Translations under genes and position numbers: made by a program
Shown: positions 1-64,000 of the stretch, piece after piece
Layout: each line of letters begins with the position of its first letter
How positions within the stretch are numbered: the first letter of the stretch is position 1
Notes under the pieces: model-generated
Databases searched by the model: none
What the model saw: the letters and a program-made list of their open reading frames with translations, nothing else
What the model was told of the DNA's origin: nothing
Source: an uncultured Acholeplasmatales bacterium
Lineage (GTDB): Bacteria > Bacillota_I > Bacilli_A > Acholeplasmatales > Anaeroplasmataceae
Assembly (NCBI GenBank): GCA_944324795.1
Contig: CALUXR010000001.1
Coordinates: 1 to 64,000, forward strand
Direction: 5' to 3'
Length of the DNA: 64,000 nt

Positions 1-94
1 CTTCTTATCGAAATTGTCTTTTGTTTTTTAATTTCGACACGCTTCGTCATATATAGTTTTCAAAGATTAAATTTGTCGCTCTCGTTTGAGCGCT
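1..94 (-). promoter_or_regulatory. rRNA operon leader, partial
   Basis: Reading leftward on the minus strand, the transcript begins with a GC-richer segment containing an inverted GAGCGCTC, then CTTTGAAAACT, which is common just ahead of pre-16S processing sites in Firmicutes. A purine-rich stretch then runs to the edge. No 16S sequence is inside the window, so the assignment rests on promoter and leader only. Confidence 0.6.
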
Positions 95-99
95 CATAT

Positions 100-128
100 A
101 GTCTATCACAAACGATAAACCATGTCAA
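100..128 (-). promoter_or_regulatory. rRNA operon promoter P2
   Basis: On the minus strand a perfect TTGACA is followed after 17 bases by TAGACT. It reads toward the left edge into a leader containing the rRNA-leader-like string CTTTGAAAACT. A strong consensus -35 in this context is what rRNA P2 promoters show. Confidence 0.7.
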
Positions 129-200
129 CAACTTTTTTCACTTTTTTATTTTTGGTGTTTTTAAGTTGTTAATTTCGGTCTTTTTCGCAAAACCTTGCAT

Positions 201-229
201 ATTCTACCACTTTAGATTTTAATTGTAAA
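201..229 (-). promoter_or_regulatory. rRNA operon promoter P1
   Basis: On the minus strand TTTACA and TAGAAT are separated by exactly 17 bases. This lies 101 bp upstream of a second promoter with the same spacing and orientation. Tandem promoters ahead of a leader with rRNA-type sequence are typical of Firmicutes rRNA operons. The structural genes would lie beyond the left edge. Confidence 0.6.
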
Positions 230-238
230 GCCTAAATT

Positions 239-940
239 TTAATTTTTTTCATTTTTTTCATATAGGTCTAAAATTTCACTTTTTGTAAGTTCTCTATAAC
301 TTCCAATACCTAAATCACCTAATTCTAAATTTTTAATTCTAATTCTTTTTAAATATGTTACTTCTCCACCTAAATATTTAATAATTCTTTTAACTTCATG
401 ATACTTACCCTCAGTCAAGATAATTTTTCCTTCAAAATCATTCATAATTTCTAATTTAGAACTTTTAGTGATGTATTCATTATTAATATTAATACCTTTT
501 AAACATAGTTCTCTAGCATTTTCTACTAATTTACCACTATATTTAAAATAATATTCTTTTTCTACTTCTTTTTTAGGATTTATTAAATTGTGAGCTAAAT
601 TACCATCATTCGTTATTATTAACAAACCTTCTGTATCTAAATCTAATCTACCTATAGGAAATAATCCTTTTCTATATGGTAATAATTCTAAAACAGTCGG
701 ATAATTAATAGAAATAGTTGCTGAAAGATAACCTTTTGGCTTATTTAATAAATAATAAACAAAATCATCATATATAATATCTTCATCATATACATTTATA
801 CAATCAGTATCATCTATTTTATAATCATCATCATACACAACTTCATCATTTACTTTTACAAAACCTTTTCTAATTAATCCTTTAACTTCTTTTCTACTTC
901 CATAACCTAAATGAGCTAATATTTTATCTAATCTTTCCAT
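239..940 (-). CDS. rsuA: RsuA/RluB-family rRNA pseudouridine synthase
   Basis: A 233-residue protein with an N-terminal S4 RNA-binding domain (about residues 1-50) followed by the RsuA/RluB/RluE catalytic domain. The segment GRLDLDTEGLL holds the catalytic aspartate. The family converts a uridine in rRNA to pseudouridine; by length and architecture the target is probably 16S U516 (RsuA), but 23S (RluB) cannot be excluded. The ATG at 940 is preceded by a weak AAGGT site. It sits just upstream of the rRNA promoters, on the same strand, and is divergent from the glycosyltransferase at 995. Confidence 0.85.
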   Translation of the reverse strand: MERLDKILAHLGYGSRKEVKGLIRKGFVKVNDEVVYDDDYKIDDTDCINVYDEDIIYDDFVYYLLNKPKGYLSATISINYPTVLELLPYRKGLFPIGRLDLDTEGLLIITNDGNLAHNLINPKKEVEKEYYFKYSGKLVENARELCLKGININNEYITKSSKLEIMNDFEGKIILTEGKYHEVKRIIKYLGGEVTYLKRIRIKNLELGDLGIGSYRELTKSEILDLYEKNEKN

Positions 941-994
941 TATTTATACCTTTATTTTTCTTATATTTTAATTATAATTATTTATGGTGATTTT

Positions 995-1783
995 ATGAAC
1001 ATTCTAGTAACAATAAATAAAAATTACTTAAAATATTTAATTTCAATGCTACGTTCTCTTATTTATTTTAATAATGTTGATATTAATCTATATATTATAA
1101 GTAAGGATGTAACGCAAGACATTTTAACAAACTATCAAGAGTTTGTAAATAAAATAAACATTACAATTCTAAACTTTGATGATTCTATATTAAAAGATGC
1201 TCCTACAACTAAAAGATATCCGAAAACTATTTATTATCGATTATTTGCTTATTACGTTTTACCAAAATCTATCGATAGAATTTTATATTTAGATCCCGAC
1301 ATCATTATTAATGGTGATTTATCAGATCTATATAATATGAAATTTGATGGGGCTGCTTTAATTGGTTCTACTACTATTAAAGAACCATTACGTAAATTTA
1401 ATGAATTAAAAAATAAAGCTCCTAAAGGGGCACCTTATCTAAATACTGGTGTATTATTAATGAATTTAAATTATTTAAGACATCTAACTAATAAAAAAGA
1501 AATATATGAATATATTGAAGAACGTAAAAAATTTTTCACCTTACCAGATCAAGATATAATTAGTGCTCTTTATGGCAAACATATTAAATTAGTACCAGCA
1601 GAAATATATAATTTATCTGATAGAGGAATAAAATTCCATAATTTATATAATAAAGATAAAATCAATTTAGACTTCGTTAAACAAAACACTAAAATAATTC
1701 ACTATTATGGCAAAAATAAACCTTGGAATAAGAATTATAAAGGGATTTTGCAAGATTTTTATAATAATTTTAAGATAGATTAA
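995..1783 (+). CDS. Glycosyltransferase family 8 protein
   Basis: A 262-residue GT8-type (GT-A fold) glycosyltransferase. Visible motifs are YLDPDII with the metal-binding D100 and D102, LNTGVLLMN near residue 150, PDQD near 185, and the C-terminal HYYGKNKPW near 237-245 that contributes the second metal ligand. Families of this kind transfer hexoses from nucleotide sugars to surface polysaccharide or glycolipid acceptors; the acceptor is unknown here. There is no signal peptide, so it acts in the cytoplasm. A GGTGA site precedes the ATG. It stands alone between rsuA (divergent) and the LysR gene. Confidence 0.85.
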   Translation: MNILVTINKNYLKYLISMLRSLIYFNNVDINLYIISKDVTQDILTNYQEFVNKINITILNFDDSILKDAPTTKRYPKTIYYRLFAYYVLPKSIDRILYLDPDIIINGDLSDLYNMKFDGAALIGSTTIKEPLRKFNELKNKAPKGAPYLNTGVLLMNLNYLRHLTNKKEIYEYIEERKKFFTLPDQDIISALYGKHIKLVPAEIYNLSDRGIKFHNLYNKDKINLDFVKQNTKIIHYYGKNKPWNKNYKGILQDFYNNFKID

Positions 1784-1917
1784 ACTATAATTTAATATTA
1801 TTTTGCTCCATATTTTATTTCATCTTAAAAATTAAATTTAAAATATTTATTTTTTAATATACAAAATAATTATGACATATAGTAAAATATAAATACAAGT
1901 TATATAAGGAGAACAAA

Positions 1918-2811
1918 ATGGAGATTAGATTATTAAAATATTTTTTAGCTATTGCTAGAGAACAAAACATCTCTAAAGCAGCAATCTTTTTAAATACTAC
2001 TCAACCTAATCTATCAAGGCAACTACAATTATTAGAAGAGGAGATTGGCAAACCTTTATTTGAACGAAATAACAAAAAATTGATTTTAACTAAAGCTGGT
2101 TTATTACTTAGAAAAAAAGCTGAAGAAATAATTACTTTAATTGAACAAACTGAACAAGAATTAAAATCTTATGATAAAAGTGAAGTTTGTGGTGTAATAA
2201 ATATTGGCGGAGCTGAATCATTAAGCCTTGAAATTATATCTAAAGTAATAAAAAAAGTACAAACTAATTATCCAAAAATTATATTCAATTTTTATTCTGG
2301 TGATACTAGTGAAATATCATATAAATTAGATAGTGGACTATTAGACTTTGCTATTTTAATTGAACCTTATGATTTAGAAAAATATAACCATATCTTATTA
2401 CCAAGAAATGATACATGGGGAATCTTAATGCATAAAGATATGCCTCTTGCTACATATGATACTATTAAAACAAAAGATTTATGGAATATACCTTTAATTA
2501 TTTCTAGACATTCTAACAATTATAATTTTATTACTAATTGGCTAGGTAAAAATGTGAATGAGTTAAATGTCGTTGCTACTTATAATTTAATTTATAATGC
2601 TTCTTTATTAGTAAAAGAAAAAATTGGTTATGCTTTAACACTTAATGATTTATTAAATATATCTAATACTGATTTAGTATATAAACCTATATATCCTATA
2701 TTAATTTCTAAACTTCATTTAGCTTGGAAAAAATATATTATTTTAAATAAACCAGTAGAGATTTTTTTAAATTATTTTAAAGAGGAATTAAAAAATTATG
2801 GAAACTATTAG
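1918..2811 (+). CDS. LysR-family transcriptional regulator
   Basis: A 297-residue LysR-type regulator: N-terminal winged helix-turn-helix (about residues 1-60, with the typical SKAAIFLNTTQPNLSRQL recognition region) and a periplasmic-binding-protein-like effector domain. An AAGGAG Shine-Dalgarno site lies 6 bases before the ATG. The stop overlaps the start of the DUF1576 membrane-protein gene by 14 bp, so the two are co-transcribed and probably translationally coupled. The regulator may control, or respond to a substrate of, that membrane protein. The effector is unknown. Confidence 0.88.
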   Translation: MEIRLLKYFLAIAREQNISKAAIFLNTTQPNLSRQLQLLEEEIGKPLFERNNKKLILTKAGLLLRKKAEEIITLIEQTEQELKSYDKSEVCGVINIGGAESLSLEIISKVIKKVQTNYPKIIFNFYSGDTSEISYKLDSGLLDFAILIEPYDLEKYNHILLPRNDTWGILMHKDMPLATYDTIKTKDLWNIPLIISRHSNNYNFITNWLGKNVNELNVVATYNLIYNASLLVKEKIGYALTLNDLLNISNTDLVYKPIYPILISKLHLAWKKYIILNKPVEIFLNYFKEELKNYGNY

Positions 2812-4096
2812 ATTAATTTATTACAAACTTAAAGAATTATTATTTTTACCAATTTTATGTTTATTACTACTAGTCCTTTCTTTTTGTTTCGAAAGTCCTA
2901 AAATAATGTTTAATGGTTATGCTGATATAATGTTATCTCCTTCTATTTTATTAACCGACTATTTTGCAGTTGGTGGTATGGGGGCAACTTTTTTCAATGC
3001 TGCTACAGTATTATTATTTAATATTATAGTTTTAAAGTTATTAAAAATAAATTACAACGGACCTATATTTGCTGGGTTGTTGATGATTGTCGGTTTTTCT
3101 TTCTTTGGTAAAAACTTAATTAACACCTTACCAATCTATTTAGGAGTTTTTATTCACTGTTATTTTAGAAGAGTAAATATTCGTAATTTTATCGTTGTTA
3201 CACTATTTTCTAGTGGAATCTCTCCTCTTGTAAGCTGGGTTGTTTTCGGCTCTAATTTAAATTATTTTATAAGTATTCCATTAGGCATTCTTTGTGGTCT
3301 TCTAGCAGGCTTTATATTACCCGCTTTAGTTGAAGGAGCATTAAAATTTACAGGTGGTTATAATTTATATAATGTTGGATTTTGTCTTGGTATAATAAGT
3401 GTTTTCTTTTATGGTCTATTTACATTATGTGGGTTTGATGTTGCAAGACAAACATTATTAGATGATACTCACCAAGATTTCTTATTATATTTATTATTAA
3501 CTATTTCTATTTTATGTATTTTATATGGTTTAACTGGTGGTAAACATGTTCTAATAAACTATTTTAATCTAATTAAAGAATCAGGTCGTTTAATTTCTGA
3601 TTTTAAGGAAAAATATGCTATAAAAGTCATATTCTTAAATATGGGTTCAATCAGTTTAATTTGTTGTTTAATGGTTCATTTTATTCCTAATATTCCTCTT
3701 AATGGCATTATGTTTGGTACTATCGTTTCTATAATTGGTTTTGCTGCTTATGGTATTCATTTATTAAATATTATTCCAGTTTGGATTGGGGCTTTAATTT
3801 ATATTTTATTATCTAAAGAACATTTTAATTCAATTTCAACTTGTATGGCCTTATTTTTTGTTACAAGTTTAGCCCCTTTAGCAGGTAAATATGGGATATT
3901 TGTAGGTATTATGGCTGGTTTTTCGCATATGTTAATAAACCCTTTCTTTATTTCTTTTCAAGGAGGATTCGACCTCTATAATAATGGATTTTGTGCAGGT
4001 TTTGTAGCTTTCTTTGTTCATACAATTGTTGAACATTTTAATTGGCGTAGCAAAATTAAAGAAAGATTTAATAAAAAGAAAAAGCAACACGAATAA
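2798..4096 (+). CDS. DUF1576 family multi-pass membrane protein
   Basis: A 432-residue hydrophobic protein with about ten predicted membrane spans. It appears internally duplicated: the two halves repeat glycine-rich patterns, FFGKNLINTLPIYLGV in the first half and YGIHLLNIIPVWIGAL in the second, and GFILP/GYNLYNVGF against LINPF/GFDLYNNGF. This matches DUF1576 proteins, whose function is not established; a transport role is plausible. The start overlaps the LysR gene, with a GAGG site about 12 bases upstream. Transcription ends at the hairpin at 4085-4111. Confidence 0.75.
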   Translation: METIRLIYYKLKELLFLPILCLLLLVLSFCFESPKIMFNGYADIMLSPSILLTDYFAVGGMGATFFNAATVLLFNIIVLKLLKINYNGPIFAGLLMIVGFSFFGKNLINTLPIYLGVFIHCYFRRVNIRNFIVVTLFSSGISPLVSWVVFGSNLNYFISIPLGILCGLLAGFILPALVEGALKFTGGYNLYNVGFCLGIISVFFYGLFTLCGFDVARQTLLDDTHQDFLLYLLLTISILCILYGLTGGKHVLINYFNLIKESGRLISDFKEKYAIKVIFLNMGSISLICCLMVHFIPNIPLNGIMFGTIVSIIGFAAYGIHLLNIIPVWIGALIYILLSKEHFNSISTCMALFFVTSLAPLAGKYGIFVGIMAGFSHMLINPFFISFQGGFDLYNNGFCAGFVAFFVHTIVEHFNWRSKIKERFNKKKKQHE

Positions 4097-4111
4097 AACG
4101 TGTTGTTTTTT
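4085..4111. terminator. Bidirectional intrinsic terminator
   Basis: A 7-bp stem CAACACG/CGTGTTG with a 7-base loop is followed by six T on the plus strand and by a T-rich run on the minus strand. It separates the convergent DUF1576 and lipoprotein genes. The DUF1576 stop codon lies in the loop. Confidence 0.85.
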
Positions 4112-4544
4112 AATTTAAAGATAGTTTAACTACTATTTCTCCCTTTGATGCTGCTAATATTTCTCTTAATTCTTCTTCATTATAATTATAAATATGTCCA
4201 ATTTTAGTAAAATTATAACTATTATAACCATAATATAAGCAAATATTATTTCCTTGATATAAAATCACATCACCTGGTATAGCATTTATATAACTATCAT
4301 TTCTAACTATATTATGATTAATTGAACCAACTTTTTCAAAATTACCATAATCATCTGCAATATAAGTTATATCTTCTTCTTTTAATAATTCAACTAATTG
4401 TTTTGTAGATGAATTGTTTTCTAATTCAATTTTTAATTTATTATTATTTATATATGCATACATAATATCTATTTTCTCCATCTTATTACAACTAATAGTA
4501 AAAATAACTAATATTAAGACAAAATATATAATATTTTTTTTCAT
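4110..4544 (-). CDS. Cyclophilin-like fold lipoprotein
   Basis: A 144-residue protein with an N-terminal lipoprotein signal (hydrophobic residues 5-17, lipobox TISC with Cys19). The mature part has the pattern of the small bacterial cyclophilin-like beta-barrel family: LKIELENNSSTKQLVELL near the start, then GDVILYQGNNICLYYGYNSYNFTKIGHI. Such proteins are often secreted and most have no established activity; peptidyl-prolyl isomerase activity should not be assumed. It is convergent with the DUF1576 gene and a single-gene unit by position. Confidence 0.7.
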   Translation of the reverse strand: MKKNIIYFVLILVIFTISCNKMEKIDIMYAYINNNKLKIELENNSSTKQLVELLKEEDITYIADDYGNFEKVGSINHNIVRNDSYINAIPGDVILYQGNNICLYYGYNSYNFTKIGHIYNYNEEELREILAASKGEIVVKLSLN

Positions 4545-4638
4545 AATAATCCCTCAAATTAATTATAATTTAGTTGAGAAATTATGTCTAATGCTTATAT
4601 TTAATATCTAATTATTACTACAAATTATAAAAATAGTT

Positions 4639-4791
4639 CTATTTAGTTTTTTTATATTTATTACATCTATTATATCTATTACAATTCTTACAAGTAGTTG
4701 AGGGGCAACCTTTATTTTTAATTAAATAAATTAAAACAAATATAAATAAAATTAAAATAATACTAATAATTAAATAATCAAGCCAATCCAT
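4639..4791 (-). CDS. FeoB-associated Cys-rich membrane protein
   Basis: A 50-residue protein starting with MDWLDYLIISIIL. It has one membrane span (about residues 6-24) followed by a short cytosolic tail with four cysteines in the pattern C-x4-C-x2-C-x5-C. This is the architecture of the small Cys-rich proteins encoded directly after feoB in many Firmicutes. Its ATG shares one base with the feoB stop (TAATG), so translation is coupled. The probable role is as an accessory of ferrous iron transport, perhaps iron or redox binding at the membrane; the mechanism is not established. Confidence 0.85.
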   Translation of the reverse strand: MDWLDYLIISIILILFIFVLIYLIKNKGCPSTTCKNCNRYNRCNKYKKTK

Positions 4792-6782
4792 TAGAATAAA
4801 CTTCCTATTTGAAATACTACTACAGCTATAATATAAGCTATTAATGTCTGACCAATCATAAAAGATATGGCTAAACTTGTTGATTTTAATTCTCTACGCA
4901 TTGCCGCAAACGTTGCTATACAAGGCATATAAAGCAATATAAATAATAAAAGACAAAAAGCTGCAAAACTACTCATTATAGTAGTTATATTTGTTCCACC
5001 AAGTAACATCTCTAAAGTAGCTACTATACTTTCTTTCGCACTTAAACCGGTAATAATACCTGCTGTTACCCGCCAATCAGTTACTCCCATTGGTTTAAAT
5101 ATAGGCGTTATAAATTTAGAAATGCTTGAAAGCATCGAATCTTCATTATTGCTAACATAATATAAATGAATATTAAAACTTTGTAAAAACCAGATAACTA
5201 AACTAGCAGCAAAAATTATTGTGAAAGCTTTCTTTATAAAATCTTTAGCTTTTTCCCACATTAACATTAGTGTCGTTTTAGCTCCAGGCATTCTATATGT
5301 CGGCAGTTCCATCATAAATGGAGTCGGCTTACCTTTAATAATTAAATGGCACAATGCCGCGATTAATATCGCTACAACAATACCTATAATATATAAAGAA
5401 ATCATAACTAAAGTTCCTGTTGCGCCAAAAAAAGAGGCTGTTAACAAAGTAAAAACTGGCAGTTTTGCTGAACATGACATAAATGGTGTAAGCATTATAG
5501 TAAGTTTTTTATCACGATCACTAGTTAAAGTACGTGATGCCATAACCGCAGGCACAGAACAACCAAAACCAATTAACATCGGCACAAAGCTTCGACCTGA
5601 TAAGCCTAATTTACGAAGAGGTCTATCCATTATAAAAGCTATTCTCGCCATGTAACCAGAATCTTCTAACATCGATAAGAAGAAAAATAAAACCACAATA
5701 GTTGGTATAAATGACAAGACACTGCCAACACCTCCCATAACACCATCACAGACTAGACTTGTTACAACTGGATTTACATCAACATTCACTAAGCCATTTC
5801 TTGTTAAATCAATTAAAGCGTCAATCCCAATTCCTAGCCATTCTGATAAATAATATCCAATTATACCAAATGTTAAGTAGAAAACTAGTCCCATTATTAA
5901 TATAAATATAGGAAAGGCCAAATATTTATTAGTTAAAATTTTATCTATTTTATTACTTCTAATTTGTTCTTTTGTTAATTCATTAACTCTATGGACGCAA
6001 TATTTACATACATCATCAATAAAATTGTAACGCATTAAGGCCATATCAGCTTCACGATCTAATTTAGTATCACTTTCCATCTCTAAAACGATATGTTCTA
6101 ACATTTCTTTTTCATTTTCTGATAAACCTATCTCATCTTCTAATATTTTATCACCTTCAATTAAACGTGAAGCAACATAACGAAGTGGATATTTAAGCCT
6201 TAAAGCATGATCAGAAATCAAATTCATCATCGCATGTATTGCCCTATGAACAGGACTATTAGAAGGACAAATATCTTTAATTTTAGGTAAGCTTTGTTCA
6301 TTTGCTATTCTAATTATATGATCAATTAACTCCGCAACACCTTCATTTTTACTAGCACTAATAGCTACTGCTTCAATCCCTAATTTTTCTTCAAGTAAAT
6401 TGATATCAATACTATTACCAGCATTTCTAACTTCATCCATCATATTTAGTGCTAAAACCATTGGTATGTCTAACTCAGCAAGTTGTAATGTCAAATATAA
6501 ATTACGTTCAATGTTTGTTGCGTCTATAATATTTAAAATAATATCTGGCTTATTTTTTAAAATAAAATCACGTGTAACAATTTCTTCATTTGAATAAGGT
6601 GATAAGCTATAAATACCTGGCAAGTCAACAACTTCGATATTTTCTTTTTGTCCTTTAATAAGACCAATCTTAGAATCAACAGTAACACCAGGAAAATTAC
6701 CAACATGTTGATTAGATCCAGTCAAAGCATTAAATAAAGTAGTCTTACCACAATTTTGATTACCAACTAAAGCCACCTTCAT
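4791..6782 (-). CDS. feoB: Ferrous iron transport protein B
   Basis: A 664-residue FeoB, full length for the family. The N-terminal G domain shows G1 GNQNCGKT (residues 7-14), G3 DLPG and G4 NMMD, followed by the helical GDI-like segment. The C-terminal half contains the two Gate domains and about ten membrane spans, including SGYMARIAF and GFGCSVPAVMASRT. It imports Fe2+ across the cytoplasmic membrane. The start is placed at the ATG at 6782, where MKVALVGNQ begins; an upstream in-frame ATG at 6836 lies inside feoA. It is one base from feoA and overlaps the small Cys-rich gene. Confidence 0.95.
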   Translation of the reverse strand: MKVALVGNQNCGKTTLFNALTGSNQHVGNFPGVTVDSKIGLIKGQKENIEVVDLPGIYSLSPYSNEEIVTRDFILKNKPDIILNIIDATNIERNLYLTLQLAELDIPMVLALNMMDEVRNAGNSIDINLLEEKLGIEAVAISASKNEGVAELIDHIIRIANEQSLPKIKDICPSNSPVHRAIHAMMNLISDHALRLKYPLRYVASRLIEGDKILEDEIGLSENEKEMLEHIVLEMESDTKLDREADMALMRYNFIDDVCKYCVHRVNELTKEQIRSNKIDKILTNKYLAFPIFILIMGLVFYLTFGIIGYYLSEWLGIGIDALIDLTRNGLVNVDVNPVVTSLVCDGVMGGVGSVLSFIPTIVVLFFFLSMLEDSGYMARIAFIMDRPLRKLGLSGRSFVPMLIGFGCSVPAVMASRTLTSDRDKKLTIMLTPFMSCSAKLPVFTLLTASFFGATGTLVMISLYIIGIVVAILIAALCHLIIKGKPTPFMMELPTYRMPGAKTTLMLMWEKAKDFIKKAFTIIFAASLVIWFLQSFNIHLYYVSNNEDSMLSSISKFITPIFKPMGVTDWRVTAGIITGLSAKESIVATLEMLLGGTNITTIMSSFAAFCLLLFILLYMPCIATFAAMRRELKSTSLAISFMIGQTLIAYIIAVVVFQIGSLF

Positions 6783-6783
6783 C

Positions 6784-7005
6784 TTATTCACCAACCTCAA
6801 TATACATCGCATCTTCTTTACGGATAGACAATTCATATCCTCTTATATGAATTTGAATAGGATCGCCAAGAGGAGCCTTCTTAGTTATTAAAATTTTAGT
6901 TCCTGGTATTATACCCATTTCTAAAAGACGATGTCTAAGACTACCTTCTCCACCTACTTTAGAAATTATTCTTTCTTCCCCTATTTTTAAATCTGCAAGC
7001 TTCAT
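6784..7005 (-). CDS. feoA: Ferrous iron transport protein A
   Basis: A 73-residue SH3-like FeoA protein (MKLADLKIGEERIIS at the start, LLEMGIIPGTKI in the middle, GYELSIRKEDA near the end). FeoA interacts with FeoB and is needed for efficient Fe2+ uptake. The ATG at 7005 is chosen because GGTGA lies six bases upstream; a TTG at 7017 would place the start on that site. It is the first gene of the feoA-feoB-Cys-rich operon. The AT-rich inverted sequence around 7015-7031 resembles a Fur-type operator, but in such AT-rich DNA this is weak. Confidence 0.93.
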   Translation of the reverse strand: MKLADLKIGEERIISKVGGEGSLRHRLLEMGIIPGTKILITKKAPLGDPIQIHIRGYELSIRKEDAMYIEVGE

Positions 7006-7251
7006 AAAAATCACCAATTATAATTATAACTATTTTCCTTATTTTTTAAAGTAAATAAGAAAAATTTTATAAATTTTTTATATATTTTTAAACAATAAAT
7101 ATTAAAACTATAATAAATGCTAAAATAAAGCTAAATTTCACTATTTAATTAATTATTTAAAATTAAAATTCTCTAATTTAGAGAACAAATTCTAATAATT
7201 ATACCTTTATTTTTAAATATTTATATGTAAAATTAGATACAGGTGATAAAT

Positions 7252-8655
7252 ATGCAAGAAAATAAAATTGCTGAATTTCTTCAAACTTTAAGAAAAGCAA
7301 AAGGTTATACTCAACAAGATGTAGCAAATTATTTAAATATCAGCAACAAAACAATTTCAAAATGGGAAACAGGTCAAACATACCCAGATATTTTAGCTAT
7401 AAAAGCATTAGCTGAATTATATGATGTTAGCGTAGATGATATATTAAATGGGAAAGTATTAGAAAAAAAACAGCTTAAAGAAAATAAAGCTAGAGATGAA
7501 TATATTATTCAAAAAACTAAAAAACAATTTAATATGTTTTCACTTATTGCCTTAGGAATTTATTTATTAGGCTTACTTTTAGATTTTATTTTAATTGCTA
7601 CTAATTATAATTATATAGGAACTATTTTATTAATATTTTTATTAACAATAGCAATTATCATTAATTTCTTACCATATTTAATCAATTTAAATCTTACTAA
7701 TATAGATCTTACAAAGGAAAAGAAAATTAACATTAATTTAGTTATTAGCATCGCTATATCTTCAATATTTTTTGCCTTTATAACAACATTTATTGGTGGT
7801 TTTTATATTATTATCCCTTTAATATTAGCTATCTTATTAACTTATTTAATTAATCTATATTTAAATAAAACAACTAATAATTTATTATTTATAATTAAAA
7901 ATTTAGTTTTGATATTAACAGCTTCATTTTTAATATTTACTTTAATATTTACTCTAATATTTAATCTTAATTATAGCTTTAATGATGAAACTATATATTT
8001 AATATTAATTATATTTATCATAAGTGCTATTATAGGTTCATTTAAAATAACTAGATTTATCTTCCCTACTATTTTATCTATAATTATTGGCATTATTTTT
8101 ATTAATTATATATCTAACAATTCAATATATCTTACATATTATAAAGCTTATGCTATATTATCTTTCATTTTAGGTATTGTTTTATTAATAATTGATTTAA
8201 TCTATTTTATTAAAATTAAAAAATATCAAAAACCTATTATCATAATTTTAAAAAGAATAATTTTAGTTATTAATATAATAATATTAACAATTAGTTTCAT
8301 ATTTTTAATTATATCTATATTTTATCCTGTTATTAGAATAAATAATACTTATTATTCAATTTATGATAATTTTTCTTTATATACTATTCCTATAATTTTT
8401 ATATTAAGTATAATTACAATGTTTATTCCTAAAATTAAATATATTGCCCCAAGTAGTTTAAATATCTTATTAGGAATAAATATTTTAATAAGTTCAATCT
8501 TATTAATTAATAAATATTATAATATCAACGATTATATTAGTAAATCATATACAGCATTTTATATATATTTAGCTATATCAATCATTATAATCAATATTAT
8601 TTCTACTATAATAAATATAATTCTTACTATTTCAATTAATAAAAAACCTAAATGA
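7252..8655 (+). CDS. XRE-type HTH regulator with membrane domain
   Basis: A 467-residue protein. Residues 1-65 form a Cro/C1-type helix-turn-helix domain (LRKAKGYTQQDVANYLNISNKTISKWETG). A short linker leads to about eleven predicted hydrophobic spans made almost entirely of I, L, F, N and Y. This membrane-anchored regulator layout occurs in Firmicutes and may sense membrane or envelope state, but no ligand is known. The ATG at 7252 is preferred to a GTG at 7243 because AGGTG lies six bases ahead of it. It is a single gene; the following small gene has its own promoter. Confidence 0.75.
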   Translation: MQENKIAEFLQTLRKAKGYTQQDVANYLNISNKTISKWETGQTYPDILAIKALAELYDVSVDDILNGKVLEKKQLKENKARDEYIIQKTKKQFNMFSLIALGIYLLGLLLDFILIATNYNYIGTILLIFLLTIAIIINFLPYLINLNLTNIDLTKEKKININLVISIAISSIFFAFITTFIGGFYIIIPLILAILLTYLINLYLNKTTNNLLFIIKNLVLILTASFLIFTLIFTLIFNLNYSFNDETIYLILIIFIISAIIGSFKITRFIFPTILSIIIGIIFINYISNNSIYLTYYKAYAILSFILGIVLLIIDLIYFIKIKKYQKPIIIILKRIILVINIIILTISFIFLIISIFYPVIRINNTYYSIYDNFSLYTIPIIFILSIITMFIPKIKYIAPSSLNILLGINILISSILLINKYYNINDYISKSYTAFYIYLAISIIIINIISTIINIILTISINKKPK

Positions 8656-8677
8656 AAACATTTACTTAATATTTTTC

Positions 8678-8705
8678 TTGCAATAAAATAAAATTTTGTT
8701 AAAAT
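8678..8705 (+). promoter_or_regulatory. Promoter of 38-residue peptide gene
   Basis: TTGCAA and TAAAAT are separated by 16 bases and placed 36 bases before the small reading frame at 8742. This is reasonable consensus agreement in AT-rich DNA, so support is moderate. Confidence 0.4.
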
Positions 8706-8741
8706 TAAAACTCCCATCTAAAAAAGAAAGGAGTCAGAAAT

Positions 8742-8858
8742 ATGTTAATTTTATTAAGTATTTTATTTTTAATTAATATCATAACTATTTATAAAATTAA
8801 TAATTGGGCTTATGATATTAAAAAAGCTGTAAAACACAATTTAAAAATCTTTAATTAA
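8742..8858 (+). CDS. Small single-span membrane peptide, unknown
   Basis: A 38-codon frame with a near-perfect AAAGGAG site 8 bases before the ATG. The peptide begins MLILLSILFLINII, a hydrophobic stretch of about 17 residues, and ends in a basic tail with five lysines and a histidine. It is followed immediately by a strong hairpin terminator, so it forms its own short transcription unit. I recognise no family. The layout is that of small membrane proteins, including some type I toxins, but no antisense promoter is visible here, so no toxin role is claimed. Confidence 0.6.
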   Translation: MLILLSILFLINIITIYKINNWAYDIKKAVKHNLKIFN

Positions 8859-8897
8859 TACTTCTACTATTAAATAGTTAGAAGTATTTTTATTTAT
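8857..8897 (+). terminator. Intrinsic terminator
   Basis: A stem of at least 9 bp (AATACTTCT/AGAAGTATT), with a further inner inverted repeat, is followed by a T-rich stretch on the plus strand. It overlaps the stop of the 38-codon gene and lies next to the end of the convergent gene at 8904. Confidence 0.75.
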
Positions 8898-8903
8898 ACT
8901 TTT

Positions 8904-9290
8904 CTATTCACCATAAATTAAACATACTAAATAATGTTTTTGATTTTCTTTAATACTAGTCCCAAATATTAAATCAATATCACTAGCAATTTCTTCTTTT
9001 ATTTTAGTAATAATATTTTCAGTATCATTTAAGGTTAAATTATCATTACTAGCTATATAAACTATTCCTAATTTAGCTTTAATATTATTATCGACAACAT
9101 TTAATTTTAAATTATCATTTAGATAATCATTATAATAAGCATATAATTTATATTTAGTTAGTTTTATAATATCATCTTTATCTATTTTTATTAAGGCTTC
9201 TTCATTTAAAACAATATTTTCTAAATCATCAATTAAATCATATTTAACAATTTCTTCATATTTTTCTTTTTCTAATACTTTTTCTAACAT
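8904..9290 (-). CDS. Stand-alone FtsZ C-terminal-domain-like protein
   Basis: A 128-residue acidic protein without signal or membrane span. Residues about 70-128 read like FtsZ subdomain 2: LGIVYIASNDNLTLNDTENII, then SDIDLIFGTSIKENQKHYLVCLIYGE, corresponding to the family pattern of a GvL-nItG strand, an L-L-E helix and an IIFG...VTvIatG ending. The preceding LIKIDKDDIIKL also resembles the helix-H7 border (lInlDfaDv). No GTP-binding tubulin signature GGGTG is present, so it cannot be a complete FtsZ. It could modulate FtsZ polymerisation or be a degenerate paralog. Similarity was judged by eye. Confidence 0.5.
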   Translation of the reverse strand: MLEKVLEKEKYEEIVKYDLIDDLENIVLNEEALIKIDKDDIIKLTKYKLYAYYNDYLNDNLKLNVVDNNIKAKLGIVYIASNDNLTLNDTENIITKIKEEIASDIDLIFGTSIKENQKHYLVCLIYGE

Positions 9291-9328
9291 ATGCCTAATC
9301 CCCCTTTTAAATATAGTAAAGAATATAA

Positions 9329-9781
9329 TTACTTAGCATATCTATCTACTATTTTAAGATATTCATCATAGCCAAAAATGACTATTTTTGAATTAGTTAA
9401 ATAAATAAGATTTAAAGTTTTATTTAAAAGTTTTTCTTTAATTTCTTTATAATCTCTTTTATTAAAATCATAATTATTATTAAATAATATTTTTAATTTA
9501 ATATTATCATAATATAAAATAAGACCATTAATATAATATATTTTATAACAATAATTTCTCATAAATTTAATTTTTAAAGGTCTACTATTTATATTATTTA
9601 TAATTTTATTATTAAAATCATATCTAATTAATTTTACTAAATACATTTTATAAACACTAACTATTATAGCTATTATTCCTAATATATCAAATAATAATAC
9701 AAACACTGCCCCAACAATAATTCTAGCATCTATTTCATCCTCTTTAAAAGCAAATATTAAAAATACATTTAAGATTGTCAA
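9329..9781 (-). CDS. Hypothetical membrane protein, 5' end uncertain
   Basis: A protein of at least 150 residues: two hydrophobic spans near the N-terminus, then a soluble basic domain of about 90 residues rich in N, K, I and Y. I recognise no family. In its frame the only start at this end is a TTG at 9781 with no clear ribosome site. Upstream codons remain open through a hydrophobic stretch to a run of eight T (plus strand 9839-9846), just after an ATG at 9849 that is one base out of frame. One extra A on the coding strand would give a normal MKKK start. Either a sequencing error, slippage or a real frameshift is possible. Confidence 0.5.
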   Translation of the reverse strand: MTILNVFLIFAFKEDEIDARIIVGAVFVLLFDILGIIAIIVSVYKMYLVKLIRYDFNNKIINNINSRPLKIKFMRNYCYKIYYINGLILYYDNIKLKILFNNNYDFNKRDYKEIKEKLLNKTLNLIYLTNSKIVIFGYDEYLKIVDRYAK

Positions 9782-9880
9782 TAATAAAATAGAAAGAATT
9801 ATAACTAATATACTTTCAATTTTTAAACTTTTAAGATATTTTTTTTCATAATTTCATCTCATTAATAAAATGACTTTAAA

Positions 9881-11233
9881 TTATTCTTTATAAGTTAGTC
9901 TAACTACAGCTTCTACAGCACTAGTTTGTGGGAACATATCTAGGGGTTCAATATAATTAACTTTATAACTTTGACTTAATAAATCTAAATCTTTAGCTAA
10001 TGTTGCAGGATTACAAGAAACATATAAAATCGTCTTAACAGGATTTTTTAAAATTAAATCTATTACATCTTTACTAAGACCTGTGCGTGGTGGGTCAAAT
10101 ACATAAACATCAAATTTTATATCTTTTTTTAATAATTCTGGTAATAATTTAACAACACTACCTTGATAAAAACTAATATTATTTACTTTATTTAATTTAG
10201 CATTTTCTTTTGCAGCTTCAACACTTTCTTTATTATATTCAATACCATATACTTCTTTAGCTAAATTAGCTAAATAAATACCAATAGTTCCTACTCCACA
10301 AAAAGCATCTAAAACTATTTCTTTATGACTTAATTTAGCTGCTTTTTTAACTCTTTCATATAAATTACAGGTTTGAGTAGTATTTAGTTGAAAAAAAGTT
10401 GAAGGATATAGATTAAATCTATATTTATCGATCGTTTCAATAATACTTTTTTTACCACTAAAATAAATAGTTTTATCACCAAATATATTGTGTCCTTTTA
10501 AATCAGAATTAATATTAATATATAAAGAATCACAAACTTTTTCTTTTGTTATGCTTTTAGCAAATTCTTCTATTTCACTATTATATTCCTTAACGACTAA
10601 ACAAACTAAACTTTCTCTTGTAGATTTACTAACTCTAGTTATTAAATATCGCCAACTAAAACCTGATTGTGGTTGAGCTAATACTTTTCTAATATTAGCA
10701 ATTTCAACAATTTTTTTATTAATTTTATTTATTTTGTCATCTAAAACTAAACAATTTTCAATCGGTAAAACTCTATTGCTGCCTTCTTCAATCATGACTA
10801 AACTAACTTCACCTTTAATATAACGGATGCTTGATGTAGCTTTATTACGATAATTATAGGGGTTTTCCATATTGATAGTTTCTTTAATTTCAAAACTTTT
10901 AGGATTTAACTTAGTATAACGATTAATCGCTTCAACAATTAAATCTCTTTTTAAAATTTTAGTATAATTATTATCAATATGCATAACTTGACATGCCCCA
11001 CATCTTTCATAATAAGGGCATTTAACATCTTTTCTATAAGGAGAAACTTTTTTAAAATCAACAATTTTAGCTATAGCCATTTTAGGCATTACATTTGTAA
11101 CTTCAACATCTACGCCTTCACCAGGTATAGCATTTTTAACAAATACTGCCAATTTATTATAAAAACCAATGCCTTCACCATTTATTCCAAGTCTTTTTAT
11201 ATCTAAAATAAAACGATCATTTATTTTCATCAA
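9881..11233 (-). CDS. rlmCD: 23S rRNA (uracil-5-)-methyltransferase
   Basis: A 450-residue TrmA/RlmD-family methyltransferase. An N-terminal TRAM domain (about residues 1-60) is followed by the 4Fe-4S cluster cysteines (C72, C78, C81 in CPYYERCGAC, plus the Cys in IENCLVLDD). A C-terminal SAM-binding Rossmann domain carries DAFCGVGTIGIYLA, and the catalytic cysteine is in YVSCNPATLAKDL near residue 405. It makes 5-methyluridine in 23S rRNA using SAM. Gram-positive homologues are usually RlmCD, so that symbol is an inference. Its start overlaps the end of the GH43 gene by 17 bp. Confidence 0.85.
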   Translation of the reverse strand: MMKINDRFILDIKRLGINGEGIGFYNKLAVFVKNAIPGEGVDVEVTNVMPKMAIAKIVDFKKVSPYRKDVKCPYYERCGACQVMHIDNNYTKILKRDLIVEAINRYTKLNPKSFEIKETINMENPYNYRNKATSSIRYIKGEVSLVMIEEGSNRVLPIENCLVLDDKINKINKKIVEIANIRKVLAQPQSGFSWRYLITRVSKSTRESLVCLVVKEYNSEIEEFAKSITKEKVCDSLYININSDLKGHNIFGDKTIYFSGKKSIIETIDKYRFNLYPSTFFQLNTTQTCNLYERVKKAAKLSHKEIVLDAFCGVGTIGIYLANLAKEVYGIEYNKESVEAAKENAKLNKVNNISFYQGSVVKLLPELLKKDIKFDVYVFDPPRTGLSKDVIDLILKNPVKTILYVSCNPATLAKDLDLLSQSYKVNYIEPLDMFPQTSAVEAVVRLTYKE

Positions 11234-12680
11234 TTATTTCCTCTACTTTAAAATATTTAAAATTAGCATAATTATTAGCATTTCCTCTAGCAAAAATACC
11301 AATTCTACCACCAACCCAAGCTCCTTTAGTAGCTTTAAATTTATATTTAAACCATTTATTATTATAGCCAAGTATGTAATTATCAGGTTCTAAATATTTC
11401 ATTTTTAATATTATATTATTTTCTTTAATTTCTATTTTTTCTAAAATAATTTCTGCTTCATTTTCATATTTAAATAAAATTAAATAATTAATGTCTTGAC
11501 CTTTTTCTAAATATAGACCAGCATAATTATAGCCCATATAACTAAATCCAGCATTTTCAGATATAGATAAATTGCTAATATCTAATTTAGTTTTTACTAT
11601 AAAATTATAATAGCCAATCTTTTCAGAATAAAAATTAGGTAAATATTTTAAAATTCTATCTTTATAAATAGCTTTTAAATTTAATCCTTTATTTAAATAA
11701 TACCAATCATCTTCAGGGTTAGCTTGAGTTTGCCAGCTTAAATTTAATTTATTTTTAAAATCATCTGTTAAAGAAATTTTATAGTCTGATTTAACATCTA
11801 TTAAATAATTGTGTTTATAAACTGGCTTACCACATAATAATTTATCATTTACATCTCCAGGAAGTGGCCAATCATTATGCCAAATAACTGGTTCTAAATA
11901 AATAACTCTACCATATGCTTTCATATCTCTAAAATGAATAAAAGCATAATTATCATAATCATCAATATCGATTAAAGCTCCTTGATGAGGTCCATTAATT
12001 GATGTATCACCCTGAGCTAGAATAATTTTTGATTCATAAGGACCATAAATATTTTTACTTCTTAAACATACTTGCCAACCTGAATAAACACTTCCAGCTG
12101 GAGCTAAAATATAAAAATAGCCATTGCGATAATTAAATTTAGGACCTTCAATAGTCGGATTATCATTATGACCATCATAAATAACGACACTAGGACTAAT
12201 CACTTTAGTTAAGTCTTTATCACATTCAATCAAGCCAAGCATACTATTAAAGCCACATCTACTTTTAACATAGCCATGAACTATATAACATCTATCATTA
12301 TACCAAATAGGACACGGATCCTCTAAGCCAACACCAGGAACTAATAATCTTAATTTTTCCCATTTAGCATACGGATCTTTAGTTGAAGAAACAAAAATAC
12401 CTTCATCAGGAGTAGGTATAAAAGCATAAAAGGTACCATTATGATATCTAATACTAGGAGCCCAGGCACCATGACCAGGACAAACATCATTAAATTTTTC
12501 TAAAGGAAATGAATCATAAACATAATTGATAATTTCCCAATCAACTAAATTAATAGAATGTAAAACCGGAACTCCTGGCATATAATTAAAACTAGATGCA
12601 ATCATATAATAATCTTTACCAACTCTAATGACATCAGGATCAGAAAAATCTTGTAAAATAATAGGATTTGTATATTCCAT
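11217..12680 (-). CDS. Glycoside hydrolase family 43 protein
   Basis: A 487-residue GH43 enzyme with the five-bladed propeller N-terminal domain and a C-terminal beta-sandwich of about 180 residues. Visible active-site regions are FSDPDVIRV (putative base D14), GAWAPSIRY, and TIEGPKF with the putative acid glutamate near residue 170. The family includes beta-xylosidases and alpha-L-arabinofuranosidases. Without a signal peptide it probably acts on oligosaccharides imported from xylan or pectin side chains. GAGGTGG precedes the ATG, and an extended -10 (TGTTATAAT) lies about 35 bases upstream. Substrate cannot be fixed by eye. Confidence 0.88.
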   Translation of the reverse strand: MEYTNPIILQDFSDPDVIRVGKDYYMIASSFNYMPGVPVLHSINLVDWEIINYVYDSFPLEKFNDVCPGHGAWAPSIRYHNGTFYAFIPTPDEGIFVSSTKDPYAKWEKLRLLVPGVGLEDPCPIWYNDRCYIVHGYVKSRCGFNSMLGLIECDKDLTKVISPSVVIYDGHNDNPTIEGPKFNYRNGYFYILAPAGSVYSGWQVCLRSKNIYGPYESKIILAQGDTSINGPHQGALIDIDDYDNYAFIHFRDMKAYGRVIYLEPVIWHNDWPLPGDVNDKLLCGKPVYKHNYLIDVKSDYKISLTDDFKNKLNLSWQTQANPEDDWYYLNKGLNLKAIYKDRILKYLPNFYSEKIGYYNFIVKTKLDISNLSISENAGFSYMGYNYAGLYLEKGQDINYLILFKYENEAEIILEKIEIKENNIILKMKYLEPDNYILGYNNKWFKYKFKATKGAWVGGRIGIFARGNANNYANFKYFKVEEIIDENK

Positions 12681-12801
12681 ATAACCACCTCAAATACGCG
12701 CAAATTATAACATTTTTAAACTTTTTTTAAAAGTAGTCTTGACCAAAAATGAAAAAAATAGTAAAATAACAAACGCTGATAGAAAAGACATTAAAAAATA
12801 C

Positions 12802-12830
12802 TTGCTATTGAAACTAAATTGTGATATTAT
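12802..12830 (+). promoter_or_regulatory. Promoter of tRNA cluster
   Basis: TTGCTA and TATTAT are separated by exactly 17 bases and lie 10 bases before the first tRNA. The four following tRNAs share one strand and end at a strong terminator, which supports a single transcript. Confidence 0.6.
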
Positions 12831-12840
12831 AATAAAGCTT

Positions 12841-12917
12841 GGTTCAGTAGTGTAGTTGGTTAACATGTCAGTCTGTCACACTGGAGATCGCGGGTTCGAG
12901 TCCCGTCTGAACCGCCA
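12841..12917 (+). tRNA. tRNA-Asp (GTC)
   Basis: A full cloverleaf is visible: acceptor stem GGTTCAG/CTGAACC, a T-arm with GGTTCGAGTCC, anticodon loop CTGTCAC giving GTC, discriminator G and an encoded CCA. It is the first tRNA of the cluster. Confidence 0.95.
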
Positions 12918-12926
12918 CTTAAATGT

Positions 12927-13003
12927 GCGCCCGTAGTTCAACTGGATAGAACGTTTGACTACGGATCAAAAGGTTAGGGGTTCGAGTCCTCTCGGGCGCG
13001 CCA
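12927..13003 (+). tRNA. tRNA-Arg (ACG)
   Basis: Acceptor stem GCGCCCG/CGGGCGC, anticodon loop CTACGGA giving ACG (A34 is normally edited to inosine by TadA), T-loop TTCGAGT and encoded CCA are all visible. Confidence 0.95.
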
Positions 13004-13026
13004 TAAAATAAATTTAATATTCATAT

Positions 13027-13103
13027 CGGGAAATAGCTCAGCTTGGTAGAGCGCTTGGTTTGGGACCAAGATGTCGCAGGTTCGAATCCTGTTTTCCCGA
13101 CCA
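13027..13103 (+). tRNA. tRNA-Pro (TGG)
   Basis: Acceptor stem CGGGAAA/TTTCCCG, anticodon stem CTTGG/CCAAG with loop TTTGGGA giving TGG, T-loop TTCGAAT and encoded CCA are visible. Confidence 0.95.
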
Positions 13104-13107
13104 CTTT

Positions 13108-13181
13108 GCAGGTGTAGTTCAATGGTAGAACTTTAGCCTTCCAAGCTAACTACGTGAGTTCGATTCTCATCACCTGCTCCA
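13108..13181 (+). tRNA. tRNA-Gly (TCC)
   Basis: Acceptor stem GCAGGTG/CACCTGC, anticodon stem TTAGC/GCTAA with loop CTTCCAA giving TCC, T-loop TTCGATT and encoded CCA are visible. It is the last tRNA before the terminator. Confidence 0.95.
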
Positions 13182-13192
13182 TTTAATTATTC

Positions 13193-13217
13193 AAGATTGC
13201 TAAGCAATCTTTTTTTA
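13193..13217 (+). terminator. Terminator of tRNA cluster
   Basis: The stem AAGATTGC/GCAATCTT with a TAA loop is followed by a run of T on the plus strand, 11 bases after tRNA-Gly. Confidence 0.85.
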
Positions 13218-13240
13218 TTTTATGGCTCTCTAACCCGCGA

Positions 13241-14128
13241 TCATTTTCTTCTTACTTTTATAATATCAGTATCTTTTAAATCACCAATTAATAAACTACT
13301 ATATTTATTATGTGATTTATTATTTTTAATAATATCTTCTTCTTTAAAATTAGCATAACAATATTTACAAAAATTAAGACAACTATTATAAGAACCAATA
13401 TCTACACTACTTAAACATCTACAATTATTTTTTCTAATATTTTGAACTTTAAAATCAATTTTACCAGTCAATCTATAAACTTCATTAGCGCTTATACATT
13501 CACCCTTATCTAAGCCATAATTTAATAATATTTCATCTTCTGCACAACTAATTATTTTACTATTATTTTTATGTGCAAAATAACTAAAATTTTCTACTAT
13601 CTTTATTTTATCTTCTATCTTTATTTCTTTTAATTTTAATTCATTTAAATGTTTTTTAACATTTTTATAAATATCTATAAAAGAAATAATATAATAATTA
13701 ATATTATCTTTTAATAAATCAGTTAATTTCTTAAAAGCTTTAATATGATAATCTATATCATATCTATCATTTAATAATATTGGATCATATCTTACATAAA
13801 TATTATCTTTACCTATTATTTTTCTTATTTCTTTAATTCCTTCAATTATTAATTTCTTATTAATAACATTAACTTCAATATCGTTTTTATAACTTGTTAA
13901 AGTAACTTGCATTAAAACAGGAATTTTAATATCTTTTAAATAAGGGATGATTGGTAAAGGATTTTTAGTACATATTACTATTAAATCAACATCACTAAAA
14001 AAAATCCGACTTACCAAATTAGGATTAATCGGATTTCTAACATCAACAAAACCATTCTTTAATCTATTTATAAACCATTCATTATAATAATTTATAATAT
14101 CTGTTCTACCACTTACCATTAAAATCAT
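13241..14128 (-). CDS. DUF1848 family protein
   Basis: A 295-residue protein matching DUF1848: N-terminal MVSGRTDI, then an ICTKNPLPIIPYL segment, and a C-terminal cysteine cluster in RCLSSVDIGSYNSCLNFCKYCYANF-like order (C-x3-C-x2-C followed by YAN). The family is predicted to bind a metal or iron-sulfur centre and resembles radical-SAM-type barrels; its reaction is unknown. The ATG overlaps the stop of the DUF3137-like gene by four bases, so the two are probably one operon. Confidence 0.8.
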   Translation of the reverse strand: MILMVSGRTDIINYYNEWFINRLKNGFVDVRNPINPNLVSRIFFSDVDLIVICTKNPLPIIPYLKDIKIPVLMQVTLTSYKNDIEVNVINKKLIIEGIKEIRKIIGKDNIYVRYDPILLNDRYDIDYHIKAFKKLTDLLKDNINYYIISFIDIYKNVKKHLNELKLKEIKIEDKIKIVENFSYFAHKNNSKIISCAEDEILLNYGLDKGECISANEVYRLTGKIDFKVQNIRKNNCRCLSSVDIGSYNSCLNFCKYCYANFKEEDIIKNNKSHNKYSSLLIGDLKDTDIIKVRRK

Positions 14129-15024
14129 TCTAAAACCGCCCTAGATAATCTATAAACCATCAATATTTCTTGTCTAAATTTAAATATATAGTCATCATCT
14201 ACTTTATGCATTATGCTAAAATCAAAAGTTTTATAATTATTGATAGCTACATATACATAATTATCTTTAACAAGTAAATTAATTTCTGCTTTATAATAAT
14301 CAATAAAATCAAATAAACCGCTTATTAAACTTGGTTTAAATATTTTATAAGCATCTATTTTATCATCTAAATATATATTATAATTATCATTAAAATAAAT
14401 AGATTCAACATTTACTTTTTCTTTAAATTTATTCTTTTTAAACATTATTTTAGTCTTCTTATTTTCAATCAAATAATTAAATTTAGCTTTTTCATTTAAT
14501 TTAAAAATAACAATTCTACCCTTTTTATTAACAATAAATTTATCAAATCCCATATATTCATAATATGATGATTTAAAAGAAACTTCACTATTTTTAATTT
14601 TTCCTTCATATAAACATTCACTCATATTAGAAGCATAGCGATTAAATATTTCTTTTTCTCCTAATTCTGTTTTAGGAATATAACCATTAAAATTAAATTT
14701 AAAATCATCATAATAATTACTAGCAAATTTATCTAATAAAATAGTTTCAAAATAATATTTATATTTTCGACTTTTATTAAAACCCAATAGAGTAATTAAT
14801 CCCCCAAATAGAAATAAAACAAAACCAAGACCTATAAATAAACCTTGTCTAAAATCAGCAAAAGCAATAGCTCCAACTAAAATTAAAGTAAAACCAGATG
14901 CCACCCCTATACCTAATAAAGTATAAGATATAACATTAGCTATTATAGCTAATTTTCTTTTTTTATTTAAGAAAATAATCATTTCTTCATCATTTATAAA
15001 ATCTTTAATATTTGTTTTTATCAT
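14125..15024 (-). CDS. DUF3137-like two-span membrane protein
   Basis: A 299-residue protein with a short cytosolic N-terminus, two adjacent membrane spans (about residues 26-80) and a soluble C-terminal domain. The C-terminal part YFNDNYNIYLDD, DAYKIFKPSLISGLFDFI and DNYVYVAINNYKTFDF follows the layout of DUF3137 proteins. Function is unknown. It starts two bases after the cvfB stop and overlaps the DUF1848 gene by four bases. Confidence 0.6.
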   Translation of the reverse strand: MIKTNIKDFINDEEMIIFLNKKRKLAIIANVISYTLLGIGVASGFTLILVGAIAFADFRQGLFIGLGFVLFLFGGLITLLGFNKSRKYKYYFETILLDKFASNYYDDFKFNFNGYIPKTELGEKEIFNRYASNMSECLYEGKIKNSEVSFKSSYYEYMGFDKFIVNKKGRIVIFKLNEKAKFNYLIENKKTKIMFKKNKFKEKVNVESIYFNDNYNIYLDDKIDAYKIFKPSLISGLFDFIDYYKAEINLLVKDNYVYVAINNYKTFDFSIMHKVDDDYIFKFRQEILMVYRLSRAVLE

Positions 15025-15026
15025 AA

Positions 15027-15857
15027 TTAATCCTTTAAATAAGTATATTCTTCATCGAAATATATCTTACCATCCTTATATAATTTACCATATGCTCTTT
15101 TAAAAGCTTTTCTACTTATATTAAAAGTATTTTCAATAGCTATACTACTAGATTTAGCTGTAAAAGGCATCTTTTTATATGTTTTTAAATAATTTAGGAT
15201 AATATCTTCATCTAAAATCATTTGTTTTTCTTTATTTAATAACATACTACCATAACTAATATCTGACAATATTTTAGTAATATGACATTTAATGGCTTTA
15301 CCAATATTAATATTTTCTCTTATAAACATTTTTGGTATAAAAATAGGTGACATACCTTCGCTATAGGCTAATATGCCTTTTTCATTTATTTCATTAACAT
15401 AAGCTAAGACATTTTCATTTAATATAAAATCAACATCACCATGTTTATCACTTTTTTTAATTAAACGCGCTACTAAGCTGTTTTTCTTTAATTTTAATAT
15501 TACAAAAACTTTATCATTAATTCTAGGCCACAATGTTTTATCTTTAGGAAGATAATCACTAGATAATAAAATATCTTTAAGAGTATTATTATTTAAATAA
15601 ACTCCATTATCACTAACACTTAAAACTTCTAATAATCCTATCTTACTAGTTGTAGCATAAACTTCTTTTGTTGTAGCACAAAACCTACCTTGTTTATCAT
15701 AATATAAAAAAGCACTAACTTCTTCACCTATTTCATATTCTTTAACAGCTTCTTTATAAAACATTAAAACAACTTCAGCAAATTTATCTTTTAACATATA
15801 ACCTAAATCTGTTTTACGATCAACTACAAATTTATAATATTTTCCGCCTTCTAACAT
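15027..15857 (-). CDS. cvfB: CvfB-like S1 RNA-binding protein
   Basis: A 276-residue protein matching CvfB (YitL): three S1-like beta-barrel regions (about residues 1-65, 70-140 and 145-210) and a C-terminal winged helix (AIENTFNISRKAFKRAYGKLYKDGKI). CvfB binds RNA and affects virulence gene expression in staphylococci; the role in this organism is unknown. Its ATG shares a base with the stop of a 34-codon gene (TAATG), so it is probably translated by coupling. Confidence 0.83.
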   Translation of the reverse strand: MLEGGKYYKFVVDRKTDLGYMLKDKFAEVVLMFYKEAVKEYEIGEEVSAFLYYDKQGRFCATTKEVYATTSKIGLLEVLSVSDNGVYLNNNTLKDILLSSDYLPKDKTLWPRINDKVFVILKLKKNSLVARLIKKSDKHGDVDFILNENVLAYVNEINEKGILAYSEGMSPIFIPKMFIRENINIGKAIKCHITKILSDISYGSMLLNKEKQMILDEDIILNYLKTYKKMPFTAKSSSIAIENTFNISRKAFKRAYGKLYKDGKIYFDEEYTYLKD

Positions 15858-15961
15858 TAGTTACGATCCCCATCCTTATATCCTTTACTTCTTGGTTCAT
15901 TGTTTTGATTTTTTTCTTTTTTCTTTTCTAATTTCAAAATCAATTTATCTATTTTCTTCAT
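15857..15961 (-). CDS. 34-residue basic peptide, unknown
   Basis: A 34-codon frame starting MKKIDKLILKLEKKK and ending in a polar, charged tail. An exact AAAGGAG site lies six bases before its ATG, inside the end of the preceding gene, and its TAA shares a base with the cvfB ATG. This is stronger translational evidence than many annotated genes have. It may be a real peptide or mainly a device that couples translation into cvfB. It is very lysine-rich, with no membrane span and no recognised family. Confidence 0.55.
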   Translation of the reverse strand: MKKIDKLILKLEKKKEKNQNNEPRSKGYKDGDRN

Positions 15962-16349
15962 CTTTAACTCCTTTAGAGTTTAAATATTTAACAAAATCAT
16001 TAAATTCAATTTGTGAAAAAACTCTTTTTTTATTATTTTGTTCTATTATTAAATGAATACTTCCTTTAATTAATCTTAAATTAAAAGCAATAAAATTTTT
16101 ATTAGCATAATAATTATAATTTATGATATTTTTAATATTTATCGCAAAATCATGTTTATTATTAGGTTCTTCTTTAAAATAACTTAAACTTTGAAAATAT
16201 ATTGTATTATCTTTATAAGATACAATATATTTAATACTCTTTTTTAAAAAGAAACTAGTCTCTTTACCAAACATACAAATAAATGGTCTATTACCATTAA
16301 TTAAACCTTTAAAACGTAAATTATTAATATGTTCTTTTTCTTCTGACAT
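15945..16349 (-). CDS. Hypothetical protein, 134 residues
   Basis: A 134-residue soluble protein with alternating hydrophobic strands in its first 100 residues (RPFICMFGKETSFFLKK, KYIVSYKDNTIYFQSL, NFIAFNLRL, GSIHLIIEQ). This suggests a small beta-rich fold, perhaps PH-like, ending in a helix. I recognise no family. It is first in a run with the 34-codon gene and cvfB, overlapping the former by 17 bp, so a link to RNA metabolism is possible but only by context. Confidence 0.6.
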   Translation of the reverse strand: MSEEKEHINNLRFKGLINGNRPFICMFGKETSFFLKKSIKYIVSYKDNTIYFQSLSYFKEEPNNKHDFAINIKNIINYNYYANKNFIAFNLRLIKGSIHLIIEQNNKKRVFSQIEFNDFVKYLNSKGVKDEENR

Positions 16350-16369
16350 AACAACCTCACCAAATTATA

Positions 16370-16398
16370 TTGACATTTTTAATATTATTTAGTATTAT
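16370..16398 (+). promoter_or_regulatory. Consensus promoter of short RNA
   Basis: A perfect TTGACA and a TATTAT are separated by exactly 17 bases on the plus strand, pointing away from the minus-strand gene at 16349 and against the gene ending at 16454. No plus-strand gene follows; a terminator hairpin starts about 34 bases after the predicted start site. Confidence 0.55.
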
Positions 16399-16404
16399 AA
16401 GTGT

Positions 16405-16469
16405 AGAAAATAAGTAGTTTTATATAAATCTCTCCATAATGCATAGTTTTAAACTATGCATTTTCTTTT
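16405..16469 (+). ncRNA. Candidate small RNA C (about 65 nt)
   Basis: The predicted transcript starts about seven bases after the TATTAT box. It consists of an AU-rich single-stranded part containing ATAAATCTCTCC, then a near-perfect inverted repeat (12-base arms, 16438-16462) and a T-rich tail. There is no reading frame. The motif CTCTCC directly before a terminator hairpin is shared with the two larger candidates at 49.2 and 54.0 kb. CTCTCC is complementary to GGAGAG-type ribosome sites, so a role in translational repression is inferred. The end overlaps the 3' end of the HAD gene on the other strand. Confidence 0.45.
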
Positions 16470-17146
16470 ATATAATTATAAAATTCTTCCATACTCAATT
16501 CTTTAATATTAAATTTTAAATTTTCTTTATTAATTAAACAATCTTTAATTAAAAATGACATAAATGTATTATCTTTAATTTCTAAATAATCATCAGATAC
16601 ATCATTACCAACATATATTACATCTTCTTTTTTTAAATTAAATTTATTTAATATTTCCATAAAATAATTATATTTAGGTTTAGTATAACAAGAATTTTCA
16701 TAACTAGTTATATATTTAAAATCATTTGAATTTATACCTGCCCAATCAATTCGCATTTTAGTAACAAATAAAGGAAATAAGGGATTAGTTGCTAAAATAA
16801 TATCATATCCTTTTTCTTTTAAATAATTTATTACTTTAACACTATAAGGATTAACATAACAAACTTTTTTACATTCTATAAAAGACGTATTATAATAATC
16901 TAATAAAATATCTAATATACCAGAATAATTCTTAGTAGCTAGAATAAAAGCTTCTTCATTTGTTTTACTACCATCATTATTTAACATAGCATTGATACCA
17001 AGTTCTAAATAATAAAAGAACACTTTATAATCATGTTTTAAATTCATAACATAATCTTTCATTGTTGAAAAATATAAACCTAAAAATTTATCTTGATCCA
17101 TTCCAAGCAGTGTTCCATCTAAATCAAATAAAAAAGTTTTTTTCAT
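16454..17146 (-). CDS. HAD-superfamily hydrolase
   Basis: A 230-residue HAD phosphatase: motif I FDLDGTLLG (nucleophile D8 and acid D10), a helical cap (residues about 18-95), motif II in ILATNPLFP, the motif III lysine in YTKPKYNYF, and motif IV in VYVGNDVSDDYLE. It should hydrolyse a small phosphorylated metabolite in the cytoplasm; the substrate cannot be deduced. It starts one base after the flavin-reductase stop, so the genes form an operon with the CPBP protease. Confidence 0.85.
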   Translation of the reverse strand: MKKTFLFDLDGTLLGMDQDKFLGLYFSTMKDYVMNLKHDYKVFFYYLELGINAMLNNDGSKTNEEAFILATKNYSGILDILLDYYNTSFIECKKVCYVNPYSVKVINYLKEKGYDIILATNPLFPLFVTKMRIDWAGINSNDFKYITSYENSCYTKPKYNYFMEILNKFNLKKEDVIYVGNDVSDDYLEIKDNTFMSFLIKDCLINKENLKFNIKELSMEEFYNYIKENA

Positions 17147-17147
17147 A

Positions 17148-17648
17148 TTATTCTCCTACTAAAAACTGTTTAATTTCACATATATATAACATATGATAAG
17201 GTTTATCATTATAAAATTCTTTTATAATTAGTGATGAATAATTACTTTTTTCTAAATCTATACTTACTAATTTTTTTAATTTCAAAACCATCTTTGCTTC
17301 ACTAACACTAATCATATTATTGTCAATATCAAGACAAGGATGTAAATTTGAAGCTTTAAATTTATCAATATCTTTACCTGATTTTAAACCAAATATTTCT
17401 TTTATATGAGGTGATTGATTCTCTAAAAAAGAAAGAGTAAAATTATCATATTTTTCACTAAAATTATAACTATAACGATCTTTTCTAACAAAAATGAAAG
17501 CTACATTTTTATCCCATAAATAACCAAATCCACCCCAATTTATCATCATCGCATTATAATCATCTTTATTGCCACAAACTAAAATAGGGCAACCATCTTT
17601 AATTTTATTAAATATATCACTAAAATCTTTTATTTCTTTTTTTATCAT
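17148..17648 (-). CDS. Flavin reductase-like domain protein
   Basis: A 166-residue protein with the split-barrel flavin reductase-like fold: VCGNKDDYNAMMINWGGFGYLWDKNVAFIFVRKDRYSYNF matches the FMN-binding N-terminal region in short pieces. It probably binds FMN and reduces flavin or another acceptor with NAD(P)H, but the partner is unknown. It overlaps the upstream CPBP gene by four bases (ATGA). Confidence 0.75.
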   Translation of the reverse strand: MIKKEIKDFSDIFNKIKDGCPILVCGNKDDYNAMMINWGGFGYLWDKNVAFIFVRKDRYSYNFSEKYDNFTLSFLENQSPHIKEIFGLKSGKDIDKFKASNLHPCLDIDNNMISVSEAKMVLKLKKLVSIDLEKSNYSSLIIKEFYNDKPYHMLYICEIKQFLVGE

Positions 17649-18409
17649 AATACCACTCCTAAAGTTATAATTATACTAATAAATGAAACTAAATTATTTA
17701 ACATATGTGCAAAAATAGAAGCATAAATATTTTTAGTTTGGTCATATATTAAAGCTAACATAAAACCACTAAATAAATAAGGAATAAGTAATAATAACCA
17801 ATTAATAATATCAGCATTAGTACTTAGCATATGTGGTAAGGCAAAAAATATAATAGAAATAATATAAGCTATAATTCTATTTGTAAATATATCAAATATT
17901 ACATAACGATATATCAATTCTTCAACTATTGGGGCAAATAAAAAAACACTAAAGAAAATTAATATGGCATTACCTTCTTCAATATATGAAACTAATGAAT
18001 CTTGATTATTACTAATTCCTATATTATATAAATTATATAAATAATTTATTAAATAGGTAATTCCATATAATATAATAAAACCAAAAATAGTTATTATAAT
18101 AAAACTAATTAAATTGTTTTTAATTTTAAATAAATGTTCTTTTAAATTCTTAAAATTAATAATAATTAAAACAATAAACATTATTAAATATACTATAAAA
18201 TTACCAAGAGCATTAGAAAAATTAGCTAAACGATAAACATTTAAATCTAATTTAGAATTATTTTGCATTACTTCTAATAATAAATTAAAATCAATATTAT
18301 TGCTTTTAGAAACTATAAAAGCAATTAAATATATTACTAATGTAGCTCCAAGTATATATAACATTAAATAAGCAAATAAACTAATAATACTATTCTTTTT
18401 TAATTCCAT
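17645..18409 (-). CDS. CPBP family intramembrane metalloprotease
   Basis: A 254-residue protein with about seven membrane spans and the CAAX-protease/bacteriocin-processing motifs: EELIYR (E-E-x3-R), then FALPH and FAHMLNN with the metal-binding histidines and the asparagine. The family cleaves peptides within the membrane; bacterial members take part in immunity to self-made bacteriocins or in protein maturation. No bacteriocin gene is visible nearby. It sits one base downstream of recO. Confidence 0.85.
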   Translation of the reverse strand: MELKKNSIISLFAYLMLYILGATLVIYLIAFIVSKSNNIDFNLLLEVMQNNSKLDLNVYRLANFSNALGNFIVYLIMFIVLIIINFKNLKEHLFKIKNNLISFIIITIFGFIILYGITYLINYLYNLYNIGISNNQDSLVSYIEEGNAILIFFSVFLFAPIVEELIYRYVIFDIFTNRIIAYIISIIFFALPHMLSTNADIINWLLLLIPYLFSGFMLALIYDQTKNIYASIFAHMLNNLVSFISIIITLGVVL

Positions 18410-18410
18410 A

Positions 18411-19010
18411 TTAATCTCCTAAGATTTTAAATAAATTAAAAGTATTAATAACTTCACATTTATTATAATAATTAATCAATATTTTTAAATTATCTATATC
18501 ATTTATAATTAAATTATAATCTTTATTTAAATATGCTTCCTTAACTAAATTATTAAAATTTAGATCACCAATATTAATATTATTAATACCAGGCATAATA
18601 CCAAATACTTTTAACATTTTAACTAAATATATAAAACACATGCTTAATTCATCTTTATTTAAATTTATTTGTTGTAAAATGAATTTAGTAAAATCATAAA
18701 TTTTAATTGTTCTATCATCATTAACTTGTCTTAAAATATCTATTATAATACTAGCATATTTTAGCTTATTAAAGCTGTTTTTTATATTTTTTAAATCATC
18801 TATTATTTCATAATTTAAAAGATGTTTTAAATTAGTATTACTACATTCATATCTAACTATATTTAAGACTTCACAAAACCTCATATTACCAGATTTATAT
18901 GATTTAGCACCTCTAACTAAAATGCTATCTTGGCCATATTTAGTATAAAGATAAACTAATGAACTTTTTTCTTTGTAGTCGATTATTTTATAAATAATTC
19001 CTTCATTCAT
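18411..19010 (-). CDS. recO: DNA repair protein RecO (short form)
   Basis: A 199-residue RecO-like protein: an N-terminal OB-fold (MNEGIIYKIIDYKEKSSLVYLYTKYGQDSILVRGAKS) and a helical C-terminal part. RecO mediates RecA loading in RecFOR recombination repair. It is about 50 residues shorter than the usual family length, and the zinc-binding cysteine cluster of many RecO proteins is absent. The position directly after era is the normal Firmicutes order. The start shares one base with the era stop. Confidence 0.75.
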   Translation of the reverse strand: MNEGIIYKIIDYKEKSSLVYLYTKYGQDSILVRGAKSYKSGNMRFCEVLNIVRYECSNTNLKHLLNYEIIDDLKNIKNSFNKLKYASIIIDILRQVNDDRTIKIYDFTKFILQQINLNKDELSMCFIYLVKMLKVFGIMPGINNINIGDLNFNNLVKEAYLNKDYNLIINDIDNLKILINYYNKCEVINTFNLFKILGD

Positions 19011-19918
19011 TAATAATTATCCCTACCATAACCTAAAGATGATAAATCTCTTTTTTTATTACGCCAATCTTTTTTAACTTTAACGAATAAATCTAAGTGA
19101 ACTTTTTTTCCTAAAAAATGTTTAATATCTAAAATTGCTTTTTGTTTAATTTCTTTTATTAAACTTCCACCACTACCAATAATTATTTTCTTTTGACTAT
19201 CACGTTCACAAACTATAGTAGCAAATATATCAATATAATTAGGATTATCTAAATTATCTTTCATCGATTCAATTGTAACAGCTATACTATGTGGAACTTC
19301 TTCTTTAGTTAATAATAGAACTTTTTCTCTTATTAGTTCAGCTACAGTAAAACGTTCAGGTTTATCTGATAATATATCACTAGGATATAATAATGGCCCT
19401 TCTGGTAAGTATTGTTTAATATCATTTAATAAAACATCAATATTAATATTTTTTTCAACACTAATTGGATAAATTCCTGCAAAAGGAAATAAATCTTTAT
19501 ATAATAATATTGATTGGTCAATATTAGAAATTTTCTTTAATTGATCAACTTTATTAATAACTAAAAAAACTGGAGTTTTAATTCCTTTTAAATTATCTAA
19601 AATTATTTGATCACCTTTTAATACTTCTTTTAATGGAGTTGTCATAAATAATATTAAATCTACACCTCTACTTGATGAAAAAGAAATATCTTGCATTCTT
19701 TCATCTAAGGCATGATGAACTTTATGAACACCAGGAGTATCAACAAATATATATTGCGTATCTTCTGTCGTTAAAATTCCTTGAATACGATCGCGCGTAG
19801 TTTGTGGTTTATTTGAAGTAATGGCGATTTTTCTACCAATCACTTTATTTAAAAAAGTAGATTTACCAACATTAGCTCGCCCAATTAAAGAAATAAATCC
19901 TGATTTAAACATTTTCAA
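19010..19918 (-). CDS. era: GTPase Era
   Basis: A 302-residue Era: G1 GRANVGKST, G2 region KPQTTRDRI, G3 DTPG, G4 NKVD, and a C-terminal KH domain with GSGGSLIKEI. Era binds the 3' end of 16S rRNA and assists 30S assembly at the membrane. It overlaps cdd by 14 bp and recO by one base, in a ybeY-cdd-era-recO operon. Confidence 0.96.
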   Translation of the reverse strand: MKMFKSGFISLIGRANVGKSTFLNKVIGRKIAITSNKPQTTRDRIQGILTTEDTQYIFVDTPGVHKVHHALDERMQDISFSSSRGVDLILFMTTPLKEVLKGDQIILDNLKGIKTPVFLVINKVDQLKKISNIDQSILLYKDLFPFAGIYPISVEKNINIDVLLNDIKQYLPEGPLLYPSDILSDKPERFTVAELIREKVLLLTKEEVPHSIAVTIESMKDNLDNPNYIDIFATIVCERDSQKKIIIGSGGSLIKEIKQKAILDIKHFLGKKVHLDLFVKVKKDWRNKKRDLSSLGYGRDNY

Positions 19919-20312
19919 TCTCCAAGAAAGTATAAGGAATTAATTCTTCTAAATTAGTTTCTTTAATATCTCCTTTTAAATTGCTTAAGATGATTGGTGT
20001 TTTAGGATTTAAAAATTCCGCTAAAACTTGTCTACATGCTCCACAAGGTGAAATAGGTTTTTTAGTATCACCAACAACACAAAATAATTTAATTTTTTTA
20101 GGATCGTATCCTAAACTAATTAAAGAAAAAATAGTATTACGTTCAGCACAACATGATAAACCATAACTAGCATTTTCAATATTACAACCTTTTATAATCG
20201 TCCCATCTATAAGCATAGCTGCAGCACCAACTTTAAACTTAGAATAAGGTGCATATGCATTTTTTCTTCCTTCAATAGCCGCATTTATAATATCTTTATA
20301 TTCATTTTTCAT
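19905..20312 (-). CDS. cdd: Cytidine deaminase
   Basis: A 135-residue homotetrameric-type cytidine deaminase. The zinc site is in SCCAERNTIF (Cys and catalytic Glu) and SPCGACRQVLAEF. It converts cytidine and deoxycytidine to uridine forms in pyrimidine salvage. The ATG overlaps the ybeY stop by four bases. The standard gene order ybeY-cdd-era supports the call. Confidence 0.95.
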   Translation of the reverse strand: MKNEYKDIINAAIEGRKNAYAPYSKFKVGAAAMLIDGTIIKGCNIENASYGLSCCAERNTIFSLISLGYDPKKIKLFCVVGDTKKPISPCGACRQVLAEFLNPKTPIILSNLKGDIKETNLEELIPYTFLEIENV

Positions 20313-20743
20313 CTTATAAGACCAACTTTCTCTAATATTTTTTCTTGTAAAGAAAACATTTCTTTTTCATCTTCTAAAGTCATATGATCATATCCTTTTA
20401 AATGAAGATAGCCATGAACAGCTAAAAATCCTACTTCTCTTTCTTTAGAATGACCATATTCTATAGCTTGTTCATAAGCTCTATCTAAGCAAATAAAAAT
20501 ATCTCCTATTTCATCATCAGCATAAATATTATCAATATCATTATCATTATATGCAAAGCTAATAACATCGGTTATTTTATCAATATTACGATATTCTCTA
20601 TTAATATTTTTTATTTCTTCATTTGATACAAAAATTATACTAAAAATATCTTTTCGATGACGAAATTGTTTAAATATTTTATTAATTAATTTTTGTTCTT
20701 CTTTTGTATCTTTATCTGTATGATTAACATAATTTATTATCAA
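20309..20743 (-). CDS. ybeY: Endoribonuclease YbeY
   Basis: A 144-residue YbeY with the zinc-binding signature HGYLHLKGYDH (H-x3-H-x5-H). It takes part in 16S rRNA 3'-end maturation and ribosome quality control. It is the first gene of a ybeY-cdd-era-recO run. An extended -10 (TGTTATAAT) lies about 30 bases upstream on the minus strand, divergent from the pectinesterase gene. Confidence 0.94.
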   Translation of the reverse strand: MIINYVNHTDKDTKEEQKLINKIFKQFRHRKDIFSIIFVSNEEIKNINREYRNIDKITDVISFAYNDNDIDNIYADDEIGDIFICLDRAYEQAIEYGHSKEREVGFLAVHGYLHLKGYDHMTLEDEKEMFSLQEKILEKVGLIR

Positions 20744-20831
20744 AATAATCCCTACTTTCTTTATTAATTATAACAAATATTACATTTAAAATAAAGTTAT
20801 TATAAATTTATTAAATTTTCATAAATTTACA

Positions 20832-20873
20832 CGAAAACGTTTTATTTACAATGTAAGCGTTTTATGTTAAAAT
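20832..20873 (+). promoter_or_regulatory. Pectinesterase promoter with two cre-like CcpA sites
   Basis: TTTACA (20845-20850) and TAAAAT (20868-20873) have 17-base spacing. A cre-like TGTAAGCGTTTTAT (20852-20865) lies inside the spacer, and a second, CGAAAACGTTTTAT (20832-20845), abuts the -35 box. Both fit the CcpA operator pattern with its central CG. A ccpA gene is in this window, so carbon catabolite repression is likely. Confidence 0.65.
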
Positions 20874-20915
20874 GATTGTGTCTTTAAATTCTTAAGGATA
20901 GATAAGGAGAAAAAC

Positions 20916-23900
20916 ATGAAAGCAAAAAAGATTTTATCAAGATTATTTCTTGGCCTATTTTGCGTTTCTGGGGTAACATTATCTGCTGTTACTTTAGCTT
21001 CTTGTAATGATACAGAGGCTGAAGTAGCAGAATATACCATCACTTTTAATACTGATGGTGGTAGTAGTGTTTCTTCTGTAAAAGTAAAAGATGGCGAAAA
21101 AGTAGCTAAACCTAGTACAAATCCTACTAAAGAAGGCTACACATTTAAACATTGGTCTACTACTAAAGGTGGTAGCGAATATGATTTTAGTACAGCTGTA
21201 AGTGGCAATTTAACTTTATATGCAGTTTGGGAAGAAAACGCTCCTGAACCTATTACTACTTATACTGTAACATTTGTAACTGGTGAAGGGGGAAGCCCAG
21301 TTCAAAATCAAACAGTAAATGCTGGTGCTAAAGCAACAAAACCTACTACTAATCCAACAAAAAATGGTTATACATTTAAACATTGGTCAACTACAGAAAA
21401 TGGTAGTGAATATGACTTCAATACAGCAGTAAATAAAAATTTAACATTATATGCTGTATGGGAAGAAAATAGTGATGTTCCACCAGTAAATACAGTAACT
21501 ATTAAATTTGTAGTTCCTGATGAAGCAAGTTCACTTCCACCAGATGATCAAGAAATATCAAGTGGTGAAAAAGCAACAAAACCAACAGATCCAGAAATGG
21601 ATGGTTATAAATTTAAACATTGGTCAACTACAGAAAATGGTGAAGCTTATGACTTCAACACTCCTGTAAAAACAAATTTAACTTTATACGCAGTATTTGA
21701 AAAGAATCCTGAACAAATTGAATATGAAGAAGTTACAAGAGTACTTGATGTGGCTAACGACGTTGTTCCTCTTATGACCGCTGGAACAAGTTCAAAGAAA
21801 CAATTCGAAGCTGTTGGCGAATACGCTGTTGGATATTTTACAATATATACAGATTCTGAAAACAAAATGTATTATGATACAGGATTAAACACACAGTCTG
21901 GTGCAGAGGTTAAAAAAGCTAGTATCGGATTTACTACAACATCCGCTGGTGTATTAACAATACACGCCAAAGGGGCTTCTGATAAAAATGCATCAGTAAA
22001 TTTATTAGATGAAAATGGAAATGTTGTTGGTAGTGTTCCAATCACAAATGGCACTGAAATAACTAATACAATTAATATTGAAGGTGCTGGAACATACTAT
22101 GTAGGAAGTAATGATGGTGGAATTAGAATCTATTCATTAAGCTATACTGAAACTGTTGAAAAATCAGATCCTGAATCTATTGAAGTTACTACTCTTCCTG
22201 AAGTTAATTTCTTAGAAGGCTCTGAATTTAACTCTAATGGTATTAATGTAACATTGCATTATGAAAATGGTAGAACTGATGTTGTTGAAGGTATAGTTAC
22301 TCCTTTAACTGCTGAACAAATGTCTAATCCTGGTCAATATGATGTAACTGTAACATATAATGCATCTGGATTTGATCCATTTACTACTACTTATAAAGTA
22401 ACAGTTTATGGCTTAGAAAGCTTAAGTTTATCTTCATATGATTATGCAAATAAAACTGTTTTACCTGTTCAAAAAATATTCTTATTAAATGATCCATTTA
22501 ATTATAATAATTTAGTTGTTACTGCTCATGCTAAAGTTATGATTGATGAACAAGAATTAACACATGACTTTATTTTAAGTTCAGATGATTATTTTATACA
22601 AGAACCTGATTTAAGCTCTATAGGAGATAAAGAAGTTATTGTTAAATCAACTTTAAATGAAGAAATCAAAACTCCATATTTAATTAATGTAGTTGATAAT
22701 GTTGTTAGTGATGTAGAAAAAGATATAACAATCAACGTTGTAGCAAGCGGTGAAGTTGTTGTAAATGCTGAAGGTATTACATTCTCATCAATTAATGATG
22801 CATTAAAATATTTAGAATTAGTTAAAATAGCCGATAAAGCTATTAAAACTATCAATATTGCTGAAGGTACATATAAAGAAAAAATAGAAGTTGTTCTTCC
22901 TAATGTTCACTTTGTTGGTGCTAATAATGCTGATTTAAGTAAAGAAACATTAATTTCTTGGAATGATTACAATGGTAAAAATGTTCCAAGTGGTTTAGGT
23001 GTTTATAGCACTGATGGTTCTTCTACTGTTACTATTTCTGCTTCAGCTGTTGGCTTTGAAGCATCAAATATTTCATTTGAAAATGAAATTAATACTTTAG
23101 ATAGATATAATTCTTTAAAAGAAATTACAAAAGATACTCAAGCTGTAGCAGTTATGGTTGAAGCAGATCAATCTAAATTTACTAATGTAAGATTTAGTGG
23201 TTATCAAGATACATTATATGCACGTAATGGCCGTCAATATTATATTAATTGTTATATTGAAGGTAGAACTGATTATATTTTTGGTGAAGATGCTACTGCT
23301 ATCTTTGTAAATTCTGAAATCCATCACCTACCATCTCCTAGTGGTGATGCTAATAAAAACGGCGGATATGTAATAGCTACAAAAGGAACAAATGCTGATA
23401 AAGAAAATCCTACAATTGTAAATTATGGTTATATTTTTGATAATTGTACATTTACAGCAGCTGAAGATGTAGTTGATGGTACGGTTTCAATCGCACGTGG
23501 TTGGGATGATTACATGACAGTTATGGTTATGAATTCAGAACTTGGTGCTCATATTTCTAAAGAAGCTTATGGCGAAGCTACTCTTGATGAAGATGGAGTT
23601 ACTCCTGCTAAAGAAAATAAAAATGATCGTTATGGCAATATGAATGCAGACCCAGATCCAAGTAGATTATTAGAATATAATAATACTGGTGAAGGAGCTA
23701 TATCTAAATCTTTAGATAAAACTTGTACTGTTTATACTACTCCTGAAGAAGCTAGTGCGTATCTAGATGAAGAAGGAAACTTAGACTTATTACAAGTTTA
23801 TGGTAAAGATACTAATAACGTTCCTTATGATTGTGACTGGACTGGTGGCGTAGTGGATAAAGATGCTACTATTAACTATTATGATGGTGAACAATTATTA

Positions 23901-24533
23901 TATACTCAATATGATTATGTTGATACTACATTAGATAGTTTATGGACTGCACCAACAAAAGAAGGATTAACTTTTGTTGGTTGGTATACTACTGCTACCT
24001 TTGATGAAGGTACTGAATACAATATGGAAGCTAAGCTAGAAGAAACTACTAAGTTATATGCTAAATATGAAGCTGGTGTTGTATTAGATGAATTTATAAC
24101 ATTTGATACCCTAGTGGGAAATGGTTTTGAAAAAGGCGATATGATTACCGATGGCAAATATATTTCTTTCGCAATGGAAGCAAGTTCAAGTAAATCTACA
24201 GCAACTTCAAATGTCGGAACAGCTAATGATGGTTCTAATCGTACATTCAATTCTTTCTTACTACCTAGTGGAAGCAAACGTATTTATCAAATTAGTGCAA
24301 AACAAAATGTATCAGTTATTTTATATTATACCGTAACAAATGGTTCATTAGCCCCTAAGAAAGGTGAAATATTATTAGACGGTTCACCTATTACTTCTGT
24401 GGGTGCTGAATGTGACCCAGCTACAGCTTACGCTGCCACTTTCGAATTAACAGCAAATCAAACAGCAAATATTACTATTGATAACGAAAGCAATAGATTG
24501 GCAATATATGGTATTTACGTTGTGGCTAAATAA
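20916..24533 (+). CDS. Pectinesterase lipoprotein with InlB-type repeats
   Basis: A 1205-residue surface lipoprotein (lipobox LASC, Cys near residue 30). Order: three Listeria/Bacteroides-type repeats of about 75 residues (residues 40-265, each with GYTFKHWSTT-type cores), a beta-sandwich module (about 270-410), an Ig-like module (415-500), the pectin methylesterase beta-helix (about 600-960), a fourth InlB-type repeat (about 985-1060) and a C-terminal beta-sandwich. Catalytic landmarks are QAVAVMVEADQ, SGYQDTLY near 761, GRTDYIFG near 784 and an IARGW arginine near 858. It should de-esterify pectin outside the cell. GGAG precedes the ATG. Confidence 0.88.
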   Translation: MKAKKILSRLFLGLFCVSGVTLSAVTLASCNDTEAEVAEYTITFNTDGGSSVSSVKVKDGEKVAKPSTNPTKEGYTFKHWSTTKGGSEYDFSTAVSGNLTLYAVWEENAPEPITTYTVTFVTGEGGSPVQNQTVNAGAKATKPTTNPTKNGYTFKHWSTTENGSEYDFNTAVNKNLTLYAVWEENSDVPPVNTVTIKFVVPDEASSLPPDDQEISSGEKATKPTDPEMDGYKFKHWSTTENGEAYDFNTPVKTNLTLYAVFEKNPEQIEYEEVTRVLDVANDVVPLMTAGTSSKKQFEAVGEYAVGYFTIYTDSENKMYYDTGLNTQSGAEVKKASIGFTTTSAGVLTIHAKGASDKNASVNLLDENGNVVGSVPITNGTEITNTINIEGAGTYYVGSNDGGIRIYSLSYTETVEKSDPESIEVTTLPEVNFLEGSEFNSNGINVTLHYENGRTDVVEGIVTPLTAEQMSNPGQYDVTVTYNASGFDPFTTTYKVTVYGLESLSLSSYDYANKTVLPVQKIFLLNDPFNYNNLVVTAHAKVMIDEQELTHDFILSSDDYFIQEPDLSSIGDKEVIVKSTLNEEIKTPYLINVVDNVVSDVEKDITINVVASGEVVVNAEGITFSSINDALKYLELVKIADKAIKTINIAEGTYKEKIEVVLPNVHFVGANNADLSKETLISWNDYNGKNVPSGLGVYSTDGSSTVTISASAVGFEASNISFENEINTLDRYNSLKEITKDTQAVAVMVEADQSKFTNVRFSGYQDTLYARNGRQYYINCYIEGRTDYIFGEDATAIFVNSEIHHLPSPSGDANKNGGYVIATKGTNADKENPTIVNYGYIFDNCTFTAAEDVVDGTVSIARGWDDYMTVMVMNSELGAHISKEAYGEATLDEDGVTPAKENKNDRYGNMNADPDPSRLLEYNNTGEGAISKSLDKTCTVYTTPEEASAYLDEEGNLDLLQVYGKDTNNVPYDCDWTGGVVDKDATINYYDGEQLLYTQYDYVDTTLDSLWTAPTKEGLTFVGWYTTATFDEGTEYNMEAKLEETTKLYAKYEAGVVLDEFITFDTLVGNGFEKGDMITDGKYISFAMEASSSKSTATSNVGTANDGSNRTFNSFLLPSGSKRIYQISAKQNVSVILYYTVTNGSLAPKKGEILLDGSPITSVGAECDPATAYAATFELTANQTANITIDNESNRLAIYGIYVVAK

Positions 24534-24552
24534 TCAAAATTTAATAAACATT

Positions 24553-24597
24553 AAAAAGACTAGATATACGAATTATATCGTAATCTAGCCTTTTTTT
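24553..24597. terminator. Bidirectional terminator
   Basis: A long hairpin with arms containing CTAGAT...TACGA and TCGTA...ATCTAG is flanked by an A run on one side and seven T on the other. It separates the convergent pectinesterase and ATPase genes. Confidence 0.8.
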
Positions 24598-25945
24598 ATA
24601 GAAATATAGTCATATATGCTGGTAAATAAATTATATTATCTTCTACTTTTAAATTTTTAGGATGAATTATATATGATTTATCTATTCTATTTTTATATTT
24701 ATTAATAAACTTATTTAATGAATTTGTTTGATATCTTTTAGTAGATTTCACTTCTATAGGTATTACTTTTGCATTTTTATTATTACTTGTTAAAAGAAAA
24801 TCTATTTCAATATCATTTCTATGTGAAATATTATTATATTCATTATAATAATATAATTTATGATTATTTGCTACTAACATTTGTGATATAACATTTTCAA
24901 ATAACATTCCTTTATTAATGCTAAGCCTATCATTTAAAATGTCTTTATAAACTTCATTAGCTAAAACATTATTTTCGCTAATAGCTAAAGAAACTAATAA
25001 TCCTGTATCTCCCATATAACATTTTATATATGTTCTTTCTTCATTTAGACCTAAACCTATATTTGGATCAGTCGAATTAAAACAAGCATTTGTGATCATA
25101 GAATCAGTAAGCCAATAAAATGATTCTTCAAAATTTTTAAAACTATTAGCATTCACATTTTTTAACCTTATTCTTTTTTCATGTTGAGATAAAAATGAAG
25201 GGATTTGTTTAAATATAGATAATATTTTAATTTTATATAACTTATTGATCTTATTAATATCTGATTCATATAAATTTAATATATCTCTTTTTTCTTCATC
25301 TGCAACTTTAAAATTATTATTTTCAATAAATTTAGCAACTACCTTTGGCATACCACCTATTAATATGTATTCTTTAAATAACAACATGGCTTTATGATGA
25401 AGTTTCTCTTCTAAAGGTTTTAAATTATTAAAACATAATTTTATATAATTAAATAATTCTTCTTTATTTAAAGCTAAACAAAATTCTTCAAAATCTAAAG
25501 GGTACATTTTAATTTTTCTTTCTTCTGAAGGTATAGTAATATTTTTAACATTTTCTTTTATAGATATTAAAGAACCAGTTTCAATGTAATCATATCTACC
25601 ATCTTTAACAAGTTTTTTTATTGCTTGTCTAGCTCTAGGAAAATTTTGAATTTCATCAAATATAATTAATGATTCTCTTCTATATAAAATTACATTATAT
25701 TCAGTAGCTAGAATAAGAAAAAAAGTGTCTAAATCAATTAAATAATTTTCAAATGCTGATATAACAACTTCACTAACATCATTAAAATCAATTAAAATAT
25801 ATGATTTATATTCTTTTTTCGCAAATTCTTCTACGATTGTAGATTTACCTATACGTCTAGCTCCTTCAATTAACAATGCTTTTTCACCTTTACAATTATT
25901 TTTCCATTCTAATAATTTTTCATATATTTTACGCTTAAAAACCAT
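24596..25945 (-). CDS. AAA ATPase with DUF4143 domain
   Basis: A 449-residue protein of the AAA_14/DUF4143 group: P-loop GARRIGKST, Walker B LIIFDEIQNFPRA, sensor region TGSLIS, and a C-terminal PD-(D/E)xK-like part with EIDFLLTS and VIPIEVKS. Such proteins are common and variable between strains; function is unproven, with defence or DNA metabolism often proposed. The ATG at 25945 is preferred because GGTGATG lies just upstream; in-frame ATGs at 25963 and 25984 are alternatives. Two 18-bp direct repeats bracket its promoter. Confidence 0.75.
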   Translation of the reverse strand: MVFKRKIYEKLLEWKNNCKGEKALLIEGARRIGKSTIVEEFAKKEYKSYILIDFNDVSEVVISAFENYLIDLDTFFLILATEYNVILYRRESLIIFDEIQNFPRARQAIKKLVKDGRYDYIETGSLISIKENVKNITIPSEERKIKMYPLDFEEFCLALNKEELFNYIKLCFNNLKPLEEKLHHKAMLLFKEYILIGGMPKVVAKFIENNNFKVADEEKRDILNLYESDINKINKLYKIKILSIFKQIPSFLSQHEKRIRLKNVNANSFKNFEESFYWLTDSMITNACFNSTDPNIGLGLNEERTYIKCYMGDTGLLVSLAISENNVLANEVYKDILNDRLSINKGMLFENVISQMLVANNHKLYYYNEYNNISHRNDIEIDFLLTSNNKNAKVIPIEVKSTKRYQTNSLNKFINKYKNRIDKSYIIHPKNLKVEDNIIYLPAYMTIFL

Positions 25946-25971
25946 AAAAACATCACCATCCATATTTATAA

Positions 25972-26022
25972 ATGTAATACGCAATGAAATTATACCAGTT
26001 TTTTATGTAATACGCAGTGAAA
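25972..26022 (-). promoter_or_regulatory. ATPase promoter bracketed by direct repeats
   Basis: An extended -10, TGGTATAAT on the minus strand (TATAAT at 25989-25994), lies between two copies of an 18-base direct repeat with core TGCGTATTACAT (25972-25989 and 26005-26022, one mismatch). They are 33 bp apart, about three helical turns. The placement suggests paired operators for a regulator on one DNA face, possibly the ATPase itself. Confidence 0.5.
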
Positions 26023-26027
26023 ACAAA

Positions 26028-26058
26028 AACAAGGCACCAACTTAAGGTACCTTGTTTT
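26028..26058. terminator. Hairpin terminator
   Basis: Arms AACAAGGCACC and GGTACCTTGTT (one mismatch) with a 7-base loop have a T-rich run on the minus-strand side. It ends transcription of the pseudogene ahead of the ATPase promoter. Confidence 0.7.
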
Positions 26059-26065
26059 ATAAATT

Positions 26066-27493
26066 TCATTTAAATTTATAATTATTATCTATTTTGGTAA
26101 TAATGTCATTATCTACTAAAATTTTAATATAATTGCTTGCTTGAGCAGATTTAGCAATATTACTTCTAGTTAAATCTCTTCGTGTAAAAGAATTATATTC
26201 AACTAAATTATATATAGCTAATAACTTTTCTTTAATTTTATTAGAAATGTTTAAATTAACTATTTTATTAATTTCTTCTTTACCGTTCGCCACTTCATTA
26301 ATATTTCGTGGCTCTAATAATTAAATTATTAATTTAGATTGGGGTGGATTTATAAATTAAATATTTCAAGTGATGGTAAATTAGATTTTTCAGAAACATC
26401 GTATACTAAAGGTATACTAGAGCCAATTCTTTCACCAATATTTATTAAAGAAAACATCTTAAAAATATTACTATTTCTTGGCATTGATATACCACCTTCA
26501 ATCATTTTTTCTATAGAAATCATTAATTCACCTAGATTAATAAATTCTATCCTATCACTATATTGTTTAATAACTACACCAGTCTTTAAAAAATAATCTG
26601 CATTTACTAATGTATTACAAAGAGCCTCTCTAATTGCCTTATTGATACTATTATTTTCATTTCTAAAAACACCATCCAATTTGAATGGGATATTAATATC
26701 TTCTTGAATTTTGTTGACAATTCTAAAGTAAAAATCATAAATATTACCATTCCAATCACCTTTAAAACTAACAATTCTGTTTGAGTATCTGTTTTCTAAT
26801 TGATTGGTAATATTTCTCTTATCTTGATAATCTAAAATATAGTTAGTAAAAATTTTAGTTATGTCACATTCATTAGCAAACATTAAAACACCAGCGTTTG
26901 TTGGTTTTAATTGTTTTTCATCATCATAATCAGCTGCCCCAATTCTATACAAAAAAGTATCTAAATCATCTTTTAAAAATGGATGACTATTAGAATTTAC
27001 ATTTTTAAAAATATTCATATATATATCTAATGTCTCTGTTTTAATAAAAAGTTGTTAGCTATATATGAATCAAGACTTTTTATTTCCTTATTCCTTAACA
27101 TTGCTTGAATTTCTAATAGAGTACACTTGTAATCACCTTTATTAGAACGCTTGTATGAATTCATTATATTTTCGTTTAAATAAATTGACCTTTGTAATCT
27201 ATCCGCTTTAGGTACATTGACTAAAACTATAAAACTACCATCAATTTCTTTAATTAATACATCATCATTCTTTAATAAGTTTATATTAACTTCTGACGAA
27301 TTTAAAGTATCACACATGCTTTTAACTAATTTTTCTGATTCTAATCTTGTTAACCTGCTTAAAATTAAACCATCTTCTTTTTCTTCTAAGCCTAAAGCTA
27401 TAATTCCACCTATAGTATTAAGCGAAAGATGATTATGTTTCAAAAAAAACTCATAGGAAGTCCGCCTTTAGCTGATTTAACTTCAAAGGCCAT
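26066..27493 (-). pseudogene. Broken AlbA_2 / HATPase (RecG-C-like) protein
   Basis: Three fragments in order form one protein of about 470 residues of the AlbA_2 DNA-binding plus HATPase_c_4 family. They are an N-terminal piece with FEVKSAKGGLPMSFF at 27493, an AlbA_2 domain (27443-27027), the ATP-binding domain (27018-26350, with TNAGVLMFA and REALCNTLVNADY), and a C-terminal winged helix (26293-26066). Lesions seen: eight T at the FF codons where seven would keep frame, a stop in place of an expected ETYSSFANTIGG residue, an extra T before NTIGG, and further breaks near 27040 and 26300. Several independent lesions argue for decay rather than sequencing error. Confidence 0.75.
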
Positions 27494-27544
27494 TGATTAT
27501 TTCATTTTTAAAACATCAAAATCAGATTTTATCACTAGTCACGC

Positions 27545-27979
27545 CTACCTTTTTTCTAATTCTTTTATTAATTCATCTAAACCTTCATTTATTTCTTTAT
27601 AAGTTGTATTAAAATCTCCAGTATACCAAGGATCAGCAACATCTTTTTTGTTTAATAATCTAAATTTTTTATTTTTACCAAACATATATTCTAAATTATA
27701 TAAATTATTATGATCCATCCCAATTATTAAATCATAATAATCAACATCTTCTTTTGTTATTTGACTAGCTAATTTGTTATGATAATCTATATTAAATTTA
27801 TCTAATATTTTTCTTGTGCCATAATGAATATGATTTCCTATTTCTTCTCTTGAGGTAGCTTTTGAATTAACTTCATATTTATTATCTAATTTTAAATTAT
27901 TTAATTTATATTTCATTAAATACTCAGCCATAGGACTACGACAAATATTACCATGACAAATAAATAATATTTTAATCAT
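27545..27979 (-). CDS. Low-molecular-weight protein-tyrosine phosphatase
   Basis: A 144-residue LMW-PTP: the P-loop CHGNICRS (nucleophile C8, R14) and the C-terminal acid in DPWYTGDF. It is a cytoplasmic phosphatase; targets in Firmicutes include tyrosine kinases and stress proteins, unknown here. Its start overlaps the end of the deaminase-like gene by 8 bp. Confidence 0.92.
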   Translation of the reverse strand: MIKILFICHGNICRSPMAEYLMKYKLNNLKLDNKYEVNSKATSREEIGNHIHYGTRKILDKFNIDYHNKLASQITKEDVDYYDLIIGMDHNNLYNLEYMFGKNKKFRLLNKKDVADPWYTGDFNTTYKEINEGLDELIKELEKR

Positions 27980-28598
27980 TTCCCCACCATAAAGGATATA
28001 ATTCTTTTAATTGAATTATTTTTCTTTCATTATAATTAGTCATTAATAATATATTTTTATAGTCATTTGGCATGATTTGAGCTATTAATTCTAAGCAGGC
28101 ACCACAAGGAATACCTAATTTATCATCATCAATTAAAACTAGCATTTTAGTTATTTTATTATCATTATTTGTAAGCATATTAAATATAGCATTACGTTCT
28201 GCGCATATTCCAAGTGTACAAGCTGTATCTATACATATCCCACTATAAATGTGACCACTATTTGTTAAAATGCTTGCTGAAACACTACCACAAGATACAT
28301 ATTTTGATATTTCTCTTTCTTTTCTTATTTTCTTACATTTATTATATAATTTATCCCAAATATCTTGATTTATATCTAGTAAATCGGGATATTCTTTAAT
28401 AAATTTATCTATATTAAATTCTTTATTTAAATAATTTAATTCTATTATTTCATAATAATTATTATCATAATAAATAATATATTTATTAAAGATATTTAAT
28501 ATAGTATTATTAGGATAAAGCATTAAAGGAATAGGTCCTTCATATTTTTGATATTTTACAATATTTAATAAATTGTCATTGAAAATAATTGAAATCAT
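27972..28598 (-). CDS. Cytidine deaminase-like protein with N-terminal extension
   Basis: A 208-residue protein. The C-terminal half has the CDA zinc site: TACTLGICAERNAIF and GIPCGACLELIAQ. It differs from the canonical cdd at 19905 and resembles the broader cytidine/blasticidin-S deaminase group. The first 95 residues match no family I recognise and contain aromatic-rich strands (YDNNYYEIIELNYL). Deaminase activity on a nucleoside or related base is likely, but the substrate is unknown. It lies one base from tyrS and overlaps the phosphatase gene. Confidence 0.7.
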   Translation of the reverse strand: MISIIFNDNLLNIVKYQKYEGPIPLMLYPNNTILNIFNKYIIYYDNNYYEIIELNYLNKEFNIDKFIKEYPDLLDINQDIWDKLYNKCKKIRKEREISKYVSCGSVSASILTNSGHIYSGICIDTACTLGICAERNAIFNMLTNNDNKITKMLVLIDDDKLGIPCGACLELIAQIMPNDYKNILLMTNYNERKIIQLKELYPLWWGND

Positions 28599-28599
28599 T

Positions 28600-29832
28600 T
28601 TATAACTCCACTAATGCATATTTTTTCTTACCACGACGTAACATAACATATTTATTATCAATAGCTTCTTCTTTTGTTAAAATATGATTTAAATCAGTTA
28701 TTTTATTACCATTTATCGTAATAGCCCCATTATTAATAAATTCTCTAGCTTCTCTTTTACTTGTTGCTAGTTTAGCTTCGATTACTAAATCAATTAATGG
28801 CTTATTAAAGCCATTTATTTTATCTAAATCAGAAAAACCCATTTCTATTTCTGAAGCAGTTAATTTAGAAAAATCACCACTAAATAAAGCATTAGATACA
28901 TTTATAGCTTCATCACATTTTTCTTTTCCATGAACAAATGTTGTAACTTCTTTAGCTAAGACTTTTTGAGCATATCTTTCTTCTCTTTTTAAATTCCATT
29001 TTTCAATTACTTCTTTAATTTCTTCTAAAGATAAGAATGTAAATTGTTTTAATCTTTTTTCAACTTCTTCATCAGGTATATTAATCCAAAATTGATAAAA
29101 TTCATAAGGTGATGTCATATCTTCATCTAACCAAACTGATTTACCACCTTCAGATTTGCCAAATTTAGTACCATCAGATTTTAAAATTAAAGGAATAGTT
29201 AAGCCATAAACTTGTTTATCAGCACCCATTTTTTTTCTAATTAAATCAGTACCAGCTGTAATATTACCCCATTGATCTTGACCACCTATTTGCATAGCAC
29301 AATTATATGTTTTATATAAATGAAGCCAGTCAAGTGATTGTAATATTTGATAACTAAATTCAGTATATGAAATTCCAGAATCAAGACGTGCTTTAACAGT
29401 TTCTTTATTAATCATATTATTAACATTAAAATTCTTACCATAATCACGTAAAAATTCAATGACATTAATTTTTGAGACCCAGTCATAATTATTAACAATT
29501 TCATTAAATCCAAAAATTTTAGAAATTTGTTTTCTTAAACAATCAAGATTTGAATCGACTACTTCTTGGCTTAACATTTTTCTTTCCCCTTGTTCTTTAG
29601 GATCCCCAATAAGACCTGTTGCCCCACCAACTAAAATGATTGGGTTATGTCCCCATCTTTTTAATCTTTCAGCAACTAAAAATGTAACTAAATGCCCTAC
29701 ATGTAAACTTTTTCCTGTTGGATCAGTTCCTAAATAAAAAGTTAAATGTTCATTTTCTAATGCTTCTTTAATTTTATCATCAGTTACAGCAAATAATAAT
29801 TCTCTTTCTTTTAATTCTTCAATATGTTTCAT
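28600..29832 (-). CDS. tyrS: Tyrosyl-tRNA synthetase
   Basis: A 410-residue class I synthetase: the HIGH-type motif HVGH in DPTGKSLHVGHLV, TyrRS signatures YTEFSYQILQ and QIGGQDQWGN, a KMSKS-type KFGKS and a C-terminal S4 domain. It charges tRNA-Tyr. GGAG-rich sequence precedes the ATG. Expression is controlled by the T-box leader just upstream. Confidence 0.97.
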   Translation of the reverse strand: MKHIEELKERELLFAVTDDKIKEALENEHLTFYLGTDPTGKSLHVGHLVTFLVAERLKRWGHNPIILVGGATGLIGDPKEQGERKMLSQEVVDSNLDCLRKQISKIFGFNEIVNNYDWVSKINVIEFLRDYGKNFNVNNMINKETVKARLDSGISYTEFSYQILQSLDWLHLYKTYNCAMQIGGQDQWGNITAGTDLIRKKMGADKQVYGLTIPLILKSDGTKFGKSEGGKSVWLDEDMTSPYEFYQFWINIPDEEVEKRLKQFTFLSLEEIKEVIEKWNLKREERYAQKVLAKEVTTFVHGKEKCDEAINVSNALFSGDFSKLTASEIEMGFSDLDKINGFNKPLIDLVIEAKLATSKREAREFINNGAITINGNKITDLNHILTKEEAIDNKYVMLRRGKKKYALVEL

Positions 29833-29860
29833 AATATCCTTCTCCTTAATAAAATAAAAA

Positions 29861-30010
29861 GTCCTTAGAATAATCTAAGGACGAAATAATCGCGGTACCA
29901 CCTTAGTTCTAGATATAAATCTAGCACTCTATTTAATAAATATTCTCCAATATTGTATTTGGCTATAATAAATTTGTTTATTTACACCAACCATAAACTC
30001 TCTTTAAAGT
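29861..30010 (-). promoter_or_regulatory. Tyrosine T-box leader
   Basis: On the minus strand the leader begins AGAGAG, contains a specifier region with TAC (a Tyr codon) ahead of AATATTGG, and has the T-box core AAGGTGGTACCGCG (29891-29904). A terminator stem follows, GTCCTTAGA/TCTAAGGAC, with a T run. Uncharged tRNA-Tyr should stabilise the antiterminator and allow tyrS transcription. Confidence 0.93.
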
Positions 30011-30043
30011 AATTTATTAAAGCTACTTAATATTATCATCAAA

Positions 30044-31033
30044 TTATAAAGATTCGCGGTCTATTATAGTATGTTTTAAAACAATATGCAAGCTTTCTAC
30101 TTCTTCTTGACGCATCAATTTAGTAAGTAAGCTCATCGCAGCTACCCCAATGTCATATACAGGTGTATATAAACAGGTTAAAGTAGGTCTTGAAAGTAAA
30201 GCATATTTAGTATTTTGTAAACCAGCAACAGAAATATCTTCTGGTATTTTACGACCATTTTTAATAGCAACATTCATAAAATTAACAGCAATGCTATCTC
30301 TAACACTAATTGCTCCGTCTATTGAATGATTAGCAAAGAATTCTTCAAAGTGTGGTGTACTAACTGCTACATCACCACTAGTTCTAAAAATACGTGGTTC
30401 AAGACCAGCTTCTTGCATCGCTTTAATATAGCCTTCTTCTTTTAAATCATTAGTAAAATAATGTCTTACTGTTGAAAATAAATAAATATCTTTTCTTCCT
30501 CTTTCAATCATACGTTTAGTTAATTCATATGTACCTTCAACATAATCAACTATAACATAAGGCAAAACATTATCAGCAAAATTAACATTTGTTAAAACTG
30601 TTGGAATATTTGCATCTTTTGCTTTATCAGCAACAACATCGATTTCTTCTTTATTTAATTCTTCATTTAAAAATAAAATACCATCGACTTGTTCAGCCAC
30701 TACATTACGCATTGTATCTTCTAATTCAACATTAGAAGCAGAAAAAAGTTTTACTGAATACTCATATTTTTTAGCAATATCAATAATACCGCCTAACATT
30801 TGTGAAATTGATGCTCTAGTAATATCTGATATGATAACCCCTATTGTTGTAGATTTTCGAGATGCTAATCCTCTAGCTATTGCATTTGGTTTATAGCCTA
30901 ATTCTTTTATTACTTTTAAAACTCTTTCTCTTGTTTCAGGATTAACTTTCTCGGGATTATTCATAACTCTACTAACAGTAGCTAAAGATACTTTTGCAGC
31001 ACCAGCCACATCATAAATTGTTGTATTCGCCAT
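30044..31033 (-). CDS. ccpA: Catabolite control protein A
   Basis: A 329-residue LacI/GalR regulator whose N-terminus (TIYDVAGAAKVSLATVSRVMNN, then KVIKELGYKPNAIARGLASRKSTTIGVI in pieces) closely follows CcpA. The rest is the periplasmic-binding-like core. CcpA with HPr-Ser-P binds cre sites to repress or activate carbon genes. The gene is next to tyrS, as in other Firmicutes. Two cre-like sites overlie its own promoter, implying autoregulation. Confidence 0.85.
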   Translation of the reverse strand: MANTTIYDVAGAAKVSLATVSRVMNNPEKVNPETRERVLKVIKELGYKPNAIARGLASRKSTTIGVIISDITRASISQMLGGIIDIAKKYEYSVKLFSASNVELEDTMRNVVAEQVDGILFLNEELNKEEIDVVADKAKDANIPTVLTNVNFADNVLPYVIVDYVEGTYELTKRMIERGRKDIYLFSTVRHYFTNDLKEEGYIKAMQEAGLEPRIFRTSGDVAVSTPHFEEFFANHSIDGAISVRDSIAVNFMNVAIKNGRKIPEDISVAGLQNTKYALLSRPTLTCLYTPVYDIGVAAMSLLTKLMRQEEVESLHIVLKHTIIDRESL

Positions 31034-31056
31034 AATTAATCACCCCAATCATTAGC

Positions 31057-31100
31057 ATTGTAGCATAAACGCTTTAAAACTTCAAGTGTAAACGATTACA
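31057..31100 (-). promoter_or_regulatory. ccpA promoter with cre sites
   Basis: On the minus strand TTGAAG (31080-31085) and TACAAT (31057-31062) have a 17-base spacer. A perfect palindromic cre TGTAATCGTTTACA lies just upstream (31087-31100), and a second cre-like site TTAAAGCGTTTATG fills the spacer (31064-31077). Confidence 0.75.
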
Positions 31101-31125
31101 TTTTATGAAAATTGTATGAAAACAG

Positions 31126-31350
31126 TCAAATTTGAAAATTAAACATAAAATCATCTAATTCTTCTAAAGCTTCTTTTAATTCTTTATTTTTTTCATGTTC
31201 TATATAATATTCTAATAATAAAGCTTCGTCATCACTTGGCATATATGATAAATCATATGATTTATCTACCATATAAGCTAAAAATCTACTTTTCTTAGAA
31301 TTATTTTTACTAACATATTCTTCTATTACTATTCTTGACCATTCATCCAC
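31126..31350 (-). CDS. Hypothetical protein, 74 residues
   Basis: A 74-residue acidic, mostly helical protein (MDEWSRIVIEEYVSKN at the start, then two helices, LLLEYYIEHEKNKELKEALEELDD). There is no membrane span or signal and no recognised family. It lies two bases after the 316-residue gene and is co-transcribed with it. Confidence 0.6.
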   Translation of the reverse strand: MDEWSRIVIEEYVSKNNSKKSRFLAYMVDKSYDLSYMPSDDEALLLEYYIEHEKNKELKEALEELDDFMFNFQI

Positions 31351-31352
31351 AT

Positions 31353-32303
31353 TTATTTATTCTTCCTTAATAATTTATTTTTTTCTTCTAAAGCAACACT
31401 CATAGTATTACCTTTATTAATTAACATATGACCACTATTATAAGCTTTTTTATAAGTTTCTTTTAAAGCTATAATATTATCTTCATTTTTAATATTAAAT
31501 TTATTAATAATACTATTAACAATAATATTACTTTCTTTACTATCAATTAAATTTAATTCTTTTTGTAATTCTCTAGCAATAAAATATTTATAAACTGTAT
31601 CTTTACTAAAAGAATAAATTAAATCTAAAAATTCATTTATTTCTTTTGTAGATATATAACCACAACTATAATATTCTTCTAATTCATTAATAGTAGGTAT
31701 ATATATACCTTTACCAGCTTGTTTAAACATCAATTGCATAGTATTAAATTTAGTTTCTTTAGGTAATTTAATATCTTTATAATTTTTACCTACTAAAGAT
31801 ATTAAATATTCTTTACCTAAATCAGATTTATAACTTATATTATTTAACATTATTAATTTATCTAATTCATCACCTTTATAAACACCATAAAAGTCATTAG
31901 CATATTTTAAACATATTAATATATGATGTTTAATTTTATATTCTTCTTTAAATCTTTTTAATATTGATTTAAGTAATGTTAATAAATCATTACATATTTG
32001 TAATGTTTTACCATCTTCATCTTTATATATTAAAAATAAACTTTTAGCATTTCTATAACCAATATAATTACTTTTAGTTAAATATATTTTAACTTTACTA
32101 CTAATTAATTGTTCAATTAAATCAATACTAACTTTAGGTAAATGAACTAATATATCTTTTAAATATGCTTCATCTAATAATTTTAATTTAATATCTTTAA
32201 TTAAATTATCTTTATCATTAATTTTATTTTTAATATTTAAATAATCATAAAAATTTAATAAATCGTTCTTTTTATATCCCTTTAATAAATCTTCAATTAA
32301 CAT
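31353..32303 (-). CDS. Hypothetical protein, 316 residues
   Basis: A 316-residue, lysine- and leucine-rich soluble protein that looks entirely helical. The N-terminal 45 residues (LLKGYKKNDLLNFYDYLNIKN, then a KDIKLKLLDEAYL helix) resemble a SAP- or Rho-N-like helical unit, but only loosely. I recognise no family. It has its own promoter with a cre-like centre and is followed two bases later by the 74-residue gene. Confidence 0.6.
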   Translation of the reverse strand: MLIEDLLKGYKKNDLLNFYDYLNIKNKINDKDNLIKDIKLKLLDEAYLKDILVHLPKVSIDLIEQLISSKVKIYLTKSNYIGYRNAKSLFLIYKDEDGKTLQICNDLLTLLKSILKRFKEEYKIKHHILICLKYANDFYGVYKGDELDKLIMLNNISYKSDLGKEYLISLVGKNYKDIKLPKETKFNTMQLMFKQAGKGIYIPTINELEEYYSCGYISTKEINEFLDLIYSFSKDTVYKYFIARELQKELNLIDSKESNIIVNSIINKFNIKNEDNIIALKETYKKAYNSGHMLINKGNTMSVALEEKNKLLRKNK

Positions 32304-32344
32304 AATATCAATACTCCCTTCATAAACCTTTTATCCTTAATTAA

Positions 32345-32373
32345 ATTATACTAATAAAAGCGCTTAAATACAA
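32345..32373 (-). promoter_or_regulatory. Promoter with cre-like spacer
   Basis: On the minus strand TTGTAT and TATAAT have a 17-base spacer. The spacer contains the palindrome AAGCGCTT in a TTTAAGCGCTTTTA context, matching a cre consensus at 11 of 14 positions. It serves the 316- and 74-residue genes. Confidence 0.5.
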
Positions 32374-32379
32374 CGAAAA

Positions 32380-32407
32380 AAGGACAAAATATTAAAACTT
32401 TGTCCTT
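32380..32407 (-). terminator. Terminator of ABC/adhesin operon
   Basis: A 9-bp stem AAGGACAAA/TTTGTCCTT is followed by six T on the minus strand, 9 bases after the stop of the 3754-residue gene. Confidence 0.85.
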
Positions 32408-32415
32408 AATTTTTA

Positions 32416-35400
32416 TTAATAATGGAATATAAAGTCAGATAATTCTATAACACCAATAGGAGTACTTCCACTCATTTTAAAATGTTCCGAATAATCAAAA
32501 CTAGAATCATTTATATTATTTAAATAGATTTTTACTTTTGCTATAGTAATAGGAATAAACGACGCTAACGTTTTTTTTGCTTCCTTAACTATATAACCAT
32601 TAAATCCTTCTAGATTAGTACTATCATCCCAATCAGAACTTAATTTAGCACTTGTTACTGCTATTTCTGTTGGGACAACTAAAGCTAAGTTAACATATTC
32701 TTTACCATTTATTTTAACTATTGTATCAGTTGCAAAGCATTGTTTAATATCTTTTTCACTAAATTTTCCAAGTGATGCCGCTAGTGAACCAAGGCCTTGG
32801 ACTAGTCTATTTACTAATTCTACTGCACTAGCTGAATCCACCCATCCTAAATATTTAAAGTTATTAAAGTGTAATTTCTTATAGTGGAAGTTAGCCATAC
32901 CATCTCCACCACCGCCTGGGAAGAATAAAATTCCAAGCGTATAAGAAATAACATCTTGTCCGTTCTTATCAACAATACCATCAATTATAACATTATTAAA
33001 ATAAACATCAAATTGGGTTGCATTACCGTCAGAATAGATTTCATTAGCTACAACATTATTTTTAAATCTAACATTATTTAATGTTAAATTGGATAGTATT
33101 CTTATTCCTCTCAAGCCACCATTTATATATGTATTATTTATAACATTATTACCGGATGTTTCAATTACAGCAGACCCAATGTTAAAGTTTGCTTCTCTAT
33201 CATATGTACTAGCTATGCCAAGTTTTAATTCCATATTATCAAGATTACCGTTAGAAAGTTGAATAAACTTCTTACTAGTGTTACTATTTGCTACAGCTAA
33301 TAATGAACCATCTATCTTATAGCCATTACCATATAATGTAGAATTACCACTTACAACAATAACACCATTTGAAGCATTTTGGGCACCTTCAATATATTTT
33401 GATGTATATACTAATCTATTATCAACAAAACTATAGCCATTTGTATCATTTTTTGGATTATATACTAAATCATTATTTAATACTGAATTAGTATTAATTG
33501 CCCAAGCTTTAGTTTCATTTATTGTAGTAATGTTTGTAACTCCATTCATTACTTTAATTTTTAGATTACTATAAACTTCTTTTGGTGCTTCTTTTAAAGC
33601 TAATGTTAATGTTACTTCAGTAGTTGTACTAAATCCTGTTAAATTTAATGTTATATAATAACCATTAATATTTTGATCTACTCGTGTTAATGCTGAGATA
33701 GCACCAGTATTTGTTGTTAATGTTACTTTTAAATCATTAGCTTTAAATTCAGTATTATATGTACCATTTAACATAATACCTAAAATCATATTATTAGGTC
33801 CATAAATAGGTGTATAAATACTTTCTTCACTATCTTGCATTGCTTTAGAAATATTAATTTCATCATAATCATATTTTCTATTAACAATTAAATTAAATGG
33901 ATCATAACTTAAATCATAATTTTCATTAGCAAATTCAACAGTTACAGGATATTTACCATAACCACCATTAATGATTGCGTCATTATCAACTTTAAATACT
34001 AATCCACTAGAATCATTACCATAGAATTGACCATTAACTAAACTGTATTTAAAGTGGTCACTATCAATAACTAAATCTGGTAAATAAGTTACATCATCAC
34101 AATTTATAGCTATTTTAACTTGAGCTTTATTAATATTATATTTACCAGTTTTAGAACCTGTAAAGAAATCATTATCAATAATATTAACAACATAATCATG
34201 TTGTCCGGCGTTTGTACCTGAAGTCGGTTCAAATGTTGGCGAAATATTATATTGTTCATAACCGGAAATTGTAACATTTGCAGTAGGAGTTTGTTCTTGA
34301 CCATTATAAATTAATGTTTCATTTATAACTACATTAATATTTTCACTAATATCTTTCTTATTAACTTGAATTGTAACTTTAACTTCTTTAGGAGCTACAT
34401 TAGTATCATGTGGTGTAAATGTTAAGGTTATCTCATATTCTCCAACTACATCAATTTGAATATTTGGATTTGTAATAGAATAAGTACCTCTATAATCAGC
34501 ATTTGCATCAAATACTAAATCTCTTAAATAATCTAAATATTCTACATTTTCAAATTCTGGTTTATCTAAATCATCATAGTTAGGAGCAACAATACTCCAA
34601 TTTGTAAATGTACTACCTTCGTAATAATCATTTTCAACTATAGTTATTGAAGTTTCATAATTACCTATATTAGTTTGAACATTATCTGAATACTTTAAAG
34701 TAACACCATAACTGCTATCTATTGACGCTTCAAAAGTAATAGGTTCTCCTGTATATGTAAATGTTCTTTCATCAGGTACTATAATTTGATCACTAATATC
34801 AACTTTTTTAAATGTGAAAGTCATTGTTGTATCAAATGAATTATATCTATTATCTTTTGGTTCAAAATGAAGATTTAATACATTATTTTTACCGATAATA
34901 CCATTATTTGTAATACTAAATATACCTCTATCATCCTTTTGAGTTATAGAAATATTAGCATAATCCATACCAATAGTTATTACGCCAACAGTTGGTTTTA
35001 GAATACTATCAATATCATAATTGCCTTTATTAACAATTAATGATAAATCACCAGTGATTTCTAATTCATAATTTCCATTTTTATTATAATTAATTACATA
35101 TTGATAAGTAATAACATCAGTAACTGTAGGTTTAGTTACAACAATGCCTAATACATCTTCACTATCATTAGGTGCTAAATTATTAACAACATATTTTAAA
35201 TCTGGCACATTTTCGCCAAAATTCATAGTTTGAGAATTAGCTGCTAAAATAGCTGTCTTCTTATTTATAACTAAAGTAACTACTTTATTACCACTATAAT
35301 TATCATCATTTATAGTAATTGTTATTTCTTTATCTCCTGCATTTACTTTATCATATTCACTTAATGAATAATTATATGAATTTTCTTTATATGAAATTGT

Positions 35401-38400
35401 AACTTCGATATCATGTTCATTACCATCATATGTAGTTTTTAATGAACTTTCATCTACATTTATATAATCTGATATATCTTTCGTATTAACATTAAATGTA
35501 ATTGTTACTTCTTCAGATTTATAATTACTATCTTTTGGTGTAAATGTAGCTTTATAACTATTACTTCCTGCACTATTTATTACTTCTTCATTATTTAACC
35601 AACTAAATGTACCTTGATCTGTATCATTTATTGTTAAATCACCAAGTTTATCTTCTACTGTAGCGCTAGATACATTAGGATTAGTTATTTCATAATCACT
35701 ACTATATGTACCTTGTGTTATTTCTAAAGTATTATTAGTAACTTCAAATATATAGTTAGTTGATGTAGCTTCTACACTATATGTATATGTATTAACTCCA
35801 TTTATTTCAGGTTTTGTTACTTTAATATCTAAACCAAGTAAATTATCAGCACTATCATTACCAACTAAACCAGTAATAGTATATTTCCATTCAGGTACTT
35901 TTAAATCTTTACTATAAGAAATAGTATTTACTGTTCCTTCTATCTTAGCCTCAGCTTTATTTATTGTTATTTCAATAGTCTTATTACCTATATAATAATC
36001 TGATACTATTTCATAAATATAATTATATTTACCTACATTTGTTCCTTTTTCTGATGTTAATTTAACTTCTACATCTTCATCATCTACACCTATACCTTTA
36101 ACAGTTGGCATAATTTCATTACCTGTATATGTAAATGTAGTAGTTGTCGCTTCTATAGTATTTGATATATCTTTCTTTTCTACTTTTATAGTGATTTTTG
36201 CTTTTACTATAGTCTCTCCATCAGTTGATGTAAATACTGCAACGTAATCATTTTCTCCTATAGTCTTTAACCCTAATTCACTATTATCCCATGACCATAT
36301 ACCATAATCTGATGTTGGAGTTTCTATATTGATAATACTATCACCATAGTATGCTGTTAATATTATTTCAGGTACTTCTACCTCTAATTTAACATTAATA
36401 ATAATACTACTTGCTTTATAATGTTCTGATTCAGATACACTTGCTGTTACTTCATATGTACCTGCATTCTTTATTGAATCTACTACTTCACCATTTAATT
36501 TATAACTTAATGTTATTTCTTGTTCATTATTATTAACACTAAAGTAGTCTAATATATCTTGATTTTGACCATTATATGTTAATGTTGGTATTTCTTCATT
36601 TGTTATAACACTTTCAAGTCTTAAACCAATTACTATTATTTCAAATTCTTCTTCTTTATAATTTGTAGTATCATATGGAATAAATTTAACTTTAATATTA
36701 TTATCACCAACTTCAATTATACCTTCACTAATTAATACAAATCTACCACCTTCAACATCTCCTAATTCTATTGAAGAAATATTTGTATTATATGGTAAAT
36801 CATCAATATTAGGTTTAGTAAATTGAATTGTAGCCTTTTCTATAACTAAAGTAACTACTTTACTACCACTATAATTATCATCATTTATAGTAATTGTTAT
36901 TTCTTTATTTCCAGCATTTACTTTATCATATTCACTTAATAAATAATTATATGAATTTTCTTTGTAAGAAATAGTAACTTCAATATTATGTTCATTACCA
37001 TCATATATAGCTTTTAATGAACTTTCATCTACATTTATATAATCTGATATATCTTTCGTATTAACATTAAATGTAATTGTTACTTCTTCAGATTTATAAT
37101 TACTATCTTTTGGTGTAAATGTAGCTTTATAACTATTACTTCCTGCACTATTTATTACTTCTTCATTATTTAACCAACTAAATGTACCTTGATCTGTATC
37201 ATTTATTGTTAAATCACCAAGTTTATCTTCTACTGTAGCGCTAGATACATTAGGATTAGTTATTTCATAATCACTACTATATGTACCTTGTGTTATTTCT
37301 AAAGTATTATTAGTAACTTCAAATATATAGTTAGTTGATGTAGCTTCTACACTATATGTATATGTATTAACTCCATTTATTTCAGGTTTTGTTACTTTAA
37401 TATCTAAACCAAGTAAATTATCAGCACTATCATTACCAACTAAACCAGTAATAGTATATTTCCATTCAGGTACTTTTAAATCTTTACTATAAGAAATAGT
37501 ATTTACTGTTCCTTCTATCTTAGCCTCAGCTTTATTTATTGTTATTTCAATAGTCTTATTACCTATATAATAATCTGATACTATTTCATAAATATAATTA
37601 TATTTACCTACATTTGTTCCTTTTTCTGATGTTAATTTAACTTCTACATCTTCATCATCTACACCTATACCTTTTACATTTGGTGTAATTTCATAACCTG
37701 TATATATAAATGTAGTAGTTGTTGCTGCTATAGTATTTGATATATCTTTCTTTTCAACATTAACTTTAATTTTAATTTCTTCAGATTCAGAACCATCAAT
37801 AGGACTAAATATAGCTATATAAGTGTGTTCGCCAATTTCTCGCAAATCAGTATTTGGCTCTTTCCATGACCAATTACCAAGTTCATCTTCAGCAATAAAG
37901 ACATCTTCTAATTTATCGCCATAATAAGCTATTTTTGTGTCTGTAGGTGCTTTAATAATTACTTCAACTTCAACCGTTATGCTATCAGCTAAATAGTGTT
38001 CTGATTCAGATACACTTGCTGTTACTTCATATGTACCTGCATTCTTTATTGAATCTACTACTTCACCATTTAATTTATAACTTAATGTTATTTGTTGTTC
38101 ACTATTATTAACACTAAAGTAATTTGATATATCTTGATTTTGACCATTATATGTTAATGTTGGTATTTCTTCATTTGTTATTACACTTTCAAGTCTTAAA
38201 CCAATTACTATTATTTCAAATTCTTCTTCTTTATAATTTGTAGTGTCATTTGGAATAAATTTAATTTTAATATTATTTTCACCAACTTCAATTATACCTT
38301 CACTAATTAATACAAATCTACCACCTTCAACATCTCCTAATTCTATTGAAGAAATATTTGTATTATATGGTAAATCATCAATATTAGGTTTAGTAAATTG

Positions 38401-41400
38401 AATTGTAGCCTTTTCTATAACTAAAGTAACTACTTTACTACCACTATAATTATCATCATTTATAGTAATTGTTATTTCTTTATTTCCAGCATTTACTTTA
38501 TCATATTCACTTAATAAATAATTATATGAATTTTCTTTGTAAGAAATAGTAACTTCAATATTATGTTCATTACCATCATATATAGCTTTTAATGAACTTT
38601 CATCTACATTTATATAATCTGATATATCTTTCGTATTAACATTAAATGTAATTGTTACTTCTTCAGATTTATAATTACTATCTTTTGGTGTAAATGTAGC
38701 TTTATAACTATTACTTCCTGCACTATTTATTACTTCTTCATTATTTAACCAACTAAATGTACCTTGATCTGTATCATTTATTGTTAAATCACCAAGTTTA
38801 TCTTCTACTGTAGCGCTAGATACATTAGGATTAGTTATTTCATAATCACTACTATATGTACCTTGTGTTATTTCTAAAGTATTATTAGTAACTTCAAATA
38901 TATAGTTAGTTGATGTAGCTTCTACACTATATGTATATGTATTAACTCCATTTATTTCAGGTTTTGTTACTTTAATATCTAAACCAAGTAAATTATCAGC
39001 ACTATCATTACCAACTAAACCAGTAATAGTATATTTCCATTCAGGTACTTTTAAATCTTTACTATAAGAAATAGTATTTACTGTTCCTTCTATCTTAGCC
39101 TCAGCTTTATTTATTGTTATTTCAATAGTCTTATTACCTATATAATAATCTGATACTATTTCATAAATATAATTATATTTACCTACATTTGTTCCTTTTT
39201 CTGATGTTAATTTAACTTCTACATCTTCATCATCTACACCTATACCTTTTACATTTGGTGTAATTTCATAACCTGTATATATAAATGTAGTAGTTGTTGC
39301 TGCTATAGTATTTGATATATCTTTCTTTTCAACTTTTATAGTGATTTTTGCTTTTACTATAGTTTCTCCATCATTTGATGTAAATACAGCAACGTAATCA
39401 TTTTCTCCTATAGTCTTTAACCCTAATTCACTATTATCCCATGACCATATACCATATTCAGATGTTGGAGTTTCTATATTAATAATTCCATCACCATAGT
39501 ATGCTGTTAATACTATTTCAGGTACTTCTACCTCTAATTTAACATTAATAATAATACTACTTGCTTTATAATGATCTGATTCAGATACACTTGCTGTTAC
39601 TTCATATGTACCTGCATTCTTTATTGAATCTACTACTTCATCATTTAATTTATAACTTAATGTTATTTGTTGTTCACTATTATTAACACTAAAGTATTTT
39701 AATATATCTTGAATTTGACCATTATATATTAATGTTGGTATTTCTTCATTTGTTATTACACTTTCAAGTCTTAAACCAATTACTATTATTTCAAATTCTT
39801 CTTCTTTATAATTTGTAGTATCATTTGGAATAAATTTAATTTTAATATTATTTTCACCAACTTCAATTATACCTTCACTAATTAATTCAAATCTACCACC
39901 TTCAACTTCTCCTAATTCTATTGAAGAAATATTTGTCTTATATGGTAAATCATCAATATTAGGTTTAGTAAATTGAATTGTAGCTTTTTCTATAACTAAA
40001 GTAACTTCTTTACTACCACTATAATTATCATCATTTATAGTAATTGTTATTTCTTTATTTCCAGCATTTACTTTATCATATTCACTTAATAAATAATTAT
40101 ATGAATTTTCTTTGTAAGAAATAGTAACTTCAATATTATGTTCATTACCATCATATATAGCTTTTAATGAACTTTCATCTACATTTATATAATCTGATAT
40201 ATCTTTCGTATTAACATTAAATGTAATTGTTACTTCTTCAGATTTATAATTACTATCTTTTGGTGTAAATGTAGCTTTATAACTATTACTTCCTGCACTA
40301 TTTATTACTTCTTCATTATTTAACCAACTAAATGTACCTTGATCTGTATCATTTATTGTTAAATCACCAAGTTTATCTTCTACTGTAGCGCTAGATACAT
40401 TAGGATTAGTTATTTCATAATCACTACTATATGTACCTTGTGTTATTTCTAAAGTATTATTAGTAACTTCAAATATATAGTTAGTTGATGTAGCTTCTAC
40501 ACTATATGTATATGTATTAACTCCATTTATTTCAGGTTTTGTTACTTTAATATCTAAACCAAGTAAATTATCAGCACTATCATTACCAACTAAACCAGTA
40601 ATAGTATATTTCCATTCAGGTACTTTTAAATCTTTACTATAAGAAATAGTATTTACTGTTCCTTCTATCTTAGCCTCAGCTTTATTTATTGTTATTTCAA
40701 TAGTCTTATTACCTATATAATAATCTGATACTATTTCATAACTATAGTTATATTTACCTACATTTATTTCTTTTTCTGATGTTAATTTAACTTCTACATC
40801 TTCATAGCCTCTTACTTTAGCAACTACATTTATTTCATTACCAATATAAACATATTCATTTTCATCGACAAATATTAAGTTGCTTAAGTCTTTTTTATTA
40901 GCTATAAATTCTATTTCTTTTTCTACCACTTCATAGTCATCAATAAGCGAAGGGGTGAAAATCATTAGAACTTTATTGTTTATACTATTAACTGTATAAC
41001 TTCCATCTTTAAATGTCCATTTACCTCTAGGATCGTTTTGAATAATATTACTATTAGTTAATATATCTTCAAATGTTGAATTAATAGTAGGGTCTTTTAT
41101 ATTTTCATATGTACCCTTTTCAACTATTAAATAACAATCTTCAAATGTAACATTATAATTTTTGTTTTCAGATACTAAATTATACTTATATTCTCCAACG
41201 CCATTTGGTTGATTTTGGAGAGTAGCTTTAATATTTAAATTATCAGAATTATAAATTTGACCTTTTTTAACTTCTAATTCACTTAAATATAATATTGTAT
41301 CTAAGCCATTTGTTTGCCACTTAACAACTTTATTTGGAATATAGATTGTAACACTAGTTGGATCAATAACATATGTACCATTTATTTCACCACTATAATT

Positions 41401-43680
41401 ATCATTATTAATTATAAATTTATAGTCATAGCTTCCAGCATCTATACTATCAACTAAAATAGAATCAACAACTAATTCATAATCTGATAATTCAACTTTA
41501 GGTTGTTGAATTTCTCCGTTATATACAAACTTATTGTTATCTATACTTAATTTGTTTGATAAATCTTTCTTATTAACATTAAATGTGATTGTTACTTCTT
41601 CGCTCTTATAATTGTTATCTTTTGGTGTAAATGTAGCTTTAGCTTCATAATTTTCACTAACTACAAGACTAATATTTTCATCAAGCCATTTAAAGACGCC
41701 TTGTGAATTATAGCTAGATAAATCAATATCTGCTAAAGTCATTTCATACGTAGCATTATTAATTATTGGTAAATCAATATTATAATCAAGACTATATGTA
41801 CCTTGTGTTACTTCTAAACTGTTATTAATAACTTCAAATATATAGTTAGTTGATGTAGCTTCTATATTATATTTATATGTATTAACACCATTTACTTCAG
41901 GTTTTGTAACTTCAACATTTAAACCAAGTAAACATTCTACCTTATCATCACCAACTAAACCAGTAATTTCATATTTCCAATCAGGTATAACTAAATCTTT
42001 ACTATAAGAAACAGTATTTGCTGTTCCTTCTATTTTAGCTTCAGCTTTATTTATCACATATTGACCAGATGTATATCCTTGATAACATTCATCATCGATC
42101 TCTAAAGCATAGTTGTATGTACCCGCATTAATATTATCACCTGTGTTATTTATAACATTAACTGTTAAACCATCTTCGATAATATATTTAGTTGGTTTTT
42201 GAATTTCACCATTATAAGTAAATTCTAAATCATTAGCTGATATACTAATTACCTTTTTACCTACTATCACATCAACTTCCACTTCAACAGTATTAAAATT
42301 AGGGTTAGTAGGTGTAAAAATTAAAGTAATTGGATAATTACCAACCTTATCTAAAACTATTGAATCATCCTTATAAGTGAAAATACCATCATTATCACTT
42401 TGAGGAATTTCAACATCACTAAGTTTATCTAAATAACTAGCCGTAATTGTTGGTAAAGATATTTCATCTTCAGAATATGAATATTTATCAATTTTAATGT
42501 TGCCACCATTAACATTAATATCATAATTTTGATAGTAAGGACTTTCTTCATCAATTTCTACAATAAAATTGGTATTACCAACTGTTAAAGTAGGTATACT
42601 TATATTAATTTCAATTTCTTCTCCATCAATAAAATTGCCATCATATGTGATGTTAGCAACCTCTTTATCGTTGACATAAACAATATTTTCCTTTATAGAA
42701 ACAACATCACCAAAAATAACATTGATGCTTGGTAAATTAATAGTTATTTTAGCTTTAGAAATTTTATAATCACCTTCAACTAATCCTTCATAATTTGAAT
42801 CATCTATTTCAAAACGATATTCATAATCTCCAGGAGCTTTTTGAGGTATAGATGTTAAGATTTCTAAATTATCTAATCCTTCAGGCAATTTATATGTTGG
42901 AAGTTGTTCTTGTCCGTTATATATTAATGATGTATTATCAACAACTATATTGACTTTTTGCTTAATAACTCTTAAAGTTATTTCTTTTGTTACATCAGCA
43001 AGCGTTGTATCTGTAGGAATAAATCTAGCAACTGCTTTATGAATCGTTCCAGCATTACCTAAATTAGCAATTTCATCTATAGTCCATTTACCATATTCAT
43101 TAGATGGTAGCACTAAATTAGCTAAAGATGAATCATATTCAATATCTATTACTAAATCAATATTAGGTATTTTACTGCTTGTAATGCTAAATAACGCTTT
43201 AGTTTCAAGATTATCAGTTAAAGTTGGGAAATTTTTTCCATAATCCCATCCTATAAAATCTAAATCATTTTTATTAGGATTTTCAGGTATTATTACTTCA
43301 TTTGAACTTAAAACCATTTGCTTGTCATAAATAGCATTATCAACAAGAAAAACAACTTCATATTTTACAATATAATCAATTGTAATAGTTGCTTCATTAT
43401 AATTTAAAGTTACTTGATTTTCACCTATTTTGTTAGTTTCTCCACCACTAACAACTAAATCATTAGTAACATTTACTTCAGTTCCATGATTACCTATAAG
43501 TTCAACACCAGTAAAATCAATCATCTCATTATATTTTACAACTTCATTGAAAGTATCAGTAACTGTAAAAGTAAATTTTTCATCTTTTATATTAGCCTTA
43601 CTACAAGAAGATAAGACTAATATTAGTCCAATTACAAATGTGAGAAAAAATCCACAAGTTTTCTTTTTCAGAATAATCAA
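32416..43680 (-). CDS. Giant repeat lipoprotein with C-terminal beta-helix
   Basis: A 3754-residue predicted surface lipoprotein (lipobox LSSC, Cys26). After a diverged N-terminal part (to about residue 950) come 3.5 nearly identical 525-residue units. Each unit contains several MBG/YDG-like beta-sandwich domains with cores such as ITVKYNG- or FTYTGNEI-type strands and KDISN linkers. The last 600 residues contain a parallel beta-helix-like segment (NVINNTYINGGLRGIRILSNLTLNNV). No sortase motif or catalytic site is seen. It could be an adhesin or scaffold. It is last in a tight operon with a BIG2 protein and an ABC exporter (three bases from the upstream gene). Confidence 0.75.
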   Translation of the reverse strand: MIILKKKTCGFFLTFVIGLILVLSSCSKANIKDEKFTFTVTDTFNEVVKYNEMIDFTGVELIGNHGTEVNVTNDLVVSGGETNKIGENQVTLNYNEATITIDYIVKYEVVFLVDNAIYDKQMVLSSNEVIIPENPNKNDLDFIGWDYGKNFPTLTDNLETKALFSITSSKIPNIDLVIDIEYDSSLANLVLPSNEYGKWTIDEIANLGNAGTIHKAVARFIPTDTTLADVTKEITLRVIKQKVNIVVDNTSLIYNGQEQLPTYKLPEGLDNLEILTSIPQKAPGDYEYRFEIDDSNYEGLVEGDYKISKAKITINLPSINVIFGDVVSIKENIVYVNDKEVANITYDGNFIDGEEIEINISIPTLTVGNTNFIVEIDEESPYYQNYDINVNGGNIKIDKYSYSEDEISLPTITASYLDKLSDVEIPQSDNDGIFTYKDDSIVLDKVGNYPITLIFTPTNPNFNTVEVEVDVIVGKKVISISANDLEFTYNGEIQKPTKYIIEDGLTVNVINNTGDNINAGTYNYALEIDDECYQGYTSGQYVINKAEAKIEGTANTVSYSKDLVIPDWKYEITGLVGDDKVECLLGLNVEVTKPEVNGVNTYKYNIEATSTNYIFEVINNSLEVTQGTYSLDYNIDLPIINNATYEMTLADIDLSSYNSQGVFKWLDENISLVVSENYEAKATFTPKDNNYKSEEVTITFNVNKKDLSNKLSIDNNKFVYNGEIQQPKVELSDYELVVDSILVDSIDAGSYDYKFIINNDNYSGEINGTYVIDPTSVTIYIPNKVVKWQTNGLDTILYLSELEVKKGQIYNSDNLNIKATLQNQPNGVGEYKYNLVSENKNYNVTFEDCYLIVEKGTYENIKDPTINSTFEDILTNSNIIQNDPRGKWTFKDGSYTVNSINNKVLMIFTPSLIDDYEVVEKEIEFIANKKDLSNLIFVDENEYVYIGNEINVVAKVRGYEDVEVKLTSEKEINVGKYNYSYEIVSDYYIGNKTIEITINKAEAKIEGTVNTISYSKDLKVPEWKYTITGLVGNDSADNLLGLDIKVTKPEINGVNTYTYSVEATSTNYIFEVTNNTLEITQGTYSSDYEITNPNVSSATVEDKLGDLTINDTDQGTFSWLNNEEVINSAGSNSYKATFTPKDSNYKSEEVTITFNVNTKDISDYINVDESSLKAIYDGNEHNIEVTISYKENSYNYLLSEYDKVNAGNKEITITINDDNYSGSKEVTLVIEKATIQFTKPNIDDLPYKTNISSIELGEVEGGRFELISEGIIEVGENNIKIKFIPNDTTNYKEEEFEIIVIGLRLESVITNEEIPTLIYNGQIQDILKYFSVNNSEQQITLSYKLNDEVVDSIKNAGTYEVTASVSESDHYKASSIIINVKLEVEVPEIVLTAYYGDGIINIETPTSEYGIWSWDNSELGLKTIGENDYVAVFTSNDGETIVKAKITIKVEKKDISNTIAATTTTFIYTGYEITPNVKGIGVDDEDVEVKLTSEKGTNVGKYNYIYEIVSDYYIGNKTIEITINKAEAKIEGTVNTISYSKDLKVPEWKYTITGLVGNDSADNLLGLDIKVTKPEINGVNTYTYSVEATSTNYIFEVTNNTLEITQGTYSSDYEITNPNVSSATVEDKLGDLTINDTDQGTFSWLNNEEVINSAGSNSYKATFTPKDSNYKSEEVTITFNVNTKDISDYINVDESSLKAIYDGNEHNIEVTISYKENSYNYLLSEYDKVNAGNKEITITINDDNYSGSKVVTLVIEKATIQFTKPNIDDLPYNTNISSIELGDVEGGRFVLISEGIIEVGENNIKIKFIPNDTTNYKEEEFEIIVIGLRLESVITNEEIPTLTYNGQNQDISNYFSVNNSEQQITLSYKLNGEVVDSIKNAGTYEVTASVSESEHYLADSITVEVEVIIKAPTDTKIAYYGDKLEDVFIAEDELGNWSWKEPNTDLREIGEHTYIAIFSPIDGSESEEIKIKVNVEKKDISNTIAATTTTFIYTGYEITPNVKGIGVDDEDVEVKLTSEKGTNVGKYNYIYEIVSDYYIGNKTIEITINKAEAKIEGTVNTISYSKDLKVPEWKYTITGLVGNDSADNLLGLDIKVTKPEINGVNTYTYSVEATSTNYIFEVTNNTLEITQGTYSSDYEITNPNVSSATVEDKLGDLTINDTDQGTFSWLNNEEVINSAGSNSYKATFTPKDSNYKSEEVTITFNVNTKDISDYINVDESSLKAIYDGNEHNIEVTISYKENSYNYLLSEYDKVNAGNKEITITINDDNYSGSKVVTLVIEKATIQFTKPNIDDLPYNTNISSIELGDVEGGRFVLISEGIIEVGDNNIKVKFIPYDTTNYKEEEFEIIVIGLRLESVITNEEIPTLTYNGQNQDILDYFSVNNNEQEITLSYKLNGEVVDSIKNAGTYEVTASVSESEHYKASSIIINVKLEVEVPEIILTAYYGDSIINIETPTSDYGIWSWDNSELGLKTIGENDYVAVFTSTDGETIVKAKITIKVEKKDISNTIEATTTTFTYTGNEIMPTVKGIGVDDEDVEVKLTSEKGTNVGKYNYIYEIVSDYYIGNKTIEITINKAEAKIEGTVNTISYSKDLKVPEWKYTITGLVGNDSADNLLGLDIKVTKPEINGVNTYTYSVEATSTNYIFEVTNNTLEITQGTYSSDYEITNPNVSSATVEDKLGDLTINDTDQGTFSWLNNEEVINSAGSNSYKATFTPKDSNYKSEEVTITFNVNTKDISDYINVDESSLKTTYDGNEHDIEVTISYKENSYNYSLSEYDKVNAGDKEITITINDDNYSGNKVVTLVINKKTAILAANSQTMNFGENVPDLKYVVNNLAPNDSEDVLGIVVTKPTVTDVITYQYVINYNKNGNYELEITGDLSLIVNKGNYDIDSILKPTVGVITIGMDYANISITQKDDRGIFSITNNGIIGKNNVLNLHFEPKDNRYNSFDTTMTFTFKKVDISDQIIVPDERTFTYTGEPITFEASIDSSYGVTLKYSDNVQTNIGNYETSITIVENDYYEGSTFTNWSIVAPNYDDLDKPEFENVEYLDYLRDLVFDANADYRGTYSITNPNIQIDVVGEYEITLTFTPHDTNVAPKEVKVTIQVNKKDISENINVVINETLIYNGQEQTPTANVTISGYEQYNISPTFEPTSGTNAGQHDYVVNIIDNDFFTGSKTGKYNINKAQVKIAINCDDVTYLPDLVIDSDHFKYSLVNGQFYGNDSSGLVFKVDNDAIINGGYGKYPVTVEFANENYDLSYDPFNLIVNRKYDYDEINISKAMQDSEESIYTPIYGPNNMILGIMLNGTYNTEFKANDLKVTLTTNTGAISALTRVDQNINGYYITLNLTGFSTTTEVTLTLALKEAPKEVYSNLKIKVMNGVTNITTINETKAWAINTNSVLNNDLVYNPKNDTNGYSFVDNRLVYTSKYIEGAQNASNGVIVVSGNSTLYGNGYKIDGSLLAVANSNTSKKFIQLSNGNLDNMELKLGIASTYDREANFNIGSAVIETSGNNVINNTYINGGLRGIRILSNLTLNNVRFKNNVVANEIYSDGNATQFDVYFNNVIIDGIVDKNGQDVISYTLGILFFPGGGGDGMANFHYKKLHFNNFKYLGWVDSASAVELVNRLVQGLGSLAASLGKFSEKDIKQCFATDTIVKINGKEYVNLALVVPTEIAVTSAKLSSDWDDSTNLEGFNGYIVKEAKKTLASFIPITIAKVKIYLNNINDSSFDYSEHFKMSGSTPIGVIELSDFIFHY
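35269..40806 (-). repeat. 1575-bp in-frame tandem repeat (about 3.5 copies)
   Basis: The same landmark strings recur at exactly 1575-bp intervals: AACTAAAGTAAC at 35269, 36844, 38419 and 39994, and TATCTTAGCCTC at 35941, 37516, 39091 and 40666. Large parts are identical at DNA level, including silent sites, while other parts differ by a few codons. 1575 bp is 525 codons, so the protein frame is kept. A diverged older copy of part of the unit lies at about 41560-42060. Confidence 0.95.
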
Positions 43681-43683
43681 CTC

Positions 43684-46626
43684 CTAACTATACAAAAATT
43701 TATATGCTTCTCCAGAATTTATTAAATCCATTTGAATTTGTGGTGTAAAATTCTTATTATTTGCATCACATAATAAGAAATAGAATGGTTCTTCACCAGC
43801 AGCTGCTGCAAGTACTGCTGCACTTGTTTGGCTTAAACTTATTTGATAATTATTTAAACTAAAATTAGATGAATTATTATAATTTTCACTATATTTAACA
43901 ACATTATAATTTTTGCCACCACCAAAGAAAGCAATTCCACCATGTACATACTTAATATCATCAACATTAACAACAATACTCTTATATTGAGCTTCATTTG
44001 ACAATTGATCAACCATTGCTTTAACATCAAATTTCAAAGCTTCTGCATATTCGAACTTATCATTAACCTCAATTAATGTTGATGAATCAACATCATCTAA
44101 CTTCTTCCAATCATAAATTCTAACTATATTATCTAATGTCAATTTGACACCATAACTTGTTTTGGCTAAATCATTCCAACCCTTCAATAGATTCATTAAA
44201 TTCCCAAACTGACCTGTAGCAGAAGCATCAGCAAGTAAAGGACCAGCAAAATGACTGTCTAAACCAATTGAAAATATACCAGACTTTTCAAGAGCAACAT
44301 TAGACAAAGTTAAATATGTATTGATATATTTATTGTCATATTCTTCTTCATTAACATTACCATTTAAATAATTTGTTTTGTTATTAATAAGATTAATTTG
44401 ATCATTATTATCAATATATGGGGATGGATTATCAACATTTCCATCAATAAAACGATTAGAACCTGTTCTTATTATAAATTCTCTTGCATAAGCTAAATAT
44501 GAATTGTTAACATTTACATGTATTTTCTTATTTGCGTCATCAACATCACCAAAAACACGTAAAACAGTTCTACCATTCATAATTCTTGTTTGATTAATAT
44601 TTACATTATCTCCTAATACTTCAACAGTAGTACCAGCATAATCTAAATCAGTCATTTCTGTTACATCATTAAAGCCTTTTAAAGTTACATTATTGATACT
44701 AACATTTTCATAAACGGCAAAAACTATATTATCTTGACCCTTAACACTAGCCATAGATGAGTTTGATTCAGATGCTGAAACAAAATGTAATGGTCCACCA
44801 CTTCTAGCAAATATTCCATTAATATTATTATTTGTCGCATCTAAACCATTAGTTAAGTTATTTGCGTTTATTTCATAACCATTACCATATATATCATTTT
44901 TAAAAGAAACTAAAACTCTAACATAAGCATTTTGTTCAATCCCTAAGTTTTTATAATACGTAATATCATAAGTTGATTTGATTTTTGTACTTACACTATC
45001 TAAATCACTAACTTCTTTGCAATTTGGAAAATCAACAACATCATTAGCTAAAACAATAATTTGATTGTTTTTTGTTGCCTCAATCAACTCATTATAATTA
45101 CTAACAGTTACTGCTTCATCAATTAATCTAACATTTGTCTGAGCTAATAATATTTCATTATTAGCTTCATCTTTAAAATAAAGACCTATATTAACTACTT
45201 GATTTATATTATTAAATTTAGGAATTTCAATTTTCATTTGCCCATCTGCTAATGTTAGATTTAATTTTAGATTATTAACATTACTCTTAACTATTAAAAA
45301 ATCTAATAAATTTTGATTAATCGCATCTGTAGAATCTAATTCTAAAACATTTTTCATATCACCTGCTAAAGTCAAAATATTTCCTAAATCAAGATTTGCA
45401 ACTTCATTTAAAAAATTGATTGCTCTTGGTAATACTACAACTTTAACTTCTACTGATTTTACTAAATCTCCTAAAGTGGCTTTTATAACTAGTTTTGTAT
45501 AACCTGTATTTTTAGCAGATATACTAATTCTATTTCCAGCCTGTCTATTAACTGTAATTATATTATCATCTTCAACATTTAATTCAATTTTCACATTAGA
45601 TGAATCAATGATATCAAAATAATAAAGTAATTCTTTTCTTTGGCCTATATTTAAACTAAATAAATCATTATCAACACTAATATCAAAATCGTTTGAAAAA
45701 ATTATTTCACAATTAACCGTATTAGAAATTAATAAATCATTCTCATATACTTCAACAGCTATATAATACGTATCAAAATCATTAGTTAAATTATTAAATT
45801 CAACCGTTATATTTCGTTCATTGTTAACATAAGCTATTACAGAAACATTATTCGTTTCATTGCCGTTCTTATCATAAGTTTTAGTAACTATCTTATAATT
45901 ATTATTAGAAACATCAATACTATCGACACTTACTATAAAACTTCCTTGTCTTGAAGAAACAGTAACACTTGGATATGCTATATTTAAAACACCTTTATTT
46001 AAAACCTTAACATTAAATTCTGATTTAATCTCTGGATGTGCCTCACTTTTAACGATAATAGTTGCTTCACCTTTACTTATAGCTTTAATTTTATTACCAA
46101 CTATAGTAGCAATATTAGGGTTTTCTGATTCATATACTAAAACAGTATCACTAACTGTTATAGGATTAAACACAACATCAATTCCACTTTCTTCTCCTAC
46201 GTATAACACGTCTTTAATTGGTGAAGCAGTTATATTAACTAGACCAGATGCTACAACCTCAACAACTAAACTAGCGTTATATCCTCCATCAGCTGTAGTA
46301 ATAGTAACTCGACTCTTACCTGTTGATAATGGATTTATATAACCATCTTCATCGATTTCTAAATCTGCTTTAGGTGAATTTTCTTCATAAGCATCAACAC
46401 TAAAACTAACATTTTTGTTTTTAGCATTAGTAGGATAAATAGTATAAGAAATTTTTTCTTTTTCCTCTTTATTATCTAAATCTAAATATATAAATTTATT
46501 ACTGTTAATTTCAATACCATTAACAGCAACATCAACAGCTAAACTAACCGTCTTAGAAGTTGTAAATAAACCAACCATTATAATAATTGGAATACAAAGC
46601 ATTAATAAAATTAATTTTTTAGCCAT
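43684..46626 (-). CDS. BIG2-domain surface protein with beta-helix
   Basis: A 980-residue exported protein: an N-terminal membrane anchor or signal (residues 4-24), several bacterial Ig-like (BIG2) domains in the first 420 residues (with ITVSDTVLVYESENPNIATI and GKSRVTITTADGG), and a right-handed beta-helix-like part (about 560-800, with YGNGYEINANNL and VSINNVTLKGF). The C-terminal region resembles that of the giant protein downstream. There is no lipobox. It lies 12 bases after the permease gene. Its role is unknown; adhesion or polysaccharide binding is possible. Confidence 0.7.
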   Translation of the reverse strand: MAKKLILLMLCIPIIIMVGLFTTSKTVSLAVDVAVNGIEINSNKFIYLDLDNKEEKEKISYTIYPTNAKNKNVSFSVDAYEENSPKADLEIDEDGYINPLSTGKSRVTITTADGGYNASLVVEVVASGLVNITASPIKDVLYVGEESGIDVVFNPITVSDTVLVYESENPNIATIVGNKIKAISKGEATIIVKSEAHPEIKSEFNVKVLNKGVLNIAYPSVTVSSRQGSFIVSVDSIDVSNNNYKIVTKTYDKNGNETNNVSVIAYVNNERNITVEFNNLTNDFDTYYIAVEVYENDLLISNTVNCEIIFSNDFDISVDNDLFSLNIGQRKELLYYFDIIDSSNVKIELNVEDDNIITVNRQAGNRISISAKNTGYTKLVIKATLGDLVKSVEVKVVVLPRAINFLNEVANLDLGNILTLAGDMKNVLELDSTDAINQNLLDFLIVKSNVNNLKLNLTLADGQMKIEIPKFNNINQVVNIGLYFKDEANNEILLAQTNVRLIDEAVTVSNYNELIEATKNNQIIVLANDVVDFPNCKEVSDLDSVSTKIKSTYDITYYKNLGIEQNAYVRVLVSFKNDIYGNGYEINANNLTNGLDATNNNINGIFARSGGPLHFVSASESNSSMASVKGQDNIVFAVYENVSINNVTLKGFNDVTEMTDLDYAGTTVEVLGDNVNINQTRIMNGRTVLRVFGDVDDANKKIHVNVNNSYLAYAREFIIRTGSNRFIDGNVDNPSPYIDNNDQINLINNKTNYLNGNVNEEEYDNKYINTYLTLSNVALEKSGIFSIGLDSHFAGPLLADASATGQFGNLMNLLKGWNDLAKTSYGVKLTLDNIVRIYDWKKLDDVDSSTLIEVNDKFEYAEALKFDVKAMVDQLSNEAQYKSIVVNVDDIKYVHGGIAFFGGGKNYNVVKYSENYNNSSNFSLNNYQISLSQTSAAVLAAAAGEEPFYFLLCDANNKNFTPQIQMDLINSGEAYKFLYS

Positions 46627-46638
46627 TAAATCACCTCA

Positions 46639-48294
46639 TTAACAAACAAGATTTAAATATTGTTCTTCAACATTATGAATATAGTAAATATAAGATACAA
46701 TGAAAAAACCTAAAGTTAGTATAAATATATACATATAAACAATTACATTTGTAACAATTTCGCTTAATACAACAGATAGCAAAAGCTTGCCGCCAATTAA
46801 ACCTATACCAATAAATAATGACATAACTAAGCCAATAAATACTAGTTTGGCAATTGTCTTACTACTTTCTCTATCTATTTCATATTGGCTTAATATTAAT
46901 TTAGCATTATTTAAATCAAACCTTGTACCAAGCAATATTTGTGATGTAGAAAAGAATATTGCTAGTATTAATATTACAAGTAAATTTAATATACTTATGT
47001 CACCAATTATTCCTAACATTATAGTAGATGCTATAATTGAAATACTAGAAACAATAAAACAAAACACTACTTTAGATAACAATATTTTTTTAACTGAATA
47101 TGGGAATGTTTTAGTTTTTAAAAAAGCAATTCCATCTCTTGTGATATTAGTAGCACAATATGTATTAGTTAAAACAACAAAAATCAACGTCAAAAATAAA
47201 CCTAATTCAAAATCTAATGTTAATCCTAAACTATTATAAAGCAACTGTTTAAATAATGTAAAGCAACAATATATTATAAGTGGCATCGCTATAGCAATAG
47301 CGAAATAACTAAATAAATATGCATTATTGCGCCAAGTTAAAATAAATTCTTTTTTTAATATTGCTACAAATGGTTTTTTAGGATTAATATTAGTCTTTTT
47401 AATCTTTTCCTTTGTTAATTCATTACGATATAAAGTGTGATAAAACATCACTCTTGATAAAAAGAATGAACTAACTAAAACAATAATAATTAAAGCGAAA
47501 AGAATTATCCAACTAATTACTAAATTGTTATTCATCGTTATTGAAGTAAATATATTAACAGGGTATGCATATTTCAGCATATTTTGTAAAGTAATAACAA
47601 AATTTTCATTAAATAAATATTTTATACTTCCTGTCTCTAATAATGTTCTAAAAATGTTTAATAATAAAGAGTATGCATAAAATCCAATACCAATTAATAA
47701 AATATAAGAAATCAATGTTAGGATCTTTTTATCATTAAAAAAATTAAGTAGTAGAGTATAAGGGACAACTAATAAAATAGCTATAAAAAATGAAATACTC
47801 GGTAAAAATAATATTGTAATAAGCGTACCAAGGAAAAAAGTCCAACTTGGTTTTAAAACTATATAAAATATAATATTTGTAGGAAGTATTAAAATAATTC
47901 CCATAACAAGTAATAAAAGATAGCTAATAATAAATTTAACAAGAAAAATTGTACTAGATTTAATTGGTAAACGTAATAATATAGCTTTATCTTTTTGATC
48001 GTTCACAACTTTTCTAATTTTTTCAAGGCCAAAAACAACTAATAAAATAGATATAATGACATACATAGCATTTAATAATTCTGATGCTCTTTCATATGGA
48101 GCTTCAACTCTATTTAATTCTACTGTTATATATGTACTAACAACAGATAAAAATAAGAAAATAATACCAACTGCTAAAATTAAGATGATAGCGAAAGAAA
48201 GCCCATTACCAACTATATCTTTCTTTTCATTTTTCCTAAAAAAAGGAAAATATTCTTTACATTCTTGCTTAAATAAAACACTAAAACTATTCAT
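46639..48294 (-). CDS. ABC-2 type transporter permease
   Basis: A 551-residue membrane protein with about twelve spans in two similar halves, as in ABC-2 or fused two-half export permeases. The cytosolic segment VVNDQKDKAILLRLPIKSS near residue 95 fits an ABC-2 coupling region. With the ATPase two bases upstream it forms an exporter. Its fixed position ahead of two large surface proteins suggests a role in their export or in self-protection, but the cargo is unknown. Confidence 0.8.
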   Translation of the reverse strand: MNSFSVLFKQECKEYFPFFRKNEKKDIVGNGLSFAIILILAVGIIFLFLSVVSTYITVELNRVEAPYERASELLNAMYVIISILLVVFGLEKIRKVVNDQKDKAILLRLPIKSSTIFLVKFIISYLLLLVMGIILILPTNIIFYIVLKPSWTFFLGTLITILFLPSISFFIAILLVVPYTLLLNFFNDKKILTLISYILLIGIGFYAYSLLLNIFRTLLETGSIKYLFNENFVITLQNMLKYAYPVNIFTSITMNNNLVISWIILFALIIIVLVSSFFLSRVMFYHTLYRNELTKEKIKKTNINPKKPFVAILKKEFILTWRNNAYLFSYFAIAIAMPLIIYCCFTLFKQLLYNSLGLTLDFELGLFLTLIFVVLTNTYCATNITRDGIAFLKTKTFPYSVKKILLSKVVFCFIVSSISIIASTIMLGIIGDISILNLLVILILAIFFSTSQILLGTRFDLNNAKLILSQYEIDRESSKTIAKLVFIGLVMSLFIGIGLIGGKLLLSVVLSEIVTNVIVYMYIFILTLGFFIVSYIYYIHNVEEQYLNLVC

Positions 48295-48296
48295 AA

Positions 48297-49028
48297 CTAT
48301 ACCCTTGCTTCTCTCTTTGTTATAGTTAAGAAATATTCTTCTAAATCTTTACCTGTTTTATTAAATTCATTTATATTTATTTCTTCAATCATTTTACCTT
48401 GGTCTATTACATAACAACGACTACATAACTTTTGTACATCATTTAAATTATGACTTGAAAATACAACTCCATTACCACGTGAAGCATGAAGTTTAAAATA
48501 ATCCTTAACTTGATTAGATGTATAAGGGTCTAACCCTACCATTGGCTCATCTAATATAAATAATTTAGGATTATGGATTAATGATGCCATAATTGATATT
48601 TTTTGTTTCATACCATGTGAATATGTTCTAATAGTTTTATTAATACTAGGTCCTAATTGAAATAATTTTTGAAATTCATCAATTCTACTTTTTCTATCTT
48701 CTAAACTAACTTTATAAATATCAGCCATAAAATCAATAAATTCTAACCCTGTCATTTTTTCATATAAACTAAATTCATCAGGAACATAACCAAAACATGA
48801 TTTAGCTAAAATACTTTCTTTTTGTAAATCATGATCACAAATAATAATAGTCCCTTTTTCATATGGATGCATTCCACAAACACATTTAATTGTTGTTGAT
48901 TTGCCAGCGCCATTATGACCAACAAGCCCAACTATTTCCTTTTCATCAACATGAATATTAATATCTTCGATAGCGAAATTACCTTTTTTAGTGTATGATT
49001 TCGCTAAATCTTTAACTTCTAATATCAT
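48297..49028 (-). CDS. ABC transporter ATP-binding protein
   Basis: A 243-residue ABC ATPase: Walker A GHNGAGKST, Q-loop, signature YSHGMKQK, Walker B LFILDEP and a switch histidine in FSSHNL. It is of the CcmA/YxlF-like group that pairs with ABC-2 permeases. The ATG at 49028 is preferred to a GTG at 49040 because GAGGG lies six bases before it. It is the first gene of the operon that ends with the giant lipoprotein. Confidence 0.9.
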   Translation of the reverse strand: MILEVKDLAKSYTKKGNFAIEDINIHVDEKEIVGLVGHNGAGKSTTIKCVCGMHPYEKGTIIICDHDLQKESILAKSCFGYVPDEFSLYEKMTGLEFIDFMADIYKVSLEDRKSRIDEFQKLFQLGPSINKTIRTYSHGMKQKISIMASLIHNPKLFILDEPMVGLDPYTSNQVKDYFKLHASRGNGVVFSSHNLNDVQKLCSRCYVIDQGKMIEEININEFNKTGKDLEEYFLTITKREARV

Positions 49029-49072
49029 AACTACCCTCACTATATTTCTATATAATATAATCGTTCACCTAA

Positions 49073-49101
49073 ATTGTATACTAAATTTATTTAAGTGTCA
49101 A
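49073..49101 (-). promoter_or_regulatory. Promoter of ABC/adhesin operon
   Basis: On the minus strand a perfect TTGACA and TACAAT are separated by 17 bases, about 45 bases before the ATPase start. Confidence 0.75.
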
Positions 49102-49167
49102 AGTTTTTTCTATTTTATGGAAAATACACTTTACATTTTTTAATTATTTTTATTGTTTTTTATATAA

Positions 49168-49288
49168 TTAAAAAAGAAATAGCGACCTTTAACTAGGGTC
49201 GCTACTTCATCGGAGAGTTATAGTTTGTTTATGAAAAAGATATCTATCATTATTAGGGGAAATAATAGATGTGTCTTCCTTAGAAGAC
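49168..49288 (-). ncRNA. Candidate small RNA A (about 120 nt)
   Basis: A conserved intergenic element between rplS and the ABC operon. Read on the minus strand it has a TATAAT box (49295-49300), a hairpin GTCTTC-TAAG-GAAGAC, and a possible outer stem between ATAATA-type arms. A CTATAACTCTCC single strand and a strong terminator follow (TAGCGACC/GGTCGCTA, then a T-rich tail). A homologous element is at 54.0 kb and both keep the same order. No good -35 box is seen, so an activator-dependent promoter or processing from an rplS transcript is possible. Confidence 0.5.
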
Positions 49289-49360
49289 GCCTATATTATA
49301 TAAATTAATTATATTAAAATTATATTAATTTTATGGGAAATTATGTAAAATATAAAATTA

Positions 49361-49390
49361 AAGAAAAAAAGATGGAAAATCCATCTTTCT
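49361..49390 (-). terminator. rplS terminator
   Basis: The stem AAAGATGGA/TCCATCTTT, with a 4-base loop, is followed by a T run on the minus strand, just after rplS. Confidence 0.85.
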
Positions 49391-49404
49391 CTTGCCAATA
49401 TAAA

Positions 49405-49755
49405 TTAACGACGTTCTTTAATACGAGCCGCTTTAGCAGATAAGTTACGAATGTAGAATAATCTAGCTCTTCTAACTTTACCTCTACGTAATACTTCAAT
49501 TTTGTCAACGTTTGGTGAATGAATTGGGAATGTTCTTTCAACACCAATACCATATGACATCTTTCTTACTGTGAAAGTTTCTGCAATACCTGTTCCTTGA
49601 CGTTTAATACATAAACCTTCAAAAACCTGGATACGGTGAGTTTCACCTTCAATAATCTTTACATAAACCTTTAAAGTATCACCAGGACGGAAAGCAGGAC
49701 GGTCTTTTAAATATTGGGCAGTAATTTCATTAATTAAAGCTTGACCTTTTGCCAT
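49405..49755 (-). CDS. rplS: 50S ribosomal protein L19
   Basis: A 116-residue bL19, full length and highly conserved ([16 protein letters not shown], then [24 protein letters not shown] in pieces). It sits at the 30S-50S interface. AAGGAG precedes the ATG. It is a single-gene unit with its own terminator. Confidence 0.97.
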
Positions 49756-49850
49756 GTTTGTCTTCTCCTTTACCTAACATCATTCATGAACTCATGTGTT
49801 TATAATCAGCGGAATAATGTGATTTGCTCGAAAGCTTTTTAATTTTATCA
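49756..49850 (-). promoter_or_regulatory. Possible L19 leader
   Basis: The rplS 5' region contains an inverted ACATGAGTTCATG-type hairpin and a GC-richer segment, TTCCGCTGATTATAAACAC, that stands out from the AT-rich surroundings. L19 mRNA leaders with autoregulatory roles are known in Firmicutes. The match is from memory of the general layout and is only suggestive. Confidence 0.35.
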
Positions 49851-50046
49851 AATTTTTAACCAATATGCAAGTATTAATTTTAATAAATCATTATAACAAT
49901 CTATTTCTCTCTTTTAATATAGTTAAATTTCATATTAAGATTTGTGAAAATTCATATTAATAATAAATAAAAAATATATAATAATTTCATTTTTTATCAA
50001 AACCAAATTATGCCTTAATTTAGCTCTTTTTTTATTATATTAATCA

Positions 50047-50055
50047 TGTTATAAT
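50047..50055 (+). promoter_or_regulatory. Extended -10 promoter of small-peptide locus
   Basis: TGTTATAAT is an extended -10 box with a poor -35. It would start a transcript near 50062 that carries two small reading frames and ends at the hairpin at 50276-50310. Confidence 0.5.
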
Positions 50056-50100
50056 CAATATGTTTTTATAAACCATCTATATAAAAAGGAGGTACAAATT

Positions 50101-50151
50101 ATGCCTAATATTATAATATTAGGAAGGCTTACGATGAAAGGAGGTCTCTAA
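50101..50151 (+). CDS. 16-codon leader peptide
   Basis: A frame beginning MPNIIILGRL with a near-perfect AGGAGGT site seven bases before the ATG. Its coding sequence contains a perfect 20-base palindrome (50104-50123), and its end contains the ribosome site of the next frame. Ribosomes on it would open or close those structures, so a translational control role is likely. Confidence 0.5.
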   Translation: MPNIIILGRLTMKGGL

Positions 50152-50155
50152 TTAG

Positions 50156-50236
50156 ATGGAGTACTTAGCTATGCTAGCTATAATATTTTTTCTAATATTA
50201 TTAGCTAATAATAGCAATGATAATAAAGATAATTAA
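50156..50236 (+). CDS. 26-residue membrane peptide, candidate type I toxin
   Basis: The peptide starts MEYLAMLAIIFFLILLA and ends in a polar tail rich in N and D. Its size, single span and short unit match Fst/TxpA-type toxins in general form, not in sequence. AAAGGAGG lies 11 bases upstream. A 12-base stretch in the leader (50116-50127) is perfectly complementary to 50256-50267 after the stop, and a minus-strand promoter faces the gene across the terminator. Toxicity is inference; no homologue is recognised. Confidence 0.5.
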   Translation: MEYLAMLAIIFFLILLANNSNDNKDN

Positions 50237-50269
50237 TATTCTTTATTATTAAAAACCTTCCTAATATAG

Positions 50270-50346
50270 ATGCTTAAAGGGGATTCGCCATACACTCGAA
50301 TCCCCTTTTTGACTTATGATGATCGGATTTAAACAGTTTCCTGTTC
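50270..50346 (-). ncRNA. Candidate antitoxin RNA of 50-kb locus
   Basis: The predicted RNA of about 75 nt starts after the TTGACA/TAATAT promoter, forms a small AACAGG-AAA-CTGTT hairpin, and ends in the shared terminator hairpin. It therefore overlaps the 3' end of the peptide mRNA. Its segment complementary to CTTATGATGA could also pair with CTTACGATGA (9 of 10) next to the peptide's ribosome site. This is a layout like the par (Fst) locus. Confidence 0.45.
50276..50310. terminator. Strong terminator shared by convergent RNAs
   Basis: A 12-bp perfect stem AAAGGGGATTCG/CGAATCCCCTTT is followed by TTTTT on the plus strand. On the minus strand the tail is only TTTAAGC, so termination there would be weaker. 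Confidence 0.9.
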
Positions 50347-50352
50347 ACTTAT

Positions 50353-50381
50353 ATATTAAACTTTTAGGCTTTATTTGTCAA
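50353..50381 (-). promoter_or_regulatory. Promoter of convergent antisense RNA
   Basis: On the minus strand a perfect TTGACA and TAATAT are separated by exactly 17 bases, pointing into the terminator of the small-peptide transcript. No minus-strand gene follows within 500 bp. Confidence 0.65.
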
Positions 50382-50483
50382 TTAATTTCTCTTTAATTTT
50401 AATATAATTTATATTAATATTGTTTTTTCTCTTTCTTTACTTTTCTTTTAATTAAAAGTAAAATATAACATAAGGTGATAGAG

Positions 50484-53228
50484 ATGCATTTATTAATAAA
50501 AAAACAATTATTTGACATAAAAAAGAAAATATTACTTTATTTAGCTTTATTTTTTATAATATTAGTTGGAATGATTTTTTATAGTGGCTTTAATGGTGCT
50601 AAAAATAATATTTTAGGTTCTATTTCTGATTTTTATATTAATAATAATTTAGCTGATTATACTATTGAAACACCTACTTCTTTTAATGATGATGAGCTTA
50701 ATTCTTTCTTAAATGAATTAGATGGGACTTACGATTTAGTTTATAAACAAAGTGATACTGCAAAAAATGCATTTTATTACCGTAACACATTCAATATAAA
50801 TAAATATAGTTTAGTTAAAGGATATATAGATGATGGTATTCATAATATTATCTTAGATTATGATTATGCTATTACTAATGGTTATGATATTAATCAATAT
50901 ATTATAATAAATAATAAAGCTTATTATATTACAGGACTTGCTAAATTCCCTAATCATATTTTTAAGGGTAATTATTTTCCTGATAAATCATCTACTTATA
51001 TAGCCTTAAAGATTGTTGACGAATTACCTACAGTTAATACAATTTATATCGATAGCGATATTGATGAAGGTAAACTGACTGAACTTGTAAACACCTATTT
51101 TAATGATCCTAATATTCGTATCACATATATGACAGATGATTATGGTTATCAAAGAATTGAAGGTGATTTAGCTCTTGTTAATTCTATTTTATTTATTTTT
51201 CCACTCGCATGTTTTATTTCTATAATAATTATTTTATTTATTAATTATAATAGAATTATTGATGAACAAAAACCATATATTGGTATCTTAAAAGCTAATG
51301 GTTATGGAATTAAAAGAATTTATATTTCTTTATTAATTTTTCCTTTAATTCTAGTTTTATTTAGTGCTACAATCGGTTCTATTATCGGTATCAATACAAT
51401 TCCTAAATTTTATATAAAAATAATTGGTAATTATTATGCTATCCCAACCATTACTAATTTTAGTATTTTCTATAATGTAATATTACCTATAATTATTCTT
51501 CTTATTACTACAACACTTACGATTTCTATTCCTATTTTATTAACTATTAATAAAGATCCAATCTATCTTCTTAAAACAGAAGCTGAATCTAAATTTGGTA
51601 GAACATTTTTAAGAAATATTAAATTACCATATCATTTAAAATTAATAATTAGAAATATTATAACCTCAAAAAGGAAAAACATCTGTTTAACGATAGCTTC
51701 AAGTCTTTTACTTGGAATAGTTCTTGCCGTATTTTATGTTTCTGATTCCTTAAATTATACTGATAGCACTTTAGCTAGAGAAACATTTAATGGCGATTTT
51801 GTTTTAAGTGTTAATGCTGATAAAGATTTATCTGAAATAGATAATGCGATTGAAGATAAATATTTTTATTATTCGATGTCTATTAGAACAAGTATTCGTC
51901 AAACAAATGAATCTCTTATAGTCTTTGATTCTTGTAAACCTTGTATAAATATTAAAGATGAAAACAACAATATCTTAGACCCTACCCTAGATGGTATTTA
52001 TCTACCTTCAAGTTATAAAGATTTTAATTTAAAGGTTGGTGATAAAATCACAATTTATCTTGCAAGTAATAATTATACAAAAGGTATAGAGTTTAATATA
52101 GCTGCCTTTATGCAAGAAATGGGAACATTAAAATTTGCGATATCTTTAAATTCTATTAAAAATGCAAATCTTGAATTATATAATAAATTAATTCCGTTAA
52201 AAGAAAATCTACCTTCTCTTGTTAAATTAAATTCTAACTATGATACATCTAAATTAAAAGATTTAATAGCTAATACTTATGATCCTACTATTGCTATTAA
52301 TAAAGTTGAAATGGGTAGTGGATTATTAACAATATCTAATAATTTATATATATCAAATCAAAATCTTAATGAGATTAATAATTTAGATTTAAAAAAGTAT
52401 GGTTTTGTTGAATCTTATGAAGCTTATTCAGGAACCTTAATTTTAATGAATGATGATTTAGATATTTTAAATTTAAAAATAATGCCATCTGAAATAATGC
52501 CAAATTTAGGTAAAGAAGGTATTTATTTACCAATTAAATATAAAGATATTATTAAAGATAAAATAACTTATTATTTAAACAAAAACTATTATGAAGCTAA
52601 TATTGCAGGTTATGTAGAAGGTAACATTGCTTATATGCATCTAGATTATGCTAAAAATATCAATCATCCTTATGAACAAAATGTTACAAAATATTATTTA
52701 TTTCAAGATAATCATAATATTGATGAATTAAAAAATGATTTAATAGAAACTATTCCTTATAGTGATTATTCAACTAATGATTTAAATACTTTTGGTGAAC
52801 GTCTTGGTATTATTAGTGAATTACTTGATTTCACAAAAATACTTGCGACAACACTCGCAACCATCATATTTATTTTATTAGTCTATAATATCGGTGTAAT
52901 TGGCCTTACTAATAGACTTGCTGATATTAGAGTCTTTAAAAGTGCTGGTCTTAAAAACAGCAAATTAAAACATATGTTAAGTATTGAAAATGTAATAGTT
53001 GTTTTAATATCAGCTATCTTAAGTATTCCTGTTGGGTTATTAATAGCTAATAAAGTTATAGATGATATATATGAAATTAGTTCTATTAAAATGATACTTT
53101 ATCAAAGAGCTAGCTCAGTAATTATAATTATGTTAATTTCTTTAATATTAATATCTATTACTTCTTTCTTTATTAATAAAAAAATAGAAAAATTAAATTT
53201 AGCTAATTTAATGAAAGGAGATATGTAA
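50484..53228 (+). CDS. FtsX-like ABC transporter permease
   Basis: A 914-residue MacB/FtsX-type permease. It has an N-terminal span, a large extracellular domain (about residues 40-230), three spans with the cytosolic motif YNRIIDEQKPYIGILKANGYG, a second half with another extracellular domain (about 420-750), and three C-terminal spans with RLADIRVFKSAGL. The paired ATPase follows one base later. Such systems export peptides or signal cell-wall stress. The ATG at 50484 is preferred because AAGGTG lies six bases upstream; a GTG at 50475 is possible. Confidence 0.88.
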   Translation: MHLLIKKQLFDIKKKILLYLALFFIILVGMIFYSGFNGAKNNILGSISDFYINNNLADYTIETPTSFNDDELNSFLNELDGTYDLVYKQSDTAKNAFYYRNTFNINKYSLVKGYIDDGIHNIILDYDYAITNGYDINQYIIINNKAYYITGLAKFPNHIFKGNYFPDKSSTYIALKIVDELPTVNTIYIDSDIDEGKLTELVNTYFNDPNIRITYMTDDYGYQRIEGDLALVNSILFIFPLACFISIIIILFINYNRIIDEQKPYIGILKANGYGIKRIYISLLIFPLILVLFSATIGSIIGINTIPKFYIKIIGNYYAIPTITNFSIFYNVILPIIILLITTTLTISIPILLTINKDPIYLLKTEAESKFGRTFLRNIKLPYHLKLIIRNIITSKRKNICLTIASSLLLGIVLAVFYVSDSLNYTDSTLARETFNGDFVLSVNADKDLSEIDNAIEDKYFYYSMSIRTSIRQTNESLIVFDSCKPCINIKDENNNILDPTLDGIYLPSSYKDFNLKVGDKITIYLASNNYTKGIEFNIAAFMQEMGTLKFAISLNSIKNANLELYNKLIPLKENLPSLVKLNSNYDTSKLKDLIANTYDPTIAINKVEMGSGLLTISNNLYISNQNLNEINNLDLKKYGFVESYEAYSGTLILMNDDLDILNLKIMPSEIMPNLGKEGIYLPIKYKDIIKDKITYYLNKNYYEANIAGYVEGNIAYMHLDYAKNINHPYEQNVTKYYLFQDNHNIDELKNDLIETIPYSDYSTNDLNTFGERLGIISELLDFTKILATTLATIIFILLVYNIGVIGLTNRLADIRVFKSAGLKNSKLKHMLSIENVIVVLISAILSIPVGLLIANKVIDDIYEISSIKMILYQRASSVIIIMLISLILISITSFFINKKIEKLNLANLMKGDM

Positions 53229-53229
53229 T

Positions 53230-53931
53230 ATGTCTTTTATAACTTTAGAAAATGTTAGTAAAATCTATAAAACCCAAAAAGTAACAACTAATGCCTTAAA
53301 AAATATAAATTTAAAAATTGAAGAAGGAGAATTTGTTACTATCATTGGCGATAGTGGTAGTGGAAAAACTACAATTTTAAATCTAATAGGTGCCCTAGAT
53401 CGTCCTACAAATGGCAATATTTTAGTAGATAATAAAAATATTGGGAAAATGAATAATAAAGAATTAAATAATTATAGAGCTAATGTTTTAGGAATTGTTT
53501 TTCAAAATTATAATTTAATTAATAATTTATCTGTTTTAGAAAATATTATGATTATGAAAGATATTAAAAAAGATATTGCTGATCCTAATATGATTTTAAA
53601 TGAGGTTGGTTTAAGTGATAAAACTTCAAGTTTCCCGCTTGAATTAAGTGGCGGACAAAGTCAAAGAGTGGCGATTGCAAGAGCCTTAGTTAAACAACCA
53701 AAACTACTACTTTGTGATGAACCAACCGGAGCCTTAGATTATGAAAATAGTAAACATATAATAGCTTTATTACGCGATTTAAATCAAAAACATAATATGA
53801 CTACTATCTTAGTAACTCATAATCAAGCCTTTACTAAAGTAGCTGATTTAGTAATTAAACTAAAGGATGGCGAAATCAATGAAATGTATAAAAATGAACA
53901 CCCAATCAGTGCTCATCTATTAGAATGGTAA
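53230..53931 (+). CDS. ABC transporter ATP-binding protein (MacB/LolD type)
   Basis: A 233-residue ATPase: Walker A GDSGSGKTT, Q-loop FQNYNL, signature LSGGQSQR, Walker B LLLCDEPTGALD and H-loop VTHN. The LDRPTNG-type N-terminal region is typical of the LolD/MacB/FtsE group that partners FtsX-like permeases. AAAGGAG overlaps the end of the permease gene. The unit ends at the terminator at 53936. Confidence 0.93.
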   Translation: MSFITLENVSKIYKTQKVTTNALKNINLKIEEGEFVTIIGDSGSGKTTILNLIGALDRPTNGNILVDNKNIGKMNNKELNNYRANVLGIVFQNYNLINNLSVLENIMIMKDIKKDIADPNMILNEVGLSDKTSSFPLELSGGQSQRVAIARALVKQPKLLLCDEPTGALDYENSKHIIALLRDLNQKHNMTTILVTHNQAFTKVADLVIKLKDGEINEMYKNEHPISAHLLEW

Positions 53932-54035
53932 AAAAGCAACCTTATTTAAGGTTGCCTTTTTATTAGGGAGAGTTATAGTTTATTTATGAAAAAGAAATTT
54001 TTCTAGGATAATAGAATTGCCTTCTTTAGAAGACA
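53930..54035 (-). ncRNA. Candidate small RNA B (homologue of A)
   Basis: Clearly homologous to element A over about 130 bp: the same TATAAT box (54041-54046), GTCTTCT/AGAAGGC-type hairpin, perfect outer stem ATAATAG/CTATTAT, AAACTATAACTCTCC and a following terminator. Loop and linker differ by several substitutions and two short gaps, while the stems and the CTCTCC motif are kept. It lies between a plus-strand ABC gene and a minus-strand lipoprotein gene, and no gene follows it on its own strand, which argues against a riboswitch. Confidence 0.5.
53936..53960. terminator. Bidirectional terminator
   Basis: An 8-bp stem GCAACCTT/AAGGTTGC with a 4-base loop has T-rich runs on both sides. It ends the ABC ATPase transcript on the plus strand and small RNA B on the minus strand. 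Confidence 0.85.
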
Positions 54036-54091
54036 CCTCTATTATATAAATTAATTGTATTAAAAATATCTTAAAATAGCTGAAAATTATG

Positions 54092-54928
54092 TTATTTATT
54101 TATAAATTCATAACTTCTAGTACCATCTTCATTACTATTTATTACAAATAGAACCTCACTATCTAAAGTTTCATTTCTAATATAAGCTTTAACTAAACTT
54201 CTATTTCCTCTTTCTAATATTTCATATTTATAAACATTACGTCCTTGTTTATGTTTAAATTCATATTCAATTTCACCATGTTCATATTCTTTTTCAACTT
54301 CAAGCTCTAAAACTAAATTTTTATTATTATATTTTTTATATGTAAAACTTTCTTCATCATCTTCATTTTCTTGTTCTATAACGATATAATTACCAAGTTT
54401 ATCATATAATTTATAACTAACTTCCATTTCATCTTCTTCAACTTCACGTTCCCCAACTAATTCATATGTCTCATCATTATAGATAACTATACCTTTTATA
54501 AAACTTTCATATTCATCATGTTCAACATCATGTAAATATTCATTATAATAATAAGTATATGTATCAACACTATTATCAATTAAATTAATATTTATAATAG
54601 CTTTATTTTCATAATTTTCGTCATCAGATTCAACTATTTCCTTTTTAATAACTTCACTAGCAATTAAATTTTCAACTAACAAGAAGTTATCTATTACATC
54701 TTGTTGTTCATCTTCATTTAATGCTCTTCTTTTTAAATTTGAAACATTACCATTATTTAATAAACCAATACCACTAATACCAGATAACATATAATTATCT
54801 ACATTTAAAACTTCACTTGAATTATTATTACTACCTAAATTTTCAACTTTATTATCTGCCTTATCATTACATGCTGCTAAAGTAACAACAATTCCTAAAC
54901 TTAATAAACCTAATAAATATTTTTTCAT
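54092..54928 (-). CDS. Lipoprotein of sigma/anti-sigma module
   Basis: A 278-residue lipoprotein (lipobox LAAC, Cys near residue 19). The mature part is acidic and beta-rich, with repeated antiparallel-type stretches (TYTYYYNEYLHD, YELVGEREVEEDEMEV, NYIVIEQENEDDE). It resembles the extracytoplasmic part of the anti-sigma protein encoded upstream. The ATG at 54928 is preferred to a TTG at 54943 because GGAGG lies eight bases before it. It is probably in the same regulon or operon as the sigma factor and may be its target or a partner in sensing. Confidence 0.65.
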   Translation of the reverse strand: MKKYLLGLLSLGIVVTLAACNDKADNKVENLGSNNNSSEVLNVDNYMLSGISGIGLLNNGNVSNLKRRALNEDEQQDVIDNFLLVENLIASEVIKKEIVESDDENYENKAIININLIDNSVDTYTYYYNEYLHDVEHDEYESFIKGIVIYNDETYELVGEREVEEDEMEVSYKLYDKLGNYIVIEQENEDDEESFTYKKYNNKNLVLELEVEKEYEHGEIEYEFKHKQGRNVYKYEILERGNRSLVKAYIRNETLDSEVLFVINSNEDGTRSYEFINK

Positions 54929-55014
54929 TTTCTTTTCCTCCAATTTTTTATATTTTTTCTTTTTTCACTTATAATACAAATAAATTAGAGTTTTTATTGG
55001 TAAATTTTAAAAAT

Positions 55015-56049
55015 TTATTTATTTTTTTTAATTTCTTTAAATTCACTATTTTCTAAAACATATAAATAATAAGTCCCATGATCATAAATTCTTAAATCTT
55101 CAAGTTCAAATTCATCATCTTCACTATCACTTTCATATTCAGTTTCAATATAATCTTTTAAATAAGTAAAACTAAACTCACGTTCAACATTATTTTCTTT
55201 TACTTTAATATTAGTTTCTTTTATTCCATCTTCAAATTCTACTTCTTGTTCAATAACTAGATATTCTTTACCATTATTATAATAAGTAAATTCATATGCA
55301 AATTCATCAATTTCCGTTTCTTGATTAACTTTTAAATATGGCATATCATTCATATAGATAATCGTTGTTGTTTCAAATTCTTCATTTTCTTCATTTTCGC
55401 GATGACCTAAAACATCATATCTAATATTATCTATTAATATTAAACCTGAAAAATCAACACTAACTTCATCTAAATCATCTAAATCTTCATAATATGGATT
55501 TGATTCATTATAATAAAATTCAAGATTAGTATTTTCATAATTTAAAGACATATAATATTTATATTCTTTATATTCTTCATTATCATTAATATAAATATCC
55601 ATTTTAATATTATCTTCATTCATAAGCATATTAGCTATTAATAAATATTCATGAATTAAATCAACATCTCTTCTAAAATCAGATTCATCATATCTTCTTA
55701 ACTTTGTACTATTATCATTTAAAATACTTCCAGCTAATATAACTTCTTTAGCAATAACTTCTTTACTTGTTGTTAAATTAACTTTATCTCCTTTATTTAT
55801 AATAGGTTTGTTAGGTTCTATTTTTTCTCTTGGTAAAAATATAAATATTAATATAATTATAATTACAACAAGACTTAAAGATGGTATTAAAGTAAATAAA
55901 TATTTTTTCTTTTTATTTTTTACTTTATTTTCTACTACAGTGACATTATTAAATGTTTCTAATTTAATTAAAACATCGTTAGATTTATCAGGCAAATTAA
56001 TATTATTAGCTTTTGATTTTAACATTTCTTTTAAATCTTTTTTATTCAT
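55015..56049 (-). CDS. Putative membrane anti-sigma factor
   Basis: A 344-residue protein: a cytosolic N-terminus of about 48 residues, one membrane span (about 49-70) and an acidic extracytoplasmic domain of about 270 residues. The start overlaps the ECF sigma gene by four bases (ATGA), the usual arrangement for a sigma/anti-sigma pair. I see no zinc-binding ZAS motif, so the sigma-binding part is of an unrecognised type. The outer domain is similar in layout and wording to the following lipoprotein (for example VDLIHEYLLIANMLMNED against QDVIDNFLLVENLIASE). Confidence 0.65.
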   Translation of the reverse strand: MNKKDLKEMLKSKANNINLPDKSNDVLIKLETFNNVTVVENKVKNKKKKYLFTLIPSLSLVVIIIILIFIFLPREKIEPNKPIINKGDKVNLTTSKEVIAKEVILAGSILNDNSTKLRRYDESDFRRDVDLIHEYLLIANMLMNEDNIKMDIYINDNEEYKEYKYYMSLNYENTNLEFYYNESNPYYEDLDDLDEVSVDFSGLILIDNIRYDVLGHRENEENEEFETTTIIYMNDMPYLKVNQETEIDEFAYEFTYYNNGKEYLVIEQEVEFEDGIKETNIKVKENNVEREFSFTYLKDYIETEYESDSEDDEFELEDLRIYDHGTYYLYVLENSEFKEIKKNK

Positions 56050-56552
56050 ATTTTCACCCTTTCTTTCAATTTCTTTATAGCTTTATTATAAATCCATAAG
56101 ATAGTACCTAAAGGTTTATCAACTATTTTTGCTATATCTTTAAATTTATAATCTAATAAAACATGATAAACTATTATTTCACGCTCAATTTCAGCATCTA
56201 ATAAGCTTAATATTGCCTTAACTTCATAATCATTATAAAAATCTTCTTCTGCGCTTTTAGATAATATTACTTCTTCACTAACAAATTCTCTTTGTTTATC
56301 TTTATATCTATTTAAACTTAAATTACGAGCTATTTTTAATAAATAACCATTATGAAATTTAAATTCATCAATATTATTAATATTTTTTAAAAAATTTAAA
56401 TAGGTATCTTGGACAATATCTAAAGCTTCATCACTATCTTTTAAGATTGCTAAAGAAACTAAATATATTTGTTTGTTAGTCAAATCATAAAAAGATTTAA
56501 AATTAGAATGATTATTATTTTTAAATTCTAAAATATACTCTTTCCATTCCAT
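56046..56552 (-). CDS. ECF-family RNA polymerase sigma factor
   Basis: A 168-residue sigma-70 family protein with only regions 2 and 4. Region 2 contains DSDEALDIVQDTYLNFLKNI and the helix-turn-helix of region 4 is YKFKDIAKIVDKPLGTILW. GGAGG precedes the ATG. It would direct RNA polymerase to a stress regulon controlled by the membrane protein encoded next. The target promoter sequence cannot be read from one locus. Confidence 0.88.
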   Translation of the reverse strand: MEWKEYILEFKNNNHSNFKSFYDLTNKQIYLVSLAILKDSDEALDIVQDTYLNFLKNINNIDEFKFHNGYLLKIARNLSLNRYKDKQREFVSEEVILSKSAEEDFYNDYEVKAILSLLDAEIEREIIVYHVLLDYKFKDIAKIVDKPLGTILWIYNKAIKKLKERVKI

Positions 56553-56625
56553 AAACTTCCTCCTACTTATAATACAAAAAAACTATTTAATTTATTGGTA
56601 TTTTATATATTTTTTTTATTATTTA

Positions 56626-56653
56626 CAAGAAAAAAGTTGGAATTAATCCAACT
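56626..56653 (-). terminator. Terminator
   Basis: The stem AGTTGGA/TCCAACT with a 5-base loop is followed by six T on the minus strand. It would stop any minus-strand read-through before the sigma factor gene. Confidence 0.75.
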
Positions 56654-56661
56654 ATCTAACA

Positions 56662-56780
56662 ATATTTAGAACTAAAAAAAGAAAGAGCCCAAAGCAAGGC
56701 TCGAAAAAACAAGAAATAGGCGACACCACCCACCTTTATTTCCTAGCTATATTATAAGTTATTAATCATTTAAAAGCAAG
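56662..56780. repeat. 119-bp direct repeat, copy 1 (toxin remnant)
   Basis: Matches 57013-57131 at 116 of 119 positions. It holds the last 18 or so codons of the toxin frame, with no start (an in-frame TAA lies just before), plus a complete antisense RNA gene with promoter and terminator. Confidence 0.95.
56674..56745 (-). ncRNA. Orphan antitoxin RNA copy
   Basis: This copy keeps the minus-strand promoter (TTGCTT and TATAAT, 17-base spacing, 56751-56779), the RNA body and the GAGCC/GGCTC terminator with its T run. Three substitutions separate it from the antitoxin RNA beside the intact toxin. Its own toxin frame is truncated, so it may act in trans. Confidence 0.55.
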
Positions 56781-56810
56781 TAAATATTTATATTATGATA
56801 ACATAAAAGG

Positions 56811-56839
56811 TTGATAATTTAATCAAAAAAGTGTATAAT
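56811..56839 (+). promoter_or_regulatory. Toxin gene promoter
   Basis: TTGATA and TATAAT are separated by exactly 17 bases on the plus strand. The predicted start near 56846 gives a 5' untranslated region of about 105 bases. Confidence 0.65.
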
Positions 56840-56953
56840 AATATTGTCTAATTAGGAAACTAATAGGCTTGCTAGTTGAATAGAGGTGGGCGCCTATTTC
56901 TTTTAGTTGGGATGTTAATTAAGATATTTCAATTATAGAAAGGAGGCGATGTG

Positions 56954-57070
56954 GTGAGCTTATTGATCTTAGTTTTAAATCTTTTTAAAGCTCTATTTGA
57001 TTTAATAAAATCATATTTAGAACTAAAAAAAGAAAGAGCCCAAAGCAAGGCTCAAAAACACAAGAAATAG
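56954..57070 (+). CDS. 38-residue candidate type I toxin
   Basis: The peptide begins MSLLILVLNLFKALFDLI, a hydrophobic/amphipathic helix, and ends in a strongly basic tail (KSKAQKHKK region). A full AAAGGAGG site lies seven bases before the GTG start; a second GTG at 56951 and an out-of-frame ATG at 56949 that hits TGA at once are alternatives. An antisense RNA with its own promoter covers codons of the C-terminal third and the 3' flank. Size, charge pattern and antisense layout match type I toxins; I recognise no sequence family. Membrane damage is the inferred activity. Confidence 0.65.
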   Translation: MSLLILVLNLFKALFDLIKSYLELKKERAQSKAQKHKK

Positions 57071-57096
57071 GCGACACTACCCACCTTTATTTCCTA
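57025..57096 (-). ncRNA. Antisense antitoxin RNA
   Basis: The predicted RNA of about 70 nt starts near 57096 and reads through AGGTGGG and CGCCTATTTCTT. It ends at a GAGCC/GGCTC hairpin followed by a T-rich tail. It is fully complementary to the toxin codons from about 24 to the stop plus 26 bases of 3' flank. Two segments are identical to the toxin mRNA's own 5' leader, so antitoxin and leader compete for the same 3' target. Confidence 0.6.
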
Positions 57097-57101
57097 GCTA
57101 T

Positions 57102-57130
57102 ATTATAAGTTATTAATCATTTAAAAGCAA
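57102..57130 (-). promoter_or_regulatory. Antitoxin RNA promoter
   Basis: On the minus strand TTGCTT and a perfect TATAAT have 17-base spacing. It is retained without change in copy 1. Confidence 0.65.
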
Positions 57131-57186
57131 GAGTTTAAAATTAGAATTATAAAGCTTTTTATTATCATAAAATGCATATTAAGAAA

Positions 57187-57213
57187 AAATGCGTAATTTT
57201 ATACGCATTTAAG
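57187..57213 (-). terminator. Terminator of aro operon
   Basis: The stem AAATGCGTA/TACGCATTT, with a 6-base loop, is followed by six T on the minus strand and overlaps the end of the oxidoreductase gene. On the plus strand it could also stop the toxin transcript, though the T run there is short. Confidence 0.8.
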
Positions 57214-58455
57214 TCTATCTATAATATCTTTAGCACATATCTTAGCTGACATACAAGCTTCAACAACCGTTTTAGCCCCAAGAGTAATATCACCTATTGC
57301 ATAAACTTTAGGATTATTTGTTCTAAAATTTTCATTAGTTATAAAATAACCATGGTCATTATTTATATCATTTAAATCTAAATTAGGGATATCGCCAATA
57401 GCTTCAATTAAATAATCAATTTTTTCCAAAACATAGTTACCTGTACCAATCGGTCTTTGTCTACCACTTTCATCAGGGGTACCTAAACTCATTTTTTCAA
57501 TTTTTAAAACTAATTTATTATTTTCAGTTTTAGCTTCAACTGGGTTTTCTAAAAATCTAAAAATAACTCCTTCTGATTTTGCTGCTTCAATTTCTTCATT
57601 ATTAGCAGGTGACTCGTTTAGACTTCTCCTATAAATAATCGTTGTATTACAACCTAGTCTATTAACTACTCTAGCTACATCCATAGCTACATTGCCAGCT
57701 CCCATAACAAAAACATCACCAAAAATAGCACTGCCACTACCTTCATTATATTTAGCTTTTAAATTATAATCTTCTAATACTTTACTTGCTGATAAAATAT
57801 GAGAATTATAAGAAAGCCCTGATGGACGAGATTTAGTAAGACCTGAAGCAATTACTACTATATCATAATCGCTTAAAAGCTCATTAAATAAAATATTATC
57901 AACTTTTTTATTTAAATGAACTTCAACTTGATACATTTTTAATAAATTTTCTAATTTATTAAGCTCTCTAACAGAAAGTCTAAAATCTGGTATTCCATAG
58001 GATAAAACACCACCAATATGATTTTTTTCTTCATAAATTGTTGGCTTAATATTATTTTTAGCAAGTTCAATAGCTAAATTAATCCCTGCAGGACCAGAAC
58101 CTATAATAGCTACTTTTTTATCATTAAATTTAATATCTTTTTTGTTATCTAAATCTTTAGTAATATATGCTTCAATACCACCTATATTAATAGGTTCTTT
58201 TTTAGCTTTATTTAAAATACAATGCCCCATACAATTTTTCTCATGAGGACAAACTATACTGCAAATAAATGCTAAATTTGAATTATCATAAACTATTTTT
58301 TTAGCTTCTTCTATATTATCCTCTTTTAACGCTTTAATAAAATCTCTAATATGATTATGAATAGGACACCCTTTTTCACAACTTGGATTCTTACAACTAA
58401 GACAACGATCTACTTCTTCTTTTATATTAGATTCATCATATCTAATTATTCTCAT
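57199..58455 (-). CDS. GltD-like NAD(P)-dependent oxidoreductase
   Basis: A 418-residue glutamate-synthase-small-subunit-like protein. N-terminal 4Fe-4S cysteines appear in RCLSCKNPSCEKGCP and CSIVCPHEKNCMGHC. An FAD site is in AIIGSGPAGINLA, and an NAD(P)H site in VFVMGAGNVAMDVAR. It moves electrons from NAD(P)H through FAD and Fe-S centres to a partner. No large GltB subunit is nearby; instead it ends the aromatic operon, overlapping aroC. It may serve a different enzyme. Confidence 0.85.
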   Translation of the reverse strand: MRIIRYDESNIKEEVDRCLSCKNPSCEKGCPIHNHIRDFIKALKEDNIEEAKKIVYDNSNLAFICSIVCPHEKNCMGHCILNKAKKEPINIGGIEAYITKDLDNKKDIKFNDKKVAIIGSGPAGINLAIELAKNNIKPTIYEEKNHIGGVLSYGIPDFRLSVRELNKLENLLKMYQVEVHLNKKVDNILFNELLSDYDIVVIASGLTKSRPSGLSYNSHILSASKVLEDYNLKAKYNEGSGSAIFGDVFVMGAGNVAMDVARVVNRLGCNTTIIYRRSLNESPANNEEIEAAKSEGVIFRFLENPVEAKTENNKLVLKIEKMSLGTPDESGRQRPIGTGNYVLEKIDYLIEAIGDIPNLDLNDINNDHGYFITNENFRTNNPKVYAIGDITLGAKTVVEACMSAKICAKDIIDRLKCV

Positions 58456-59431
58456 AAATAAGACCTCTTAAATACATATCTGTCAACACCATTTGACATA
58501 CACTTTCTAGTACAACTTGCATTCTTAAAATGATAGCTACATCATGTCTACCACCAATTTCTAAAGTTTCTACCTTTTTATCTTTAAAATTATAAGTTTC
58601 TTGTGCTTTACCTATACTTGGGGTAGGTTTAATAGCAACATTAATAATTAGATCATTACCATTACTAATGCCACCATTTATACCACCATTATTATTAGTT
58701 TTAGTATGACCTAGTTCATCAATAATTAAATCATTAAATTCTGAACCTAACATTTCCGTTCCTTTAAAACCAGAACCAAAAGAAACACCTTTAACAGCTC
58801 CAACACTAAATAACGCATGAGACAATACACTTTCAAGTGAATCAAAATAAGGTTCACCTAAGCCAATTTTAACACCTTTTATCGTGATTTTAATTATGCC
58901 ACCAACACTATCTAAATTGTTTTTTGCTTTTTCTAATACTTCTTTAAATTTAGTTTTATCATAAACATTAGAAATACTTATTATTTCACTTTTAATATCG
59001 CAATCATATATCTTTTTAGCAACAACACCACTAGTAACAAGTCCTAAAGTTAAACGTCCACTAAAAGCTCCTCCACCTCTAGGATCATTAAAACCATGGT
59101 ATTTATTAAAAGCTACAAAATCAGCATGGCTAGGACGTGGATGATTAATTAATTTTTCATAATCACTAGAACGAACATTTTTACTTTCATACATAATTAA
59201 AAGTGGAGACCCAGTCGTATAACCATTATATATACCACTTACTAAAATAGGTGTATCAGCTTCTTTACGCGGCGTGCCATATAATCCTGGTTGCCTTCTA
59301 CTTAATGAAGGTATAAAATCACCAACTTCTAATTTTAAACCTGGTTTTACCCCATCTATTAAAACTCCACAATAAGGCTCATGACTAGCACCAAAAATGG
59401 TTGTTTTATAAATTAAACCAAAACTATTCAA
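58442..59431 (-). CDS. aroC: Chorismate synthase
   Basis: A 329-residue chorismate synthase, shorter than the usual 350-390. It converts EPSP to chorismate using reduced FMN. Family landmarks are NSFG at the start, SRRQPGLYGTPRKE, GGGAFSGRLTLG and GGRHDVAI. The usual FGESHG reads FGASHEP here, keeping the histidine but changing two neighbours. A TTG start at 59431 gives the family N-terminus MNSFG and has AGGTGG six bases before it; GTG at 59440 is the alternative. It overlaps aroE by 8 bp. Confidence 0.88.
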   Translation of the reverse strand: MNSFGLIYKTTIFGASHEPYCGVLIDGVKPGLKLEVGDFIPSLSRRQPGLYGTPRKEADTPILVSGIYNGYTTGSPLLIMYESKNVRSSDYEKLINHPRPSHADFVAFNKYHGFNDPRGGGAFSGRLTLGLVTSGVVAKKIYDCDIKSEIISISNVYDKTKFKEVLEKAKNNLDSVGGIIKITIKGVKIGLGEPYFDSLESVLSHALFSVGAVKGVSFGSGFKGTEMLGSEFNDLIIDELGHTKTNNNGGINGGISNGNDLIINVAIKPTPSIGKAQETYNFKDKKVETLEIGGRHDVAIILRMQVVLESVCQMVLTDMYLRGLIYENN

Positions 59432-60176
59432 ATAAACCACCTACTTCTTTAATTAATTTTATGTCATAATCTATATTAAACCAAATCTTATCGGCTTCTA
59501 ATGCTTGAATTATTAACATTAATAAACCATTATTAAATGAATTTTTAACTTTTAAAAATTCTGTTTGTTTAGGATTATAAATTAAATCAAGAACATCTTT
59601 ACTTCTTTTAATTATTTCTTCTTTTATTGGCATATTAGAAATATTAGGATACATACCAACTGGTGTAGCATTAATTATTAAATCAATATTATTTATTTTT
59701 TCTAAATCTTGATAACTAATCGTTTTATCATCATGAAGAGTTCTTGAAACCATTTTAATATTATTAGCTAAATCCAACAATGAATTATAAATTGTTTTAC
59801 TAGCTCCACCACTACCTAATATATAAATATCTTTATTTAAAGGATCAATATTATAATGTTTTAACATTTCTAAAAATCCAATATAATCAGTATTATAACC
59901 ATATAATTTATTATTAATAATTTTAATTGTATTAACGTTATTAAGTTTTTTAGCTTCAGGGCTAAGATAATCAATATATGGTAATATTTTTTCTTTATAA
60001 GGAATAGTTATATTAAAACCTAATAAATTAGCTTTAGCATATTTAATAAATTCAGCCAAATCATTTGTTTCTATTAATTTATAATTAGCAGAAATATTAA
60101 ACTTTTTAAAAACATAATTATGAATAATTGCTGAAAAAGAATGGCCTAATTTTTCACCTATTAGAGCTAATTCCAT
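59424..60176 (-). CDS. aroE: Shikimate dehydrogenase
   Basis: A 250-residue AroE. The substrate-binding region ALIGEKLGHSFSAIIHN and FNITIPYKE includes the catalytic lysine. The NADP-binding domain contains ILGSGGASKTIYN, and NATPVGMYP is conserved. It reduces 3-dehydroshikimate to shikimate. It overlaps the chorismate mutase gene by 23 bp and aroC by 8 bp. Confidence 0.94.
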   Translation of the reverse strand: MELALIGEKLGHSFSAIIHNYVFKKFNISANYKLIETNDLAEFIKYAKANLLGFNITIPYKEKILPYIDYLSPEAKKLNNVNTIKIINNKLYGYNTDYIGFLEMLKHYNIDPLNKDIYILGSGGASKTIYNSLLDLANNIKMVSRTLHDDKTISYQDLEKINNIDLIINATPVGMYPNISNMPIKEEIIKRSKDVLDLIYNPKQTEFLKVKNSFNNGLLMLIIQALEADKIWFNIDYDIKLIKEVGGLFE

Positions 60177-60441
60177 TTTTTATTTCCTCTTGATATTCTT
60201 TCGATAACTTCATTAAATATTTTAATAAATCTTCATAATATTTACTAACATTTTTATCCTTTAATAAAGCCATATTTTTATTTATTACTATATCTTCTCT
60301 AGATGAATCAAATATAGCTAAATTATTCTTTATTTTATAATTGATTACATCTTTTACAGCATTCATTCTTTTTAAAAAGGCATTTCTTATTTCTTCATCA
60401 GCTTCATCTATTTTAATTCTTGCAAGTTCTAATTCATTCAT
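60154..60441 (-). CDS. Chorismate mutase (AroQ type)
   Basis: A 95-residue all-helical AroQ chorismate mutase: the first helix LARIKIDEADEEIRNAFLKRM, the KNNLAIFDSSRE segment with the catalytic-site arginine, and a third helix ending in SKEYQ. It converts chorismate to prephenate for Phe and Tyr. The ATG at 60441 is chosen because GGTGG lies eight bases upstream; the frame is open further upstream. It is nested between aroA and aroE with overlaps on both sides. Confidence 0.83.
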   Translation of the reverse strand: MNELELARIKIDEADEEIRNAFLKRMNAVKDVINYKIKNNLAIFDSSREDIVINKNMALLKDKNVSKYYEDLLKYLMKLSKEYQEEIKNGISSNR

Positions 60442-61669
60442 CAACTTCACCACCTATTTCCTTATAAATATTAAAGAAATTAGGGAATGATTTATTAACA
60501 GGTTTAATTTCATCAATATATAATTCATGAACTAAACTTGCTAAAATAGCACTAGCCATTACAATTCTATGATCATTATAAGCTTTAATATGTCCTGTTT
60601 TATAATTTGTTTTACCTTTAATAGTTAAACTATTATTTGTAGCAATGACATCTACACCACAAGCTTCAAGCATTTCTTTTGTCGATAAAATTCTATTTGA
60701 TTCTTTATATGCTAAACGCTCTAAATCTATAAGTTTTACTTCACCATCTATATTAGAAGCTAAAACTCCAAGAATTGGGGCTAAATCAGGATTTTGAGCT
60801 AAACTTATAACCCCACCATGTAGATTTCTAACTTTACATGTATAATCAGAATTAAAAATAATACCAAGATTTTCTAAAATGTTGATTATCGCTTCATCAC
60901 CTTGCATATTACTTCTTTTTAATCCTTTTAAACTAAGTTCATTACCAATCGCATTAGCAACTAAAAAGAAAGCAGCTTGTGAATAATCACCTTCAACATA
61001 ATAATTATCAATCTTTATTTCTTGATTTCCTTTAATTAAATAAGTATTTTTATCTTCTATTATATTAACACCAAAATCTTTAGCAATTTTAATAGTCATA
61101 TCAACATAAGGTTTTGATTCTAAAGGAGTAGTTATAATTATTTTACTATCACCATCAATAAAAGGTAATGTTAATAACATACCACTAATAAATTGACTAG
61201 ATACATTACCACTTAGTTCATATATACCACTTTTTAAACTTCCTTTTAAACTTATTGGTAAGGAATCATTATAATTATATTTAACATTCATACTATCTAA
61301 AATTGGAAAATAATCATTTATTGGTCTTACTTTTAATCTATTTTCTCCATCTATTTTAATTTCTTCATTTTGTAATAAAGCATATGGAATCATAAAACGC
61401 AATGTTGTCCCACTTTCACCACAATTAATATCATTAATTTTTCTTATTTTACTTGGCTTTACAATTACATAATCTTTATATTTTTCTATTTTAATACCTA
61501 AATTTTCTAAACAACTGATAGTAGCTGAAATATCATTTGAATAACTAATATTATCTATTCTAACCTCATTTTTAGCCATACTAGCTAATACTAAAGCACG
61601 ATGGGCAAGCGATTTAGATGGTGGTATTACAACACTACCTTTTAATTTATTTGCCAATAATTTTATCAT
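60434..61669 (-). CDS. aroA: 3-phosphoshikimate 1-carboxyvinyltransferase
   Basis: A 411-residue EPSP synthase with two inverse alpha/beta domains: PPSKSLAHRALVLASMA, NCGESGTTLRFM, GNVSSQFISGMLL, GDYSQAAFF and YKESNRI with YNDHRIVMASAI. It joins shikimate-3-phosphate and PEP. The start is the ATG at 61669, where MIKLLANKLKGS begins; the frame extends upstream into aroB. It overlaps aroB by 23 bp. The gene ends with TGA, showing that this codon is a stop. Confidence 0.95.
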   Translation of the reverse strand: MIKLLANKLKGSVVIPPSKSLAHRALVLASMAKNEVRIDNISYSNDISATISCLENLGIKIEKYKDYVIVKPSKIRKINDINCGESGTTLRFMIPYALLQNEEIKIDGENRLKVRPINDYFPILDSMNVKYNYNDSLPISLKGSLKSGIYELSGNVSSQFISGMLLTLPFIDGDSKIIITTPLESKPYVDMTIKIAKDFGVNIIEDKNTYLIKGNQEIKIDNYYVEGDYSQAAFFLVANAIGNELSLKGLKRSNMQGDEAIINILENLGIIFNSDYTCKVRNLHGGVISLAQNPDLAPILGVLASNIDGEVKLIDLERLAYKESNRILSTKEMLEACGVDVIATNNSLTIKGKTNYKTGHIKAYNDHRIVMASAILASLVHELYIDEIKPVNKSFPNFFNIYKEIGGEVDE

Positions 61670-62636
61670 ATAACTCATCCTTTCTAATTTTATATAAATA
61701 TGGCCTAAAATTTTTAACAAAAACTAAATTTAATTCACCACTTATATTCTTTTTATCTTTATAAATATCTTCTATATATAACTTATAATCATAGCCTTTA
61801 ATTTCTAAATTATATTTTTGTAACAATTTATTAAATAAAGCTTGTTCATTACTTATATCTATACCTAAATCTTTTTCTAAATTAAAAATCATATAGATTC
61901 CTTCTAATACAGCTTGACCATGTAATATTTTTTCTTTTAATTCAATCGCATGACCAAATGTATGTCCTAGATTTAAACACATTCTCAAACCTTTATCTTT
62001 AAAATCGGCTTCAACATATTTCTTTTTAATTAAAATTGAATCTTTAATAATATTAATTAAATTACATTCATTATATAAATCAAATCTATCATCTAAAAAC
62101 GAATATTTAATAACTTCACCAAGACCTGAATTATATTGTTCTTTAGGTAAAGTTTTTAAAAAATAAGGAGTAATATAAATACCTTTTGGTTCATAAAAAG
62201 AACCAATAATATTTTTCCTATTTAAATGATCAACCCCACATTTACCACCCATAGTTGCATCTACCATTGCGAGTAATGTTGTAGGAATCAGCAAATGTTT
62301 AATCCCTCTATATAAAATAGAAGCCACAAAACCACAAATATCACAAGTTACACCACCACCAATACCGATGATAGTATCTCCTCTATTAATATCTAAATTT
62401 AATAATTTATCAACAATCATAAAAACAGTATTTATATTTTTATATTCTTCCCCACTTGGAATAATAATTGTCTCATTATTTATAAAATATTTATCTAAAA
62501 CATCTTTATATAAATTATAAACATTACTATCTACAATTAAATAATATTTATTTAAATTAAATTGATTTTTAAAATCATTTATTTCATTTAAATCTTCTTC
62601 AAAATAAATTATCGTATCATTAATCTTAAGTTGCAT
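61647..62636 (-). CDS. aroB: 3-dehydroquinate synthase
   Basis: A 329-residue AroB, slightly shorter than usual. NAD-binding IGIGGGVTCDICGFVAS, PTTLLAMVDATMGGKCGVD and the metal-binding histidines in NLGHTFGHAIE are clear. It cyclises DAHP to 3-dehydroquinate. It is the first gene of aroB-aroA-CM-aroE-aroC and follows the pectate lyase by only nine bases on the same strand. Confidence 0.95.
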   Translation of the reverse strand: MQLKINDTIIYFEEDLNEINDFKNQFNLNKYYLIVDSNVYNLYKDVLDKYFINNETIIIPSGEEYKNINTVFMIVDKLLNLDINRGDTIIGIGGGVTCDICGFVASILYRGIKHLLIPTTLLAMVDATMGGKCGVDHLNRKNIIGSFYEPKGIYITPYFLKTLPKEQYNSGLGEVIKYSFLDDRFDLYNECNLINIIKDSILIKKKYVEADFKDKGLRMCLNLGHTFGHAIELKEKILHGQAVLEGIYMIFNLEKDLGIDISNEQALFNKLLQKYNLEIKGYDYKLYIEDIYKDKKNISGELNLVFVKNFRPYLYKIRKDELYDKIIGK

Positions 62637-62645
62637 AATATCTAC

Positions 62646-64000
62646 CTAACTAAATATAGTACTATTTTGTCCTTTCTTTAATACTCCAGCATAATTTATA
62701 CAATCTTCCTTAGCTTTAGATGCATCAGTTAAGATCATAACATCACTCATACCATTTTTATAATAGAATAGTTCACTATTAGTATCAAAATTGCCATAAA
62801 TGTTAGTATTATTTACAATCTCATCTCTATTATTAACCTTTTGACCAGAATTGTCTTTCGTACAATCAATAAATTCACAATTAAATACTTTAGCTATTCC
62901 TGTTGAGCCGGCCTCTTCTTTATATTCGATAGGTCTATTACAATTTTCAAAATAACATCCTTCTACAAGAGCGTAGGCATTAGCTCTTAAACTTAGACAA
63001 GTATCAGTTATACCATAATAATAATTATTATAAATATGCATATTAGCTTGTCTAGCAAGAGGTAAACGAGCTTTACAATCTTCGTAATAATTGTGATGGA
63101 AAGTAACATTGTACGTTAAATGAGAAGAACCGCCACCAACTAAACCTGTTTTATGATTTTTATAATAATGATTATTGCTAATTGTAACGTAACTAACCCA
63201 TTTTAAGTCCGTAGAACCATCACCTTCATGTTTATCTTGTTCATAACAAACATCCCAATTATTTTTACCTTCATTAAATGTATTATTATGAATCCAAATA
63301 TTATAACTATCAAAACCAGCAATTTGATCATCAACATTTACTACACCACTACCTACACTAGCGCCTTGAAAAGCACATGCATCTTCAGGATTATCAGCAA
63401 ATGTCAAATTTCTAACTTCAATTGAACTGCATTTAGACCATGTAAAACCAAATTGATATATACCAGCATTAGTTCCAATGCCTTCAATCGTTAAATTATT
63501 TACATCGCTAACATCTAACATATTATAATAAGAATCTAATTCATTTTTTTTAACATCATAATTTATTCTATTAGTAAGTCCTTCTAATTCAGTTATACCA
63601 TTATTAATATCATTAGACATTGAATTATAACCTTTAGATATTATTTCATCTCCATAAATTCTATCGCCATCTAATAAATCAAGAAGTGGCTTACCATTTA
63701 TACCTAATACCTCATCAGCAGGTAAAGGATTATCTTTAGAATAATCATCATATGTTATAGTATTCCATGTAGCAGCCTTAATTGTATCAAGAACTCTTAT
63801 TACAATTGGCACCTTACTTTTCCTAGCATTTTGTAAAATATCTACAAGGCCTTTATATTCTTTATTATCTATTTTTGCAATAACACTATTTTTAGTTGCG
63901 TCACTAACATAAATAACTAAAGCATTATCTTTTAAGGTACCATCATTATTATAAGCTCCAATGCCATCATCATAATTAAAGAAAGCATAACCAGAACGGT
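62646..64000 (-). CDS. Pectate lyase, family PL1, 5' end beyond window
   Basis: The frame is open through the right edge (codons for RSGYAFFNYDDG and onward before GTGCCA at 63812), so at least 451 residues are present and the start is not in the window. The beta-helix carries PL1 features: GFDSYNIWIHNNTF, the calcium-site-like WDVCYEQDKHEGDGSTDLKW segment in parts, VTISNNHYYKNHKTGLVGG, and ARLPLARQANMHIYNNYYYG with the catalytic-type arginine. It should cleave de-esterified pectin by beta-elimination, matching the pectinesterase at 20.9 kb. The secretion signal is presumably off the edge. Confidence 0.85.
   Translation of the reverse strand, partial: RSGYAFFNYDDGIGAYNNDGTLKDNALVIYVSDATKNSVIAKIDNKEYKGLVDILQNARKSKVPIVIRVLDTIKAATWNTITYDDYSKDNPLPADEVLGINGKPLLDLLDGDRIYGDEIISKGYNSMSNDINNGITELEGLTNRINYDVKKNELDSYYNMLDVSDVNNLTIEGIGTNAGIYQFGFTWSKCSSIEVRNLTFADNPEDACAFQGASVGSGVVNVDDQIAGFDSYNIWIHNNTFNEGKNNWDVCYEQDKHEGDGSTDLKWVSYVTISNNHYYKNHKTGLVGGGSSHLTYNVTFHHNYYEDCKARLPLARQANMHIYNNYYYGITDTCLSLRANAYALVEGCYFENCNRPIEYKEEAGSTGIAKVFNCEFIDCTKDNSGQKVNNRDEIVNNTNIYGNFDTNSELFYYKNGMSDVMILTDASKAKEDCINYAGVLKKGQNSTIFS

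Follow-up and report, generated by a model that had tools for sequence, protein, structure and literature searches.

Two intergenic elements on the minus strand of the window (the whole stretch of 64,000 nucleotides that was analysed), here called A and B, form with a third copy elsewhere in the same genome one family of structured small RNAs, as judged from sequence, with three hairpins that covary. We consider it likely that these RNAs are trans-acting sRNAs, encoded by sibling gene copies under two-component control, that block translation initiation, with lipoprotein mRNAs as candidate targets. The initial annotation had described A and B as homologous, and the two indeed align over approximately 130 bp (BLAST within the genome, E 5e-26). 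As described, both carry on the minus strand a TATAAT box, a hairpin formed by GTCTTC and GAAGAC, an identical AACTATAACTCTCC and a terminator (Table 1). The neighborhoods were also read correctly: A is flanked by rplS and an ABC-transporter gene, which are likewise minus-strand genes, and B is convergent with a plus-strand ABC gene whose 3′ end it faces. A conserved outer stem was likewise proposed, but all five of its pairs are formed in only 24 of 65 copies. Its 5′ arm falls in the promoter/start region and is variable; because its 3′ side, the CTATA of the linker, does not vary, the pairing is broken by changes on the 5′ side. Features beyond the earlier description are a second hairpin whose loop is rich in C (intact in A and degenerate in B, where most of it is lost), an upstream box, and the third copy, which lies beside a two-component system (G000:C2:16973-17100; BLAST within the genome with A as query, E 3e-15). 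Folded from their predicted starts, A, B and the third copy all fold better than dinucleotide shuffles, at z -5.4, -4.8, and -6.5, respectively. The linker is unpaired in the folds of A and the third copy, and its 5′ end folds back in B. A and B would thus each be a gene for an RNA made from its own promoter to its own terminator.

Table 1. Predicted features of elements A and B (window coordinates).
Feature	Position	Strand	Evidence or remark
A upstream direct-repeat box CATAATTTCCCATAAAATTAATATA	49321..49345	-	1 mismatch to consensus; fixed register; proposed response-regulator site
A -10 box TATAAT	49295..49300	-	Sequence; register shared by aligned copies
A predicted transcription start	~49288-49291	-	
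Predicted sRNA gene A, RNA ~49170-49291, ~115-120 nt + U tract	49168..49291	-	Covariance-model match 49168-49296, E 2.5e-17; fold z -5.4
A hairpin 1, GUCUUC/GAAGAC stem	49273..49288	-	Compensatory changes at 6/6 pairs; fold
A hairpin 2 AUCUAUUAUU...AAUAAUGAUAGAU, C-rich loop UUUCCCC	49242..49270	-	Helix 2 covariation; loop C motif in 63/65 copies
A linker AUCUUUUUCAUAAACAAACUAUAACUCUCC: putative anti-AUG CUUUUUCAU + anti-Shine-Dalgarno CUCUCC	49212..49241	-	Near-invariant across copies; unpaired in fold
A intrinsic terminator hairpin + U tract	49170..49204	-	Helix 3 covariation
B upstream box, degenerate, CATAATTTTCAGCTATTTTAAGATATTT	54064..54091	-	Register shared by aligned upstream regions
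B -10 box TATAAT	54041..54046	-	Sequence; alignment
Predicted sRNA gene B, RNA ~53930-54039, ~110 nt, hairpin 2 degenerate	53928..54039	-	Covariance-model match 53922-54042, E 1.9e-13; fold z -4.8
B hairpin 1	54019..54034	-	Sequence; fold
B linker, putative anti-AUG + anti-SD, UUUCUUUUUCAUAAAUAAACUAUAACUCUCCC	53966..53997	-	Sequence; alignment; conservation
B terminator, overlapping 3′ end of convergent ABC-transporter gene	53930..53962	-	Sequence; covariation; fold

Two further observations concern the surroundings of A and B. A tiny plus-strand ORF at 50156-50236 (MEYLAMLAIIFFLILLANNSNDNKDN) has an upstream ribosome-binding site, is preceded by a TAATATTATAATATTA inverted repeat and is followed by a strong terminator (~50275-50311); its product resembles a type I toxin-like membrane peptide. 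On the minus strand, genes for an ECF sigma factor, a putative anti-sigma factor and a lipoprotein form one operon at 54092-56552, and the box of B begins directly past the stop codon of the lipoprotein gene.

BLAST found copies in many relatives. A covariance model built from 41 copies matched 49 of 55 Anaeroplasmataceae genomes (E ≤ 0.1) with 1-7 copies each, most of the genomes being metagenome assemblies and the copy numbers lower bounds. At E ≤ 0.01, 47 of 160 genomes of the order were matched, all of them Anaeroplasmataceae, and a search of 395 class-level genomes returned no copy outside this family. An exact 24-base pattern occurred in 49 stretches among 84,980 species genomes and was absent from viral contigs. 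Usable names among the 49 were Anaeroplasma, Anaeroplasmataceae and Acholeplasmatales, with Erysipelotrichaceae, Mollicutes or Bacillales in a few MAG titles; carriers include the cultured Anaeroplasma bactoclasticum ATCC 27112. Rfam gave no match at gathering score, with only unrelated weak matches at relaxed thresholds, and the papers searched contained no report of this RNA family.

The covariance-model search of related genomes, which the initial annotation had named as a check, returned homologues with covariation well beyond shuffled and slid controls and with conserved promoter and terminator, upholding its view of an unannotated structured RNA family. For the covariation alignment, 85 of 91 matches were accepted, the last six being antisense echoes. 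Changes on both sides were seen at 26 of 26 pairs, in 413 cells, whereas shuffles gave 110 ± 9 and slid controls 68-121; the alignment is fitted to the model, and the counts are inflated by related sequences. Hairpin 1, whose alignment is imperfect (74% paired), nonetheless shows full compensation, for example GUCCUAAUAAGGAC, GUACUCGAAAGGGUAC, and GUAAUCGAAAGAUUAC. In helix 2, 91.9% of cells are paired and double-sided changes occur at 7/7 pairs; its loop is C-rich in 63 of 65 copies (UUUCCC, AUCUCCC, CACUCUCCC). Helix 3, the terminator stem, covaries at 13/13 pairs and is 96.4% paired, its sequence varying freely. Four low-scoring model matches (L146, L147, L148, L151) are a different RNA, and another (L150) is doubtful. 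The four represent a second RNA, conserved and rich in C, that has CTTTTCAAAATAATCTCTCCCAAA and a terminator. Its promoter and a cre-like AAGCGCTTTC site overlap, and its copies include one close to tyrS and a ccpA-like LacI-family gene and another close to citrate synthase; it is a candidate catabolite-controlled sRNA.

The genomic setting of the copies bears on how the RNA would act. In 35 of the 85 accepted copies, including the third copy of the source genome, the element stands directly before an OmpR-type response regulator gene (PF00072 + PF00486), on the same strand and 5-105 nt upstream, and in nearly all of these a histidine kinase gene comes next. The order at the source-genome locus is what we take to be dnaX, ybaB, recR, a DUF1934-like gene, rpoE-delta, the sRNA, regulator and kinase. 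Of 160 genomes of the order, 118 have an ortholog of the regulator, which is single-copy in nearly all. The remaining copies have unrelated genes downstream, and 17 of the 85 face a convergent gene; in the source genus, ABC-transporter genes often flank the dispersed copies. Since downstream genes at the non-regulator loci are unrelated and 17 are convergent, the RNA is not a leader there, and the convergent copies argue for action in trans. They also agree with the earlier statement that neither a riboswitch nor a shared downstream gene explains A and B; a riboswitch or leader serving one co-oriented gene was rejected on the same grounds. One relative carries four short variants that lack hairpin 2, located between ABC-transporter genes (L119; G001:C6: 1830, 2009, 6558, 9518).

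It is unlikely, in this light, that the family is at root a cis-acting leader, a transcription attenuator of the response-regulator operon of which A and B are stray duplicates. The close same-strand placement ahead of the regulator with a terminator in between is what such an attenuator would look like, and in sister families only the regulator-linked element is seen. However, the copies away from the regulator, whether convergent or, as for most others, ahead of unrelated genes, retain promoter, box, linker, terminator and covariation, and at the regulator locus of several genomes a separate TATAAT follows the sRNA terminator.

Most copies other than the regulator-linked ones, A included, have one direct-repeat box (consensus CATAATTTCMCATAATTNTANGATAAT) in fixed register, at a fixed distance from the -10; the last half-site covers the -35 position. 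The box holds 10.8 bits of information across 64 non-redundant upstream regions, compared with a null of 1.0 ± 0.15. With up to two mismatches the box occurs at 17 places in 55 whole genomes, 16 of them directly upstream of an sRNA copy, and a reversed-pattern control gave 0 matches in the same genomes. The 17th lies ahead of another apparently non-coding transcript, unrelated to the family and starting ACTGTCTTAAAGATAG (L156, G031:C64:7606). Within the source genome the box is carried by A, in degenerate form by B, and by a diverged tandem pair at G000:C33, while several regulator-linked copies of the source genus, the source genome's own among them, are without it and have a sigma-A-like -35 promoter. 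The two members of the tandem pair (L086/L149, G000:C33:13716-13990) are small RNAs that have diverged and that follow an FtsX-type ABC permease gene. They carry this box upstream, another 5′ hairpin and CTCTCC motifs, and are apparently further sRNAs under the same control. OmpR-type regulators bind repeats of 10-11 bp. From the location of the box and its resemblance to such repeats, we infer that it is bound by this response regulator.

Between the second hairpin and the terminator lies the nearly invariant unpaired linker CUUUUUCAUAAGCAAACUAUAACUCUCCC, antisense to a ribosome-binding site plus AUG. A and B have CTTTTTCATAAAcAAACTATAACTCTCC in common, and the reverse complement, GGGAGAGUUAUAGUUUGCUUAUGAAAAAG, reads as a Shine-Dalgarno sequence, a spacer and AUG AAA AAG. 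Of the 75 best copies, 70 have CAU and 70 have CUCUCC, and in further genera of Anaeroplasmataceae the spacer is shorter with both ends kept. Sister families have an element ahead of the regulator ortholog with repeats resembling the box, a promoter, CUUCAUUUUUCUCUC, which is antisense to GAGAGAAAAAUGAAG, and a terminator. This element, 62-121 nt before the regulator gene, is shorter than the Anaeroplasmataceae RNA, and it is plausible that the two versions share descent; in a few genomes the regulator is kept and the linker lost. In one sister-family genome (G044; L226, L230), a palindrome, CACATAATTATGTG, overlaps a second promoter immediately ahead of the response-regulator gene, which may reflect autoregulation through the same half-site.

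Linker duplex z-scores were computed for 688 genes from about half of the source genome. With protein classes assigned by a simple script, not a signal-peptide predictor, lipoproteins had a mean of -0.63 (n=42, p 7e-5) and other signal/TM proteins -0.42 (n=108, p 0.003), compared with -0.05 for the rest. The lipoprotein bias is due to the anti-start half of the linker; the C-rich half has no class preference. Starts of the form AUGAAAAA (or GUG/UUG-AAAAA) are found in 52% of lipoprotein genes vs 3% of the rest, and mRNAs for M-K-K signal peptides would be favored because the linker matches AUGAAAAAG. The bias suggests a class of genes, not one gene, and lipoprotein mRNAs are most plausibly the favored targets. 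Duplex scans found no dominant target and no single mRNA with long complementarity, and no gene recurred among matches to GGGAGAGTT-N0-9-ATG. Hits that seemed to recur at the histidine-kinase start are accounted for by conservation at the end of the regulator gene together with AUGAAAAA.

The lack of a target with long complementarity, and conservation of the whole linker length beyond what a seed would need, could also be expected of a 6S-like or protein-sponge RNA whose linker binds RNA polymerase or an RNA-binding protein and pairs with no mRNA. We regard this as improbable, given that neither 6S nor any other Rfam family matches, that the linker is antisense to a start region, a logic that the version in sister families keeps with other spacing, and that C-rich loops and linker motifs are typical of pairing sRNAs in low-GC Gram-positives (PMC4132741). 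Far less credible is a decayed, functionless mobile repeat of MITE/REP type, the fallback of the initial annotation should no covarying homologues and no transcripts appear: there are several dispersed copies per genome and B is partly degenerate, but several genera have kept promoter, hairpins and linker, with compensatory changes, there are only 1-7 copies, a locus beside the regulator recurs, and viral contigs have none. A small protein encoded on either strand is just as hard to believe, for although the antisense strand reads GGAGAG...AUGAAAAAG, an SD-like run plus ATG, in nearly all copies, its ORFs span 3-36 codons, are unrelated and are broken by indels, and 27 of 65 copies lack an ATG ORF on the RNA strand altogether.

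In the trans-acting sRNA model, the OmpR-family regulator and its kinase, whose own locus carries an sRNA copy in many genomes, would activate the sRNA genes through the direct-repeat box over the -35. Each gene would yield an RNA of approximately 110-130 nt ending at its own terminator, as promoter, terminator and fold predict. Conservation and fold show that the linker, flanked by two 5′ hairpins and the terminator, is single-stranded and contains an anti-AUG (CUUUUUCAU) as well as an anti-Shine-Dalgarno sequence (CUCUCCC), and that the loop of hairpin 2 holds a second C-rich site. By analogy with csRNAs and LhrC, linker and loop may base-pair with the regions where translation starts and keep ribosomes from entering; the candidate targets, supported statistically, are mRNAs that encode exported proteins with M-K-K signal peptides, lipoproteins included.

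Streptococcal csRNAs (ccn) are homologous copies under CiaR of the CiaRH system, with a TTTAAG-N5-TTTAAG box, a terminator, and unpaired anti-SD and anti-start sequences, CAU being present in 53/61 (PMC3091779), and they act additively on comC (PMC4507080). The present RNAs are similar in having several homologous copies per genome (three in the source genome and up to seven elsewhere, at least two being what defines sibling sRNAs), their own terminator, and an unpaired region between stem-loops with CUUUUUCAU...CUCUCC(C). An OmpR-type regulator acts on csRNAs through a direct-repeat box near the promoter, and control here would be analogous. Unlike csRNAs, they have no NTTAAG-N5-TTTAAG upstream of the -10, carry an extra hairpin with a C-rich loop, and include a copy directly before the regulator gene. 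No sequence relation was shown, the hosts are Anaeroplasmataceae without a cell wall, and no Streptococcus is among the usable names of the 49 exact-pattern stretches. In Listeria, LhrC is a LisRK-dependent multicopy sRNA in which three CUCCC sites block a Shine-Dalgarno (PMC4132741). Multiple copies, a similar length, repeated UCCC sites in a loop and a single-stranded stretch, the two-component link and a Shine-Dalgarno target, here predicted, are shared with LhrC. However, the Rfam LhrC model gave no match at gathering score, the third LhrC site, in the terminator loop, is not recognised here as a fixed motif, and LhrC targets are demonstrated, whereas here the targets are predicted from a statistical bias toward lipoprotein starts. 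Other C-rich sRNAs of low-GC Gram-positives, namely RsaE, FsrA, SprD, and RNAIII (PMC4132741), likewise have UCCC-type pairing sites against Shine-Dalgarno sequences, but with other folds and regulators, and they are not described in that paper as sibling families beside a two-component system. Hence, the RNA resembles csRNAs and LhrC in anatomy and is a member of neither, because box, Rfam result and host lineage differ; by sequence the family is new.

A broader reading, which we offer tentatively and hold to be less probable than the core model, is that the family is an ancient output arm of one two-component system across the wall-less Acholeplasmatales. An anti-RBS sRNA would have been born beside the regulator gene, gained two hairpins in Anaeroplasmataceae, and multiplied there into dispersed siblings that tune the surface lipoprotein repertoire as an envelope-stress response. 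The covariance model and promoter box enable immediate annotation in approximately 50 species. If the proposed mechanism is true, these bacteria would provide a Mollicutes example of a multicopy sRNA regulon under two-component control, convergent with the csRNAs and LhrC of walled relatives, and envelope regulation in wall-less gut and rumen bacteria would become testable in cultured A. bactoclasticum.
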